From an uncultured bacterium (GTDB lineage: Bacteria > Cyanobacteriota > Vampirovibrionia > Gastranaerophilales > Gastranaerophilaceae), in contig CASDWH010000039.1 in the NCBI GenBank assembly GCA_949284715.1, forward strand, positions 1 to 56,387: DNA of 56,387 bases, written 5' to 3'. Positions 1 to 56,387 of this stretch are shown one piece after another. Both the position numbers and the translations under genes were made by a program. Positions within the stretch are counted from its first letter, which is position 1. Every line of letters starts with the position of its first letter. The notes beneath the pieces were generated by a model. That model was not told where the DNA came from, did no database searches, and saw only the letters and a program-made list of their open reading frames with translations.

Positions 1-2754
1 TAACTCATCCGCTAATGCTCCCTCTATTGTACCGTTACTTATATTTATCTCTCCCGTCGTACTTATTTCCGCATTCAATCCATATGATTTCAACATCGAC
101 AGTAAATCTTCCACCGTCGCGTTCGCTCCCAATGTCTTATTACTAGCTATTACATTACCCGTCATGTCCTTCACCGTAAAGCTCTTACCTCCTACTTCAT
201 ATCCGTAGTCCGTAAAATGTGACCCGCTTGTGGCTATTGAACCGGTTTCAAATTTGACATTTGTAGAGTGGATTTCTGTGCCGTTTACAGTTGTTGATGT
301 GAAGCCAAACGCGGTCATCAGGCTGCCGCCGATATCTAAGCCGCTTACATCTAATTTACCGTTTTCAAGGCGGAAGGAGCCGCCGTTTGATTCTATATAA
401 TTTTTGAGGGTTCCTAACGTACTGCTGCCGTTAAGATTATAGTTTTTGCCGTTAATAGTAAATGAATAACTGCCATTGAAGCCCATGCTGGCAAGGGTGC
501 TATCTACTGTCGCTTCCGTAACAGAACTGCCTTTCAAAACGCCGCTGGTTTGTTCTACAACCATTACTTCTTCGCCCGCTTCAACCCTCTTAATACCGAG
601 CTTGTCTGCCAGTGTACCGCCGATTACACCGTCGCCTTCAAGTTTAATAACGCCGTCTTCTATCGTCATTGTTATTCCGTATCCTGCAAGGGTGTTCGCT
701 ATGTCCCCTAAAGAAGTAGTTCCGCTTAATGTTTGTGTTTTTTGCGCTTCGCCGTACTGGTTGTATATGATTAAGGTTTCGCTTGAATATCCTAAATCTG
801 AAAGTATAGTAGATTCTGTTCCAACAAAATCAACAGTATAAGTTAATGTTCCGGTATAAAGGTTCGTACCGTCAACTGTATCCTCGTTTAATTTCAAAGC
901 TCCAACTAGCGAGCCTGTTAATTTATCAACACCCGATATTTCCAAAAATCCGGTGTCGCTTATCTCCATTGTTCCGCCGGCAGCCTCAATTGCAGCTCTT
1001 ATATCATCAAGAGTGCTTGCTCCGTTAAAATTCTTGCTTGAAGTAGAGCCGTTTGCCTGTATCTGCAAGCTGTATGAGCCATTCAGTCCAAGAGATTCTA
1101 ATGTAGAAGTGCCGCTTGCTATCTCTGTTTTGGTTCCTTGAAGTTTATCAGACTCAGCTACAGTTCCTGAAATCTCAGAGCCGGATTCTACATAACTTAA
1201 GCCCAGAGCCGTAGCAAGGCTGCCGGATATCAATCCGTCGCCGTCTATTGATATTACTCCCTCATCCGAAATAGTCCCTTCTATTCCGTACTTTTTAAGT
1301 GAGTTGAACCATTGTTCTATAGTTGTATCTTCTGTTACCTGTAAATTTCCCTGTACAACTTCCGCGCGTTTATTCAACACGCTGTAATTCAGATTAGAAC
1401 CTTTTATTCCTAATTCACCAAAGGTTGTACTGGTTGAGGCTGTTAGTGTTGATGTATACTTTAATTCAGAACTCTTCATATCAGTTCCGTTTACTTTTTC
1501 TGCATCAAGTTTTAAGCCGTCTATTACACCGCCTGATAAATACAATTTATCAATATCGCCGCTGATAGAAATTACGCCCTCTGAATCCAAATATATGTCC
1601 GCATCCATTCCGTTTGCTGCTGCGTATGATTCAATTTGATTGAATACATCGCCTACAGTTGATGCTGAGGACATGTTAATCGTTTTTGATGTACTGCCGT
1701 TTGATAATATTAAATTATAATCTCTAAATGAAGAATTGATTTCTCCAAGTTTTGTCGATTCTTTTATATACTCTGTACGCGTATATGACAATCCGTCTGT
1801 TGTTGATGTTACGGAGTCAACCTTTTCCACCAGCCCGAGTGCTGTTATAATATTTGACCCGCCGTCTATTTCTTTTATATCAATGCCGGTTATCGTTATA
1901 TAACCCTCAGCATCCATTTCTGCGTGTGCGCCGGTTGAGCCGTAGTTGTCATTGATATAATCAAGGAATGTTTGTACTGTCGCATCTGCGCCAAAATTCA
2001 AATTAACCTGCTGCTGGTTAATATTTACTGCACCATTCTTAACACCTATATCACTCAATAAAGTTGTAGGTTTAATGGTTACGTAACCCTCTGTCATTAA
2101 TCTGTCAGATTCCAGCCCCGTAACAGTCTTAAACTCTAATCCCAGTGAATCAAAAAGCTTTGTCGTGCCGTCATCGGCTTCATAAATGTTCGTCGCTATA
2201 GTAAACTGCCCCTTCGTTTCATTATAATCCGCAGTTATACCTATATTTGCAAGTTTGTCCAGCAAGGTTTCTATTGTATCGCTGTTGTTTAATTCAATCT
2301 CTCTGTTATTTAATGATACATACCCCGCTTCAACACCAAGTACGCTAAGTTTTGTTGTCGCAGCCGCTGTATTGGTTACAGTTACAGTTGTCCTTATAGC
2401 CGTATTAACCTTAGTATTGCTTGCTACCTGTGTTACCCCGACCTCATAAGTATCACGCGCTGCCTCCGGTGTAGCGGTTGCAGTTACTTTCCCCGGATTC
2501 GATGAATTAGCCAGGTTTTGTACAAACAGGTCTAGTGAATCACTCCCGTATTTCGCATCAGTTAATCTCTCTAATGCACTCCTGAACGAGGTAAAGTAAT
2601 TCTTTATCCCGCTTACCACATCCCTTAAGGCTACAGCCTCACTCTTTTCCTCTTCCAATTGTTCGACTTTCGCATTTCTGAGCGCGGTAAGCGCACTGAC
2701 CCACGAGCCAGTGTCCAAACCTGTTACTAATCCACTAAACGATATTACGCTCAA
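1..2754 (-). CDS. FliD-like (flagellar hook-associated protein 2) repeat protein, 3' end outside window
   Basis: The minus frame is open from a TTG at 2754-2752 to the window edge (918 codons). An AGGAGA ribosome site lies at 2763-2768. The N-terminus (FSGLVTGLDTGSWVSALTAL, then a heptad-like stretch and a motif resembling YEVGVTQVAS) matches the FliD N-terminal D0/D1 pattern. About eight tandem units of roughly 100 residues follow, starting near 2340, 2040, 1735, 1412, 1095, 800, 480 and 210. Each carries a 'TTLxDLxxxL...G...I...G.I.I.G...GxLAxxLGL' pattern like Flagellin_IN repeats. The FliD C-terminal domain would lie beyond the edge. Family knowledge: FliD caps the filament and is usually 450-600 residues, so this one is unusually long. 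It could instead be a secreted adhesin with a FliD-type N-terminus; no other flagellar gene is in the window. Confidence 0.8.
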   Translation of the reverse strand, partial: MSVISFSGLVTGLDTGSWVSALTALRNAKVEQLEEEKSEAVALRDVVSGIKNYFTSFRSALERLTDAKYGSDSLDLFVQNLANSSNPGKVTATATPEAARDTYEVGVTQVASNTKVNTAIRTTVTVTNTAAATTKLSVLGVEAGYVSLNNREIELNNSDTIETLLDKLANIGITADYNETKGQFTIATNIYEADDGTTKLFDSLGLEFKTVTGLESDRLMTEGYVTIKPTTLLSDIGVKNGAVNINQQQVNLNFGADATVQTFLDYINDNYGSTGAHAEMDAEGYITITGIDIKEIDGGSNIITALGLVEKVDSVTSTTDGLSYTRTEYIKESTKLGEINSSFRDYNLILSNGSTSKTINMSSASTVGDVFNQIESYAAANGMDADIYLDSEGVISISGDIDKLYLSGGVIDGLKLDAEKVNGTDMKSSELKYTSTLTASTSTTFGELGIKGSNLNYSVLNKRAEVVQGNLQVTEDTTIEQWFNSLKKYGIEGTISDEGVISIDGDGLISGSLATALGLSYVESGSEISGTVAESDKLQGTKTEIASGTSTLESLGLNGSYSLQIQANGSTSSKNFNGASTLDDIRAAIEAAGGTMEISDTGFLEISGVDKLTGSLVGALKLNEDTVDGTNLYTGTLTYTVDFVGTESTILSDLGYSSETLIIYNQYGEAQKTQTLSGTTSLGDIANTLAGYGITMTIEDGVIKLEGDGVIGGTLADKLGIKRVEAGEEVMVVEQTSGVLKGSSVTEATVDSTLASMGFNGSYSFTINGKNYNLNGSSTLGTLKNYIESNGGSFRLENGKLDVSGLDIGGSLMTAFGFTSTTVNGTEIHSTNVKFETGSIATSGSHFTDYGYEVGGKSFTVKDMTGNVIASNKTLGANATVEDLLSMLKSYGLNAEISTTGEINISNGTIEGALADEL

Positions 2755-3184
2755 CTTAAAAGTCTCCTGTCGTTTAATTGAATATTGCTAAGTACGTTCA
2801 AGCGTCCCTGAACTCTATAGTACTTAGTTTTCCTATACTACTTTATTCCACTTTACTTATAATTTATAACATACTTTTAACAATTCTTAATAATTGTTGT
2901 ATGGATTATTTGACGCATTATTGCGATGATAGTCTTTAACATTATGATTGGTGTTGATATGTCATACTTATATAATTTGTATAGTGGATATATATAAATA
3001 TACTATTTTTTTTCGGGTTTGGCAAGTGTAAATAATTGCTCCCCACCCTTGCCCCGCCCCAACTCGGGGCGGGAAAACAATAACAACACTCCTCCCTGGA
3101 TTATGTAAACGGGGGGGGGTACCACAACTAAATCTCTTGTTGGGCTGAAAGCCCAGCCTACTACTAAAATCTACTCCTCGTAAT
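2755..3184. other. 430-bp intergenic region with two hairpins and a G9 run
   Basis: No gene is seen. A GC-rich perfect inverted repeat (CCCGCCCC at 3053-3060, GGGGCGGG at 3066-3073) stands out in AT-rich DNA. A second hairpin, TGGGCT-gaa-AGCCCA at 3141-3155, lies just past the amidase stop and could terminate that transcript, although it lacks a clear T run. A nine-G homopolymer occupies 3111-3119. An AT-rich inverted repeat AACAATT/AATTGTT lies at 2879-2898. The region must hold the leader of the FliD-like gene; no convincing sigma-70 or sigma-28 promoter was identified. Confidence 0.5.
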
Positions 3185-5173
3185 CTAATTGCGTGCTGCG
3201 TTATAAAAATAACTCGTAAATTTTGACAAAAAGTCGCGGCATCTTGTACTTAAAGACCGGCTATCCTGCGTCTGCTCTTCTGTGTCACCCGATGCAAATA
3301 TATTTACAGGCTTTTCTTCCTCCATTATTTCCTGTTTTATCACGCGCGGCGGCCGCTTTACCCTCTTCTTTTTACCGCGCGGTCTATACCATTTTGTATC
3401 CTCTTTATCTATTACATAAATGGCTTCCTGCTGGTATTTATCCCGCACAGATGTGTCAAGGAAAGGTTTCTCTTCCTCTGTATTAATTTCTAATGTTTTT
3501 TCTCTATTAAACAGTTTCTTCATCCAATTTATTTTTTGCTTTTCTGGTATTGAATCTAAATCCTTTTCCTCCTCAGGTTCCTTTAATTCCGGAGGCGTAT
3601 CGTTCTCAGGTGGTACTGCTTCAAAATTCTCAGGAGCCTCCTGTGCTTTTACTTTTATTTTCTTTTTCTTCTTTTCAGCAGTTTGTTGTTTGTCATCATT
3701 TGTTTTTTTATAAAATTCATACCACTTTTTATCACTGTCTTTTTTTGCTTTACCCTCAGGTGCGTTCGTCAATTGTCCGGATTCTTCCGATTTCTGTTTA
3801 CCGGCTACAAATTTTACTATTCCCGCCGTTATCCCATCGGCCGCTTTTTGGGCAAATTCAGCAGACTTATATATCTCCGAGTCAAATGGATTAACCATAC
3901 TGCACAAGTCTACACTTACTCCGAGATATTCTGTCGGCTGCAGCACTATATCCCCTGAACGCTTTACGCCTGCATCTGCTGTAGATAATGCAGAGATAAG
4001 TGTGCCTTTTATATTTTCAGCAAGACCCTTTGCGCTGTTATTATAGTAGTAAACACCGGTGCCATTATTCGTTAACGGGTTTTCACCCTGCGGAACTGTA
4101 CTCATATGAAGGCTTACAAAAATATTTGCATTGTTCGCCTTGGCTATTTTTGCCCTGTCCTCCTCTGAAATAGCAAAATCTGTATTTCTGGTTAAATAGA
4201 CAGATGCACCCTTTTCCTCTAAGGCTTTTTTAAGCCGCAGCGCTACCTGTAAGTTTATATCCTTCTCATAATCACGAAATATCCCGAGCGCTCCATTATC
4301 CATACCGCCGTGTCCTGCATCAATAACTATCGTCAGCCCGCCAAGCGGTTGGCTTAAATCCCGTTTTACACCCTTCATTATCAGTGTAAAATCAGAATTG
4401 ATAAACTCTGTACTGTATTTTACAAGCTCATGTTTTGCAACTTTTAGTATCAGTGTTTCATCGTTCATGCCAGAAATATTGAAAATATTTATAATTAATT
4501 CATTAGGATTATCTATTACTTCATAAGGAACATTATGTGAAAATGCAACTCGGTACATTGATAAATCCGGAATATTTTTATCATCTATATTATAAAAATC
4601 CGCAAGCTTTGCTTTCGCCGGATAACCGGTATTATCATACACCATCCGGACATCTTTTGTTTTTACCCACGCATACCGTGTCGGGGTTAAATATACTTTA
4701 AAAAAGTCACCCTGCCTTCCCTCAACTATTAAGTATGTATTTTCTGACAGATGTGAAAGGATTTCCATATTATTTTTATCAGGAGTGTTATAAAGCGGCA
4801 CCCTGTCACTGATTGTTAAAAACATAGTCTTGCCAAGCGGTGTGAATGCTGTCTGTTTAATCTCGTTTTGTTTCGGTTTCTGTTTGATTATATAGTACTG
4901 TTTTATACTACAACTAGCCCCCTTGCAGACTTTTAAAAACACCTGGCTTCGGCCGGCCGGAACAGGAACATTAACCGCAAAAGCTCCGTTCTTTGCAGCC
5001 TTTACTTCCTCATTCTGGCAATATAAGGTTTCTCCCTTGTCCAGAACCCCCATAAAATATACATTGTCATGCACCGTTCTATTATACTTACCCTGCGGAT
5101 ATACAAATTCCGCCGAATATACCACCCCGCAGCTAAATGCGGTAATTCCCAATAAAGCCAATATCTTCTTCAT
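3185..5173 (-). CDS. Secreted N-acetylmuramoyl-L-alanine amidase (AmiC/Amidase_3) with SH3-like and acidic/basic tail regions
   Basis: The start is placed at 5173, giving 662 residues, because MKKILALLGITAFSCGVVYSA is a clean signal peptide. An in-frame ATG at 5227 would add 18 residues in front of it. An SH3-like segment spans about residues 115-180 and the zinc amidase domain about 278-455. Zinc ligands are His288 (in DAGHGG), Glu303 and His356 (in SLHMS). At the usual catalytic glutamate (VExGF in the family) this protein reads SVDLCSM, that is Asp422. The last 190 residues are Lys/Glu-rich and probably disordered. Expected role: cleaving the amide bond between MurNAc and the stem peptide in cell separation or envelope remodelling. 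It begins about 65 bp after uvrC on the same strand. Confidence 0.85.
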   Translation of the reverse strand: MKKILALLGITAFSCGVVYSAEFVYPQGKYNRTVHDNVYFMGVLDKGETLYCQNEEVKAAKNGAFAVNVPVPAGRSQVFLKVCKGASCSIKQYYIIKQKPKQNEIKQTAFTPLGKTMFLTISDRVPLYNTPDKNNMEILSHLSENTYLIVEGRQGDFFKVYLTPTRYAWVKTKDVRMVYDNTGYPAKAKLADFYNIDDKNIPDLSMYRVAFSHNVPYEVIDNPNELIINIFNISGMNDETLILKVAKHELVKYSTEFINSDFTLIMKGVKRDLSQPLGGLTIVIDAGHGGMDNGALGIFRDYEKDINLQVALRLKKALEEKGASVYLTRNTDFAISEEDRAKIAKANNANIFVSLHMSTVPQGENPLTNNGTGVYYYNNSAKGLAENIKGTLISALSTADAGVKRSGDIVLQPTEYLGVSVDLCSMVNPFDSEIYKSAEFAQKAADGITAGIVKFVAGKQKSEESGQLTNAPEGKAKKDSDKKWYEFYKKTNDDKQQTAEKKKKKIKVKAQEAPENFEAVPPENDTPPELKEPEEEKDLDSIPEKQKINWMKKLFNREKTLEINTEEEKPFLDTSVRDKYQQEAIYVIDKEDTKWYRPRGKKKRVKRPPRVIKQEIMEEEKPVNIFASGDTEEQTQDSRSLSTRCRDFLSKFTSYFYNAARN

Positions 5174-5237
5174 AACACAGATTATATTATAAACTATATA
5201 TCCCGGCAAGAAATTGTAAAGTTTCATTTCCGACTTC

Positions 5238-6893
5238 TTATTTTTTTAAAGATTTTGAACGCAAAAGTCTGTGATAGGTTATTGCAAACCTGTGAGCTTC
5301 ATCTCTTACTCTCTGGATTAAATACAAAGCCTCCGATTGCCTTGGCAAAAGTATTGACTTTGATTGGTGAGGCAAAAATACTTCCTCTTCCCGTTTAGCA
5401 AGGCTCACAAAATCTATTCCGCTTATCCCCAGCTCTTCAACTATCTGCATTACAGAGGACAACTGTCCTTTACCGCCGTCTATGATTATTAAATCAGGTT
5501 TCTCCCAGCCCTTGTTCTCCAGACGCGCAAGCCGCCTTGACAATACCTCTTTCATTGACATAAAATCGTCAGGTTTTCCCTCTGTACTCTTTATCTTGAA
5601 ACGTTTATACGCTGATTTCTTACTCATTCCATCCTGAAATACAACCATTGAGGCGACTGTGTTTGTACCCTGTATATGCGAAATATCATAACACTCAATC
5701 CTGCGCGGGAAATTGTTGAGTTTAAGTTTCTCCTTTAAATAGCTCCCTACTTCATTAAAATCATTGCGTATCTTTGTTAGTTTTTCAAGTTTTGCACGCT
5801 CCATAAGGTGTTCTGCATTTTTATGCGCCAGCTCCAGAAGTTCTTTCCCGTTCTTTGTCTTTCCATAGCTTATTTGTACACTCTTGCCGGCTAAAACCTT
5901 CAGCCAGTCTTGGTAAAGTTTCTTATCCCCTAATTCTTCAAGTTCATCCGATACAATTTTATCCGGAAACTCCTGCTTTAGTCCGCCATAGTACTCTCTG
6001 AAAAAAGCTTCAAAATACTCGCTTACAGCAGCTCCCTCTTCAAAATATACAAAGTCCTTCTTATCTATTAAACGCCCTTCACGTATTAACAAAATTACTA
6101 TCGCAAATATCCCGTCATCATATACAAATGATAGTATATCCTCATTTTTACCGGTATTTTCATATACAACTTTCTGGCGTTCAAGAGTTTTTTGCAAGTC
6201 CAGATAGCTGTCCCTTAAACGTGCCGCTTTCTCAAACTGCTCCTCTGCTGCATATTTCTCCATCTGCTCTTTCAAGGCCTTAATAAGTTCTGACTGTTTC
6301 CCCGACAAAAAAAGCTCAACCTTTGATATAAGTCCCTTATACTCCTCTGATGTAACCTTTTTCATACAAGGAGCAAGACATCTGCCTATATGATAATACA
6401 GGCATGGGCGGGATTTGAATTTGGGTGTTTTACATTGCTTCAAAGGGAAAATTCGTTTTAAAAATTCAAGAGTGGAATACATCGCTCTTACATCTGTATA
6501 CGGCCCGTAATACCTTCCATGTTCCGGGTTTAAATTCTTTTTTCTGACTACCGTTATTCTTGGAAATTCTTCATCAGTTATTAAAAAATACGGATACTTC
6601 TTATCATCCTTTAACAGTACATTGTATTTGGGTTTGTGCTTCTTTATAAGATGAGATTCCAGAATCAGCGCCTCAACCTCGGAATCCGTTATTATGTATT
6701 CTAATCGCTCAATCTGCGGAACCATTACTCTAAGTTTCGCGCTGTCATGGTGTTTATGAAAATAACTATACACTCTGCGTTTTAAAATCTTTGCCTTTCC
6801 TACATAAATTATCTCTCCAGAGGCATCGTAATATATATAACACCCCGGAAGTTCCGGCAAAATCTTTAAGGTTTCTTCGAGTTTCTCGTTCAT
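5238..6893 (-). CDS. uvrC: Excinuclease ABC subunit C, short form lacking C-terminal (HhH)2
   Basis: The 551 residues contain the N-terminal GIY-YIG nuclease (LPGCYIYYDASGEIIYVGKA), the cysteine cluster (CLYYHIGRCLAPC), a UvrB-binding UVR motif around residues 205-235, and the RNase H-like second nuclease (CYDISHIQGT, DLIIIDGGKGQL, DEAHRFAITYHR). UvrC makes the 3' and 5' incisions in nucleotide excision repair with UvrA and UvrB. The protein stops right after HRLLRSKSLKK, where most UvrCs continue about 50-60 residues with a tandem helix-hairpin-helix. The other two frames past the stop do not encode an HhH, so this is not a simple frameshift. A TATAAT-like element at 6906-6901 sits only a few bases before the ATG, so the mRNA may be nearly leaderless. 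Confidence 0.93.
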   Translation of the reverse strand: MNEKLEETLKILPELPGCYIYYDASGEIIYVGKAKILKRRVYSYFHKHHDSAKLRVMVPQIERLEYIITDSEVEALILESHLIKKHKPKYNVLLKDDKKYPYFLITDEEFPRITVVRKKNLNPEHGRYYGPYTDVRAMYSTLEFLKRIFPLKQCKTPKFKSRPCLYYHIGRCLAPCMKKVTSEEYKGLISKVELFLSGKQSELIKALKEQMEKYAAEEQFEKAARLRDSYLDLQKTLERQKVVYENTGKNEDILSFVYDDGIFAIVILLIREGRLIDKKDFVYFEEGAAVSEYFEAFFREYYGGLKQEFPDKIVSDELEELGDKKLYQDWLKVLAGKSVQISYGKTKNGKELLELAHKNAEHLMERAKLEKLTKIRNDFNEVGSYLKEKLKLNNFPRRIECYDISHIQGTNTVASMVVFQDGMSKKSAYKRFKIKSTEGKPDDFMSMKEVLSRRLARLENKGWEKPDLIIIDGGKGQLSSVMQIVEELGISGIDFVSLAKREEEVFLPHQSKSILLPRQSEALYLIQRVRDEAHRFAITYHRLLRSKSLKK

Positions 6894-6985
6894 AATAAGA
6901 ATTATATCATACCTCGAGTAATGGAGTAAGTGCTGCCCTCCTGCGGTTTTTATGTTATAATATAACTAATAGACTGGGAGGGCGT

Positions 6986-8161
6986 ATGAAATTAAACGAA
7001 AATTATTCTAATCTTAAAGAGAGCTATCTATTTTCAAATATTGCTAAAAAAGTAAATGAATTCAGTACTTCAAATCCGGATAAAAAAATAATCCGGTTAG
7101 GTATCGGTGATGTTACTCTCCCTCTCTGCAAAGCCGTTGTTAATGCAATAAAATCTGCCGCCGATGAAATGGGCGTTCAGTCTACGTTCCGCGGCTACGG
7201 CCCTGAACAGGGGTATGACTTTCTGAAAAATGCTATAAAAAATTATTACGCAGAAAAACAAGTTGAACTGGATATTGATGAAATATTTATCTCAGATGGT
7301 GCAAAAAGTGATTTGGGTAATATTCTTGACCTCTTTGATAAAGAAAATACTGTACTTGTCCCTGATCCGGTTTACCCTGTCTATGTAGACACTAATATTA
7401 TGGATGGGCGAAAAATTATTTATATCAACGCTAATGAAGAAAATGATTTTCTGCCGGAACCTGATAAAAACATAAAAGCTGATATCATTTATATCTGCTC
7501 TCCCAACAATCCGACAGGTGCAGTTTATTCAAAAGACGGGCTTAAAAAATGGGTGGATTACGCTGTCAGCAGCAACGCCATAATCCTGTTTGACGCAGCC
7601 TACGAAGCTTTTATTACTAATGAAGAGCTTCCTCACTCTATATATCAGATTGATGGGGCAGAAAATTGCGCTATAGAGTTTTGCTCCTTTTCCAAAACTG
7701 CTGGATTTACCGGTACCCGCTGCGGATATACCATCGTACCTAAATCACTCGGAAAACTTAATAAAATGTGGCTCAGAAGGCAGACAACAAAGTTTAACGG
7801 AGTTCCATACATTGTACAGCGCGGTGCAGAAGCTGTTTTCTCTCCTGAAGGCAGAAAAGAGATTCAAACAAATCTCAATTACTACAGAGAAAATGCCGGA
7901 ATTATCGCCGATACATTAACCAGGTGCGGGATAAAGTTTTTTGGCGGCAAATATTCTCCTTATATCTGGTTGAAATGTCCTGATAATATGTCATCATGGG
8001 ATTTCTTCGATTACCTTTTATCTAATATTCAGGTCGTCGGCACCCCGGGAGAAGGATTTGGCAAAAACGGTGAAGGTTTCTTCCGGTTAACTTCTTTCGG
8101 CAGCCGTGAAAATACCATAGAAGCTATGAAAAGGTTTGAAACGCTTATCGGTATTCAATAA
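6986..8161 (+). CDS. dapL: LL-diaminopimelate aminotransferase
   Basis: The 391 residues are a full-length fold-type I PLP aminotransferase of the DapL type. Visible motifs are RLGIGDVTLPL at the N-terminus, FRGYGPEQGY, CSPNNPTGAVY and the PLP-lysine motif FCSFSKTAGFTGTRCG. DapL converts tetrahydrodipicolinate directly to LL-diaminopimelate for lysine and peptidoglycan synthesis, a route found in Cyanobacteria, plants, Chlamydiae and some other bacteria. A strong ribosome site (GGGAGGG) precedes the ATG, and a TATAAT box lies at 6956-6961. It is divergent from uvrC. Confidence 0.95.
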   Translation: MKLNENYSNLKESYLFSNIAKKVNEFSTSNPDKKIIRLGIGDVTLPLCKAVVNAIKSAADEMGVQSTFRGYGPEQGYDFLKNAIKNYYAEKQVELDIDEIFISDGAKSDLGNILDLFDKENTVLVPDPVYPVYVDTNIMDGRKIIYINANEENDFLPEPDKNIKADIIYICSPNNPTGAVYSKDGLKKWVDYAVSSNAIILFDAAYEAFITNEELPHSIYQIDGAENCAIEFCSFSKTAGFTGTRCGYTIVPKSLGKLNKMWLRRQTTKFNGVPYIVQRGAEAVFSPEGRKEIQTNLNYYRENAGIIADTLTRCGIKFFGGKYSPYIWLKCPDNMSSWDFFDYLLSNIQVVGTPGEGFGKNGEGFFRLTSFGSRENTIEAMKRFETLIGIQ

Positions 8162-8185
8162 TATCTTTCTGTACTATCAAAACTC

Positions 8186-8213
8186 TTGAAAAAACTTGAG
8201 TATGTGTTATTAT
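8186..8213 (+). promoter_or_regulatory. Putative sigma-70 promoter for infC
   Basis: TTGAAA at 8186-8191, a 16-bp spacer and TATTAT at 8208-8213 give a predicted start near 8220 and a leader of about 35 nt. This is pattern-based only. Confidence 0.5.
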
Positions 8214-8241
8214 TATGATTGTAATTGTAGTACAAATAGTA

Positions 8242-8257
8242 AAGGAGACATACCATA
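8242..8257 (+). promoter_or_regulatory. infC ribosome site with AUA initiation codon
   Basis: AAGGAG (8242-8247) lies 7 nt before ATA at 8255-8257. In this frame a TAA stop occurs at 8240-8242. No ATG, GTG or TTG then appears until a TTG at 8417, deep inside the conserved IF3 N-domain. AUA is therefore the only start that fits both spacing and homology. In E. coli infC starts with AUU, a codon that IF3 itself discriminates against, giving autoregulation; the same logic is likely here. Confidence 0.85.
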
Positions 8258-8794
8258 GCAACTGATGACAAAGGTGGAAAGCCCGCCAAAGATAAGGTAA
8301 TTTTTAACGAAAAAATTCGTTCTAGAGAAGTAAGACTAATTGACCACAACGGAAACAATCATGGAATTATATCAACCAGAGAGGCTCTAAAAATTGCAGA
8401 AGAAGCTAATCTTGATTTGGTTCTGGTCAGCCCCAATCAGGAACCGCCCGTAGCTAAGATTCTTGATTACGGCAAATACAAGTATGAACTTGATAAAAGA
8501 GCAAAAGAAGCAAAGAAAAAACAACATACTATTGAAATAAAAGAAATTAAAGTCCGCTATAAAATTGATACCCACGATTATGAAGTCAGGCTTAAAAATA
8601 TTAGAAAATTTATTTCGCAGGGTAACAAAGTTAAAATCGTTGTTATGCTAAGGGGCCGCGAAATGCAGCACTCTAATTTAGCGTTTGATTTAGCCCAAAG
8701 ATTTATTACGGATTTGGCAAACGATGTTACTGTTGAAAAAACTCCGGCACTTGAAGGCCGTAACGTTACTTTCTGGGTTGTACCTAAAGCGTAA
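8255..8794 (+). CDS. infC: Translation initiation factor IF-3 (AUA start)
   Basis: The 179 residues from the AUA codon cover the whole IF3: N-domain (IFNEKIRSREVRLIDHNG, then ISTREALKIAEEANLDLVLV and PPVAKILDYGKYKYE), lysine-rich linker and C-domain (KEIKVRYKIDTHDYEVRLKN, FISQGNKVKIVVMLRGRE). IF3 prevents premature 50S joining and checks the start codon on the 30S subunit. Starting at the first conventional codon (TTG 8417) would remove 54 residues of conserved N-domain. No rpmI or rplT follows as in many genomes; a terminator ends the unit, so it appears monocistronic. Rare-codon initiation suggests negative autoregulation. Confidence 0.95.
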   Translation: MATDDKGGKPAKDKVIFNEKIRSREVRLIDHNGNNHGIISTREALKIAEEANLDLVLVSPNQEPPVAKILDYGKYKYELDKRAKEAKKKQHTIEIKEIKVRYKIDTHDYEVRLKNIRKFISQGNKVKIVVMLRGREMQHSNLAFDLAQRFITDLANDVTVEKTPALEGRNVTFWVVPKA

Positions 8795-8813
8795 ACTAAT
8801 GTATAAAACAATG

Positions 8814-8846
8814 ACGCTCTGTTATATCACAGGGCGTTTTGTTTTG
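8814..8846 (+). terminator. Rho-independent terminator of infC
   Basis: Stem ACGCTCTGT (8814-8822) and ACAGGGCGT (8829-8837), with one G-T pair, a 6-nt loop and a TTTGTTTT tail. It also separates infC from the convergent chromate-transporter genes. Confidence 0.85.
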
Positions 8847-8850
8847 CCCG

Positions 8851-9378
8851 CTAGGTTTTAAGCAGAAAAATAATTAAACCAATAATCCCTGTTACCCCCA
8901 GATAAAATAATGGGTCTTTTTTTGTTATAAAACTCATTACAAGAAAAATTCCAAAAAGAACCATCGCATAAATATCATTGGATTTAGATAGAATCATCTG
9001 TATTGCAACAGAGGCGAGTAACGCACAACTTGCCGGTTTTAAACCGTATATTATTGCCTTAACATAAAAATTTTCCCGGAATTTTTTTAATATTTTAGAA
9101 ATAATGACAATCAGAATTAACGATGGAATTGTTATAGCTGTTGTTGCTACAAGAGAGCCTATTATACCGCCTGAAGTTAACCCTGTATAAGTTGCCATGT
9201 TAACACCAACCGGCCCCGGGGTTACTGAGGCTATAGCAATCATCCTTTCTAAATCAGCGCCGGAAAACCAGCCGTATACCTCCCCAATATGGTATAAAAA
9301 TGGGATTGTTGCATATCCTCCGCCAAAAGAAAACAGGCCGATTTTAAAGAACTCATAAAAAAGATGGACAAAAATCAT
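8851..9378 (-). CDS. Chromate transporter family protein, short-chain subunit
   Basis: The 175-residue hydrophobic protein starts FYEFFKIGLFSFGGGYATIP and carries a TPGPVGVNMATYTG motif, both typical of CHR-family half-size proteins. Several membrane segments are evident. It overlaps its partner at 9375-9920 by 4 bp (ATGA), so the two are translationally coupled. Short-chain CHR proteins usually act as a pair equivalent to one long ChrA. Chromate efflux is proven for some members only, so the real substrate here is unknown. Confidence 0.85.
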   Translation of the reverse strand: MIFVHLFYEFFKIGLFSFGGGYATIPFLYHIGEVYGWFSGADLERMIAIASVTPGPVGVNMATYTGLTSGGIIGSLVATTAITIPSLILIVIISKILKKFRENFYVKAIIYGLKPASCALLASVAIQMILSKSNDIYAMVLFGIFLVMSFITKKDPLFYLGVTGIIGLIIFLLKT

Positions 9379-9920
9379 TCTTTTATCCTCCAGCGCGCTA
9401 TTTTCTTATAAATAACACCAGTAACCGCTGATGAGATTACAACCCATACCGGAGAAATATCCGTAAACAGCATAACAGCAAGTCCTGCTGCAAATATTAA
9501 ATAAGCAAATTTATCTTCAAATGCTTTTGCCCACATTTCACGTGTAGCAGAAATCATTAATACCATAACACCTATGCCGACACCCCAGAAAATGCCCTGC
9601 ATTATACTTGTATGAAGGTATTTACTTATAAGGGAAGCTAAAAGAACAATACTCCAGAAAGGTGCAAACGTTACACCTGCAACAGCGACTATCGCACCTA
9701 GTGTTCGTCTTAGTTTATACCCGACAAATATAGAAATATTTGCAGCAATAATTCCGGGTAAAGATTGACTTATTGCAAAATAATCAACCAAATCATCTTC
9801 TGATATAAGTTTGTTCTTCTCAACAAACTCTGATTTCATCACAGGCAGTATTACATACCCCCCTCCAAGTAGTATGGCGCCTATTTTGACAAATAACAAA
9901 AACAATCTGAATAATGACAT
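9375..9920 (-). CDS. Chromate transporter family protein, short-chain subunit
   Basis: The 181 residues begin LFLLFVKIGAILLGGGYVIL and include DYFAISQSLPGIIAANISIF, the second half-type of the CHR pair. About five to six membrane segments are visible by hydrophobicity. It is the first gene of a two-gene operon, overlapping the next by 4 bp. It lies downstream of the SLH gene but beyond a strong hairpin, so it is probably transcribed separately. Confidence 0.85.
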   Translation of the reverse strand: MSLFRLFLLFVKIGAILLGGGYVILPVMKSEFVEKNKLISEDDLVDYFAISQSLPGIIAANISIFVGYKLRRTLGAIVAVAGVTFAPFWSIVLLASLISKYLHTSIMQGIFWGVGIGVMVLMISATREMWAKAFEDKFAYLIFAAGLAVMLFTDISPVWVVISSAVTGVIYKKIARWRIKE

Positions 9921-9953
9921 TGCCGCTTCTCTGTCGTTCTCCGTACATAAAGA

Positions 9954-9979
9954 CAGGGAAGGCTTTACTGCCTTCCCTG
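9954..9979 (-). terminator. Hairpin terminator after the SLH-domain gene
   Basis: A perfect 10-bp stem (CAGGGAAGGC 9954-9963, GCCTTCCCTG 9970-9979) with a 6-nt loop lies 8 bp past the SLH gene stop. The T tail on the minus strand is short (TCTTTATG), so efficiency is uncertain. Confidence 0.65.
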
Positions 9980-9986
9980 ATTCTTA

Positions 9987-11135
9987 TTACTTTTCATAAA
10001 TCCAGCCGTTAGTTAAATCAATTCTAAGAGGCTGCAGCAGTCTGACGTAAATAACATTTCCCGGAATAACAGTTACTTTATCCCCTTTGAATATTTTACG
10101 TATGAACTCCATAAATTTTGATTTTTCATTTTCAACATTGCTTACACCTTTAAAAACAACAGCCTGATCATTTGGAGTAACCAGAATATTGCTGTCTAAA
10201 ATCAGCACACCGTTTCTTATGAAGAGTCTTCCCGGTTCAACAATTCTCACCTGTCCTTTTATATCACTGTCTTTATAGATAAGAATGAACTTATCTTTAG
10301 TAATATAGTTTTGCGGAGCCTTTGCAATAAACAAATCACCGTTTTCAGATATCTGAGAACCGAGTACGGTTCCTAACTTAACCGGAACAATTGAGCCGGC
10401 AGGTATAACACCTGTTGAACCTTGTACATAAGCTTTATCTATAACAAACCCGTTACCTGTTTTCTTTCTCATAGCCTCCGCAAGTTTCGCGTTTGGATTA
10501 AGTTTTGCCTGTTCTGTCATATTATACAGAATTGCCGCAACTTCGGCTCTTGTAGCAGGTCTTGCAGCATCAATATAACCTTTTCTGCCCGGTTCAATAG
10601 TTATCATATTAAGAATCTCTGCTTTGCCGGCTGTGATTATGAAATCTGAAGGAATTTCATCATAATCTTTGTAACTTTTTAAAATATCTTTTGCTTTCTG
10701 TTCACTTATCTGTTCGGTAGTTAAAGCATTTACTGCAATAGTAACAGTTTCGGCTCTTGATACAGAATCTTCAGGCCTGAAAGCTTCTGCATCTTTATCA
10801 TTTGATACTAAATCAAAGTAAACAGCTTTTTGTATAGAATCATATGCCCAGTAAGAAGAATCAATATCGGTAAAATTGACCGGCTGTGCTATGTTTGTAT
10901 GTTCTTGCCCGAGTGCTTTAATAGCCATTGATGCGAATTCAGCCCTCGTTACATTTTCATCAGGTTTAAAGGTTCCATCGGGATAACCGACAAGAACACC
11001 GGAATCAGATAAAATTTTGATTTGTTTATAAGCCCAGTGGCTTTCATCCATATCTGAATAAAAAGCATACGCTGACTGCATGCAAGCAGATGTTATAACC
11101 AGTAACAATAACCCTCTTAATATTTTTTTGAGCAT
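9987..11135 (-). CDS. Secreted S-layer-homology (SLH) domain protein
   Basis: The 382 residues start with a signal peptide (MLKKILRGLLLLVITSACMQ, cleaved near AYA-F). Two clear SLH domains follow: residues about 25-75 (DESHWAYKQIKILSDSGVLV, YPDGTFKPDENVTRAEFA) and about 88-140. A weaker third is near 160-210 (PATRAEVAAILYNMTEQAK). SLH domains bind pyruvylated secondary cell-wall polymer; in Cyanobacteria SLH proteins tie the outer membrane to peptidoglycan. The C-terminal 170 residues are beta-rich and not recognised, with no porin domain. A strong AAAGGAGG site lies 7 nt upstream of the ATG. Confidence 0.85.
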   Translation of the reverse strand: MLKKILRGLLLLVITSACMQSAYAFYSDMDESHWAYKQIKILSDSGVLVGYPDGTFKPDENVTRAEFASMAIKALGQEHTNIAQPVNFTDIDSSYWAYDSIQKAVYFDLVSNDKDAEAFRPEDSVSRAETVTIAVNALTTEQISEQKAKDILKSYKDYDEIPSDFIITAGKAEILNMITIEPGRKGYIDAARPATRAEVAAILYNMTEQAKLNPNAKLAEAMRKKTGNGFVIDKAYVQGSTGVIPAGSIVPVKLGTVLGSQISENGDLFIAKAPQNYITKDKFILIYKDSDIKGQVRIVEPGRLFIRNGVLILDSNILVTPNDQAVVFKGVSNVENEKSKFMEFIRKIFKGDKVTVIPGNVIYVRLLQPLRIDLTNGWIYEK

Positions 11136-11278
11136 ATTATACCCTCCTTTTCAATATATTATGATATATTAAACCAGGTTTGCTTTCAATTTATATAAAA
11201 AATCTGTAACATTTACTTCATAAAAAATGGGTATATAAAATTATTTTGTGTTAATATTTATCTATACGGAGAAAAATT

Positions 11279-13239
<1,961 letters not shown>

Positions 13240-13248
13240 GTGTTAATT

Positions 13249-14268
13249 ATGCTAAAAGTCTATACAAATACTGATATTGACAGAGATTTAATCAAAAATT
13301 ATAAAATAGCAATTATCGGGTTTGGCTCTCAGGGTTACGGGCAGGCTATGAATTTACGTGATTCCGGCTGTAATGTCGTACTGGGGTTAAGACCGGGCGG
13401 CGCATCGGATATTAAAGCCAGAGATTACGGATTTAAAACATTGCCAATAGAAGAAGCTGTTCAATGGGCTGATATTATACAAATCTTAATACCTGATGAA
13501 ATTCAGGCAAAGGTGTATAAAGAACAAATACAGCAGCACCTTGCAAAAGGTAAATACCTGATGTTTTCGCACGGCTTTAATATTCATTACGGATTAATAA
13601 TCCCGCCCCAGGAGATTAATGTTATAACGGTTGCTCCAAAAGCTCCGGGACATACCGTAAGAAGTGAGTATACGGCAGGAAGAGGCGTTCCTTCTCTTGT
13701 CGCTGTACAAAAAGATTTTAGCGGAAATTCCCTTGATATAGCACTATCTTATGCAGCAGCAATAGGTTCAGGGTATACAGGGGTTTTAGAAACCTCTTTC
13801 AGAGAAGAAACCGAAACCGATTTGTTCGGGGAACAGGCCGTTCTTTGCGGCGGGTGCAGTGCTTTAATTAAAGCAGGATTTGATACGCTTGTAGAAGCCG
13901 GTTATTCACCTTATATGGCATATTTTGAAGTTTGTCACGAGTTAAAGCTTATTGTTGATTTGATTTATCAAGGCGGAATATCAGATATGCACTATTCTAT
14001 TTCTAATAATGCAGAATACGGTGATCTTACCCGCGGTAAATTTCTTATAAATGATGATGTAAAATCAAAAATGAAAAAAATCCTTGAAGATATCCAAAAC
14101 GGGAAATATGCAACAGAATTTATGAATGAAATGAACAGCGGAAGTCATAATTTCAAAAAGCTGCGCGAGGAATCAGAAAATCATACCATTGAAAAAATAG
14201 GAAAAGAACTCCGCTCAATTTTTAAATGGAACAAAGAAGATAAATTGATTGACCGCTTAAAAAATTAG
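13249..14268 (+). CDS. ilvC: Ketol-acid reductoisomerase (class I)
   Basis: The 339 residues from the ATG at 13249 (a GTG at 13240 would add three) carry the Rossmann motif IAIIGFGSQGYGQAMNLRDSG, the cofactor loop LRPGGASD and FSHGFNIHYG. The C-terminal knotted domain has metal/substrate motifs TDLFGEQAVLCGG and FEVCHELKLIVD. The enzyme catalyses the second common step of valine, leucine and isoleucine synthesis. The usual APKGPGHTVR motif reads APKAPGHTVR here. Other ilv genes are not nearby. Confidence 0.95.
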   Translation: MLKVYTNTDIDRDLIKNYKIAIIGFGSQGYGQAMNLRDSGCNVVLGLRPGGASDIKARDYGFKTLPIEEAVQWADIIQILIPDEIQAKVYKEQIQQHLAKGKYLMFSHGFNIHYGLIIPPQEINVITVAPKAPGHTVRSEYTAGRGVPSLVAVQKDFSGNSLDIALSYAAAIGSGYTGVLETSFREETETDLFGEQAVLCGGCSALIKAGFDTLVEAGYSPYMAYFEVCHELKLIVDLIYQGGISDMHYSISNNAEYGDLTRGKFLINDDVKSKMKKILEDIQNGKYATEFMNEMNSGSHNFKKLREESENHTIEKIGKELRSIFKWNKEDKLIDRLKN

Positions 14269-14277
14269 TTATAACAC

Positions 14278-14307
14278 AAAAAAGGGAACATTTAAGTTCC
14301 CTTTTTT
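14278..14307. terminator. Bidirectional terminator between ilvC and the convergent 14325 gene
   Basis: AAAAAAGGGAAC (14278-14289), loop ATTTAA, GTTCCCTTTTTT (14296-14307). It is A/T-flanked on both sides, so it can serve both converging units. Confidence 0.9.
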
Positions 14308-14324
14308 AGCAAAATACCATATCC

Positions 14325-14516
14325 TTAAGCCAGAATATAAAGTTTTTGGCCTTTAGCTGCTGTTCTGGATTCCGGATGGACATCGCCGTCAGTACCTATC
14401 GCAAACCCAGGTTTTATTGGGTTTTCTACGGCAGGTGCAGATGTTTGATTGGATATTTTGTTTGCTCGAAACATTGGAGTAAAAGCATCCAACTTAGATA
14501 TAGCGTTTAATTTCAT
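14325..14516 (-). CDS. Small hypothetical protein, 63 aa
   Basis: Translation starts at an ATG with a GGAGG site 7 nt upstream, which supports a real gene. The protein (MKLNAISKLDAFTPMFRANK at the N-terminus, ending AKGQKLYILA) has no membrane segment and no family I recognise. The FTPMFRAN segment resembles the aromatic-x-Ala motif at the N-termini of the two following genes (FKAL, FTAL). It is divergent from 14646-15074, with promoters probably in the 130-bp gap. Confidence 0.65.
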   Translation of the reverse strand: MKLNAISKLDAFTPMFRANKISNQTSAPAVENPIKPGFAIGTDGDVHPESRTAAKGQKLYILA

Positions 14517-14645
14517 TACACTACCTCCATTCCAGTCGCATTGTAACGTATATTGGCCAATTTGTCCATATTATATTCACAAAAATTAACAATATATGTA
14601 TTTATAAAAAATGTTTATGTATATTTGTAATGTATTGAGGTAAAA

Positions 14646-15074
14646 ATGCGTATAAGTAAAATATCAGACACAACAATTAGTAACCGGCAAAAGAACTTTA
14701 AAGCCCTCAGAGGCGTAGAGTATTTCGGAAGTTTTAATCCTGGTATTAAACCGTTAGATTTAAGTGTTGTAAAGACAATGCAAGAATCAAAAGCAATAAA
14801 TAAATTCTGCTATAAATACAATGTTGTTATTTATTTAGGAAAAGATTGCCTAAATGGTGAATATACATCAACATTGGCTTTTAGGTATAAAAATATAGCT
14901 AAAAATTTTAAAGAAAAATTTTTGAATTTATTTACACCTAAACGTGAATTGAATTTAATCTACAAATCAAAAGAATCCTCAGCAGAACATTCACAAGCGT
15001 TTGAACAGATGATTAAAGATTTGCAGTATTCAGATTTGGATGATATGAGTTCGTTTTCGCCTAAATGTGTATAA
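14646..15074 (+). CDS. Hypothetical protein, 142 aa, with N-terminal NFKAL motif
   Basis: A TGAGG site precedes the ATG by 6 nt. The basic polar N-terminus ends in QKNFKALRG. The middle segment AINKFCYKYNVVIYLGKD resembles AIRDLCKNYDVKATITTD in the next gene, so the two look like diverged paralogues. There is no signal peptide or membrane helix. The function is unknown. Confidence 0.7.
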   Translation: MRISKISDTTISNRQKNFKALRGVEYFGSFNPGIKPLDLSVVKTMQESKAINKFCYKYNVVIYLGKDCLNGEYTSTLAFRYKNIAKNFKEKFLNLFTPKRELNLIYKSKESSAEHSQAFEQMIKDLQYSDLDDMSSFSPKCV

Positions 15075-15227
15075 CAAAACTTAATAAATTGTTTTAATGA
15101 TACATTTCTGTATATAATAAAGATATCGAATCTTAGTGGTTAGATGTAAAAAATTGTAAATTTTTTTGAAATTTATAGCAAAAAATAATCTTGACACGTA
15201 TTAAAACACCAACAAAAGGAGAAGTAT

Positions 15228-15800
15228 ATGATTGTACACGGCTGCACATCATTTAATAACAGCAGGTATTCATTAAGAACAAACAAGTCCCAAAATTCCA
15301 AAAGAACCCAAATTATAAATAACCGGAACAAAGTTGGCGTACCTTCATTTACTGCACTAAAAGAATTAAATTTTGCAAAGCGATTTGACCCTGAAAAAAG
15401 CGCTTCCGCATACGAGTTTATGAAAAACTTCAATTTATCGTATGCTATAAGAGATTTATGCAAAAATTATGATGTTAAAGCAACTATTACGACAGATTGG
15501 TACAAAAAACATCCTCGTATCCCTCATAAAGAAAGCCCTTATTATATTGCTTCACTTACAACATTGCTTCTTGCCGCAAAAAAAATAAAACCGGAATATG
15601 ATATTGGCACTCAGGATCCGGCAGACTTTGATCGTGAAAGATACTATTATGTTGGAATGTATGGAGATTATTCAATTACAGGATCAGAAGAAAATTTGGC
15701 ATATTTTCTAAAAAAAGTTCCATACTCTGATATTTTACGGGGTTTAAAACACGAACCAACTCTGGTAATAGAAGAACCATTACCAAAGCTTCACTACTAA
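15228..15800 (+). CDS. Hypothetical protein, 190 aa, with N-terminal FTAL motif
   Basis: A strong AAGGAG site sits 8 nt before the ATG. The Asn/Lys-rich N-terminus runs to VPSFTALKELNF. The core shares the AIRDLCKNYDV-type segment with the preceding gene, and a C-terminal VPYSDILRGLK resembles its LQYSDLDDM. A TTGTTT-18-TATAAT promoter (15089-15118) is plausible and would give a long leader. The function is not recognised. It converges on the exported protein at 15803. Confidence 0.7.
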   Translation: MIVHGCTSFNNSRYSLRTNKSQNSKRTQIINNRNKVGVPSFTALKELNFAKRFDPEKSASAYEFMKNFNLSYAIRDLCKNYDVKATITTDWYKKHPRIPHKESPYYIASLTTLLLAAKKIKPEYDIGTQDPADFDRERYYYVGMYGDYSITGSEENLAYFLKKVPYSDILRGLKHEPTLVIEEPLPKLHY

Positions 15801-15802
15801 AG

Positions 15803-16471
15803 CTATAAATCTTCAAAACCGGGAGAGGAAATAGGAAGTCCTTTGTAGCCTTTGTTGGCATAAACATTCTTTTTTATGTACTTATTTGTGTATTTGCCTT
15901 TTTCAAAGAGGTTCTTTAAAATGTTTTCTCTTCTTACAAGCGAGGAGTCTACATTTTCAAGTTCCGGATATTTTTGAAGAATTTCGTACCATACTGTAGC
16001 TTCCATTGTCCAGGCATAAGTTTCTTCAGATAAGGAATTATACTCATCCTGATGCAATGCTTCATGCGAAAGCAGGGCTGCAAGTGCGCCTGGAGGGGCT
16101 TCTTTGTGTTTAGGATTTATGTATATATACAGTGTCCCTTTTCGTTTCCAGCCTACAGCATCAAAGTTTTCATAACTGGGATTTATCTCAGAGAGATTCT
16201 TGAACTCAATTTTTACAGGCTTGCCGGTTAAATTATCTCCGAGAATGGCATTTCTTGAAAATTCACCGGTTGTACCTTTAAGCATATCCAACGCAACAAA
16301 AATAATTTGGTATTCACTATTTTTTTTGTAAACGGCGGATATTTCATCAATGTAATCCTGTGTATAAATTCCGGGCATTTTAACATTAGAGGATACTGGT
16401 TCATATTTTGCGGCATTTGCTGCGGCAGCGGCTATAAAGAAAAATAGCATACCTGATAAAAACTTTTTCAT
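15803..16471 (-). CDS. Exported putative zinc metallopeptidase (HExxH)
   Basis: The 222 residues begin with a signal peptide (MKKFLSGMLFFFIAAAAANA). LLSHEALHQDEYNSLSEE supplies an HExxH zinc motif (His136, Glu137, His140) with a candidate third ligand at Glu149 or Glu150, a gluzincin-like arrangement. The rest is not a family I can name. It probably acts in the periplasm or outside the cell. Peptidase activity is inferred from the motif only. Confidence 0.65.
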   Translation of the reverse strand: MKKFLSGMLFFFIAAAAANAAKYEPVSSNVKMPGIYTQDYIDEISAVYKKNSEYQIIFVALDMLKGTTGEFSRNAILGDNLTGKPVKIEFKNLSEINPSYENFDAVGWKRKGTLYIYINPKHKEAPPGALAALLSHEALHQDEYNSLSEETYAWTMEATVWYEILQKYPELENVDSSLVRRENILKNLFEKGKYTNKYIKKNVYANKGYKGLPISSPGFEDL

Positions 16472-16520
16472 AAAGACTTCCTCAAAATAATCTTACATAA
16501 TTTCTATTATATAATGTGTT

Positions 16521-17210
16521 TCATCTGATGTCCAAAAATTTGTGAACCTGTGGTATAAGCCGTACTTTATTATGGCGTTTTAGACATTTTGAAAAAAGTT
16601 CATCCATAAAATTTGTAGCTGGAATTATCTTATTGTTAAGCATTTTAGGCTGCAAAATCAATTCAAAATCATATTTTTTTGCAAGATTTGTTGACGCTGT
16701 AATTTCTTCATCCGTAATGCTTTCATCAAAAACGACTTTAGCAAACAATTCTGTATTTTGGTTTGTTCGTGCAGCTCTGAAGAACTCGTCATGTCTTTCA
16801 AAGGTGTTATTTATGCCTGTTGCGGATGGTAGTTTTATGTCAGCAGAAATAACATTAATCAAACCTAAGACATCATAAAGTTTTTCAGGAAGTGTTGCAT
16901 TTGTTTCGAGATAAAAATTTGAGTTTACCATTGGGATAAATTCTTTAAGAAATTCTGAATGAAGCAAAGGTTCGCCGCCGGTAAGTGATATAGAATGAAT
17001 ATGTGTTATATCATATTCCGGTAACAAGTTATACAGTTCTTCCGGAGAGTAGACGAAACTTGTATTTTTATAAGAAAAATCGGTATCGCAATAATTACAT
17101 GAGAGGTTACAGGCACAAAATCGTATGAATAACTGGCGACAGCCAATATACGGCCCTTCGCCCTGCGTTGAAACAAATATTTCTTTAATTCTGGCTATTT
17201 CTTCTTGCAT
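16521..17210 (-). CDS. queE: 7-carboxy-7-deazaguanine synthase
   Basis: The 229-residue radical SAM protein starts IKEIFVSTQGEGPYIGCRQL and has the CX3CX2C cluster at Cys34, Cys38 and Cys41 (CNLSCNYC), then SLTGGEPLLH. QueE converts carboxy-tetrahydropterin to CDG in the queuosine/7-deazaguanine pathway using an Fe4S4 cluster, SAM and Mg2+. The start codon overlaps the dnaJ-like stop by one base (TAATG), so the two are co-translated. Other queuosine genes are not in the window. Confidence 0.92.
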   Translation of the reverse strand: MQEEIARIKEIFVSTQGEGPYIGCRQLFIRFCACNLSCNYCDTDFSYKNTSFVYSPEELYNLLPEYDITHIHSISLTGGEPLLHSEFLKEFIPMVNSNFYLETNATLPEKLYDVLGLINVISADIKLPSATGINNTFERHDEFFRAARTNQNTELFAKVVFDESITDEEITASTNLAKKYDFELILQPKMLNNKIIPATNFMDELFSKCLKRHNKVRLIPQVHKFLDIR

Positions 17211-18232
17211 TAAATCCTCTTTCTCAGATTATTAGTGCTAATTTTAGCAAGTTTTTTATATAATTCTATTTCTTCACGGGACAGATTGTCCGGAATTTTA
17301 ATTTCAACAGTAACTATTAAATCTCCGACTGTACCGTTTATGGTTAAACCTTGACCTTGTAATCTGAATTTTTGTCCGGAATTTGTATTAGGTAAGATTT
17401 TCATAGTAATTTTACCATTAAATACAGGAATTTCAATATCAGCACCTAAAACAGCTTCATAAGGAGTTATAGGTACTGTTTTTAGAATATTACAGCCGTC
17501 ATATTTAAAACCAGAGTTATTTTCAATTTTTATTAGAAGATATAAATTTCCGTTTTTACCACCATTTATTCCTGAGTTTCCTTCTTCAGCAATTCTAATT
17601 TTGAAACCGTTTTTAACATTAGGCGGAATTTTAACTGTGAATTTTTTATGTTCAGATACAAATCCTGTACCGCTGCAATGCTGACACAGAGTATTGTTTG
17701 TGAATTTTCTTCCATTGCATTTAGGACACGGGTTTGTATGCAGTACATTTATCTTCTTTGTTGTTCCATATAGTGCTTCTTCAATTGTGATTGATACTTC
17801 GGTTGTTATATCTGAACCGTCTTCCGGCTGTGCTGCCTGCTGTTTTTTGTATTCTTTTTGCTGATGCTGGGCGTTTAGAAAATCTTCCCACACTCCGTGG
17901 AAATAGTTTTTGGATTGATATTGAGATTTAGGTTCATTATTTTTTTTAGAGGCGGCGGCATTTTCAGAAGCAGTGTCTTTAGTATCTGTTTTGTCAGTAT
18001 TAGATGTATATGAATATAACCGGCGAAGCGCGTCATAATTGTAGCGTTTGCGGCGGTCAATAAGCGTAGAATAAGCTTCATTAATATCTTTGAAGTGCGC
18101 TACATTCTCCGGGGTGCTTCCTGCTATATCAGGGTGAAATTTGCGGGCAAGTTTACGGTAGGCGGATTTAATATCAGAATCTGTTGCAGTTTCGTCAATT
18201 TCAAGTATTTTATAAAAGTCTTTTGTTTTCAT
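17210..18232 (-). CDS. DnaJ-family co-chaperone with half a zinc-finger domain
   Basis: The 340-residue protein has a J domain with HPD at residues 33-35, a Ser/Thr/Lys/Gln-rich linker (about 70-140) and the two DnaJ C-terminal substrate-binding folds. Canonical DnaJ carries four CxxCxGxG motifs (two zinc centres); here only CPKCNG (Cys169/172) and CQHCSG (Cys183/186) are present, enough for one zinc site. It is therefore intermediate between type A (DnaJ) and type B (CbpA). It stimulates DnaK ATPase and delivers substrates. It is the first gene of an operon with queE. Confidence 0.88.
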   Translation of the reverse strand: MKTKDFYKILEIDETATDSDIKSAYRKLARKFHPDIAGSTPENVAHFKDINEAYSTLIDRRKRYNYDALRRLYSYTSNTDKTDTKDTASENAAASKKNNEPKSQYQSKNYFHGVWEDFLNAQHQQKEYKKQQAAQPEDGSDITTEVSITIEEALYGTTKKINVLHTNPCPKCNGRKFTNNTLCQHCSGTGFVSEHKKFTVKIPPNVKNGFKIRIAEEGNSGINGGKNGNLYLLIKIENNSGFKYDGCNILKTVPITPYEAVLGADIEIPVFNGKITMKILPNTNSGQKFRLQGQGLTINGTVGDLIVTVEIKIPDNLSREEIELYKKLAKISTNNLRKRI

Positions 18233-18339
18233 ATTAGTATATTAATGAACACCGGAAAAATATCAATACTCCTTCTAAACAAATTTACAAATAAAATATT
18301 GATTTATTTTAACGGTTATTATAAACTATACTTGTGGGT

Positions 18340-18415
18340 GCGGAAGTAGCTCAGTTGATAGAGCATCTGCCTTCCAAGCAGAATGTCGCGGGTTTGAGTC
18401 CCGTCTTCCGCTCCA
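18340..18415 (+). tRNA. tRNA-Gly (anticodon TCC)
   Basis: Acceptor GCGGAAG pairs with CTTCCGC, the discriminator is T and CCA is encoded. The D arm GCTC...GAGC, anticodon stem TCTGC/GCAGA with loop CTTCCAA (anticodon TCC, reads GGA) and T arm GCGGG-TTTGAGT-CCCGT are all present. The gene is intact and is the integration target of the adjacent prophage. Confidence 0.97.
18390..18415 (+). other. Probable prophage attachment site attL within the tRNA-Gly 3' end
   Basis: The integrase gene begins its 3' end only 10 bp after the tRNA CCA. This is the classic layout for tyrosine-recombinase integration into a tRNA 3' half (T arm plus acceptor). The exact core cannot be set because attR lies beyond the window. 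Confidence 0.7.
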
Positions 18416-18424
18416 GTTTGAAAA

Positions 18425-19561
18425 CTAGATACTACGCCGGTTTTGAGGAAACTGAATTATTTTATTTTTTGCTTCATTCTTCGGCATTCTCACAAAATTC
18501 TCACATTTTCTAGCAAACACATTTCCTATACGTTCTGTTGCCCTATTCACCATATCTATATTATTACGGGCATATACGTTCAAAGTCGTTTCACTTTTTG
18601 CATGCCCTAACTGGTTTTGGGTAAATTTTATACTTAAACCTTCCGCTAAAGATAAATCGGTAAATGACCCCCGTAAGTCATGTATCCTGACCCTGTAGGT
18701 TATGCCACAATCTTTTAACAACGGTTCCCACACTCGCCGGCGTAAATTCGGCAGGTGTAAATATTTCCCCTTACTATTTGGGAATAACAATTTAACCTCA
18801 TCCGGGATTGTTTTAATGTGTTCCTCTAATACATCTATTAATGAATTAAATAAATAAACTTTCCTGTTTGATTTATCCGTCTTAGTTTTTAATTTTAATT
18901 TACCATTAGTATATTGCTTATCTATTTGAATATAGCGCCCTACTAAGTTTAAATCCTCTTTTTCCAGGGCAAGTAATTCTCCAATCCGTAACCCCGTACC
19001 TATCAGCGTAAATAATAATGCATAATACCGGGGATAATTTTTTTTGCAAGTCTGTAATACTTGTATTAATTGCGATTGGTCTAAATGATTTATATTTGCT
19101 ATCGGTAATTTGGGGCGTTCTACTTTTTCAAAATAATTATTGTCTATCAAATCATGCTTTTTTGCATAATTAAATGCACTTTTTGAAAACTTAAAACAGA
19201 TTAAAGCAACATAAGAGCTGTCTTTCTCTATTTCTGATATTAATTCTTGCGCTGCTAAACTTGAAAACTTTATATATTTAACATTCTCAAATTTTTTAAA
19301 ATATCGTGCGTAATACATTTTATAATTTATTAAAGTGTTTTCAGCATAATTTTGTTCCGCGCGCTGAAAGTATAAAGAAAAAATTTCACCAATTGTTATA
19401 TTTTTATTTTGTAAATTATGTTTATTAAAAATGCTTAATTTTTCTTTCGCTTCCCGTATAGTATCATACAACCCGCTGGTATGCTGTTTACCAAATATAT
19501 CGCGATAGGTAATCGTATATTTTATACCGTTTTTTGTTTTCTTTCTGCTTATTCCTGCCAT
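18425..19561 (-). CDS. int: Phage tyrosine integrase
   Basis: The 378 residues comprise an N-terminal arm-binding domain (about 1-45), a SAM-like core-binding domain (about 50-145) and a catalytic domain with Arg192 (TGLRIGEL), His294-x2-Arg297 (HDLR), His320 (LGHA) and the nucleophile Tyr330. It lies directly beside tRNA-Gly and reads toward it. Its start overlaps the excisionase-like stop by one base (TAATG), so the two are co-expressed. Confidence 0.95.
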   Translation of the reverse strand: MAGISRKKTKNGIKYTITYRDIFGKQHTSGLYDTIREAKEKLSIFNKHNLQNKNITIGEIFSLYFQRAEQNYAENTLINYKMYYARYFKKFENVKYIKFSSLAAQELISEIEKDSSYVALICFKFSKSAFNYAKKHDLIDNNYFEKVERPKLPIANINHLDQSQLIQVLQTCKKNYPRYYALLFTLIGTGLRIGELLALEKEDLNLVGRYIQIDKQYTNGKLKLKTKTDKSNRKVYLFNSLIDVLEEHIKTIPDEVKLLFPNSKGKYLHLPNLRRRVWEPLLKDCGITYRVRIHDLRGSFTDLSLAEGLSIKFTQNQLGHAKSETTLNVYARNNIDMVNRATERIGNVFARKCENFVRMPKNEAKNKIIQFPQNRRSI

Positions 19562-19767
19562 TATTTTAACCTCTGTAATGCCCTTAATACTTCACCCTCT
19601 GAAATTTTCCACATGCCGCGTTTATACCGTTGTATTGCACCTTTGCGTTGTAGTTTATATAAATACCCCACTTTCATGTCGTATTTTTCCGCAAATTCTC
19701 TGAACAGCATTAAGTCGTTTGGGATTGTTTCGTTTACTCTTCTATCCATTCTTATAACATTTTCCAT
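19561..19767 (-). CDS. Excisionase-like small HTH protein
   Basis: The 68 residues contain a winged-helix/MerR-type HTH pattern (FREFAEKYDMKVGYLYKLQR, GMWKISEGEVLRAL), as in phage excisionases and helix_turn_helix-17 proteins. An AGGAGG site precedes the ATG. Position directly upstream of int, with a one-base overlap, supports a role in controlling the direction of recombination. Confidence 0.75.
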   Translation of the reverse strand: MENVIRMDRRVNETIPNDLMLFREFAEKYDMKVGYLYKLQRKGAIQRYKRGMWKISEGEVLRALQRLK

Positions 19768-19810
19768 TTAATACCTCCTAGTAATTAACTTTTCTTCATG
19801 AACAATATTT

Positions 19811-19851
19811 CTTAACAAAAAGCGCAATCCATGATATAGCCATGAATTGCG
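19811..19851 (-). terminator. Leftward terminator between early operon and xis-int
   Basis: CGCAATTCATG and CATGGATTGCG arms on the minus strand (19851-19841 and 19833-19823; one mismatch), a 7-nt loop, then CTTTTTGTT. It would stop the early replication transcript before xis-int. Confidence 0.75.
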
Positions 19852-19881
19852 AAATTCGTGAATTGTTAAGCTTGTTAAATT

Positions 19882-20043
19882 TTATTTAAAACAATCATAC
19901 GGCCCAAGCTCCAGAACCCACCTAAGAGCGTTAATTGCACCGGCTCCTACCGCCCGTAAGTATGAATGCCCAAATTTTCTAGCGTCTTTATACGCGGCCT
20001 CTGCTTTTTCTAAATAATCTTTAATCTCTTTCTCTGTTTTCAT
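19882..20043 (-). CDS. Small hypothetical phage protein, 53 aa
   Basis: The ATG (20043-20041) abuts the stop of the methyltransferase gene and has a perfect AGGAGG seven bases upstream, inside that gene's end. The sequence starts MKTEKEIKDYLEKAEAAYKD and ends LGPYDCFK; it is helical and charged at the N-terminus. No known family is recognised. Close coupling and the strong ribosome site make it a real gene despite its size. Confidence 0.7.
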   Translation of the reverse strand: MKTEKEIKDYLEKAEAAYKDARKFGHSYLRAVGAGAINALRWVLELGPYDCFK

Positions 20044-20640
20044 TTAACCTCCTATTAGCTGTTCAAAAATATACTTCCCGATTTCCGGCTTTACGCAGTT
20101 TCTTAAAACCAGTCTGCAATCAACCTTACAGGCTTTTAACACGCTTAAATCAAAGCCATATTTTGAAGCCATAGCCTTAATGTTATCCATGATTTTTGTA
20201 TAATTATCGTTATACTGACAGCCAAAAACAAAATCAGAACTCCAGAAATAATGCCTGTCTATTTCAAAGCTCGGTTCTATAAGCGGCTTGTAATACGGTT
20301 TAACATTCTCTATCACCCATTTACCTTTAAAAAATGTTTTAAGCCAAATTATCTCCTGATAAAGTGTCATATCCGGGTATTTCAAATTTTCATCATAATA
20401 ATGCGACATCTGTAATACTGAATGTGTTGGGCAGGGCGGTGACGCCCAAATAAAATCAAATTCTCTGAAATGCTGCCTTAAATATTCGTGAGCATCGCCG
20501 ACAATTACAGTATCGTTCGGGAATAACTTTTGATAACATTCAGCAATTTTAGGATTTAATTCAACTGCCGTAATGTCGTGGTCATCTCCCCACAACTTAC
20601 GGTTTCCGCCGATACCCGCATATAGGTTAAGTATCTTCAT
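20044..20640 (-). CDS. Compact DNA (cytosine-5) methyltransferase
   Basis: The 198 residues carry motif I (LNLYAGIGGNRKLW), the motif IV catalytic proline-cysteine (ASPPCPTHS) and an ENV motif VI (KWVIENVKP). The protein is much shorter than typical C5 enzymes and appears to lack a separate target-recognition domain, as in some phage methylases. A likely role is self-modification of phage DNA against host restriction. It lies in the leftward early operon. Confidence 0.85.
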   Translation of the reverse strand: MKILNLYAGIGGNRKLWGDDHDITAVELNPKIAECYQKLFPNDTVIVGDAHEYLRQHFREFDFIWASPPCPTHSVLQMSHYYDENLKYPDMTLYQEIIWLKTFFKGKWVIENVKPYYKPLIEPSFEIDRHYFWSSDFVFGCQYNDNYTKIMDNIKAMASKYGFDLSVLKACKVDCRLVLRNCVKPEIGKYIFEQLIGG

Positions 20641-20654
20641 TTACTCCTCCTTAT

Positions 20655-21176
20655 TTAATAGATTTGAAGTTTCTCCGCATATTCTTCAAGTTTTAACATT
20701 TTATCTAAATCCAACTTACCCGGTGTGCAACACATAAGAGCGCATACAAACATATAAGAATCTTCTTCTATTCCCATATCTTCATCAGCGGGGCAAAATT
20801 CAAAGAAATAAAACATATCGTTTAAATAAAAGCAATAAAGCCATTGTCCTATTTGTCTTGCGTATTTTTCGTCAATAAGTAACTTAACCTTTTTATCTTT
20901 ACTTATTACAAGCCGACGGTCTGAATATGTCACATTGCCAATTTCTACTTCAATACCTTTATTTAAAACATTTTCGAGGTTTTGCTCGCAAACTATATTC
21001 TCAATAGTTTTCTGTCCTGATATTACATCCAAACTCTTTTTATCATACGCTCTGTAATCAGCTACAGCGGTATCAATAACAATTACGCCGTCTGTTACAT
21101 AATTATTTAAAAAATAAACATCTTCTAAATCTATCTCTATGTCAGTATAAAAGCATTCTTTACTTAGTTTCCGCAT
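20655..21176 (-). CDS. Hypothetical phage protein, 173 aa
   Basis: It is acidic and rich in Asp, Glu and Tyr, with no signal peptide or membrane helix, and has a CALMCC stretch near residue 145. It is not recognised as any family. It lies 14 bp before the methyltransferase in the same operon. Confidence 0.7.
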   Translation of the reverse strand: MRKLSKECFYTDIEIDLEDVYFLNNYVTDGVIVIDTAVADYRAYDKKSLDVISGQKTIENIVCEQNLENVLNKGIEVEIGNVTYSDRRLVISKDKKVKLLIDEKYARQIGQWLYCFYLNDMFYFFEFCPADEDMGIEEDSYMFVCALMCCTPGKLDLDKMLKLEEYAEKLQIY

Positions 21177-21297
21177 TTTTATATACCTCCAATTTCCTTA
21201 TTAACTCTTGATTTTCCTCTCTCAAAGCCTTGCATAGTTCATCTTTCACATCCAAACATTGTATTGTTAAGTCATAATACCGTTTGAGCTTGTCGTA

Positions 21298-21828
21298 TTA
21301 CATTTCCAGCCCGCCGGTTGAAGGTGTAAGATTTATCTTCAACTGACTTATTGCCGGAATGTAGGATGTATTACTAATTTCTTCAATTTCCTTTAGTGCT
21401 GCGTTATTCCAGTACATAATCATGCGCTTGTATTTATCGTGTTTTTGCTCTTCAAAATCCGGCTCGAGGTCAAAAAATTCTGCTGTAATCTCTGACCATT
21501 TCCAGCCCTCTAAGTAGCGCAAAACAAGTACTTTCCGATACTCCCAGCGGCTGACCCGCCCAATCTGGGTCTTAATTATCTCATGCTCCGGTATAATCCA
21601 CGCCCTGTACTCGCTGATGCGCCGGTTAATCTTTTCCAGCGTGAAGGCGTGCCGCTCCTGTTCGCTTAATTTCCGCCCGTTGCCGGTTGTAACCTTTATC
21701 TTGGAGTAATCAACGCCGGATAAGCCTATCTTTCTCTCTAAGCTATGTTTCCGCCTCAACAGTCCGTCAAGCTCTCGCACCCGGTCTGTATAACACTTCA
21801 AGCGCTCCTCTGTTATCGGTTCGTACAT
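21298..21828 (-). CDS. ArpU/RinA-like phage transcriptional regulator (sigma-70 region 4-like)
   Basis: The 176 residues have a coiled N-terminus, then WEYRKVLVLRYLEGWKWSEI, the helix-turn-helix pattern shared by ArpU, RinA and DUF1492 proteins and resembling sigma region 4. Such proteins activate late or packaging genes in many Firmicutes phages. Its position in the early block fits a switch to the rightward late operon at 32.3 kb. The family assignment is moderate and the target is inferred. Confidence 0.6.
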   Translation of the reverse strand: MYEPITEERLKCYTDRVRELDGLLRRKHSLERKIGLSGVDYSKIKVTTGNGRKLSEQERHAFTLEKINRRISEYRAWIIPEHEIIKTQIGRVSRWEYRKVLVLRYLEGWKWSEITAEFFDLEPDFEEQKHDKYKRMIMYWNNAALKEIEEISNTSYIPAISQLKINLTPSTGGLEM

Positions 21829-21845
21829 TCTATGCCCTCTTTTTG

Positions 21846-21947
21846 TTAAATCTCTAGCAAATCAACGATTTTTTTAATCCTCTTTTCGTAGTCCGGCAAG
21901 TCATAAATTAAACTTTTAAGCCATTCGTATATCTCCCATTTATTCAT
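21846..21947 (-). CDS. Possible 33-aa small protein coupled to the helicase gene
   Basis: The ATG lies inside the last codons of the helicase gene (ATGAATAA overlap) with a GGAAGG site eight bases upstream. It reads MNKWEIYEWLKSLIYDLPDY and ends DLLEI. The short length makes this tentative. Confidence 0.45.
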   Translation of the reverse strand: MNKWEIYEWLKSLIYDLPDYEKRIKKIVDLLEI

Positions 21948-22869
21948 ATTCAAACCTTCCGTATCCGTATTTATTATGTCTTATCTCTTCAACCTTCGTT
22001 CCTGCATAATTAACCCTGTACAGGGTATAATCATCTTTGTACCTGCCTGTAACGGTGTCAAAATAAATTTTTGCGGCTGTATTATCAACTCCGCCCATCC
22101 GCAATTTACGTATACAACACCATGTCGATTTAAGCGTTCCCAATTGTGTCGTATTGGTTTCGTCATCCGGGGCGAGCATAATAACACAGGTTGCCTCCTT
22201 GACCTTGTTGGAACTTCCTATAAACTCATCCATTCCGGGGATTTTAATCTCCTCCTTGCAAAAAGCGGGCTTACGCAGGTGCGAAATTGCCACAACCGGA
22301 ACTTTAAACGTGTACTGTGCCTCTCTTATTGTCCGTATAACCTTTGTGATATGCTCCAGTTCAGACTGGCTGCTGACCGTCTTGTCCAGATAGTCGATAT
22401 GGTCAATAATTACCAGCTTGCTGTCTTCTTTACATACTGCGCCGATAATATCGTCACACAGGTTTTCAATCGTGTACCCGTTCTGGCGGTTTATTATGTG
22501 TACATTTTCAAATATACTATCCGCGTAGTTTTCCGCTTTTTGTAAAGCGCTTTTATCAATGTTGAAATTTCCGCAGGCAAACTGCCGTAAAGTTAAATAG
22601 TACTGCTGTGTAAGCTCTTTGTACTTGTAATACATCTTTGTCAATTTGTTGTCACCCGCGAAATTTTCTAAGGATATAAGCGTTACCTTAACGCCGTTTT
22701 GACCGTTGTACGTTGCTATAAGCTCAGCAATTGTTGATTTACCAGCTCCGCTGCGCGCTCCCAGCAAAATTAAATCACCTTTTAAAATCCCTTCCAGCTT
22801 GTCATCAAGATACTTTATACCGAAACGCGCACAAAGCGCATTATTTCTGAAAAGTTCCTCAATGTTCAT
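21940..22869 (-). CDS. DnaB-like replicative helicase (RecA-fold C-domain only)
   Basis: The 309 residues have Walker A (LLGARSGAGKST), a helicase motif 1a-like LISLEN, Walker B (KLVIIDHIDYL) and a VPVVAISHLRKP segment typical of DnaB/Gp4 helicases. The N-terminal DnaG-interaction domain of full DnaB is absent. It overlaps the primase gene by 4 bp (ATGA), so helicase and primase are made together and probably form the phage primosome. Confidence 0.85.
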   Translation of the reverse strand: MNIEELFRNNALCARFGIKYLDDKLEGILKGDLILLGARSGAGKSTIAELIATYNGQNGVKVTLISLENFAGDNKLTKMYYKYKELTQQYYLTLRQFACGNFNIDKSALQKAENYADSIFENVHIINRQNGYTIENLCDDIIGAVCKEDSKLVIIDHIDYLDKTVSSQSELEHITKVIRTIREAQYTFKVPVVAISHLRKPAFCKEEIKIPGMDEFIGSSNKVKEATCVIMLAPDDETNTTQLGTLKSTWCCIRKLRMGGVDNTAAKIYFDTVTGRYKDDYTLYRVNYAGTKVEEIRHNKYGYGRFEYE

Positions 22870-23651
22870 AGCTTTGTCCTCAAAATCGTATCTACTTCTC
22901 TCTGTGGCAGAGGGCTTGACAGTCTTTGGTTTAAACCGTTTATTATGTAACTTATCTCATCCCGGTTTAATCCCTCATCCCGCATCCAGAAGGTGAACTG
23001 CGCAAGTTTACTATTCCGGCAGCCCTTGTACAGTTCCTGCGGCTTAAATATCCGCTCCCACTTACTATCGTCAAGGAATACGCTGTTATCAGCAGTTGCC
23101 GGCTTTTTGTACCGGCTCCGCTTATCACCCACCGGGCTAAAATACGTAAGCATTTGTTTTTCCGTATAAAACCTGTCTGAACAATTATCCGGAACGAAAT
23201 TAACGAAAAAAGGCTCATTAGGGTTCTTAAGGTGGTAGTATCCGGGCGCCCTTAAGAGTCTTAACACGTCTAAGCAGTGCTTATCCCCGTTTAGCCTCTC
23301 CGCTATCCCCCGCTGTATCCGCTCAAAGTTCTCGATTGTTGCCTCTCCTTCTACCGCAAAATAGCAGTGGTAGCCATTTTTTGTTTCAGTCATAAGGCTG
23401 GGCGGAATTAAAAGGGCTTTTATGCGTTTCATTTGTTCCGGCTTATTCCCGCCATCAAGATCGCAAAACCAGAAATTAATTTTCTTCAAATTCTCTTTCT
23501 TCCGCGCCCCTTCAAACTCGTTTAAAACCCAGAAAATGCCGAAACCCTTTCGATTGTAATCTTCTAGCGATTTTAACCCTATCTCAATTGCGCCGTAAGA
23601 CTTCATAACCGGCTCGCTGTCATGTAGGGCGTAAAAACGGGTCATCTCCAT
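22866..23651 (-). CDS. AEP-superfamily (RepB/PrimPol-like) DNA primase
   Basis: The start is set at ATG 23651 (MEMTRFYALHD); a longer frame begins at TTG 23672. Of 261 residues the first two thirds show the archaeo-eukaryotic primase pattern: acidic pair in NFWFCDLDGG, histidine in NGYHCYFAVEG, then LRLLRAPGYYHLKNP. The last ~70 residues resemble a PriCT-type helical domain. It synthesises primers at the phage origin with the adjacent helicase. It overlaps the upstream gene by 32 bp. Confidence 0.8.
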   Translation of the reverse strand: MEMTRFYALHDSEPVMKSYGAIEIGLKSLEDYNRKGFGIFWVLNEFEGARKKENLKKINFWFCDLDGGNKPEQMKRIKALLIPPSLMTETKNGYHCYFAVEGEATIENFERIQRGIAERLNGDKHCLDVLRLLRAPGYYHLKNPNEPFFVNFVPDNCSDRFYTEKQMLTYFSPVGDKRSRYKKPATADNSVFLDDSKWERIFKPQELYKGCRNSKLAQFTFWMRDEGLNRDEISYIINGLNQRLSSPLPQREVDTILRTKL

Positions 23652-24435
23652 ATTTCGCTCTATCCTCCTCAATTAATCTTGCCATTACCGGGTCAAATTT
23701 CCCCGGCTCCTCTCCTGCCCCGCCTCTGTCAGGATACCTTATACGCTGCTTGTGGTAACTCTTTAACCGCTCATAATGTGCATTGGGTAAATCAGCATTG
23801 AACGGCTGTTCCTTACCCGTTTCAATGTTGCGCGACAGTGCATTTATCAGCTCATTCAACAGTTTTTCGCTGGCGCATATCCCAAGTAATTTGCGCCGCT
23901 GCTTATCGGTTAAGCCCACATTCTGATACTCATCGCCGAAAAACTCAACTTCATTTGTGGAATTTTCCACAAGCGCGCCCCCTTTATTTTTTTTCTTTCC
24001 ATCTAACCAGTCTGAGGTTGAAGAAGGAGGAGTAGAAGTAGAATTTGTTTTATCATAAACAACCCCTACAGCATTTTCATTTACATTTACATTACTCATT
24101 TTCATTAGGGGTTGTTTTGGGGTTGTTTTTTGTGCGTTCTTATTTCCTTTTGGCGCTCCGCCTAATTGCCCGCCATCAGCGCCTTTACGCCCGTTAAAGT
24201 ACTTGCTGATATTCGCCATAATCTGCGGTTTTATGAGCAAAAATTGCGCAAAAGTGTGACGGTTTTGTGACAAAACCGTTTCAATTTCGTCACAAATTCG
24301 TTCCATTTCCGTCACGTTTTCGGCACAATTAAAGTTCAATGTCATGATGGCTTTGTACAATTTTAACTGCGCTTTTTCTCCTAAAAGATCTATCGCGTCA
24401 TAAAAACTTTTGTAAAAAATAAAACTTTCGCGCAT
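23620..24435 (-). CDS. Phage replication protein with DUF6291-like N-domain
   Basis: The 271 residues begin ESFIFYKSFYDAIDLLGEKA, matching the DUF6291 pattern, followed by a GRKGADGGQLGGAPKGNKNA linker typical of phage initiator/loader proteins, and a C-terminal helical part (residues about 175-270). It lies immediately upstream of primase and helicase, so an origin-binding or helicase-loading role is plausible but not shown. Confidence 0.65.
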   Translation of the reverse strand: MRESFIFYKSFYDAIDLLGEKAQLKLYKAIMTLNFNCAENVTEMERICDEIETVLSQNRHTFAQFLLIKPQIMANISKYFNGRKGADGGQLGGAPKGNKNAQKTTPKQPLMKMSNVNVNENAVGVVYDKTNSTSTPPSSTSDWLDGKKKNKGGALVENSTNEVEFFGDEYQNVGLTDKQRRKLLGICASEKLLNELINALSRNIETGKEQPFNADLPNAHYERLKSYHKQRIRYPDRGGAGEEPGKFDPVMARLIEEDRAKYGDDPFLRPT

Positions 24436-24452
24436 TATTTTTATCTCCTTAA

Positions 24453-24716
24453 TTAAAATGGAATATCCTCTTCATTTATTTCAGTACCGCTGAATTCTTC
24501 TTTTATCGTTTCAGCGTCAACCGGCTTTGAATACTCATTTATAGCCAGGTATTTTTTCCCTTCTTTACTGGTTAAAATATCAATATTCAAATAGCCTTTT
24601 TCATTAACCGGATTTTCTTTAAATTTTTCCATTTTAAATCCCAGTTTTAAAATTTCACCGTATTTTGTTTCAACGGTAGTTAACCTTACCCCTTCCGGGA
24701 ATTTAATTTTTGCCAT
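24453..24716 (-). CDS. Small protein with SSB-type C-terminal tail
   Basis: The 87 residues are beta-rich and end in INEEDIPF, the same acidic DDDIPF-like tip by which bacterial SSB recruits partner proteins. The body is too short for a standard SSB but long enough for one OB-fold. It overlaps the Rad52-like gene by one base (TAATG). Pairing of an annealase with an SSB-like protein fits phage recombination modules. Single-strand binding is inferred from tail and context. Confidence 0.55.
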   Translation of the reverse strand: MAKIKFPEGVRLTTVETKYGEILKLGFKMEKFKENPVNEKGYLNIDILTSKEGKKYLAINEYSKPVDAETIKEEFSGTEINEEDIPF

Positions 24717-25432
24717 TATAATATCTCCTTCTCTAAGTTCTTAAGAGCTTCTAACTTATCCTGCACCATAGAGTAAAAGGCCTTACGGTCTTTTACTTTC
24801 TCTTTATACCGGTTATAGAAATCTTTTAATAAAGCGCGGTCACAAATTTTAGCTAGCTCAATATAAATATAAGTATCATCAGTAACCGGTTTTGCTTCCG
24901 TTTTTTGTTTTTTCATCGAAAAAACAACTTCGCCTTTGTCATTAGTGATTACAAGGTTTTTAATATTTTTATTTGTTCCGTACTCTATTTTATTTACATA
25001 GAATTTAGCAAATTTATCTTCTAACTTGTAAACATCTTTATTCATTTTTTTAGAAAGAAGTTCGTTTCTGTAAGTTTTTAGGTTTAGCCAGATGAAGGGA
25101 GCAGAGTATAACTCTATACCTATGCCCCACTTGAAGCCGGCACGTTTAAAGCAGTCGGAGGCTTGTCCTTTCTCAGCTTCGGTATTGCTTTCGACGCCAC
25201 AATCCCATCTCCATAACCAATCTTTTAACTCTTTGTTATAAATCCCGATACCGCCATACATTTTGCCGTCAATAACCTTGAAATCGTTTTGCCATAAATC
25301 ACCGTAGGTTTCGTCTAATATTGCACGGTCAACTCTTGCAGTTTTGTATAACAAAAGTGAACAACCTTTGGAGGAGACCTGCGCAACGCGGCACTCGATT
25401 TCATCAGGCTTTAATGTTCTGATTTGTACCAT
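24716..25432 (-). CDS. Rad52/Sak-family single-strand annealing protein
   Basis: The 238 residues show the Sak/Rad52 core: LDETYGDLWQNDFKVIDGKM, DCGVESNTEAEKGQASDCFK and RAGFKWGIGIELYSAPFIWL. Such proteins anneal complementary strands during phage recombination and concatemer formation. The C-terminal ~60 residues are helical and variable. It is followed by the SSB-tailed protein in a one-base overlap. Confidence 0.88.
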   Translation of the reverse strand: MVQIRTLKPDEIECRVAQVSSKGCSLLLYKTARVDRAILDETYGDLWQNDFKVIDGKMYGGIGIYNKELKDWLWRWDCGVESNTEAEKGQASDCFKRAGFKWGIGIELYSAPFIWLNLKTYRNELLSKKMNKDVYKLEDKFAKFYVNKIEYGTNKNIKNLVITNDKGEVVFSMKKQKTEAKPVTDDTYIYIELAKICDRALLKDFYNRYKEKVKDRKAFYSMVQDKLEALKNLEKEIL

Positions 25433-25441
25433 CTTTTACTC

Positions 25442-25615
25442 CTATTCCTTCATATATTCAATCGCGTACTTATATTCCGCTGCTGTTATTAATCCTTTTT
25501 TAAAGATTTCTTTTACCTCTTTTTTATCAAATAGTCCAATCTTGACGCAGCGCTCCCATTCCGTGGAATAGTTGCCATCATCGTAATTGTCCATGATGTA
25601 TTCCCCTGAACTCAT
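25442..25615 (-). CDS. Small hypothetical protein, 57 aa (XkdX-like repeat pattern)
   Basis: The start at 25615 forms an ATGA overlap with the stop of the upstream gene and has GAGG six bases before it. It contains two 'GLFDKKEVKEIFKKGLITAA' style short helical units like those of XkdX-type proteins. The similarity is weak and the function is unknown. Confidence 0.6.
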   Translation of the reverse strand: MSSGEYIMDNYDDGNYSTEWERCVKIGLFDKKEVKEIFKKGLITAAEYKYAIEYMKE

Positions 25616-25899
25616 AGCGCGCCTCGCTGTAATCGTTCGTAGCATTCCGGGATTAACCCCTTATAATCGTATTCAAATACCATCATCTCTGCTAATCTCT
25701 GTACCTGCGCCCGAAATTCTACAGGCGCTCCTGAGGTGCGCATAATGTACTGGTATATAGCATTTTTAACAGCCTCGCGCTTCTTGCGTGCGGTTGTTGT
25801 ATTCTTAAACTTAATCATCATAGGTATAAGCTCCTCATATATCCATATCAATATGCATAGCGGCATTATAAATGCCAGAAATATAAATAATTCGGCCAT
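25612..25899 (-). CDS. Small membrane-anchored protein, 95 aa, first gene of the early operon
   Basis: The start is placed at ATG 25899 (MAELFIFLAFIMPLCILIWI) after an AAGGAT site; an ATG 15 bases further up is in frame. One N-terminal membrane helix (about residues 3-22) is followed by a basic cytoplasmic helical domain. No family is recognised. It lies immediately after three terminator-like hairpins. Confidence 0.65.
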   Translation of the reverse strand: MAELFIFLAFIMPLCILIWIYEELIPMMIKFKNTTTARKKREAVKNAIYQYIMRTSGAPVEFRAQVQRLAEMMVFEYDYKGLIPECYERLQRGAL

Positions 25900-25912
25900 G
25901 TTTAATCCTTTC

Positions 25913-25936
25913 AAAAAAAAGAGGGCGAAAGCCCTC
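25913..25936 (-). terminator. Leftward terminator-like hairpin 1 ahead of the early operon
   Basis: On the minus strand GAGGGC-TTTC-GCCCTC is followed by eight T residues (25920-25913). It lies between the upstream promoter region and the first early gene, so it can only matter to transcripts entering the operon or to an upstream small RNA. Confidence 0.85.
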
Positions 25937-25962
25937 GGTCATATTTCCCATTAATGAAATTT

Positions 25963-26017
25963 AAATAAATAAAAAGGGGCGGCAATCGGCGTATATTCGG
26001 TGTAAGAACGCCGCCCC
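25963..26017 (-). terminator. Leftward terminator-like hairpin 2
   Basis: Perfect 8-bp arms GGGGCGGC/GCCGCCCC (26017-26010 and 25983-25976) followed on the minus strand by TTTTTATTTATTT. The 26-nt loop can fold further through GGCGT/ACGCC. Confidence 0.7.
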
Positions 26018-26033
26018 AAGATGTTCAAATTAA

Positions 26034-26099
26034 ACAAAAAAAGAAAAAGAGCGGCATATAGTTATTACATCAGCATTTAAATAAGAAGAGCAGCCGCTC
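26034..26099 (-). terminator. Leftward terminator-like hairpin 3
   Basis: Perfect 7-bp arms GAGCGGC/GCCGCTC (26099-26093 and 26055-26049) followed on the minus strand by TTTTTCTTTTTTTG. The loop is long (37 nt), and an alternative small hairpin GAGC-GGCT-GCTC overlaps the upstream arm. Confidence 0.65.
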
Positions 26100-26462
26100 C
26101 GGTTGAAACAATCTCCAACAAAAGAAGGCGCATTCAACTACGCCCAGGGATATTGAGTTTTTAAATTTTACCCCTGCATATAGTGGAAGTATGAAAGGAT
26201 GACTCTTGCAGGGGGAACCTTTCCGGCAACCTGGAGAAGATAAGTTCTTTAGGCAGGGTAAATAAGATACTGAAACAAGTTCAGCATGACATTTACCCTT
26301 ATTAAAAAACTTAATTAGTCTTTGTTATCAATCCGCTTGCGTCAAAGTACGGTCGTTGTTAGCCTGCCTTAGCGAAGGGCAGGGGAGAGCGCCGTACACG
26401 CCTCAAATTCAATTGTTGCCACCGGCAGTCTGTGCAGGCTGCGCTCACGTGGTCATTTCTAA

Positions 26463-26476
26463 ATTGTCAAAGTACA
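26463..26476 (+). repeat. 14-bp direct repeat, left copy
   Basis: ATTGTCAAAGTACA; the identical sequence recurs at 27036-27049, and its 10-bp core GTCAAAGTAC also occurs at 26341-26350. The two full copies flank the divergent RHH gene pair. Confidence 0.8.
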
Positions 26477-26490
26477 GTTTTGTTTAAAAT

Positions 26491-26646
26491 TTATATTTGT
26501 TTTTGGTAATAATTTTCCAAAGCAAACTCAATTTCTTTTCCTATTGCTCTTTTATTTTTCTCCGCAAATTCTTTAACTACCAAGAACAACGCCTCGTTTA
26601 TTCTTAGAGTAAATCTGTGGTATTCTATTGTTTTTTTGTCATTCAT
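26491..26646 (-). CDS. Arc-like ribbon-helix-helix DNA-binding protein, 51 aa
   Basis: The frame reads MNDKKTIEYHRFTLRINEAL and ends ALENYYQKQI, with a GAGG site ahead of the ATG. It is clearly similar to the divergent protein at 26788 (both have RFTLRI, then LF..VK..A..N.R..G.EIE.AL..YY). The pattern is that of the Arc/Mnt repressor family. The promoter predicted at 26713-26685 overlaps TGACGTCA palindromes, so autorepression is likely. Its transcript would run on into the structured leader of the early operon. Confidence 0.8.
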   Translation of the reverse strand: MNDKKTIEYHRFTLRINEALFLVVKEFAEKNKRAIGKEIEFALENYYQKQI

Positions 26647-26668
26647 AATTTTTCCTCTATCTTATGAC

Positions 26669-26774
26669 TGACGTCTATAATAAGATACTATCACATAATA
26701 TTATTGACGTCAAGCAAAATATTTTGATTTTTAAATATTATTTTGATATGCTATCTATACAGAGGGTGACGTCA
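26669..26774. promoter_or_regulatory. Divergent promoter/operator region with three TGACGTCA-type sites
   Basis: TGACGTCT lies at 26669-26676, and perfect palindromes TGACGTCA at 26705-26712 and 26767-26774. Leftward promoter: TTGACG (26713-26708), 17 bp, TAGTAT (26690-26685). Rightward promoter: TTGATT (26724-26729), 17 bp, TATGCT (26747-26752) with an extended -10 TGA. The middle palindrome covers the leftward -35, and the outer ones sit just past each predicted start. This suits repression of both genes by RHH dimers. Confidence 0.7.
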
Positions 26775-26787
26775 AAGGGGATATTTT

Positions 26788-27036
26788 ATGAGTGATAAAT
26801 ACACAAAAGACACCGATAAACGCTTTACGCTGCGTATAGATAACAATTTGTTTGAGATTGTAAAAACTTATGCACAAATTAACAGGCGCCCTGTAGGGAG
26901 CGAGATAGAATATGCACTGGGCAGATATTATGCAGGTTTAATTAAAGATATGACAAATAACAGTATTTATCCTACTATTATTAATTATCTTGCAAAATAT
27001 GACCCATCTCTAACGGATTTTCAAAATAATATTTAA
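26788..27036 (+). CDS. Arc-like ribbon-helix-helix DNA-binding protein, 82 aa
   Basis: The N-terminal 50 residues (DKRFTLRIDNNLFEIVKTYA, then RRPVGSEIEYALGRYYAG) are an Arc/Mnt-type RHH domain similar to the divergent 51-aa protein; a 30-residue tail follows. AAAGGGG lies 7 nt before the ATG. With its partner it probably forms a genetic switch or paired autoregulator over the TGACGTCA sites, separate from the CI-like repressor downstream. Confidence 0.8.
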   Translation: MSDKYTKDTDKRFTLRIDNNLFEIVKTYAQINRRPVGSEIEYALGRYYAGLIKDMTNNSIYPTIINYLAKYDPSLTDFQNNI

Positions 27037-27049
27037 TTGTCAAAGTACA
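27036..27049 (+). repeat. 14-bp direct repeat, right copy
   Basis: ATTGTCAAAGTACA, identical to 26463-26476; it begins at the last base of the 82-aa RHH gene stop codon. Confidence 0.8.
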
Positions 27050-27136
27050 ATGTAAATTTTCGTTACAACTAAGCCTATCAAGTTATTTACTTATCGGCTT
27101 ATGTTTGATATAATCTACATATGGGAGATTTGAGGG

Positions 27137-27280
27137 TTATGTTTTAACCCTCTTTGCTCTTCCAAAATACTCAGTTAATATTTCTCCCATTAATTGAGTC
27201 ATAGAAATATTGCGCTCTGCTGCTATAATTTTTAACAGCTGTCGGTATTTTTTATCTACTCTTATGTGAATAATATCCAT
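27137..27280 (-). CDS. Small CopG/RHH-type protein, 47 aa
   Basis: It reads MDIIHIRVDKKYRQLLKIIA then ISMTQLMGEILTEYF, a strand-helix-helix pattern of CopG/MetJ-like proteins. GGAGG lies 6 nt before the ATG. An 8-bp inverted repeat GAGGGTTA/TAACCCTC (27132-27139, 27145-27152) overlaps its stop codon and may terminate its transcript. It is divergent from the CI-like repressor, the position occupied by cro in lambdoid phages. Confidence 0.7.
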   Translation of the reverse strand: MDIIHIRVDKKYRQLLKIIAAERNISMTQLMGEILTEYFGRAKRVKT

Positions 27281-27389
27281 TTGAGCCTCCGTAATATTTA
27301 TCTATGTAACAAACATAACACAAAAATATAGAATATGTCAATACAATTATTGAAAATAAAATATAATAATAAGGAAGTAGGGTAAAATT

Positions 27390-28007
27390 ATGCGTTATGA
27401 GGAACTTTTAGCAACTTTACAAAACTTAAAACCGGGTGAGAAAATAGATCATATTTATATTGGTAAATTACTTAATTATGATTCAAAATCAATGTATTCA
27501 AAAAAAACTCAGAATTATAATTTTAAAGATAAAGAACTACAAATAATTGAGAATAAACTAAATATTATATTGCCTCAAAATGACTGCGTTTCATTACCTG
27601 TCAGAGGAGATGTAAACGCCTCTTGCGGATTCGGCGTTACTATTTATGATGAGGGGCAAACTGGAACTTATGCAATAGGGCGGAAATTAGCTAAAGATTT
27701 AGGAATATCTGTTAATAAAAGTGAAATAATTTTTGCAAAAGGTGATAGTATGAGTCCGACTATTGAAGGTGGTGATGGGCTTTTAGTTGATACCAATAAA
27801 AAAGAGATTTATGATGGCGCTGTTTACTGCGTGCGGATTGAAGGTCAACTGTATGCAAAAAGACTTCAAAAAATCCCGCCTAAAAAACTTCTGGTTGTAT
27901 CCGATAATCAAAAATATAAATCATTTGAGGTTGATTTTTCAAAAAAATTTGATTTTGACTTTGAAATAATTGGTGAGGTGCGTTGGAGTGGTCGGGTGTT
28001 TATGTAG
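27390..28007 (+). CDS. CI/LexA-like self-cleaving phage repressor
   Basis: Of 205 residues, the N-terminal ~65 form a small DNA-binding domain and the C-terminal part is an S24 peptidase. The nucleophile is Ser120 (KGDSMSPTIEGGDG), the general base Lys157 (LYAKRLQK), and a candidate cleavage bond lies at Cys79-Gly80 (NASCGFGV). RecA-stimulated self-cleavage would induce the prophage after DNA damage. The HTH is degenerate, so the operator is not predictable. It marks the lysogeny control region. Confidence 0.85.
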   Translation: MRYEELLATLQNLKPGEKIDHIYIGKLLNYDSKSMYSKKTQNYNFKDKELQIIENKLNIILPQNDCVSLPVRGDVNASCGFGVTIYDEGQTGTYAIGRKLAKDLGISVNKSEIIFAKGDSMSPTIEGGDGLLVDTNKKEIYDGAVYCVRIEGQLYAKRLQKIPPKKLLVVSDNQKYKSFEVDFSKKFDFDFEIIGEVRWSGRVFM

Positions 28008-28021
28008 AAGGTTGGCTTTAA

Positions 28022-29236
28022 GTGTTTTTGACGTTAGAAAACGCATCCAATTTATTAAATGATTTTGAAAAAGAATTGAAAAACTCCTTTTCTATTTGTG
28101 TTCATATAATAGATAATAACACAAAAGTATTCATAATAGAAGACAGTTTAGTTTTATTGGGATGCATAATCGAATTTTATAATCCATATCCAATTGAAAA
28201 ACAAGGTAATTATTACTATTTATCAATTGAAGAATTAACTTATAATAATTTGTCTTTTAAATTTAATTGTTCTGATTTTTGCACCAAATGTAAAAATATT
28301 TATAATATAGATCTTCCATTTTATGTAGAATATTTAAAATTTAAAGGATATAATGATATAAGATATATGCCTGGTAATCCCAGGTATTATAGTATTAGCG
28401 CTCCTCGCAGAGTTGATTTATTATTGCCTAACTTAAAACTAAAAGAAAGAATTGATGCATGGCCGGGTTTTTTGTACTATATTATCGTTTTAGAACTTGA
28501 GTCTGCCGATAATAAAATAGGCGTAGGCATTTTCTACACCAACCAAAAACCACATAATTATATTAATCGCAAATGTAACAAATGGATAAAAAATGGTTTT
28601 TCCGAAGGAAATATGAATTTAATAGGACAAGGGCATTATGGAGTAAGAAAATATAAAAATAAAAAATACGCTTATCATTTAGAAGAAGCTTTTTATAGCT
28701 ATAAAGATTCGCAGTATTCTAGACTAAAAAGACAAATTATTATTGAAAAACATCTTACATATTTTTATATCAAACAATTCTTCAAAAATAAATCTGATAT
28801 AGAAAAATATGCATACGAACTTTTAGCTAAAACTTGTCAAGGGAAATGTGAAGATATAGAAAAATGTGTATATTCAAAACCTAAAAATAAATGGATTAAT
28901 GAAGAACTGGTATACAATCTCGTTAAAAAAGGATTTAAAGGCTATAAAATAATATATCAACATCGCCCTTTTTTTTTAAGAACGCCTAAAGGTGGACAAA
29001 TGTCGTATGATGTATTTATTGTAGATTTAAATATTGCAATTGAATATCAGGGGAAGCAGCATTTTGAGCCTGTTGAATTTTTTGGGGGCAAAGAAGGATT
29101 CGAACAAACAATAAAACGTGATAGGATTAAACAAGAAATAAGTAAACAGAATAACGTAAAATTAATTTATATAAATTACTGGGAAGAAATCACAGAAAAG
29201 CTAATAAGGGATAAAGTAAATAATTGTTTAAATTGA
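28022..29236 (+). CDS. Unknown protein with C-terminal PD-(D/E)XK-like nuclease domain
   Basis: The 404-residue protein starts at GTG. The last ~110 residues contain YDVFIVDLNIAIEYQGKQHF followed by FFGGKEGFEQTIKRDRIKQE and KLIYINYWEE. This is the pattern of restriction-endonuclease-fold nucleases found beside treble-clef repeats in phage and viral proteins; the usual ExK reads EYQ here. The N-terminal 290 residues are unrecognised and contain cysteine clusters (FCTKCK, CQGKCEDIEKC) that could bind zinc. The gene is very AT-rich and sits just after the repressor, a common place for lysogen-expressed defence genes. A defence role is inference. Confidence 0.6.
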   Translation: MFLTLENASNLLNDFEKELKNSFSICVHIIDNNTKVFIIEDSLVLLGCIIEFYNPYPIEKQGNYYYLSIEELTYNNLSFKFNCSDFCTKCKNIYNIDLPFYVEYLKFKGYNDIRYMPGNPRYYSISAPRRVDLLLPNLKLKERIDAWPGFLYYIIVLELESADNKIGVGIFYTNQKPHNYINRKCNKWIKNGFSEGNMNLIGQGHYGVRKYKNKKYAYHLEEAFYSYKDSQYSRLKRQIIIEKHLTYFYIKQFFKNKSDIEKYAYELLAKTCQGKCEDIEKCVYSKPKNKWINEELVYNLVKKGFKGYKIIYQHRPFFLRTPKGGQMSYDVFIVDLNIAIEYQGKQHFEPVEFFGGKEGFEQTIKRDRIKQEISKQNNVKLIYINYWEEITEKLIRDKVNNCLN

Positions 29237-29269
29237 ACAAAATAATTTAAAGAGTGTTCAATAATAATA

Positions 29270-29315
29270 TTGACATATTCTAAATAATTATGTTATATTT
29301 CTATCACAAAGTGAT
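29270..29315 (+). promoter_or_regulatory. Strong promoter with start-site palindrome
   Basis: TTGACA (29270-29275), 18 bp, TATATT (29294-29299) with extended -10 TGT. A palindrome ATCAC-AAA-GTGAT (29303-29315) covers the predicted start, suggesting repressor control of the cargo genes. Confidence 0.7.
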
Positions 29316-29330
29316 TAAAAGATAGTATAT

Positions 29331-29693
29331 ATGAAGATGAATTATCATTTAGAACCCTACATTTTTTACACGACACCTTGGACTATGGAGTATAGAGGTA
29401 CTATCGAAAGATATCAACAACTACATGGATTTGGTTTTGATTATAAAAATGCTGATATGTTATCTCTCGAGCCGTATGGAGATTATGTAGAATTAATGAA
29501 AGATATTAAAACGAGAATTGAATTTCAAAATTGGCTTAAAATACATTTATCTGATATTAAAGAAGAAAATTATTTTAGTTTGCCAACATACTACAGAGCT
29601 GAACTAGGTAAACTTTACCCGTGTTTAGCTCCTTACAATAGAAATGTAACAAAATTTATGGATTTAATAACTAGACTTGAACAAAAGTTTTAA
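29331..29693 (+). CDS. Hypothetical cargo protein, 120 aa
   Basis: A soluble protein rich in Tyr, Leu and Glu (LEPYIFYTTPWTMEYRGT near the start). It has no recognised family, signal peptide or membrane helix. It is the first gene after the strong promoter at 29270-29299. Confidence 0.6.
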   Translation: MKMNYHLEPYIFYTTPWTMEYRGTIERYQQLHGFGFDYKNADMLSLEPYGDYVELMKDIKTRIEFQNWLKIHLSDIKEENYFSLPTYYRAELGKLYPCLAPYNRNVTKFMDLITRLEQKF

Positions 29694-29708
29694 AAAGGAG
29701 GATATTAT

Positions 29709-29954
29709 ATGGAAACAAAATATGTGTTTATAAATGAAGAAGGTAGAGAGGTTAATGGTATAGCAGCACCTTGCGACATAGGCGATAAAATCATTAATCG
29801 AAATGGGGAATTCGAGGTTATTGGCTTAGTTAATGAGATAGAAACAACAAAAACTGTTTCTATTTTTCGTAATTTATTTAAGTGTAGGAATACAGAAGAT
29901 ATTAAAAAAGAACATAAACAAATGATTATTTTAAGAAGAAACAAAAAAGATTAA
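29709..29954 (+). CDS. Hypothetical cargo protein, 81 aa
   Basis: An AAAGGAGG site lies 7 nt before the ATG. The sequence starts METKYVFINEEGREVNGIAA and is beta-rich with a basic C-terminus. No family is recognised. It is the second gene of the small cargo operon. Confidence 0.65.
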   Translation: METKYVFINEEGREVNGIAAPCDIGDKIINRNGEFEVIGLVNEIETTKTVSIFRNLFKCRNTEDIKKEHKQMIILRRNKKD

Positions 29955-29980
29955 TTATTTATTGCTTTTAACTAATTCCC

Positions 29981-30457
29981 ATGATATATTTATATCAAAT
30001 GGATAATGTAATAAATATTATTAACTGCTTTTCAACAATTAGTATTGTTCTTTTTGCTTTCTTACAATGGAAATGTTCTAATATACAGAGAAAAACTATA
30101 CTTTTCAAATACAGAGTTCAACACATTCAGGATTTAAAAGCAATCTGGATAGATTTGTATAAAAATATTGATTATATCAGTGGGTACAGGGCTGATTATA
30201 TTATACCTGAAGGCTACAGCAATATTCATAATAAACTTTTTAAAAAGTTAGATGACCATTTGGCTTTTACTCGCGGTTATTTTGAGAATAAAATCTATAA
30301 ACAGGAACAAAAATTAATAGAATTATTGTCAGAAGTTATCCCAAGTCCGACTATAGACGCTACTATTTATCATATGAATAAAGACAAATTTGAAATTGTA
30401 AACGAAGAATTTAAAAAATTGTGTAATAGTTATGTAAATACAATTTCATGCGAGTAA
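29981..30457 (+). CDS. Hypothetical membrane-anchored cargo protein, 158 aa
   Basis: One N-terminal hydrophobic helix (about residues 10-30, IINCFSTISIVLFAFLQW) is followed by a basic helical cytoplasmic domain. The ATG at 29981 has no clear ribosome site, and an internal ATG at 29999 is an alternative. The topology resembles superinfection-exclusion or abortive-infection accessory proteins, but no family is recognised. Confidence 0.55.
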   Translation: MIYLYQMDNVINIINCFSTISIVLFAFLQWKCSNIQRKTILFKYRVQHIQDLKAIWIDLYKNIDYISGYRADYIIPEGYSNIHNKLFKKLDDHLAFTRGYFENKIYKQEQKLIELLSEVIPSPTIDATIYHMNKDKFEIVNEEFKKLCNSYVNTISCE

Positions 30458-30534
30458 TAGAAAAAATATGTATACCTATAACATATATAACATGCGCACC
30501 TTCACCATCAAGCGGGAGAATGTAAATATATATC

Positions 30535-30567
30535 TTGACATTTAACATGTCATGTGATATTATGACA
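30535..30567 (+). promoter_or_regulatory. hicAB promoter with overlapping operator half-sites
   Basis: Consensus TTGACA (30535-30540), exactly 17 bp, TATTAT (30558-30563) preceded by TGA. Inverted half-sites TGACAT/ATGTCA (30536-30541, 30547-30552) and TGTCAT/ATGACA (30548-30553, 30562-30567) overlap both boxes. This fits autorepression by HicB. Confidence 0.8.
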
Positions 30568-30569
30568 AT

Positions 30570-30800
30570 ATGGGCAAGGTCGATAAAATCATTCAAAAGT
30601 TTAAACAATCTAATGCCGGTCAGAGATTTGAAGATTGCGAAAAAGTTTTATTTGAATTAGGCTTTGTTCTCAAAAGAGTTAAAGGCTCGCATCATCAGTA
30701 CAGAAAAGATAATCTTACCTTGACGATTGCCAATCATAAGCCGGTCGCCAAAGACGCAGTAAACGATATTTTAAAACTATGGGAGATGTACCATGAATAA
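30570..30800 (+). CDS. hicA: HicA-like toxin (mRNA interferase)
   Basis: The 76 residues have the HicA double-stranded RNA-binding-like pattern, with conserved GSHHQYRK (His41/42) and a LTLTIANHKPV strand-turn. HicA cleaves mRNA on ribosomes until bound by HicB. The ATG lies 6 nt after the -10 box, at the predicted transcription start, so the mRNA may be leaderless. It overlaps hicB by 8 bp, with toxin first as usual for the family. Confidence 0.85.
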   Translation: MGKVDKIIQKFKQSNAGQRFEDCEKVLFELGFVLKRVKGSHHQYRKDNLTLTIANHKPVAKDAVNDILKLWEMYHE

Positions 30801-31152
30801 AAATAATAAGAAAACGCTTGATGATTATTTAAATTTACCCTGGCAGTTTGAATTTGATTATTGCCCGGATGAGCAGGCTTATACTGCAAGAGTAAAAGGT
30901 TTGATGTGCTACTCTAACGGTAAAACTTTAGAAGAGGCTACTAAAAATATTCAAGAAGCTCTCCAATTCCACATAGAAGGGTGCTTAGAAGACGGTACAC
31001 CTATTGAAATGATTGATGAAGAACGCGCTACAGGTCGTATCGCGATTAGAACATCAAAAGCAATTCATTTAAAATTGTTATATTTGGCAGATGAACAAGA
31101 TGTTTCCGTTTCCCATCTTATAAATGATGCAATTGTTAAACAATATGGCTAA
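30793..31152 (+). CDS. hicB: HicB-like antitoxin
   Basis: The 119 residues comprise the partial RNase H-like HicB domain (EFDYCPDEQAYTARVKGLMC, then GKTLEEATKNIQEAL) and a C-terminal ribbon-helix-helix (GRIAIRTSKAIHLKLLYLAD) for operator binding. It neutralises HicA and probably represses the promoter at 30535-30563. Translation is coupled to hicA (ATGAATAA overlap). Confidence 0.9.
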   Translation: MNKNNKKTLDDYLNLPWQFEFDYCPDEQAYTARVKGLMCYSNGKTLEEATKNIQEALQFHIEGCLEDGTPIEMIDEERATGRIAIRTSKAIHLKLLYLADEQDVSVSHLINDAIVKQYG

Positions 31153-31162
31153 ATGAATTAGC

Positions 31163-31543
31163 TTATTTCTGCTTATTAACCTCTGTGACTACATCGCGCT
31201 TTATCTGGACTGCGTTTAATTTCTCTTGATAGTCTAGGCGCTGGTTTATTGATTTGATCTCTGTTTTTATAGAATTAACTTCTGCATGTATTACATTCAT
31301 ATTTGCATTGGTAGTATCTTTTATTGAATTATAGTGTACATTGCAAATAAAAATAAATATTGTTACAATAATACCTAAAAAAGTTCCTAGTATTGTAAGA
31401 ATTTTATTAGTATTAGATATTCTTTCAGCTAATTTATCTAATCCCGGGCAATTATAAGAAATTGTACCATCTGGCGGATTTCCTCCAGAACGTTTATTGT
31501 TTTTAAAATTTTTGCATTGATTAAAATCAAAAACATTACCCAT
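31163..31543 (-). CDS. Single-pass membrane protein with coiled coil, 126 aa
   Basis: A soluble Asn/Lys/Gly-rich N-terminus (about 45 residues with two Cys) precedes one membrane helix (ILTILGTFLGIIVTIFIFIC). A heptad-rich C-terminus follows (VNSIKTEIKSINQRLDYQEK). It starts 2 bases past the stop of the upstream 187-aa gene, so the two form an operon opposing hicAB. The family is unknown. Layout and prophage position suggest a lysogenic conversion or exclusion function, which is inference. Confidence 0.65.
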   Translation of the reverse strand: MGNVFDFNQCKNFKNNKRSGGNPPDGTISYNCPGLDKLAERISNTNKILTILGTFLGIIVTIFIFICNVHYNSIKDTTNANMNVIHAEVNSIKTEIKSINQRLDYQEKLNAVQIKRDVVTEVNKQK

Positions 31544-31544
31544 C

Positions 31545-32108
31545 TCATACTCCTACCATCTGGGTAAAGATACCATGATATTTATCAAATTTATTTAATA
31601 TTTCTTTTTCTACAATTTTAATAGGGTTAGTATTGTAATTTCCAAAGCCGTAGAAATGAAAGTTTGTTGATAAATATATACCTTCATCCTCTTCAACATA
31701 TTTAATATCTGTTGATAATTTATATTTTAATTTATCTTCTTTTGTAAATTCCGGTTTAATAAATTTATAATTTACCGTAGGATAATCAAAATATACTTGT
31801 CCAAAGGCAAGCGCAATTGATTTAAAATCAATAGATGTCAAATCTAAAAAAGTTTTAATCATATCAAGATATTTTTTTATTTCTTTGATATCATCATATA
31901 TCACAACAAATTCAACTTTATGTTTATTTTGAAATAAATTGATTCTTAAATTATTAATAGTATCTTGATATCCCCAAGCATAATCTAAAATGTTTTCTTT
32001 TAACATTAAAGAATTCTTTTTATTTATTTCGTTTATTGTTTTTATAAAATCATCTGTATTACTATTGTAATTTAATATCTTTATAGATACTGTTTTACCT
32101 ATTGCCAT
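31545..32108 (-). CDS. Hypothetical cargo protein, 187 aa
   Basis: An Asn/Lys/Ile-rich soluble protein with alternating strand and helix predictions by eye (FVVIYDDIKEIKKYLDMIKT). No motif is recognised. It is the first gene of a two-gene leftward unit with the membrane protein at 31163, and divergent from the late operon. Confidence 0.6.
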   Translation of the reverse strand: MAIGKTVSIKILNYNSNTDDFIKTINEINKKNSLMLKENILDYAWGYQDTINNLRINLFQNKHKVEFVVIYDDIKEIKKYLDMIKTFLDLTSIDFKSIALAFGQVYFDYPTVNYKFIKPEFTKEDKLKYKLSTDIKYVEEDEGIYLSTNFHFYGFGNYNTNPIKIVEKEILNKFDKYHGIFTQMVGV

Positions 32109-32249
32109 TATTTACTCCTTGAAATAACAATATAACATAGTTAATATACATTTTCAATACGTATATTTTCGTTATACCTATCTTATATAATTTCAAAAAA
32201 AACATTATCACCCTTTATCACTTGTTTTCACCACAAAAATGCGCTATTG

Positions 32250-32271
32250 TTATAGTGGTTTTATAGTGGTT
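32250..32271 (+). repeat. Two tandem 11-bp repeats ahead of the late operon
   Basis: TTATAGTGGTT occurs twice in direct succession (32250-32260, 32261-32271), about one helical turn apart, 24 bp before the first late gene. A TATAAT lies at 32186-32191. The repeats are a candidate activator site for late transcription. Confidence 0.6.
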
Positions 32272-32294
32272 GTTTTTTTTTAAAGGATTTTAAA

Positions 32295-32714
32295 ATGGAT
32301 AAAACAAATACACTTATTTGTTATCTTCTTGCTATTCAGAATTTCGCAAAAGATATTCATTATTCTTGTAAAGGCGACGCTTTTTATTCAAAACACTTGC
32401 TGGCTGACCGGATTTATGACGGGCTAGATGTTTTTATTGATGGGATAAAAGAAACGTGTTTACTTGGTAATGATATTTTGCCTTTGCCTTCCGGTGAATA
32501 TCTCGCAAAAGCAATGAATTTATTGCCAGCATTGGAGCAAGACGATAAAACGAATTTTGAAGCTATGCAAAAACTTTTAATTGATTGCCTCGTGTTGATC
32601 CAGGAAATGTTGAAAGAAACCGATACCCCGCGCGCGGAAGTAAGCCTTATTGACGGCATAGCGCAGGATTTGCAGCAGAAATTAGGATTAGTTAATCTCC
32701 AAGTTAAGGACTAG
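32295..32714 (+). CDS. Dps/ferritin-like protein, first gene of the late operon
   Basis: In 139 residues the Dps ferroxidase spacing is exact: His22, His34, Asp49, Glu53 (H-x11-H-x14-D-x3-E, as in E. coli Dps His51, His63, Asp78, Glu82). The surrounding helices (LICYLLAIQNFAKDIHYSCK, FYSKHLLADRIYDGLDVFID) fit a four-helix bundle. Dps proteins store iron and shield DNA from oxidation. AAAGGA precedes the ATG. It lies 3 bp before the small terminase. Function is inferred from the motif. Confidence 0.65.
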   Translation: MDKTNTLICYLLAIQNFAKDIHYSCKGDAFYSKHLLADRIYDGLDVFIDGIKETCLLGNDILPLPSGEYLAKAMNLLPALEQDDKTNFEAMQKLLIDCLVLIQEMLKETDTPRAEVSLIDGIAQDLQQKLGLVNLQVKD

Positions 32715-32717
32715 CCT

Positions 32718-33101
32718 ATGGCAAAAATAACCCCATGGACAAAGATTAAAGCAGAATATTTGCAGGGCGCAACACCTAAGGAATTGGCACTGAAATATAA
32801 AACAAAAGCAAAAACCATAACTGAAAAGGCAAGTAAAGAAGGTTGGGTTGTTGAAAAAACAATAATATGCAATAATTTGCAAGAAATTATACAGGATAAG
32901 ATAAAAGATTTATCAAACAATGCATTAGAGGTACTTAACGAGGTTATGAACAGCCCCGAAGCAAAAGACGCAGATAAAATATCCGCAGCAAAGGCAATTC
33001 TTGATGTAAGCGGACTAAAAACTCAAAAACAAGAAATAACAGGCGATATAAAAACAACAAACCCAGTAATAAATATATTACCGGTAAAGGCAAATGACTA
33101 A
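32718..33101 (+). CDS. Terminase small subunit
   Basis: The 127 residues start with an HTH (WTKIKAEYLQGATPKELALK) that would bind the packaging site, then helices for oligomerisation. It overlaps the large terminase gene by 8 bp. The Asn/Lys-rich C-terminus is typical. It recognises phage DNA and presents it to TerL. Confidence 0.8.
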   Translation: MAKITPWTKIKAEYLQGATPKELALKYKTKAKTITEKASKEGWVVEKTIICNNLQEIIQDKIKDLSNNALEVLNEVMNSPEAKDADKISAAKAILDVSGLKTQKQEITGDIKTTNPVINILPVKAND

Positions 33102-34278
33102 TGTTGAACTTCCTGAGAAACTTTTATTTTTTCTTAATAAAAAATCAAGATATAAAATTGCATACGGTGGCAGGGGGTCTGGGAAGAGCTGGGCGGCAGC
33201 AAGGTGTTTAATCGTACTCGCCTTGCAGTCTAAAATACGGGTATTGTGTACAAGGCAGTTACAGACATCAATAGCAAACTCTGTTCATAAATTATTGTCT
33301 GATAGTATCCAAGAATTAGGCTTGTCTAAATATTTTGAAATAACAAGAGATGCAATTCGATGTAATAACGGTTCAGAGTTCTTTTTTAAAGGTATTCAGA
33401 ATAACATTAATGAAGTTAAATCTATCGAGGGTATAGATTATTGCTGGGTGGAAGAAGCCCAGAGCGTAAGCGAGAATAGTTGGGAAGTCTTAATACCTAC
33501 AATCCGTAAAGAAAACAGCGAAATTTGGGTTACATTTAACCCCGACAGAACGGAGGATGCAACATACCAAAGATTTGTTATAAGTCCGCCGCCGGATACT
33601 ATCTCAGAGCTTGTAAACTATTCTGATAATCCTTGGTTTCCTGATGTACTCCGTAAAGAAATGGAGTATTGTAAAGAGGTAGATTACGGCAAATACGAGC
33701 ATATCTGGCTTGGTAAAACAGTAATTGATACCGATGCTCAAATATACCATGGTAAGTTTGAACTTAAAGAATTTGAAACTCCTGATGATGCGGTTTTTTA
33801 TCACGGTGCAGACTGGGGTTTTGCGAATGACCCTACAGCGGTTATAAGGTGCTTTATAAAAAACCAATGCCTATATATTGACTATGAGAGCGGCGGCGTT
33901 GGTGTAGAATTTGAAGAACTACCAGCGCTGTTTAAGAAAATACCTGATATAAACAAATGGGAAATTCGCTGTGATAGTGCAAGACCCGAAACTATTTCAT
34001 ACATGAGCCGGCAAGGGTTCAGAACTGTAGCCTGTCCGAAGTGGAACGGGTCAGTTGAAGATGGCATAGAGTATATAAGAAGCTTCCGTAGAATTTATAT
34101 ACACCCCCGTTGTAAACATACATATGAAGAATTTAAGTTCTATTCTTACAAACAAGATAAAAATACAGGGGATATTTTACCTGTAGTTTTGGATAAAGAC
34201 AATCATTATTGTGACGCATTACGGTATGCATTAAACCCCTACATACAAAAAAATGTATCAATATTATCAGTTTTGTAA
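33094..34278 (+). CDS. Terminase large subunit (PBSX/Terminase_3 type)
   Basis: The 394 residues comprise an N-terminal ATPase with Walker A (AYGGRGSGKSWAAA), Walker B (IDYCWVEEAQSV) and coupling motif (WVTFNP). The C-terminal nuclease has the first Asp in HGADWGFANDPTAV, a further Asp in RCDSARPETI and DNHYCDALRYAL near the end. It is the packaging motor and headful or site-specific nuclease. Confidence 0.95.
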   Translation: MTNVELPEKLLFFLNKKSRYKIAYGGRGSGKSWAAARCLIVLALQSKIRVLCTRQLQTSIANSVHKLLSDSIQELGLSKYFEITRDAIRCNNGSEFFFKGIQNNINEVKSIEGIDYCWVEEAQSVSENSWEVLIPTIRKENSEIWVTFNPDRTEDATYQRFVISPPPDTISELVNYSDNPWFPDVLRKEMEYCKEVDYGKYEHIWLGKTVIDTDAQIYHGKFELKEFETPDDAVFYHGADWGFANDPTAVIRCFIKNQCLYIDYESGGVGVEFEELPALFKKIPDINKWEIRCDSARPETISYMSRQGFRTVACPKWNGSVEDGIEYIRSFRRIYIHPRCKHTYEEFKFYSYKQDKNTGDILPVVLDKDNHYCDALRYALNPYIQKNVSILSVL

Positions 34279-34280
34279 TT

Positions 34281-35744
34281 ATGGCAAAAAACAGCAAAAG
34301 AAATAAAGTAAATAACGATTTTATGAATGCCGTTAGAGATGCAGCAGCTATGAGTGTTGCAGGAGTTTCAACAGAGGAGTTCTTAAAAGTCAAAAGCGGT
34401 GCTAGTGTTAATAACGCTAAAAACACGGTTAATAACGGGCTTTCAAGTGCGCTTGATTTGCCGTGCGGCAACGGGTATATTCAAAACCCTTTGACTAACC
34501 CTGCTACGCTTTATTATAACTCATCACCTGTGCTATTAACGCTAAACTGGGTGCCACTAACTTATGCTTATAAATCAAATGGCTTTATCCAAACTGCTAT
34601 TAATCAGATTGTGGATGATGCATTTCGCAATGAGGGTATGATTATTGACTCTGAAACCCTCGACAGTGAGGAGCTGGAAGAATTAAGAAAAGCCGTATAT
34701 GACAACGATATTGAAGAAATAAAAGACACTATCCGCTGGGGTGAACTCTACGGCGGCGGGGTGCTAATTGCAAATACCGACCAGAATTTTGAACTGCCAT
34801 TGGATGAAAAGCTACTCAAAAATAAGCGTTTGAAGTTTATGGCGTCTGACCGGTGGCAGTGTATAGCAAACGGCATAAGCCCGTATTTAGCGAAAAACTT
34901 TACTCTTACAGACAATATGAGAGAGCAGACCACAAGCGGTATCACAATAGACGCAAGCAGAATAGGTGTATTCACAGGAGTGAAAGCCCCTTATTTATTG
35001 CGCTCAATGCTGCAAGGCTGGGGATTGAGTATTTTTGAGGCGATAATCCCGCCATTAACACAGTATCTAAAAGCTATGGGGGTAACGCTTGAACTGCTGG
35101 ATGAGGCTAAAATTGATATTATCAAGATATTTGACCTTGTAAACACTCTGTTGTCACCTAATGGCGAAGCCCAGATAAGAAAACGCCTACAGGTTGCTGT
35201 CGATAACAAAAATTATAAATCATCAATTGCAATGGATGCACGGGATGATTATCAGCAAAAACAAATTAATTTTTCGGGCTTGCCTGAAATGATTGTACAA
35301 ATACAGTATCTTGTTTGTGCAGCACTCAAAAGACCTTATTCAAAGATATTCGGCAAAGGTTCAAGCGGTTTTTCATCCGGTGAGGATGACCTTGAGAACT
35401 ACAATACAATCGTTGACAGCGAAATCAGAACACCTGCAACGCCGTTAATTAAGTGGGCTGTTGGTTTAAGATGTTTACAACTTTTTGGACGTATTCCGCC
35501 TGATTTAAAAATCAGCTGGAAGCCTTTAAGAGTAATGTCAGAGAAAGACGAAGCAGAAATCAAGAGCCGCAAACTCGCTGATATGTTGCAGCTTGTTGAC
35601 CGCCAGATTATGACAAAACAGCAGTGCGCAATAAAACTCACGGAAGATAGCATTATTAACTTCTCGGAAGAAGAAATAGCAGGCATTTCAAACGAATTCG
35701 AGCCGGACAATTACAACAATGCGGAAGATTTACTGGTGGATTAA
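34281..35744 (+). CDS. Phage portal protein (DUF1073/Phage_portal_3 type)
   Basis: The 487 residues include NGFIQTAINQIVDDAFRNEG and RWGELYGGGVLIANTD, motifs of DUF1073-type portals, followed by long helices and RPYSKIFGKGSSGFSSGEDD. The portal forms the dodecameric DNA gate at the head vertex. It overlaps the next gene by one base (TAATG). Confidence 0.85.
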   Translation: MAKNSKRNKVNNDFMNAVRDAAAMSVAGVSTEEFLKVKSGASVNNAKNTVNNGLSSALDLPCGNGYIQNPLTNPATLYYNSSPVLLTLNWVPLTYAYKSNGFIQTAINQIVDDAFRNEGMIIDSETLDSEELEELRKAVYDNDIEEIKDTIRWGELYGGGVLIANTDQNFELPLDEKLLKNKRLKFMASDRWQCIANGISPYLAKNFTLTDNMREQTTSGITIDASRIGVFTGVKAPYLLRSMLQGWGLSIFEAIIPPLTQYLKAMGVTLELLDEAKIDIIKIFDLVNTLLSPNGEAQIRKRLQVAVDNKNYKSSIAMDARDDYQQKQINFSGLPEMIVQIQYLVCAALKRPYSKIFGKGSSGFSSGEDDLENYNTIVDSEIRTPATPLIKWAVGLRCLQLFGRIPPDLKISWKPLRVMSEKDEAEIKSRKLADMLQLVDRQIMTKQQCAIKLTEDSIINFSEEEIAGISNEFEPDNYNNAEDLLVD

Positions 35745-36958
35745 TGGTTGATAGCTTCAAACCTGTTCAAATAAGCGAATATTTTTTAAGACAGATTGCC
35801 GCAGGGCTTAAAAAAGAGATATATGACAGCCTTTTTAAGCAGATTTTTGAAATTCTCAATACTAATTCTATCTACAACGATAAAAAGACGCTTACAAACG
35901 CCATACAATCAGGCAGGATATTTTACGAAAACGGAGCATTCAGGAGCAGTAAACCGTTTTCAAACGCTGTAGCGGATGAACTGGAAAAGCTCGGAGCAAA
36001 GTACAGAAACGGTGCTTATTATATAGACAGAGCCTTTCTTCCTGTAGAAATTGAAAACGCATTGGCGATTGTAGCTGCAAGAGAAACGGCAAAAATCGCA
36101 GCACTTAACGGGCTTTTGGCAAGGTTAGCGGCAACAGTCGGAGAAGAAACAGCCGTCAAACTGTTTATCGCAAAAGCAGTTGAGCGGATGTTTAAAAAAC
36201 TTCAAGTTGACCTTGAAAAAAGCACAAAAGAACGTAAAGTGCCTGTTATTGATATTTCTGTTGATATACCTGAAATAGATATAGCCGACACTGATTTTCA
36301 AAAGATTGATGAATATCATCAATTAACGAAAGAAGAACGCAAAAACCTTGAAGTTCCAAAACTCAATCTTGATGAGGTTGTAATCGACAAAAGAGCAAAA
36401 AAAATAGCGCAAGATTACACCTATAATATGGACTACTGGGTTAAGAATTGGAAAGCGAAAGAAATAGCCACAATGCGGCGTGATGTGTTTGATATGGTAC
36501 AGAGCGGCGCACGAACGGACACAATTAAGAAGTATTTTCAAACCCGCTGGGGAATAGCAGAGCGCAAAGCGGAGTTTCTTGCAAGAAATGAAAGCGGCAT
36601 TGCCTCATCAGTTCTGAAAGCTACGCATTATCAGGATATGGGGTGTACGCATTTTAAGTGGCTAAGGTCAACTTCAAAAGAAAAACGAAAATTACATGAA
36701 GAATATTATAATAAAATTTTTCCCTTTAATGACCCTCCGATAATTGACGAAAGAACAGGGCAAAGAGGGCTTCCCGGTCAAATTTATAACTGCCGCTGCG
36801 ATCTGGTTGGGATTAAGAACCCTCAATACTACATAAACAAAAAAAGAATAGAAAATGCTAAAAGAAATATTTTCACAAAAATTAAATACGCAATCCAAAA
36901 CAGTACACAACGCAATAATTACCCTTGGCGATACAGACGATTCGGGCAAGGGGCGTAA
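35744..36958 (+). CDS. MuF/SPP1 gp7-type head morphogenesis protein
   Basis: The 404 residues end with the classic MuF signature: RNESGIASSVLKATHYQDMG, TSKEKRKLHEEYY and GQIYNCRCDLVGI. Such minor head proteins are packaged with the DNA and bind the portal. The N-terminal half is helical and variable. The last 104 bp overlap the start of the next gene in another frame. Confidence 0.88.
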   Translation: MVDSFKPVQISEYFLRQIAAGLKKEIYDSLFKQIFEILNTNSIYNDKKTLTNAIQSGRIFYENGAFRSSKPFSNAVADELEKLGAKYRNGAYYIDRAFLPVEIENALAIVAARETAKIAALNGLLARLAATVGEETAVKLFIAKAVERMFKKLQVDLEKSTKERKVPVIDISVDIPEIDIADTDFQKIDEYHQLTKEERKNLEVPKLNLDEVVIDKRAKKIAQDYTYNMDYWVKNWKAKEIATMRRDVFDMVQSGARTDTIKKYFQTRWGIAERKAEFLARNESGIASSVLKATHYQDMGCTHFKWLRSTSKEKRKLHEEYYNKIFPFNDPPIIDERTGQRGLPGQIYNCRCDLVGIKNPQYYINKKRIENAKRNIFTKIKYAIQNSTQRNNYPWRYRRFGQGA

Positions 36959-38477
36959 GTTCAAATCACGCTTTGTAAAACCGGGTGTTGCGGGTTATCC
37001 CGGGCAATTCGGCAACGTCTTAATTACAAAAGAAAGCTTTGATAAGTTTATCAATACAATGGTCGGCGTGCCTGTAATTATTAACCACAAAGACATTACC
37101 GCAGAAAATGCAAACAGTGAGCGGGTTGGCGTTGTATCCAACGTTTGGTTTGATGACAAAGACGGCTGGTACTGGTGCGACGGCGTTATTTGGGATGAAA
37201 CGGCCCAAAACCTTATAACCGACAAAGGCTGGTCTGTTTCATGTTCTTATGACGTAAAACTTGCAGACGATGCAGGCGGCACAGAAAACAACATCCCGTA
37301 TGATATTGAGTTTTTGGACGGAGTATTTACTCATCTTGCGATTGTAGATAATCCACGCTATGAGCGGGCAAATATTGTTTTTAATTCAAAGACTGTAGTA
37401 CAAAATTTTGACCCCAATCAAAAACGCGACGAAAAAGGTCAATGGACAAAGGATGATGCAGCTATCCAAAAGAAAAAAGAGAGTTTAACCCCTGTTGAAG
37501 TAAATCCCGATGAAGTACCAAAATTTAAAACTAAGGAAGAATTAGGCGAATGGTTTAGCGGGATTTTTAAAGAACTCGGCAATGTGACTATTGAAGATAC
37601 AGGCATAAGAATTGATTTATACGGCGGAAATGCAGAGCGTGAAGCTTTTAAAAGACGTTTACAGCAAGAACCTAATAAGGCAGTTGCTAAAGCGTTTGAA
37701 GATGTTGTAACAAAGTCTATAAAAATTGACGAACGGCAGAAAGACGAACGGCACAAACATAATCAAGAAATTTATTATAACAAATTGAAATTAGGTGATA
37801 ATTTCTATGATGTTAATTTGTTTGTTGATTACTTAGAGCCTAACCAAGAATACAGATACGCTGGACATAGCACAACAAAAATAGACAATAAAATATCCAC
37901 CCGTGATACGCAGGTGATAAATCACATCATGCTCACTAAGGTGGACAATATTATTATAACTGATATTCAAAAGGATTTCAACCCGGATATTAAGAACAAT
38001 GTACAAAACAATAAGGAGCAGGATATGGCACTATTAGATGAACTTAAAAAACTGATTACTAAGGTCGAAAACAACAAACCGGAAGGAGAAAATATGGATA
38101 AAAAACAAAGAATTATGAACATCCTGAATTCTGCTAACGTAGATGAAGATGTTAAAAAAGAAGTAGAAAACGAGCTTGACAAAGAGGACGAAAAGCCCGC
38201 TGAAAAAGCAGACAACGAATGCGATGGCAAAGAAGAAATTAAAAACAAAAAAGTAAAAAATGAGGATGAAGAGGACGAGAAGGAATACGACGATCTCAAA
38301 AAAGATGTAAAAGAGGATGTAGAAAACAAATGTAAAAACTCTGTAGACAACTCAAAAGGCGGTTATTTCGACAAAATGAACGAAATCTACAACGCCGTTA
38401 CCCCGCCGGCAGAGGAAAACACTTACATATCCAGAGAGCAAAAACTCAAAAATGCAGAAGAATATTTTGCAAAATAA
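36855..38477 (+). CDS. DUF2213-type capsid maturation protease/scaffold with inserted polyvalent-type domain
   Basis: Of 540 residues, about 15-185 match DUF2213-like prohead protease proteins (VGVPVIINHKD, GVVSNVWFDDKDGWYWCDGV, GVFTHLAIVDNPRYERA). About 188-380 form an insert opened by FDPNQKRDEKGQWTK that resembles LPD3/PBECR domains of phage polyvalent proteins (NFYDVNLFVDYLEPNQEYRY). The remaining ~160 residues are highly charged and scaffold-like. The protease would cleave scaffold and head proteins; the insert may be a toxin or effector-related module. The start overlaps the MuF gene. Confidence 0.75.
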   Translation: MLKEIFSQKLNTQSKTVHNAIITLGDTDDSGKGRKFKSRFVKPGVAGYPGQFGNVLITKESFDKFINTMVGVPVIINHKDITAENANSERVGVVSNVWFDDKDGWYWCDGVIWDETAQNLITDKGWSVSCSYDVKLADDAGGTENNIPYDIEFLDGVFTHLAIVDNPRYERANIVFNSKTVVQNFDPNQKRDEKGQWTKDDAAIQKKKESLTPVEVNPDEVPKFKTKEELGEWFSGIFKELGNVTIEDTGIRIDLYGGNAEREAFKRRLQQEPNKAVAKAFEDVVTKSIKIDERQKDERHKHNQEIYYNKLKLGDNFYDVNLFVDYLEPNQEYRYAGHSTTKIDNKISTRDTQVINHIMLTKVDNIIITDIQKDFNPDIKNNVQNNKEQDMALLDELKKLITKVENNKPEGENMDKKQRIMNILNSANVDEDVKKEVENELDKEDEKPAEKADNECDGKEEIKNKKVKNEDEEDEKEYDDLKKDVKEDVENKCKNSVDNSKGGYFDKMNEIYNAVTPPAEENTYISREQKLKNAEEYFAK

Positions 38478-38505
38478 AAACAATTTCAACTACTAAACAT
38501 TTCAT

Positions 38506-38527
38506 AAGCCCGTTACAGGGCTTTTTT
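38506..38527 (+). terminator. Terminator after the protease/scaffold gene
   Basis: AAGCCC (38506-38511), loop GTTACA, GGGCTT (38518-38523), then TTTT. A partial terminator here would adjust the amount of head proteins made from upstream and downstream genes. Confidence 0.8.
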
Positions 38528-38563
38528 ATTGCAAACTTTTACAAAAATAAGGAGTATAACAAA

Positions 38564-39049
38564 ATGGCAGAAACACTTTCTTTAAACCAGTTTGCCCCGA
38601 ACGTACCCTTAGCCGGGATGTATGTTTATCTGGCAAATTTGCCGCAGTTGCACAACGTAATTGTGGCATCAACAGTAACTTCAACAACTCCTCTTGCAGC
38701 AGGTGCAATCGTAACACTTGATAGCACAAGCGCAAATACAAACGCACCGATTGCAAAACAGGCAGCAGTTACTGACACCATTTTTGGGGTTATCACTTAC
38801 AACCCAATTAAATCAACTTATGTAGGCGGTGACAGAATAGCAATCGCAAGAGACGGCGATGTTGTTTGGTTGCCGGCAGCAGCGGCTGTTAATGTCGGGG
38901 CCGAACTTTATTTCAACGCTTTAAATCAGGTCACATCAACTGTAACAGCAGGCAATTCTATTGTAGGTAAAGCACTTACAAAAGCTTCTGCCGCAGGTGA
39001 TTTGATTCAGGTTGAACTTGGATTTAAGACTACGGAGGCAGGTACATAA
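38564..39049 (+). CDS. Head decoration/structural cement protein (DUF2190/Gp24-like)
   Basis: The 161 residues are Ala/Thr/Val-rich and beta-structured, with FGVITYNPIKSTYVGGDRIA and VELYFNAL-type segments of phage cement proteins. AAGGAG lies 9 nt before the ATG. It precedes the major capsid gene with a one-base overlap (TAATG), the usual place for cement proteins. It stabilises the expanded head. Confidence 0.75.
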   Translation: MAETLSLNQFAPNVPLAGMYVYLANLPQLHNVIVASTVTSTTPLAAGAIVTLDSTSANTNAPIAKQAAVTDTIFGVITYNPIKSTYVGGDRIAIARDGDVVWLPAAAAVNVGAELYFNALNQVTSTVTAGNSIVGKALTKASAAGDLIQVELGFKTTEAGT

Positions 39050-40068
39050 TGAAAGAATTAGGAATTTTATCAAAAGAAGAATACAAAAATCGGTTCAGAG
39101 TGAATAATGCTGCGGCATTTGCGACTCCGAACGCTTACGGCTTGGAAAAGACAATCACAACGCTGACACAGATTATCGCTGATGTTCAACGTCAGAAATT
39201 TTATACTGTGGCAGAGCCTTTGACGTCTTATGTGCCTATTGAAATGGGTACTGGTGCATACGGCAAACAACTCTTCCAGTATGCAGTAGCGCAGGTTGGC
39301 GATAACTTTGAAGCAGGTATTATTCAGCCGGGCAACGGTATCAATAAAGATGCGAACATTGATATCACAATCGACGGTACTTCAATCAGAAACAACTTCT
39401 GGCGGATGAAGTATGAAGCAACAAAAGAAATCCTTGAATCTGCAAGGGTTAATGCTCAAACTTTCTCATACATTGAGGAGCAGGAAAGAGCAAGACTTAA
39501 AACATCTCAGTTAGGTATTCAAAAAATCTTGTTCAAAGGTACTGATGACGGCTTAAACACAGGCCTTTTGAATAATCCTAATGTTACGGTCAACACTTCA
39601 TTACTGCCTGCGAATGTTTCAGCAATGACAATTGAGCAATTAACAAGCTTTGCAAAAACAGCAATAAGCACATTCTTCACAAATTCTAACAGTACCACAT
39701 TTCCAAATACATGGTTAATGCCGACATCAGATTATATGTCATTAGGCGTTCCGATTAATCCTGAGTTTCCGATTGGTACAATTAGAGAGTTCTTAGAAAG
39801 GGCGTTTATTGACGCCGGCGCTCCTGCCGATTTCAAAATCTTGCACACTGTATATAACAATACCGCAAGTTCAACAGGCGCAGGCCGGCACGTGTTATAT
39901 AATAGGGATGCGGATGTATTAACAATGTACATTCCTAAACCTTATACCCCATATCCTCTGTACCCTGTAGGCTCACTGGATATGATTTCCGATGCAGAAA
40001 TGCAGTTCACAGGTGTATGGGTTAAACGTCCGGCTGAAATGTTGTATATGGACGTAACAGCAGCATAA
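39049..40068 (+). CDS. Major capsid protein (DUF2184-like)
   Basis: The 339 residues have a YVPIEMGTGAYGKQLFQYAV segment and a C-terminus with MYIPKPYTPYPLYPVGSLDM, typical of the DUF2184 capsid family of contractile phages. It lies between the cement gene and a terminator, as expected for a highly expressed capsid gene. Confidence 0.85.
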   Translation: MKELGILSKEEYKNRFRVNNAAAFATPNAYGLEKTITTLTQIIADVQRQKFYTVAEPLTSYVPIEMGTGAYGKQLFQYAVAQVGDNFEAGIIQPGNGINKDANIDITIDGTSIRNNFWRMKYEATKEILESARVNAQTFSYIEEQERARLKTSQLGIQKILFKGTDDGLNTGLLNNPNVTVNTSLLPANVSAMTIEQLTSFAKTAISTFFTNSNSTTFPNTWLMPTSDYMSLGVPINPEFPIGTIREFLERAFIDAGAPADFKILHTVYNNTASSTGAGRHVLYNRDADVLTMYIPKPYTPYPLYPVGSLDMISDAEMQFTGVWVKRPAEMLYMDVTAA

Positions 40069-40069
40069 C

Positions 40070-40091
40070 AAAGGGGCTTTAGGCCCCTTTT
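40070..40091 (+). terminator. Terminator after the major capsid gene
   Basis: AAAGGGGC (40070-40077), 5-nt loop, GCCCCTTT (40083-40090) and a short T tail. Confidence 0.75.
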
Positions 40092-40108
40092 CATAAAAAG
40101 GAGAAAAT

Positions 40109-40423
40109 ATGAGAGTATATAACAAATCCTCAAGAATGTATCAGCATGAACATGACGGTAAAACATATTGCCTACCGCCCAAAAGTGATATTGAAGTACC
40201 TGACAAAATTGCCAAATTGTGGATCAAGACCGGTGAAGTAGTCGAATACGTAAAACCGGAAGAAGTGAAAGCGAAAACAGCAGCATTAGAGGAAGAAAAT
40301 GCAAAACTCAAGGCTGAACTGGAAGAATTGAAAAAAGCTCAACCGGAAGAAGCGAAAGCGAAAACAGCTAAAAATAGGACTATAAAGGGAAATCATGGAC
40401 GGAAATTCAATCATAATAGGTGA
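40109..40423 (+). CDS. Hypothetical structural protein with C-terminal coiled coil, 104 aa
   Basis: AAGGAG lies 7 nt before the ATG. After a small folded N-part (HDGKTYCLPPKSDIEVPD) comes a Glu/Lys heptad region with a duplicated segment (PEEVKAKTA and PEEAKAKTA). The last 29 bp overlap the connector gene. Its position after the capsid suggests a head-completion or Rho-N-like small protein; no firm family. Confidence 0.6.
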   Translation: MRVYNKSSRMYQHEHDGKTYCLPPKSDIEVPDKIAKLWIKTGEVVEYVKPEEVKAKTAALEEENAKLKAELEELKKAQPEEAKAKTAKNRTIKGNHGRKFNHNR

Positions 40424-40985
40424 TAATATCGAAGTTACAACAGATGATTTTAAAAATCTGTTTGGTCGTGATTTCCCTTATCTTCCTTTATACGTAGAGG
40501 GCAAAACGTATTTCAAAGATGATGAGGTATATTTTGAACCTAATTTTTATAAATCACTGACAGGCAGCAACACAACAGAGCCGACAGACACAACAAACTG
40601 GGAAATAGTCAAGGACTCGGTTGACAATTATATTCAAGACTCCGATATAATGCGTGCATTCAAAGAAGCAAACGTAAACTTCAATTCAGGGCTTTTTGGG
40701 GATGATGAGACCATAAAAATGGTATTTTTGTACCTTGCGGCTCATTATCTTGTAATTGACCTTAACAACGCAATGAACCCCATGGCAATGGGTTTTATGG
40801 GCTTTACGCAGTCAAAGAGCGTTGGTAGTGTATCGGAGTCATATATGGTGCCGGCTTGGATACAAAATAATAAAATGTTGAGTGTTTACGCTCAAACAGG
40901 ATACGGCAGGAAATACTTAAGTTTAATCCAGCCTTATCTGGTCGGAAATATAATCTTTATTCCGGGAAGAACTACTTATGGGTAG
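40395..40985 (+). CDS. Head-tail connector (DUF4054-like) with a CBM5/12-like insertion
   Basis: The 196 residues match DUF4054-type connectors at both ends (TTDDFKNLFGRDFPYL; LAAHYLVIDLNNAM; VPAWIQNNKMLSVYAQTGYG). Between them residues about 30-72 (YVEGKTYFKDDEVYFEPNFY, then NTTEPTDTTNWE) look like a small carbohydrate-binding module. A similar module is present near the start of the tail fibre. The protein joins portal and tail. Confidence 0.7.
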   Translation: MDGNSIIIGDNIEVTTDDFKNLFGRDFPYLPLYVEGKTYFKDDEVYFEPNFYKSLTGSNTTEPTDTTNWEIVKDSVDNYIQDSDIMRAFKEANVNFNSGLFGDDETIKMVFLYLAAHYLVIDLNNAMNPMAMGFMGFTQSKSVGSVSESYMVPAWIQNNKMLSVYAQTGYGRKYLSLIQPYLVGNIIFIPGRTTYG

Positions 40986-41565
40986 AGTGAATAAATCAAG
41001 AATAAATTTTAAATTGCTTGATGAGTGGATGAAAGCCCTTGACCGTAAGATTTCTATAAAAGTAGGCTGGATAGGAAAAAACGCAGGTCAAAAAGTGGAA
41101 GGCAGCGACCTGACAGTTGCCGAACTCGCAGCAGTGCATGAGTTCGGCTGTACAATCACAGTGACCCCAAAAATGCGTAATTATCTGCATTCACAAGGGT
41201 TACATCTTAAAAAAGATACAATGTCGGTTGTAATCCCCACACGTTCAATGCTGAGGGCTTCTTTAATGAGTCCGGAAGGCAAAAAAGAACTCAAAAGAGT
41301 TGTTGAATACCAGTTAAAGGGTGAATTAAAAGCTGCTGATTTTTCAAAAGGTACTGCAAACAAAATTCTTGATGATACGATACATTTGTTTGCAGAAATG
41401 GCGTATTTAAGGGTTTTAAAAGCATTTGAAAGCGGCGGTTTTGGCAAGTGGGCGCCAATAAGTGAGTTCTCCGCACAAAGACGTTATAACGCCGGTAACC
41501 CGCCATTAACCGACACCGGAGATTTAAGACGGAGTATATCTTATGAAATCAAAGAAACAAAATAA
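40978..41565 (+). CDS. HK97 gp10/Mu gpG-like tail completion (virion morphogenesis) protein
   Basis: The 195 residues include SDLTVAELAAVHEFGCTITV and the C-terminal NPPLTDTGDLRRSISYE, the signature of gp10/virion-morphogenesis proteins. It overlaps the connector gene by 8 bp. It acts at the head-tail joint or tail terminator. Confidence 0.8.
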   Translation: MGRVNKSRINFKLLDEWMKALDRKISIKVGWIGKNAGQKVEGSDLTVAELAAVHEFGCTITVTPKMRNYLHSQGLHLKKDTMSVVIPTRSMLRASLMSPEGKKELKRVVEYQLKGELKAADFSKGTANKILDDTIHLFAEMAYLRVLKAFESGGFGKWAPISEFSAQRRYNAGNPPLTDTGDLRRSISYEIKETK

Positions 41566-41743
41566 GACTAATAAAACCGACAAAACCAATAAAACTAATT
41601 GTGAAACCTGCAAATATTATAACGGAAATTGCACACACAAAAGCAATATAGGAATAAGAGTTAAATACAGGCAGGAAACAGAGTTTTTTGTAAAACCGGC
41701 AAAAGAACTTGAGGCAGAGTGCAAGAATTATGCAAAAACTTAA
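41543..41743 (+). CDS. Small Cys-containing hypothetical protein, 66 aa
   Basis: GGAG lies 8 nt before the ATG within the preceding gene. A low-complexity NKTDKTNKTN N-terminus precedes NCETCKYYNGNCTHK, four Cys/His that could bind zinc. A further Cys is near the end. No family is recognised. It overlaps neighbours on both sides. Confidence 0.6.
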   Translation: MKSKKQNKTNKTDKTNKTNCETCKYYNGNCTHKSNIGIRVKYRQETEFFVKPAKELEAECKNYAKT

Positions 41744-42131
41744 CTTTCAAAAAGCACAGAATTTAAATCAGGCGTTAGGACTTCCAAATATGGCAATGAC
41801 CTTAAATAACTGGGAGCAACCTATTACCTTGATAAAGGTTATACAAGACGTTGTAGAGGGAGATTTGGTTACTACTCAACAAGAGTTAAATTTTCAGGGC
41901 GTTGTGCAACCTCTCTCAACTGAACGACTGCAACTACTCCCCGAAGGTCAAAGAAGTTGGGAACATCTTTTAATACATGTAAAATCAGGGATTTTAGATT
42001 TAAAAACCGCTGACAAGGTACTTTATAATAAAAAACGCTTTAAAATAATGGCAGTAAAAGACTATGCCGCTTATGGATTTTGCGAATATGAATTAATCCG
42101 AGATTTTGAAAGTAATCCGGCCAATGAATGA
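41730..42131 (+). CDS. Phage head-tail joining/collar protein, 133 aa
   Basis: The ATG at 41730 (MQKLNFQKAQNLNQALGL) is preferred over a TTG at 41709. FQGVVQPLSTERLQLLPEGQ and RSWEHLLIHVKSG, with YGFCEYELIRDF at the end, are typical of small beta-barrel neck proteins in contractile phages. It overlaps both neighbours. Confidence 0.65.
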   Translation: MQKLNFQKAQNLNQALGLPNMAMTLNNWEQPITLIKVIQDVVEGDLVTTQQELNFQGVVQPLSTERLQLLPEGQRSWEHLLIHVKSGILDLKTADKVLYNKKRFKIMAVKDYAAYGFCEYELIRDFESNPANE

Positions 42132-42735
42132 AAAAGAAATTTTAAAAGAACTTAAAATTATTGTTCAAAATTATGAAATTTTACAAGGCTTAAAGAATAT
42201 AGTTAATTCTTTTGAGGGGCATAAAGGGCGTAAGGGGAAAGTTGGCGGGAGTTTGCCAAGAGGAGTAAATCCTAACTTTGCAGAAGATATCGAAGCTGTT
42301 ATTGAACACTCAAAAAGTAAAGAGAATTCTAATAAAATAGCTATTATAGGGCCTGTTCAAAAAAGGCTTATTGATGAAGCTAAGACAAACGGGTTTAATT
42401 TGGAAGGGTATAACCATAATGTAGATGTTTATAGTGTAAAGCACAGCTTCAATAAACATAGCAACAAAGTCAAAGAAGAGGCACGTGGACAAATCGCAAT
42501 AACGGATGAAGATATTAAGCAAGCTCAAAATATTGTATATTCATATGACAAAGCTATTTGGGGTGAAAAGAATGACCAAGGAAGGGATATTATAAAACTT
42601 TTAAAACAAATGCCAGATGGTTATTTGTTTTATATAGAAGAAATCCGAACCGGGCGGCACACTTTAACCTTAAATACAATGAGAAAGTATAAAAACAAAG
42701 TCGGTAACTCTAACACTTTGGCAGGAATTACCTGA
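42124..42735 (+). CDS. Phage BECR/MuF-C-like toxin-domain protein, 3' end decayed
   Basis: The 203 residues start MNEKEILKEL at an ATG inside the preceding gene's end. GHKGRKGKVGGSLPRG is the linker that precedes toxin-like domains in phage MuF proteins. The following VDVYSVKHSFNKHSN, ARGQIAITDEDIKQAQNIVY and GRHTLTLNTMRKYKNK fit the phage barnase-EndoU-colicin-RelE (BECR) pattern. After the TGA at 42733 the same frame continues HVWSDTDNNIITAI, hits TAA at 42778 and continues TNFNPM. This matches the insert end of the 36855 gene, so the original protein was about 20 residues longer. Possible functions are RNase toxin or packaged effector. Confidence 0.55.
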   Translation: MNEKEILKELKIIVQNYEILQGLKNIVNSFEGHKGRKGKVGGSLPRGVNPNFAEDIEAVIEHSKSKENSNKIAIIGPVQKRLIDEAKTNGFNLEGYNHNVDVYSVKHSFNKHSNKVKEEARGQIAITDEDIKQAQNIVYSYDKAIWGEKNDQGRDIIKLLKQMPDGYLFYIEEIRTGRHTLTLNTMRKYKNKVGNSNTLAGIT

Positions 42736-42821
42736 CACGTCTGGAGTGATACCGACAATAATATTATAACCGCTATTTAAACAAACTTCAACCCTATGTC
42801 TTAATAATATGAATTTTTATT

Positions 42822-43406
42822 ATGCAAGAAGAAATCGAAAAAATTTTAATTGACATAATCAAGCACGAAATGAATTTGCCCGATGATTACGGCACTCTCG
42901 AAACAGGGGACGTAATTCCGTGCATTACGATTTATGCCCAGAACATCAAACTCTTTAACACGGACAGAATACAAATTACTGTTAAGACTCTGACGGCTCA
43001 TGAGTATTCAAACAGGATTGAGTTTATAGAAAACCCGAAGCCAGAAGCCCCTGACGGCTCTGATGCATTCTTAGAGGTTCAAGACATTAATCAGGGCAGG
43101 ATGATGCAGATTGATGTTTATTCAAGAAATAACGAAGCACGGCAACGGTTCTGGGAAGTTTCAGCGGCTTTAAAATCCACTTATGCCGCGCAAATGCAAG
43201 ACTTATACAACTTCAAAATCGGCACTATTACCAGTGATATTAACTTATCAGGTCTTGGCGGCGGTTCTGATGTAAACAGATATACGCTTACTTTTAACGT
43301 TATTGTTCACTACCAGAAATCAAAAGCGATTGATTATTATGACAAATTTCAGGTTGATACATACACTGAACAAGGAAAGATATCACAAATAAACATAGGA
43401 GAATAA
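42822..43406 (+). CDS. Neck/tail-completion protein (gp12-like, LIC_12616-type)
   Basis: The 194 residues have an acidic helical start, then TDRIQITVKTLTAHEYSNRI and GRMMQIDVYSRNNEARQRFW, as in phage neck terminator proteins. RYTLTFNVIVHYQ closes the fold. It directly precedes the sheath gene. Confidence 0.65.
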   Translation: MQEEIEKILIDIIKHEMNLPDDYGTLETGDVIPCITIYAQNIKLFNTDRIQITVKTLTAHEYSNRIEFIENPKPEAPDGSDAFLEVQDINQGRMMQIDVYSRNNEARQRFWEVSAALKSTYAAQMQDLYNFKIGTITSDINLSGLGGGSDVNRYTLTFNVIVHYQKSKAIDYYDKFQVDTYTEQGKISQINIGE

Positions 43407-43409
43407 CAC

Positions 43410-44888
43410 ATGTACAGTTATCAAGTACCACCGAGCTATACAGTATCGGTTTCAATTGCTGCAACTCCCAGCGGTCTTGCAGATTACAACACAAATTCTA
43501 TTGCGATATTCACAAACGACCCTGCGGGATTTTCTGAGGCTTATCAGGCTTACATGACACCTGATGCAGTGTCAACGGACTTTGGCTCTGATTCGCTTAC
43601 TTACGCAATGGCAAACGCTTTGTTTACCCCTGTTCCGAACTTTAGAACAGGCGGCGGGTATCTTTATATATTTCCGTTCAAAGGCGTTAATGCTACCGCA
43701 GGAACATTGACAACCGCGGATATTTCAGCAAACATAACCAATTTTCAGGAAGTCACAAACGGCGTTTTAAACCTTACAATTGACGGCACCGTTACACAGG
43801 TTACGGGCCTTGATTTTTCAAGCGTTAAAACCCTTGCAGATGTCGTTACAGTGCTTCAAAACCAAAACTTAGATGTCTACATTGAAGCAACAGAAACGGC
43901 AATCAAATTTACATCAAAACGTTTCGGAACCGATGCAACCGTTACAATGGCGGAAGCAAGCGAGCCGGGCGACGCTACAGACCTTTACGGGGCAACTTAC
44001 TTCAACGGGGCAACTGCAACCCCGACAACAGGTACAAATGCAAGCGGTCAGACCTTAGCTGAAGCAGTAGCAGCAGCACAACAGCAAGTTTACTTTGGCG
44101 GGGTGCTGACAACTCAATATTGCGACAATGCAACAGTACAGGCAAACGCAGCAGCTATACAGGCGCTTGATTGTGATTACTTTGAAGTAATGACTTCACA
44201 AAAGAATATGGCCGTATTAGGTGCGGATATCAAAGCCGCAGGACTTGGCAAAACACGTTTACTTGAGCTATCAAACGGAGCGAAAGAAGCAAAAATCGCA
44301 ATTGCAACTTACGCAACTATTGCAAAATCCGTAAACTGGGATGGTTCAAATACAGCTAACACAATGAACCTGAAAACCCTCACAGGCTGCCTGCCTGATA
44401 ACGGATTATCTGACACTTACGTATTGTCTGCACAGACAAATGGCGTTGATATCTACGCAAACACAGGCGGTTTGAGCGTTGTTTATTCTAATGACAACAA
44501 CGGGTACACAGACACAATAGAGCTTGAGCTTGCATTTAAGAAAAAATGCGAGGTTGCATTATTTAATACGCTTAGACAAACTAATACTAAAATTCCTCAA
44601 ACTGAATCGGGGGTTGCTTTATTAAAGAACTCTCTGACCCAAGTATGTGAGCAATTTGTAACTAACAGGGCGATTGCTCCGGGAACTTGGAATACTCCAA
44701 CAAGTTTCGGAGACCCGGAATCTTTTAAACGCAATATTGAAGAAACCGGATATTATATTTACTCAATACCGATTTCGCAGCAATCACAGACAGATAGAGA
44801 AGCCCGAAAAGCTCCATTAATTCAACTTGCGATTAAACTAAGCGGTGCGTTCCATTTCGCAGAGCTAATTATTAATGTAGAAAATTAA
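43410..44888 (+). CDS. Contractile tail sheath protein (DUF3383-like)
   Basis: The 492 residues start with a beta N-terminus (VPPSYTVSVSIAATPSGLAD) and end RKAPLIQLAIKLSGAFHFAE, as in DUF3383 sheath proteins. AGGAGA precedes the ATG. The sheath polymerises around the tube and contracts on infection; its presence makes this a myophage. Confidence 0.88.
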   Translation: MYSYQVPPSYTVSVSIAATPSGLADYNTNSIAIFTNDPAGFSEAYQAYMTPDAVSTDFGSDSLTYAMANALFTPVPNFRTGGGYLYIFPFKGVNATAGTLTTADISANITNFQEVTNGVLNLTIDGTVTQVTGLDFSSVKTLADVVTVLQNQNLDVYIEATETAIKFTSKRFGTDATVTMAEASEPGDATDLYGATYFNGATATPTTGTNASGQTLAEAVAAAQQQVYFGGVLTTQYCDNATVQANAAAIQALDCDYFEVMTSQKNMAVLGADIKAAGLGKTRLLELSNGAKEAKIAIATYATIAKSVNWDGSNTANTMNLKTLTGCLPDNGLSDTYVLSAQTNGVDIYANTGGLSVVYSNDNNGYTDTIELELAFKKKCEVALFNTLRQTNTKIPQTESGVALLKNSLTQVCEQFVTNRAIAPGTWNTPTSFGDPESFKRNIEETGYYIYSIPISQQSQTDREARKAPLIQLAIKLSGAFHFAELIINVEN

Positions 44889-45531
44889 TACTTAATTGCT
44901 TTATCAAAGGGGACTCCTTTACAAATTCTCTGTCTTACTTTCCCATAACTTAAATGTAAAATTTCACACCATTCAGGCAGAGTATGGGTTTCCCCTTTAT
45001 AGGCAATTAATTTGTTATTTGTTCGGTTACGTTGTTGGGTTTTCATATCTACCCAACGGCAATTAGACGGCTCGTAATTTCCATTAGAATTTATACGGTC
45101 AATGGTTAAATCATCTTTATATCCATTAGCGATAGACCAATCATAGAAAGATTTAAAATCATTTTTCCAGCAAGAATATATTTTAATCCCTCTACCACCA
45201 TATTTAGGGAATGCTTTACAATTATTATTCAGACATCTTTTTTAATTCCACGCCATATACTATTTAAACGGGTATAAGATAATCCATGCGTTGTAGTATT
45301 TAGATTTTTTCTATCTTGTTCTTTTTTTAAACATCCACAAGACTTTGATGAACCATTTAATAACAAATCTTTCCTGACTACAATATTATTTCCACAATCA
45401 CATTTACACAACCAATAGGTTTTATGACCATTCTTTACCCCTTCTCTATTATACATTTCTTTTAAATGGTCAAGTTTAATTACCGTTAATCTACCAAATT
45501 TTCGCCCAGTAATATCAATTATTTTTTTCAT
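44885..45531 (-). pseudogene. HNH homing-endonuclease-like gene with a frameshift, inserted opposite to the tail genes
   Basis: The 5' frame (45531-45229) encodes MKKIIDITGRKFGRLTVIKL, a zinc-like part (CKCDCGNNI...SCGCL) and THGLSYTRLNSIWRGIKK, then stops. In the -1 frame the protein resumes RCLNNNCKAFPKYGGRG and carries the HNH-type motif TIDRINSNGNYEPSNCRWV and a DNA-binding tail, ending at 44885. The break lies at an A6 tract (45243-45238 on the minus strand); one more A would restore the frame. A ribosome site GGGAGG is intact. Free-standing HNH genes are common phage parasites. A ribosomal -1 shift is possible, but loss by indel is simpler. Confidence 0.75.
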
Positions 45532-45569
45532 AAATACAACCTCCCAGTTGTTAAATCCAAGTAATAAAG

Positions 45570-45622
45570 TGTGGGCAGGCGGTTGGATAGTCCGCTTTTC
45601 GTGTAGCTTTCACTAGCCCACA
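45570..45622. other. Nested stem-loop ahead of the tail tube gene
   Basis: TGTGGGC (45570-45576) pairs with GCCCACA (45616-45622) around an inner GCGG/CCGC stem (45579-45582, 45592-45595). It lies in the 130-bp gap between the HNH gene start and the tube gene. It could terminate, or be the recognition scar of the HNH element. Confidence 0.6.
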
Positions 45623-45664
45623 AAATAAGTATAACACAAACACGATAAAAAGGAGAATAAACTT

Positions 45665-46117
45665 ATGATTTACGCACTAACAGGGGCGGACGACCTTATA
45701 ATTAACGACCGCCCGATTACGGAATTTACAGACAATTCAACAATACAAATCACCTTCCCGAATGAGAAAGTAGGGGTGTCAACCGGTAAAAACGCGAATA
45801 CAGTATTTGCGACAAATGAACAGGGGCGTAATGTGCAGGTTGAGCTTAGGATACTTGCAGGCGGTAAGGATGACGCTTTCCTGAACGGCTTAGCTATTCA
45901 ACAGGAACGTGATTTACCGGCATTTACTTTAATGAACGGCTCATTCTCAAAACGTGTTGGTGACGGTTCAGGTAACGTGAAACGTATCAATTACACCCTT
46001 TTAGGCGGTGTAATCCGTCAGGGTATAGATACACAGGAAAACTTGACCGGCGACACAGAACAGGGAACAGCACTTTACAGAATGACCTTTGCACAAGGTG
46101 CAAGAGCAATTGTATAA
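45665..46117 (+). CDS. Tail tube protein (DUF3277-like)
   Basis: The 150 residues are beta-rich and start TGADDLIINDRPITEFTDN, with GRNVQVELRILAGGKDDAFL and FTLMNGSFSKRVGDG, typical of the tube proteins that accompany DUF3383 sheaths. AAGGAG lies about 11 nt before the ATG. It forms the inner DNA channel of the contractile tail. Confidence 0.8.
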   Translation: MIYALTGADDLIINDRPITEFTDNSTIQITFPNEKVGVSTGKNANTVFATNEQGRNVQVELRILAGGKDDAFLNGLAIQQERDLPAFTLMNGSFSKRVGDGSGNVKRINYTLLGGVIRQGIDTQENLTGDTEQGTALYRMTFAQGARAIV

Positions 46118-46128
46118 GGGGGCTTTAA

Positions 46129-46560
46129 ATGGAAATCATCACACAAAACTGCGGGAAAACTATTGATATAAGACCGGCAGGATTTCAAGATGCAATCAAC
46201 CTCAAAAAAGCTGTTGCAAAGTGCCTGCTTGACGCGGGAGTTGTTAAAAACCTTGATTTACAGGGGTTTGAATTAATTTTATTGATTGATAAAATAGCAG
46301 AAGTATTATTTACTGTAGAAAATTCAAACGAGGTAGAAAAAGCCCTTTTTGAATGCTTAAAATCCTGTTATCTTGATGATAACGGGGTTAAAATAAAAAT
46401 CACTCCGCCGCTTTTTGATGAAAAACCGGAATTGAGGGAGGACTATTACGAGATAGTTGTAAAGTGTGCGGAGGAAAATCTCCGCCCTTTTTTCAAGAGC
46501 CTCGTTACAGAGTTCAAAACCCGCTCCAATCGGAAAGCAAAAGGCCAGCAGTCCGAATAA
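46129..46560 (+). CDS. Tail assembly chaperone, short form (G-like)
   Basis: The 143 residues are mainly helical (NLKKAVAKCLLDAGVVKNLD). AGGGGG precedes the ATG. Located between tube and tape measure, it occupies the place of lambda G. The reading frame contains a TTTTTTC slip site at 46488-46494, from which a longer G-T form is made. Confidence 0.75.
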   Translation: MEIITQNCGKTIDIRPAGFQDAINLKKAVAKCLLDAGVVKNLDLQGFELILLIDKIAEVLFTVENSNEVEKALFECLKSCYLDDNGVKIKITPPLFDEKPELREDYYEIVVKCAEENLRPFFKSLVTEFKTRSNRKAKGQQSE

Positions 46561-46733
46561 CAGCAGGATTTGAAAGAATAGTCGCTAATACCCTTGCAAA
46601 AGCGGGGTATTTTGGCGGAAACCCCGAAAATGTTTATAAATCCCGAGTTGATATAGTGATTGACGCTTATAACTTTGAAAACTTTACACGGGATTACGAA
46701 AGCACCTTTTACGAAATAAATAAGGAGAAATAA
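46129..46733 (+). CDS. Tail assembly chaperone, -1 frameshift fusion (GT-like)
   Basis: Reading to codon TTC (ending 46494), then slipping back one base, gives 122 + 79 = 201 residues and ends at 46731-46733. The second part reads QEPRYRVQNPLQSESKRPAV, then ITAGFERIVANTLAKAGYFG and FTRDYESTFYEINKEK. The second frame has no good start of its own (only a GTG at 46464 without a ribosome site). The fusion would chaperone the tape measure, whose ATG overlaps this stop (TAATG). Confidence 0.7.
46488..46494 (+). promoter_or_regulatory. -1 ribosomal frameshift site TTTTTTC
   Basis: In the zero frame it reads T TTT TTC, a canonical X XXY YYZ slippery heptamer. It is preceded by C CCT, giving a second possible slip at CCCTTTT (46485-46491). 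Confidence 0.75.
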
Positions 46734-48322
46734 TGCCTTCACTTGGAGAATTGTTTATAGAGTTAGGCGTTGTCTGCGATGTAAAGCCGTTGGAAAAGGC
46801 TATAGGTACAATGAAAGAAGCCGTTAAGCAGATAGATGATGAAATCAAAGCAAATCAGCGGCTTTTAAAATATCTACAGGACATTAAAAACGCCCGTACT
46901 GCCGGAGAGAAAGCAACAATTAAAGAGAATTTTACAAACGAAATAAAAAAGCAAAAAATACTTGATGAAATCGACACAAACCAAAAGTCGGTTGACGGCA
47001 AAAAAGCCCTTGCTGCAAACATAGCAGGTGTTGTAAAAGGGGTGGTAGGATTTGTCGGAGCCTTGACTGGTGCTGCTATTGCGTTAAACAAATTCACAAA
47101 TGACCTTGTCGAGAGTAATCAAGCAATGCTTGACTTGACCCGTACAACAGATATTGCACTTGGAACATTCCAGAAATGGGGCAGTATCGGTAAAATGCTT
47201 GGGGTGAATAACGTTGAGCAGCAGCTCGAAGGGCTGAATCAAAGGATGTTTGATTTAATGCTGACAGGCGAAGGTGCAAGAGGTTTTCAGCTTGCAGGGG
47301 TAAACCCCGTAGGTCAGGATGCAGAAGGGGTGCTTGAACAGTTACGTAATCGAGTAAGCGGAATGAATGACACCACGGCCGCATATCTTTTACAGCAAAT
47401 GGGCTTAGACCCTAAAATGCTGCACCTGCTTAGGATGTCAAGGGCTGAATTTGAAGAACTCGGAAAGACTATAAAGAAATACCAGCTAACTGACGACCAG
47501 ACAAAACAAATTCAGGCAATGAATATACAGCTCCAGAGTGCCGGAATAAAGCTCAAATACCTAAAAGACAGAGCGGTACTTGCATTAATGCCCGCGTGGA
47601 CAAAATTTATTAAAAGCCTGGCAACAGTAACAGAAGGGTTCGCAACTACTGTAAAATGGGTTAGTGATTTTATAAATAAATCACCGGATTTACAAAACGC
47701 ATTAAAAGGTTTAGCCGCAGCACTGGCGATTGTCTTTGCTATAGTGCAGCCTTTATGGGCTGCATTTGCAGCACTTTATCTTATTATAGATGATGTGGCC
47801 GGATACTTTCAGGGTAAAGATAGTTTACTTGGCGCCGGGATTAATTATATACAGGATTATATTCAAGAATTAAAAGATAAATTCGGTGATTTAACTTTTG
47901 ATAAAGTAATACCACAAGTTACTCTTGATATTGGCGAGGTAATAATAAAAGCAGGTAAACTCACCTTTGCTAATTTCCAAAAAGTTTTAGACAAAAAATT
48001 TTTACAAGGGAACGCTCTTCCGCCGGTACTTGCAAGTTTTGAAATTTTATCTTTAGGACTGCGGGAAATGTATTCGCATATTCAAGAGACGACAACAACT
48101 GACGGCGCCGCTCCTGCCGGATATACAGGAATTGCACCAAATCTAAACAACGCTTTTGTTACTCCGCAAATGAACAGAAATATCACAAATTCTACATCAA
48201 ATATGAAGTATGATAATCGCAGTATTAGTCAGAATATCCAAATACAGACTTCACAGCCGGTTACTGATATCCAAACACAACTCACTTATGCAAGAAACGC
48301 TTTAAATTCAGGATGGGCATAA
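46733..48322 (+). CDS. Tail tape measure protein (short)
   Basis: The 529 residues begin with a coiled coil (about 15-85), a hydrophobic segment VVKGVVGFVGALTGAAIALN and a Mu-like tape-measure pattern (FQKWGSIGKMLGVNNVEQQL). A second hydrophobic stretch lies near residue 330 (GLAAALAIVFAIVQPLWAAF). At roughly 1.5 angstrom per residue the tail would be about 80 nm. The C-terminus is Asn/Thr-rich. Confidence 0.85.
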   Translation: MPSLGELFIELGVVCDVKPLEKAIGTMKEAVKQIDDEIKANQRLLKYLQDIKNARTAGEKATIKENFTNEIKKQKILDEIDTNQKSVDGKKALAANIAGVVKGVVGFVGALTGAAIALNKFTNDLVESNQAMLDLTRTTDIALGTFQKWGSIGKMLGVNNVEQQLEGLNQRMFDLMLTGEGARGFQLAGVNPVGQDAEGVLEQLRNRVSGMNDTTAAYLLQQMGLDPKMLHLLRMSRAEFEELGKTIKKYQLTDDQTKQIQAMNIQLQSAGIKLKYLKDRAVLALMPAWTKFIKSLATVTEGFATTVKWVSDFINKSPDLQNALKGLAAALAIVFAIVQPLWAAFAALYLIIDDVAGYFQGKDSLLGAGINYIQDYIQELKDKFGDLTFDKVIPQVTLDIGEVIIKAGKLTFANFQKVLDKKFLQGNALPPVLASFEILSLGLREMYSHIQETTTTDGAAPAGYTGIAPNLNNAFVTPQMNRNITNSTSNMKYDNRSISQNIQIQTSQPVTDIQTQLTYARNALNSGWA

Positions 48323-48325
48323 TAC

Positions 48326-49168
48326 ATGGCAGCACAAACATTATTATTAACAGGAGGCGCAACTGTATCAGCTATCGGCTCTGACCAAGCAGCAGTATCA
48401 GATTCATTATTGTTAAAAAGTTTTGCCGGCTTATATTTCGATATTGTTCGTGAACATTCAATATCCGTGCAAAACCAAATTACCGATAATTATATTGAAA
48501 ACAATACAGCGATTCAGGATCATATAGCCCAAACGCCAATTTTAGTATCATTGAGTGGTTTATCCGGGGAATTGGTTTATACTCCGCCCCAAGTAGTGCT
48601 AAATAAAGGATATTCAATTGTTAATACAGCTATACAAGGAATATTTAACAACGCCCAAATGGCAGATACAAATATTCTTACTGATAAATTAACCGTTATC
48701 CCCGCATTATTGCCGCCTGTAGATAATATAACGCAAACCGCAAAAAATACGGTTCAGTATATAGAGGCATCCGCAAAAAGATATATTAAAATTGTAAAAA
48801 ATTTTACATCGGATACGCAGCGCGAAAGCCGCTTACAGCAGATTTATAATGATTTAATAGAATTAAGGGGTAATAACGTATTATTGACAGTAGAAACACC
48901 ATATACAACATTTACTAATATGGCTATTCAATCTCTTATATTAAAGCAAGGGGAGTTAAAATATTCAACGGATATTGAATTAACCCTTAAACAAATCAAT
49001 TTTGCTCAAACTTATACAACACAGCCGGATACAAGCATTATGGCACAATATAACGCTATACCGAGAACAGAAGAAGCAAACCATGGCAAAGCGCAGGGGG
49101 TAACAGAGGATAATAGAACATTGTTAAAATCTATTTCAGGCGTTGAATATTCAGGCGTCAGGCGGTAA
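48326..49168 (+). CDS. Baseplate/distal-tail protein with Dit-like N-domain
   Basis: The 280 residues include HSISVQNQITDNYIENNTAI and AQTPILVSLSGLSGELVY, a pattern seen in Dit-like N-terminal domains of phage tail proteins, then a helical middle and a beta C-part (ELTLKQINFAQ). It follows the tape measure, as expected for the tube-to-baseplate adaptor. Confidence 0.65.
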   Translation: MAAQTLLLTGGATVSAIGSDQAAVSDSLLLKSFAGLYFDIVREHSISVQNQITDNYIENNTAIQDHIAQTPILVSLSGLSGELVYTPPQVVLNKGYSIVNTAIQGIFNNAQMADTNILTDKLTVIPALLPPVDNITQTAKNTVQYIEASAKRYIKIVKNFTSDTQRESRLQQIYNDLIELRGNNVLLTVETPYTTFTNMAIQSLILKQGELKYSTDIELTLKQINFAQTYTTQPDTSIMAQYNAIPRTEEANHGKAQGVTEDNRTLLKSISGVEYSGVRR

Positions 49169-49173
49169 TAACC

Positions 49174-49515
49174 ATGCAGAGAATAACAACTTTAACAAAT
49201 GAACCAAAACAAAGGCATCAGTTAGTATTAGATAATAATGAAACTGTAGATTTCAGGCTCTATTATTCAGCCCGCCAGCAATCGTGGTATTTTGATTTTA
49301 CATATAAGGATTTAATTTGCAACGGCTTAAAAGTTGTTCTGTCACCTAACAGCTTACGTTGTTTTAGGCGCATCATACCTTGGGGACTTGCTTTTTTGAC
49401 AGATGGATATGTTGAGCCGTTTCAATTAACGGACTTTTCAAGCGGCAGGGTTAAAATGTATGTACTTAACTCTGAAGATATAGAACTAATTGAACAAGAG
49501 GTTTTTGGCAGTTAA
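49174..49515 (+). CDS. Baseplate plug protein (cyanophage Pam3 gp18-like)
   Basis: The 113 residues (VDFRLYYSARQQSWYFDFTY, CNGLKVVLSPNSLRCF, IIPWGLAFLTDG) fit the small beta protein known from the Pam3 minimal baseplate and from many contractile phages of gut bacteria. It lies between the Dit-like and hub genes. The assignment rests on pattern and synteny. Confidence 0.65.
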   Translation: MQRITTLTNEPKQRHQLVLDNNETVDFRLYYSARQQSWYFDFTYKDLICNGLKVVLSPNSLRCFRRIIPWGLAFLTDGYVEPFQLTDFSSGRVKMYVLNSEDIELIEQEVFGS

Positions 49516-49517
49516 TA

Positions 49518-50900
49518 ATGCAGCTATTCAATGCAAGATACAGGGTAACAGTATATTCAAATACAGAAACAACTATTGTTGAGTATCCTATAACCTGTAA
49601 ATTTATTGTTGTGCGCGGCATATTTGCACAATCCAATAATGCAACTATTCAGCTTTATAATCTTGCGCCATCGACAAGAAATCAGATATTTAAAGATCAG
49701 CTAAATTTAAAGCTTGAAGATATGAAATATGTCCATCTGGAGGCTGGCTGGAACGGCTCAATGAGTATGATATTCAAAGGGCGAATATTACAAGCATATT
49801 CTTATAGAACCGGAGGACAAACCGATGTTATAACAGAGATACAAGCAGTCGCACTTGATATTTTTGATTGCCAAACTTCACATACCTTTGTAACCGGTAC
49901 TACTTTCAAAGATGCGTTAAAAACGATGGCGTCAGACATGCCAAATGTATTATTAGGAAATACAGGAACTTTAGAAGGCTATTTTCAAACGCCGACAACC
50001 TTTAATGGAATGGCAATTGATGAAATTAATAAATTGACGGGCGGTCATAGCTTTGTCGATAATGGAATCTTGAACACATTAATGTCAAATGAAGTTATTG
50101 ATGTGCCGGTACCAGTTATTTCTGATGATACGATTTTATTGGAAACGCCCAGACGGCGTGACGCTAATATAGAATTTAAAACTTTATTTTTACCTGATAT
50201 AATTGCGGGGCAGCTTGTGGAAGTGAAATCAGAGGTTCAAACACAGTTCAACGGGCAGTATAAATTAGTCGGATTTACACACGACTGCTTAATCTCTCCT
50301 ACACAGGCAGGCAACAGAACTACACAATTAGTTTTATGGGTAGGAGCGCTATTACCTAATTCTAATATGGCAATAACAGGGCAAACTCAAACACAACCGT
50401 TTATTAAGGTAAAAAATGAAGATACTACTACTGTTTTGACCACGCAACCTTCTGACGTTCAAGGGGTTTATAACTATATACAAAAAAATAATGGCAGTAT
50501 TCCAGGAACAAAAATAACTAAAAATGTTAGTTGGGAAGAAATGTTAGGTCATAACAACACAAATTCTGAAAGGAAAAGTGAGCTAACAATTGGGATATTG
50601 TCAAATGTATATAGTACGGCACAAACACTGCAAAGGTTTTTAAATGCATATTACCCCGGCAGGACAGTAACAATCACAAGCGGCTGGCGCTCTGTAAATA
50701 ACAACAGAAATTGCGGCGGCAAACCGACATCCAAACACCTGCAAGGACTGGCAGTAGATTTCAATGTAGGCGGGATATCTACATCAAGGCTTATTACAAC
50801 CCTAGCTTCAGCATGGAATGGATATGTTCAGGAATACCCAGGCAAAGGGATGTGCCATGCACAGCTTAATGCCGACAGAGGAAGAGTAAACGACATTTAA
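49518..50900 (+). CDS. Baseplate hub protein with C-terminal M15 peptidase domain
   Basis: Of 460 residues, the first ~300 are hub-like beta domains (FKGRILQAYSYRTGGQTDVI, IIAGQLVEVKSEVQTQFNGQ). The last ~95 form a D,D-peptidase fold: TSGWRSVNNNRNCGG, SKHLQGLAVDFNVGG and the final MCHAQLN provide the His, Asp and His zinc ligands of the M15_3 family. The enzyme would cut peptidoglycan cross-links during tail penetration, replacing the separate tail lysozyme of other phages. Confidence 0.8.
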   Translation: MQLFNARYRVTVYSNTETTIVEYPITCKFIVVRGIFAQSNNATIQLYNLAPSTRNQIFKDQLNLKLEDMKYVHLEAGWNGSMSMIFKGRILQAYSYRTGGQTDVITEIQAVALDIFDCQTSHTFVTGTTFKDALKTMASDMPNVLLGNTGTLEGYFQTPTTFNGMAIDEINKLTGGHSFVDNGILNTLMSNEVIDVPVPVISDDTILLETPRRRDANIEFKTLFLPDIIAGQLVEVKSEVQTQFNGQYKLVGFTHDCLISPTQAGNRTTQLVLWVGALLPNSNMAITGQTQTQPFIKVKNEDTTTVLTTQPSDVQGVYNYIQKNNGSIPGTKITKNVSWEEMLGHNNTNSERKSELTIGILSNVYSTAQTLQRFLNAYYPGRTVTITSGWRSVNNNRNCGGKPTSKHLQGLAVDFNVGGISTSRLITTLASAWNGYVQEYPGKGMCHAQLNADRGRVNDI

Positions 50901-50902
50901 GT

Positions 50903-51580
50903 ATGTTAATACCTAATAAATTTCAGCAATATACGTTACCGGCAGATTTAATCCAAACATTAATTGCCGCAGGCGAAAAAGCAGCAGCACAGATTAATTG
51001 TACAAGAATAGGTATAATTCAGGAATTTTACCCCGAAAACCTGACAGCACAGGTTAGGCTTGTCAATAAAAAGCTGACGGGGTTAAACCCTGACGGCTCT
51101 CAGGTTTTAAAGGAATACCCGCCGATATATGCCAAAGTCTGCTATTGCAACCCCTTTTGTACATTTCCGCTTACTCTGGGTATGGAGTGCGTGCTTTTAT
51201 TCAACGATAGAGAGATTGAAACGTGGTTTATTAATGGCGGCTCAAATATTCAGGCATACCCAAGAATGCACGACCTGACGGATGCAATTGCAATTGTCGG
51301 CATACGCTCGCTGCCCCAGATGATACAGATTTTAACAGACTGTCTGCATTTGTTCTACGGGCAATCTGATTTGCAGCTAAAAGCACAACAAGCAGTTTTA
51401 AATAGCCCTCAAATAGACTTAAATGGCACAAATGCGATAAATGCCGCAAGCGCAACAATAACACTTGAGGGCGATACGGTAAACATCAACGGAAACCTAA
51501 TTATCAACGGACAGGCATATACAGCACACAAACACACAAACAGTAACGAAGGAGCGCCCACAGGCGGTGTAATCCAATGA
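50903..51580 (+). CDS. Membrane-piercing baseplate spike (Gp138/gpV-like) with HxH tip
   Basis: The 225 residues have an OB-like N-domain (GIIQEFYPENLTAQVRLVNK, LTLGMECVLLFNDREIETWF), a repetitive beta-helix (NSPQIDLNGTNAINAASATI) and a tip with AHKHTNSNEGAPTGG. The HxH pair resembles the iron-binding apex of gpV-type spikes. The trimer punctures the outer membrane. It overlaps the wedge gene by 4 bp. Confidence 0.8.
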   Translation: MLIPNKFQQYTLPADLIQTLIAAGEKAAAQINCTRIGIIQEFYPENLTAQVRLVNKKLTGLNPDGSQVLKEYPPIYAKVCYCNPFCTFPLTLGMECVLLFNDREIETWFINGGSNIQAYPRMHDLTDAIAIVGIRSLPQMIQILTDCLHLFYGQSDLQLKAQQAVLNSPQIDLNGTNAINAASATITLEGDTVNINGNLIINGQAYTAHKHTNSNEGAPTGGVIQ

Positions 51581-51948
51581 GAATAAGAAACTTAGATTCT
51601 AGCGGAGATTGGACATTTGGACAATCACTATCAAATTATGTTCAAAACGAGAAAGCCGTTGAGCTTGATATAAAAATGCGGCTTAAAGAATGGTACGGTG
51701 ATTGTTTTTTTGCCCTGCGAAATGGAATTCCATGGCAAATGCGGCTTGGAGGCTTAAATCAAAAAGAGCTTTTGGATAGAGATATTTTAAACACTATCTT
51801 GAATACTGAGGGCGTGTTAAATGTGTTTGATTTTACAAGTTCAACAGACGGCCGGCGGTATAGGGCGCAATGCAATGTTTATACGCGGTATTCAAATGAA
51901 CTTTTATTTTTAAATATTGATTCAGAGGATTATTTGAATGGCAGATGA
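51577..51948 (+). CDS. Baseplate wedge protein (gp46/gp25-like)
   Basis: The 123 residues (LDSSGDWTFGQSLSNYVQNE, MRLKEWYGDCFFALRNGIPW, LLFLNIDSEDYLNG) fit the small Mu gp46/T4 gp25-like wedge family. It overlaps the spike by 4 bp and the J gene by 11 bp, in conserved order. Confidence 0.75.
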   Translation: MRIRNLDSSGDWTFGQSLSNYVQNEKAVELDIKMRLKEWYGDCFFALRNGIPWQMRLGGLNQKELLDRDILNTILNTEGVLNVFDFTSSTDGRRYRAQCNVYTRYSNELLFLNIDSEDYLNGR

Positions 51949-53161
51949 AATAACAGAAGGCTTAGGCGAAAACGGGCTGAGTTTAAAAGATTATAACACT
52001 CTTTTAGCTGAGCTGCAAAATGCGTTAAATAGTATATATGCTAATGATGGGGATTTTATAAACTTCAATTCAGAAACGCCTGACGGGCAATTAACCAATA
52101 TCATTACGCAGATAGGAAGCGATATACGAGAACTGGCCCAAGAGATTTATAACTCTTTTGACCCTGACAAATGTTCAGGAGTTGTACAAGATAGCCGTTA
52201 TGCGCTAAATTATATCACCCGTAACGGAGGAACATTCACAATCCAAAATATTGATGTCATTGTAAACCAAACTGTCACATTACAGGGGCTTGACGGAAAT
52301 TATAATGATGTAAACGCAACATCTTATACTGTATCCGATAATGCCGGCAATTTATGGTATTTGATTGACACAACAACGATACAGCCCGGTACTTCGTCAT
52401 TACCGTTCAGGGCTAAAAATATGGGGCTGGTGCAGCCGACAATCGGAACAATTACCACACAGGTAACGACCGTTTTGGGTGTAACTTCTGTTATAAATTC
52501 GGTAGCTCCTACAAGTCTTGGCACCGAACAAGAAACAGACGCACAGTTCAGAGTACGCAGAAGCCGCTCAACTGAGCGCAAAGGACAGAATAATATAGAT
52601 TCCATGCTTTCCCAAATACTTGATTTAGAAGGGGTGTCTGATGCCGTGACTTGGGTTAATACCGGACAGGAAACAGACATGACAGGAACATTACCGGGGC
52701 AAGTATGGATAATAGTAGAGGGGGGCGCAAACTCTGATATAGCTGAAACTATTTATGCTAATTCTTGCGGACATCTAACAAGAGGGGCGGTAAATGTTAA
52801 GGTACCTGCCATTTCAGGGCAAGTATTCGATGTGAATTTTGACCGCGCAACTCCTGTTCCGCTATATTTAAAGTTTGATTTTCAACTCTTTGTAAAGCAA
52901 GATGCAACAAATTTATCAGGCATATCTTCTTATATAGCCGAAAACCTCACATATAAACTTAATGAATCGGCTGAAACTTCAAAGCCTACCTGCGTTGCAA
53001 AAGATGCAATCGAAGCTAACGGAGGCGGCGGGTATGCTCTTAATATGAGGATATCAGCGAATGGTACAGATTGGGTTGATTATATCCCGTGTGCGTCGCT
53101 GTCTAATAAGTTTGTTGTTGATATTACCAGAATAACTATTAATATGATTGAGATGTCGTGA
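51938..53161 (+). CDS. Baseplate J-like protein
   Basis: The 407 residues carry ETPDGQLTNIITQIGSDIRE near the start, then EQETDAQFRVRRSRSTERKG, DLEGVSDAVTWVNTGQE and a QVWIIVEGGAN strand, all typical of Baseplate_J. It forms the wedge ring linking hub and fibres. Its stop overlaps the next start by one base (TGATG). Confidence 0.9.
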   Translation: MADEITEGLGENGLSLKDYNTLLAELQNALNSIYANDGDFINFNSETPDGQLTNIITQIGSDIRELAQEIYNSFDPDKCSGVVQDSRYALNYITRNGGTFTIQNIDVIVNQTVTLQGLDGNYNDVNATSYTVSDNAGNLWYLIDTTTIQPGTSSLPFRAKNMGLVQPTIGTITTQVTTVLGVTSVINSVAPTSLGTEQETDAQFRVRRSRSTERKGQNNIDSMLSQILDLEGVSDAVTWVNTGQETDMTGTLPGQVWIIVEGGANSDIAETIYANSCGHLTRGAVNVKVPAISGQVFDVNFDRATPVPLYLKFDFQLFVKQDATNLSGISSYIAENLTYKLNESAETSKPTCVAKDAIEANGGGGYALNMRISANGTDWVDYIPCASLSNKFVVDITRITINMIEMS

Positions 53162-53805
53162 TGGATTATATCGCCTTACTTGAACAGCTTAAAAAATATT
53201 ACAGCAACCTTCTGATTGTGCAGTACAACGGAAAAATCAAAGCGTCTGCCACAATAAAAACAATGGTCAATCTGTTGTATATCAATATGATTTTGCTCCA
53301 AATCCGCGACGGTTTTGACTGGGAAACGGCTTTTGATAAGCAGCTTGAAATTATCGGTAAATGGGTAGGGCTTGATCGTTTTTATGACGGGCAGTTTTTT
53401 TATTTCCATCCATGGTTTTCTCTTCCGGCTTGGCAAGATGAACCAGATAACTTACAGGGTGGTTTTGCCACATATCAGAATTTTAATCAAGAAATAGGCG
53501 GATTTTTAACTTATGCTGATATTGCCCCGACACAAAACCGGCTCTCTACAGAGTCGTTCAGAATAATGATTGGTTTGAAAATTATTAAAAACAATATTTC
53601 GGCGACATGTAAAAATATTGATAATGCTATATGGACTTATAAATATTTTAACAAACAGGTTTATACAACTTGGAACGCTAATGAGCTTATATACCACTTT
53701 CCATCTGAATTATCAGAAGTTTTACAAGTCGCGGCGTACAAAAATGTTTTACCCTGTCCAACAGGGTGTAGAATTATTCTCAGGGAGATTATAGAAAATG
53801 AGTAA
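53161..53805 (+). CDS. Tail protein of the DUF2612/gpI type
   Basis: The 214 residues start MDYIALLEQLKKYYSNLL (a GTG one codon earlier is in frame). FDKQLEIIGKWVGLDRFYDG is the DUF2612 signature. An inserted aromatic segment (FHPWFSLPAWQDEPDN) follows. It attaches fibres to the baseplate. It overlaps the fibre gene by 8 bp (ATGAGTAA). Confidence 0.75.
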   Translation: MDYIALLEQLKKYYSNLLIVQYNGKIKASATIKTMVNLLYINMILLQIRDGFDWETAFDKQLEIIGKWVGLDRFYDGQFFYFHPWFSLPAWQDEPDNLQGGFATYQNFNQEIGGFLTYADIAPTQNRLSTESFRIMIGLKIIKNNISATCKNIDNAIWTYKYFNKQVYTTWNANELIYHFPSELSEVLQVAAYKNVLPCPTGCRIILREIIENE

Positions 53806-56387
53806 TACGAATTTACCAAGGGTTACACAAAAAATATTTGGAGAAAATGCAGGAGGAAATATAGGGCAGTTCGGCTCAGCTAAAAGCGGCAGTCCGTTAC
53901 CAACCGGTGATATTGCACAAATTCAAGCCTTACCGGCGTGGGAGCAAGGCTGGGCTGGGGGTGTTATTAGCGGCCGGAATTATCCAACGCTGGAAGAAAT
54001 GACCGGAGTTCAAAAAGTTATAACCCAGCAGCTAGATTATTATTTCCAAAAAGGTTTCCCTGAATGGGATAATGCGACTACATATTTTAAAAATGTGTCT
54101 TTTTGTCAGGTTAATGGGGTTGTTTATCAATCATTAACAGATAATAACTTAGGGAATAATCCAACTATAGACTCTGCTAACTGGGTAAAGTGGAATCCAG
54201 CAGAGGGAGTGTTTGCTAATATTGATCTTTCTAATTTGTCAGAATCGGGGCAAGCCTTAATTGATTCCAAATTAAGTTATAATTATATATCTAACTGTAT
54301 ATTATCCATGTCAAATAGTGCGATTACTACAGATAGCTATACTGGCGTGTCCTATGTGAATAAGGATTGCACAGTGTCTGCTAATATAGCATCAAATTTT
54401 AGTGAATCGGCCTATATATTACTGAACAAAATATTTACAGATGCTGTCAACTTTAGTTTTGAAGTCCCGTTCCGGCTTAATACTATGAACGGTATACAGT
54501 ATATAGCCCAGATTAATAATGAGGCGAATGGTTTTGGGGTTAAAGACGGTGTATTATTTCTGACTTATGACGGGGAAGAAGAAACAGGCACCATCCAATT
54601 ACAGCCAAATATAGATTACACCATTAAACTTGAACGTATATCAGCACAAAAAGCGTATACACTTTCGCTTAAAACAACAAATGCTTACGCGGAACATATT
54701 CGTGTAGTATCTCCATCAGGGTATTATAGCGGGAAATCTGTATTTTTAGGCGGCGGCAGCGCTAATTACTTGAATGGCACAATCAATCTTGCGAGTGTGG
54801 CAATAAAGAAAGGAACGGCAAACTATTGGAACATCAGCTCAAATGCATCATTCCAAACCGTTACAATTAAAGGAGAATTTAAACTATTAGCGCCGAACGG
54901 GCTTAATACAGACAAAACATTTAAAAACGCTGCTCCGTCTTTGACCATAGATAAAGAACTACTATATACTCCAGCCGACGGAACAAAAACTGTATTTTTA
55001 ACATCGGATGGTGAAGTCATGATTCGTTCTAATTATAGTGTTACAGCAGCAGAGCCAGTTAACCCCGCACAGGGGAGTGTTTGGTATAATCCTGCAAGTA
55101 ATATTATTGCAGAACAAACAATATTGTACCCCAATATACAATTAATAAACACATCAGGGGGAGCCACACCCGCAATATCCGGCGGAGTGTTGAATTTGAC
55201 AGCAAACACCCAGTACGCAGATTTGCCAAGCTATGTTACTCTTGGCACAAACTGGAATTTATCACTGGTAACAACCGGCGCGCCATCCAATAATGGCAGC
55301 TTTTTAATTGGAAGTATAGAAAATACAAGTCCTATAATGCCGTCCGGTATTGCTCTTCAATATAACAATGGTAATGTTACCGCATACTTGCGCCGCGAAG
55401 ATGTTCAAAATGTCGAAAAACAAATAGTAATATCTACGGCATACCTCGTATCGAAAGATGCCGGCTCTATAACCGGATATGTTGCAATAGAAGGTGAGGC
55501 TGGGACTTTTGTAGCAGAAAGCACGCCGGTTTATTCAGACCAGGCAATGCAAACTTTAATTGAAAATGCGGCTGCTGATACGTGGACTTATTCAGGCACG
55601 TCTGTAAATAATATTGAAACAACTCGCGGCTACGTAAAAGAAGTTGGAGAGGGTGTATTCGTTCCCCCAAATACTCAGGTCTATTCAGATGCAAACTGTA
55701 CAACTCCGCTTGCACTGGCACTTGGCACTGATTACACGTATACCGGGAATACTACAGCTAGTATTCTTGGTACTCTTACTACTGCTTATACAGGAACATT
55801 GAACTTAGGCTTTGACGGCGTACAATACACTCTAAATTCTGCCTCCTTATCCAGCACGGAACCGATTAAAAGTAATTGTAACATTACGCTTGGTGCGGGA
55901 GAAGGTTTTGTGTCCGCGCTTACAGGGTATAATTTAAACTCCTCATCTTTTAGTTTTTGGTCATGGAATGGAAGCAGTATTGATACCCCGCAATATCAAA
56001 ATTTTATCGGCGCCAAAATTGGTGAAATCACAGACAATGGCGCAAATATAACTAATGTTTCCTTAGATACTCCACTTGTATTAGCTAAGGCAACAGATGT
56101 CGCCGACAGGGATTTATCCAACCTTACCGCAGAAGGCGAAAAGCACTTTTTAAACAAAACGCAGATAACGAACTGCATTTTAGAGGTACCTGAGCGAGTA
56201 AAGCTGGAGGTGAATAACGGGACACTGACGGTAAAAGCAGGGACTATAGCAATTTTTCCGTACGGAACGACAGATTTATCCGATACTTATCCTATAGGTT
56301 CAACATTTCTTGATTCTAATCTGATAGTAGAGGATACACAGTATACGGATGGGAAATTTTTTGTTTGGCTGAAAATTCCAAATGATA
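53798..56387 (+). CDS. Long tail fibre/receptor-binding protein, 3' end outside window
   Basis: The frame is open for 863 codons to the edge. It starts MSNTNLPRVTQKIFGENAGG. Near residues 85-135 a CBM5/12-like module (FPEWDNATTYFKNVSFCQVN, SLTDNNLGNNPTIDSANW) follows. Then a Ser/Asn/Thr-rich beta part contains a lectin-like stretch (FEVPFRLNTMNGIQYIAQIN). Near the edge lies a fibre module (DLSNLTAEGEKHFLNKTQIT) common in gut-phage fibres. The role is host recognition through surface glycans. The remaining fibre, any tail-fibre chaperone and the lysis genes lie beyond the window. Confidence 0.8.
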   Translation, partial: MSNTNLPRVTQKIFGENAGGNIGQFGSAKSGSPLPTGDIAQIQALPAWEQGWAGGVISGRNYPTLEEMTGVQKVITQQLDYYFQKGFPEWDNATTYFKNVSFCQVNGVVYQSLTDNNLGNNPTIDSANWVKWNPAEGVFANIDLSNLSESGQALIDSKLSYNYISNCILSMSNSAITTDSYTGVSYVNKDCTVSANIASNFSESAYILLNKIFTDAVNFSFEVPFRLNTMNGIQYIAQINNEANGFGVKDGVLFLTYDGEEETGTIQLQPNIDYTIKLERISAQKAYTLSLKTTNAYAEHIRVVSPSGYYSGKSVFLGGGSANYLNGTINLASVAIKKGTANYWNISSNASFQTVTIKGEFKLLAPNGLNTDKTFKNAAPSLTIDKELLYTPADGTKTVFLTSDGEVMIRSNYSVTAAEPVNPAQGSVWYNPASNIIAEQTILYPNIQLINTSGGATPAISGGVLNLTANTQYADLPSYVTLGTNWNLSLVTTGAPSNNGSFLIGSIENTSPIMPSGIALQYNNGNVTAYLRREDVQNVEKQIVISTAYLVSKDAGSITGYVAIEGEAGTFVAESTPVYSDQAMQTLIENAAADTWTYSGTSVNNIETTRGYVKEVGEGVFVPPNTQVYSDANCTTPLALALGTDYTYTGNTTASILGTLTTAYTGTLNLGFDGVQYTLNSASLSSTEPIKSNCNITLGAGEGFVSALTGYNLNSSSFSFWSWNGSSIDTPQYQNFIGAKIGEITDNGANITNVSLDTPLVLAKATDVADRDLSNLTAEGEKHFLNKTQITNCILEVPERVKLEVNNGTLTVKAGTIAIFPYGTTDLSDTYPIGSTFLDSNLIVEDTQYTDGKFFVWLKIPND

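Follow-up and report, generated by a model that had tools for sequence, protein, structure and literature searches.

A giant FliD-like gene with an expanded head and a conserved leader hairpin in gut Gastranaerophilales

The gene at the contig end and its head units

The DNA analysed here (the window) is a contig stretch of 56,387 nucleotides, C39:1-56387 of a Gastranaerophilales genome (G000) of 2.0 Mb, which is 99.97% complete in 42 contigs. Its left end carries the N-terminal part of a giant fliD-like gene, called giant B, with a Shine-Dalgarno-like sequence and a conserved leader hairpin upstream and an amidase gene as neighbour (Table 1). An ordinary FliD is compact, a cap protein a few hundred residues long. 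The earlier note on this DNA, made from the letters alone, had taken the N-terminus for that of FliD, and the Pfam FliD_N model matches there at 50.3 bits against a cut-off of 24.8. The note's statement that the protein exceeds 918 residues before its C-terminal domain agrees with the frame, which is still open where the contig ends. FliD_C is not in the window and would lie beyond the contig end; it is present in full-length relatives.

Table 1. Features at the left end of the window (positions in the window; residues of the encoded protein)
Feature	Position	Strand	Basis
Giant fliD-like gene B, N-terminal 918 codons	1..2754	-	TTG start at 2754; ORF open at contig end, base 1
141 nt identical to right end of contig C37	1..141	-	contig-end comparison
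Head unit 8, residues 841-918, cut by contig end	1..234	-	giant-derived HMM; canonical-unit HMM E 7.5e-4
Head unit 7, residues 749-840	235..510	-	giant-derived HMM only; canonical-unit HMM no match
Head unit 6, residues 645-748	511..822	-	giant-derived HMM; canonical-unit HMM E 5.1e-3; modelled
Head unit 5, residues 547-644	823..1116	-	giant-derived HMM; canonical-unit HMM E 5.2e-4; modelled
Head unit 4, residues 439-546	1117..1440	-	giant-derived HMM only; canonical-unit HMM no match
Head unit 3, residues 331-438	1441..1764	-	giant-derived HMM; canonical-unit HMM E 3.5e-4
Head unit 2, residues 228-330	1765..2073	-	giant-derived HMM; canonical-unit HMM E 2.3e-6
Head unit 1, residues 129-227	2074..2370	-	giant-derived HMM; canonical-unit HMM E 6.9e-9
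FliD_N (D0/D1 half), residues 11-113	2416..2724	-	Pfam E 3.8e-13, 50.3-56 bits, cut-off 24.8
Shine-Dalgarno-like AGGAG, 5' of TTG start	2764..2768	-	direct reading of leader
Conserved leader RNA hairpin, ends 33 nt 5' of start codon	2788..2827	-	11-leader alignment, covariation
GTGGAATA box 5' of hairpin	2844..2851	-	GTGGAA invariant in 11/11 aligned leaders
N-acetylmuramoyl-L-alanine amidase gene, neighbour	3185..5227	-	Amidase_3 E 1.9e-38

Behind FliD_N, an HMM derived from the giants placed eight head units of 92-108 residues, the final one cut at 78. This HMM was seeded with units cut from the window protein, which makes its matches there circular. A second HMM was built from 28 unit stretches of 13 canonical FliDs only, two of the stretches being weak extra matches, and was read at a per-domain E ≤ 0.01, a threshold set for a single sequence. 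It recognised six stretches in the window protein, within units 1, 2, 3, 5, 6 and 8, and none in 100 residue shuffles of that protein; in larger giants it found 17 (the 2,402-aa giant of contig C19), 23 (a 6,589-aa giant) and 48 stretches (an 11,051-aa giant). With the giant-derived HMM, 19 units were counted in the C19 giant and 50 were found in the 11,051-aa relative. The same HMM detected two units at E ≤ 2.4e-6 in each of the 13 canonical FliDs, and in two of the 13 a further match stood near E 0.08. The 577-aa canonical FliD of the host genome has two units, as the earlier note had supposed for standard FliD. With at least eight units instead of the usual two or so, the window protein is a variant of FliD and not an ordinary member.

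The earlier note had called the repeats Flagellin_IN-like, with at least eight of about 100 residues. Their number and length are borne out by the HMM and by the structure model described below, but the family label is not, since Pfam Flagellin_IN (PF07196) gave no match to the window protein at E ≤ 1. Flagellin_IN does match giant relatives from another genus far above cut-off. Among the Pfam models, neither Glug nor Peptidase_M26_N matched the window protein, nor did any adhesin family. The NCBIfam equivalog models of FliD left the window protein unmatched and gave the C19 giant 78.8 bits against 387. Their cut-offs do not discriminate here, because even the canonical FliD of the host genome fell below its own (147.2 bits against 469). 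Pfam matches to OTU1_UBXL and UBX, in which no single stretch passes alone, were set aside; we take them to reflect the published resemblance of FliD to the beta-grasp fold (PMC1949818, in excerpt). Chance or a frameshift artefact was also rejected, given that 0 of 100 shuffles contained a unit match and that long stop-free frames recur across genomes.

AlphaFold2 predicted a strand-strand-helix pattern repeated eight times along the 918 residues (8 rows, mean pLDDT 67, pTM 0.27); residues 1-128 stayed under a pLDDT of 50, and the modelled N-terminus is unreliable. A two-unit model of 192 aa, calculated from 92 aligned rows, reached a mean pLDDT of 81 and a pTM of 0.48. Foldseek returned no match for it at E ≤ 0.001, with DegP as the best row (E 0.03) and FliD third. 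VIA-align, in comparison, listed only FlgK, FliD or flagellin filaments in rows 1-18, at Z 6.7 to 5.1, among them FlgK (6.7) and E. coli FliD (6.5); by the tool's own scale, Z 5-7 is a middling range. It is the consistency of these rows, and not the height of Z, that points to units of the flagellar axial head type, and the modelled units appear to resemble most closely FlgK, FliD heads and the outer domains of flagellin. A phage tail protein was dismissed, as phage rows occurred from rank 19 down only, at Z 5.0 and below. Sequence searches of solved structures gave no rows for query A3 and seven weak rows for query A2 (best E 0.014), namely OTU1, hemolysin II twice, a hydrolase, two ribosomal proteins and polyubiquitin.

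Giant relatives, partial copies and descent

By its sequence, the window gene belongs in one family with other giant FliD paralogs of gut Gastranaerophilales. Pfam scans of three complete relatives (2,402, about 3,180 and 6,589 aa) found both FliD_N and FliD_C in each. They are the second giant of the host genome, giant A on C19 (2,402 aa, FliD_C E 1.2e-34), the same-position relative of giant B in G002 (L058/L080, with a frame of 3,183 aa, or about 3,167 aa when counted from the start that corresponds to the window's, FliD_C E 4.3e-35), and a giant of G045 (6,589 aa), in which the two domains lie at the two ends. FliD_C also occurs close to where contigs C11 and C22 of the host genome begin. 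The host encodes FliF, FliG, FliH and a FliI-type ATPase on C36, FlhA, FliH and a second FliF-like gene on C20, six matches to Flagellin_N, and the canonical FliD on C5. The presence of FliD_C in the same-position relative and in the second giant, together with these flagellar genes, supports the earlier note's view of a FliD with an enlarged head, which may serve as an enlarged cap or as an adhesin derived from FliD; the note had named the absence of both as refuting. Flagella genes were already known in some Gastranaerophilales (PMC4040986; PMC5877343, both in excerpt). Among 116 relatives, FliD_C was found in 62 (61 over cut-off) and flagellin in 64, and 61 of the 62 belong to the 64.

The searches for giants covered relatives only. 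An N-terminal profile matched in 101 of the 383 genomes of the taxonomic family, and frames of at least 1,000 aa occur in at least 41 of the 383 (at least 6 in genus g1, 5 in g40 and 30 in g25), a lower bound because frames may be broken at contig ends. A canonical-size FliD frame is also present in 37 of these 41 genomes. The giant-bearing genome G005 has its canonical-size FliD as two pieces on two contigs. In G423, G395 and G352 a giant was present and no canonical-size FliD_C frame was seen; either some giant-bearing genomes lack a normal cap, or these are assembly gaps. A fourth genus, g33, contains divergent giants of up to 11,051 aa (G038, G068, G141), which match FliD_C weakly and Flagellin_IN strongly, whereas FliD_N did not match in those pieces that were scanned. 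In the largest giants, those of G045 and G068, the FliD-type units are accompanied by GLUG motifs and by stretches like Peptidase_M26_N, and long Thr-rich tracts lie between the units of giant B in G002 and G003. From their sequences, these modules may be adhesive. One candidate, G014:C26 (1,076 aa, 20.0 bits for FliD_C), was dropped from the giants as it has no units.

Inspection of the neighbourhoods by eye revealed the same kinds of neighbours around giant A in G000, G002, G003 and G004. Giant B adjoins an amidase gene in G000, in G002 (same orientation, L080) and in G006 (divergent, L081), the amidase genes of the latter two being named from N-terminal similarity seen by eye. In G003 and G004, giant B lies, again by eye, behind a cluster resembling NADH dehydrogenase genes. 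In the flanking stretches that were read by eye, with few of the neighbours scanned, no operon of flagellar genes could be recognised. At the A locus of G006 the whole head is gone, and a gene of 329 aa joins the two D1 halves directly.

The host genome also contains partial copies. The ends of C39 and C37 have exactly 141 nt in common, as do the starts of C11 and C22, which has the appearance of a collapsed repeat; probably the assembly was interrupted where giant B and a headless partial copy have a repeat in common. This headless copy, at the end of C37, immediately follows a thioredoxin-like gene and a hairpin resembling a terminator (both named by eye). On C2, a 755-aa frame consists of about 95 foreign residues, six units and an 8-residue end, and is nearest to giant B of G002 (71% over 1.9 kb). 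The tails on C11 and C22, either of which may continue the window gene, are 535 aa each and differ at 91 of 1,608 nt, mostly synonymously (pS 0.21, pN 0.009), which suggests that both evolved under constraint.

A tree of the D0-D1 core was calculated from 26 rows, 13 canonical and 13 giant, mini or partial; 15 of the 28 canonical loci do not appear in it, since the signature regex gave no complete frame for them. The giants fall together in a single group, distinct from canonical FliD (support 98/97, 98% of 200 bootstrap trees). Genera beyond g1 are represented by one giant of g40 and by the C-terminus of a single giant of g25, and the deeper order is unsure where long branches meet. For giant A, dN/dS was about 0.05 between G000 and G002 (0.02 in the N-core, 0.05 in the units, 0.04 in the C-core) and about 0.10 between G000 and G003, compared with 0.03 for canonical FliD, all of them rough values because dS is near saturation. 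Giant A thus appears to be under purifying selection at the sequence level, more strongly at its D0-D1 ends than in the units. The window gene itself gave no dN/dS value against G002, as synonymous sites are saturated.

The leader RNA

In the window's genus, all 11 giant-gene starts that were found are preceded by a hairpin, which ends 24 nt 5' of the start codon at giant A on C19. In the alignment of the 11 leaders, 165 of 165 cells are paired, and both sides have changed in 6 of 15 pairs, all of them in the outer helix; in the inner helix only one side varies, so that it is conserved rather than proven. None of 500 shuffles reached the observed value on four of five measures, and 24 of 500 did on the fifth ('further pair types'). 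When 116 genomes were searched with a model of the hairpin under strict filters, 11 strong matches (57.8-65.2 bits) were obtained, with the next best at 25.5 bits. They lie before giant A in six genomes, the 329-aa copy included, and before giant B in five. The host genome has two, one per giant and none at its canonical fliD. Under the same filters and in the same genomes, giants outside the window's genus had no strong match, and neither had G001, a member of the genus in which no giant was found. Rfam gave two sub-threshold matches only in positions 2600-3300 of the window. A sigma-28-type promoter before the giants was considered and rejected, as nothing exceeded shuffles.

The element ARGGACGCUUG is invariant in the 11 leaders, and its ARGGACG is preceded by C in 10 of them; GGA also occurs near the start codon. 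The element resembles the SELEX consensus of CsrA, RUACARGGAUGU (PMC7652899, in excerpt), and on this likeness we propose that CsrA may control the giants. In the predicted fold of the leader, the first G of GGA is paired and there is no clear ANGGAN loop, unlike the ANGGAN loop described for RsmE in the same source. The leader of B. subtilis hag is similar in having GGA near the ribosome site of a flagellar-type gene, and differs in that the present leader is specific to giant fliD genes and its CsrA binding is putative (PMC7652899, in excerpt). The host genome has csrA. CsrA was found in 52 of the 116 genomes, all of them among the 64 with flagellin, and was not found in the other 12 flagellin genomes, including G004.

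Possible roles of the giant proteins

The full-length giants share with FliD/HAP2 (FliD_N PF02465, FliD_C PF07195) the D0-D1 halves at both ends, a head of D2/D3-type units inserted between them, and residence in flagellated genomes. They differ from it in unit number (at least eight in the window giant, against two), in being additional gene copies that mostly accompany a canonical fliD, in the Thr-rich or GLUG inserts of some, and in the leader hairpin of the window's genus. Enlargement of an axial protein by tandem duplication of outer domains is known from the giant flagellins of Oceanospirillales (PMC6248924, in excerpt); there the filament subunit itself exceeds 1,000 aa and contains two DE regions in tandem, whereas here it is the cap protein that is enlarged, with far more units. 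The FliD of Campylobacter jejuni has an added D4 domain, tentatively tied to adherence by its authors (PMC7316729, in excerpt); D4 is one insert inside the D1 bundle, and the giants have a long tandem array at the head position. Among the matches listed, the titles and opening lines of abstracts on FliD, giant flagellar proteins or Gastranaerophilales mentioned no giant FliD.

On balance, we think it probable that the giants are FliD paralogs whose D0-D1 core serves export and docking at the filament tip, and whose expanded head forms adhesive arms under translational control. The protein would leave the cell through the flagellar type III apparatus, and its D0-D1 part would dock at the tip, alone or mixed with canonical FliD. 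Several long arms, formed by the expanded heads, would then take hold of mucus, host cells or other microbes, the flagellum might thereby double as an adhesive feeler, and the leader hairpin with its invariant element would control translation, perhaps via CsrA. By analogy, a core should in principle be workable with a giant head as well as without any head, given that the head of Pseudomonas FliD can be swapped or replaced, even by the larger head of Helicobacter, and D1 is essential (PMC8533109, in excerpt). FliD has been linked to binding of mucin or mucus, and a review states that no direct interaction between FliD and mucin was demonstrated for Pseudomonas (PMC4009794, in excerpt). A more elaborate form of the proposal, in which the cap has become a multi-armed adhesive organ, with several giants per tip each presenting tens of head domains of about 100 residues and beta-solenoid-like or Thr-rich segments, a leader-RNA switch and partial copies that feed head recombination, seems rather unlikely as a whole.

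The giant might act as a cap, an adhesin or both. It could be an alternative, conditionally expressed cap with no adhesive role, in which a bulky head alters filament growth, filament length or swimming in the viscous gut. The stronger constraint on the core than on the units would suit such a cap, as would the 329-aa copy of G006, which retains both core and leader hairpin, as though a core by itself had some use, and the replaceable head in Pseudomonas (PMC8533109, in excerpt). The GLUG and M26_N-like stretches, the Thr-rich tracts in several giants and the large expansions in several genera, however, fit surface binding better than pure mechanics, and we regard a purely mechanical cap as a fairly improbable account. 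Adhesion without a cap function is conceivable if the flagellar apparatus exports an adhesin that is either released or placed along the filament or where hook and filament meet. That FlgK is the best VIA row, that several other rows are flagellin outer domains, and that no flagellar operon was recognised by eye around the giants in the stretches read are consistent with this. But both cap-protein models are found in full-length relatives of three species, and a released adhesin needs no cap core, so we consider this explanation unlikely. Finally, giant B and the partial copies (the headless one on C37, the chimera on C2, the tails on C11 and C22) could be relics or silent cassettes, in which case the window copy might be non-functional. 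The headless copy joined behind a thioredoxin-like gene, the chimera and the common contig ends would be expected of decaying or recombining copies. The window's 918 codons, which are open and along their length align with a relative at an identity of 76%, and the seemingly constrained tails speak against decay, which appears very unlikely.

A lineage whose duplicate caps have reached 2,400-11,000 residues, with the normal cap mostly retained, shows the FliD head to be an open slot for domain expansion. Such giants suggest that the flagellar tips of gut bacteria can specialise for attachment, and they raise the question of how large a single substrate of the flagellar export channel may be, for which proteins of 329, 2,400, 3,000, 6,600 and 11,000 aa form a natural size series. 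For uncultured bacteria whose flagellar control is little known, the leader hairpin provides a concrete hypothesis of regulation.

A box upstream of the giant genes

GTGGAA is invariant in all 11 leaders of the giant genes, repeat-expanded FliD paralogs of this genus; in the window it forms part of the GTGGAATA box. A similar sequence, AAAGTGGCATA, was found upstream of canonical fliD, the normal-size cap gene, in the window's own genome (G000), and the two are possibly a promoter element common to the giants and canonical fliD.

Coordinates of the features (L, stretch of DNA read; C, contig; G006, G038 and G068, related genomes)
Feature	Location	Strand	Remark
GTGGAATA box	window 2844-2851	-	GTGGAA conserved across leaders
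Giant A gene	L087:10001-10990 (G006)		329 aa; both D1 halves fused in frame
Giant copy without head	L074 right end (G000 C37:23920-24141)		begins mid-unit
755-aa frame	L017:2793-5060 (G000 C2)		
Paired giants	L067/L068 (G038 C11:31958-53385)		divergently transcribed
Paired giants	L064-L066 (G068 C5:16001-54999)		divergently transcribed
Second FliF-like gene	L079:9482-15063 (G000 C20)		together with FliH and FlhA

Headless, chimeric and paired giants

The giant A of G006 has no head units (the ~100-residue FliD-type repeats) and retains the covarying leader hairpin upstream. The headless copy on C37, immediately preceded by a thioredoxin-like gene, is a possible silent cassette. The C2 frame consists of ~95 foreign residues, six FliD-type units and a last stretch of 8 residues, and has the appearance of another small gene into which the units were inserted in frame. 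The paired giants of G038 and G068 have an N-terminus of different type and strong Flagellin_IN matches.

Export apparatus and flagellin

Profile searches of 116 relatives' genomes, which covered YscJ_FliF and flagellin, revealed a YscJ_FliF match in 107, 43 of which had no flagellin match. Some relatives may lack a filament yet keep part of a flagellum-like export apparatus.
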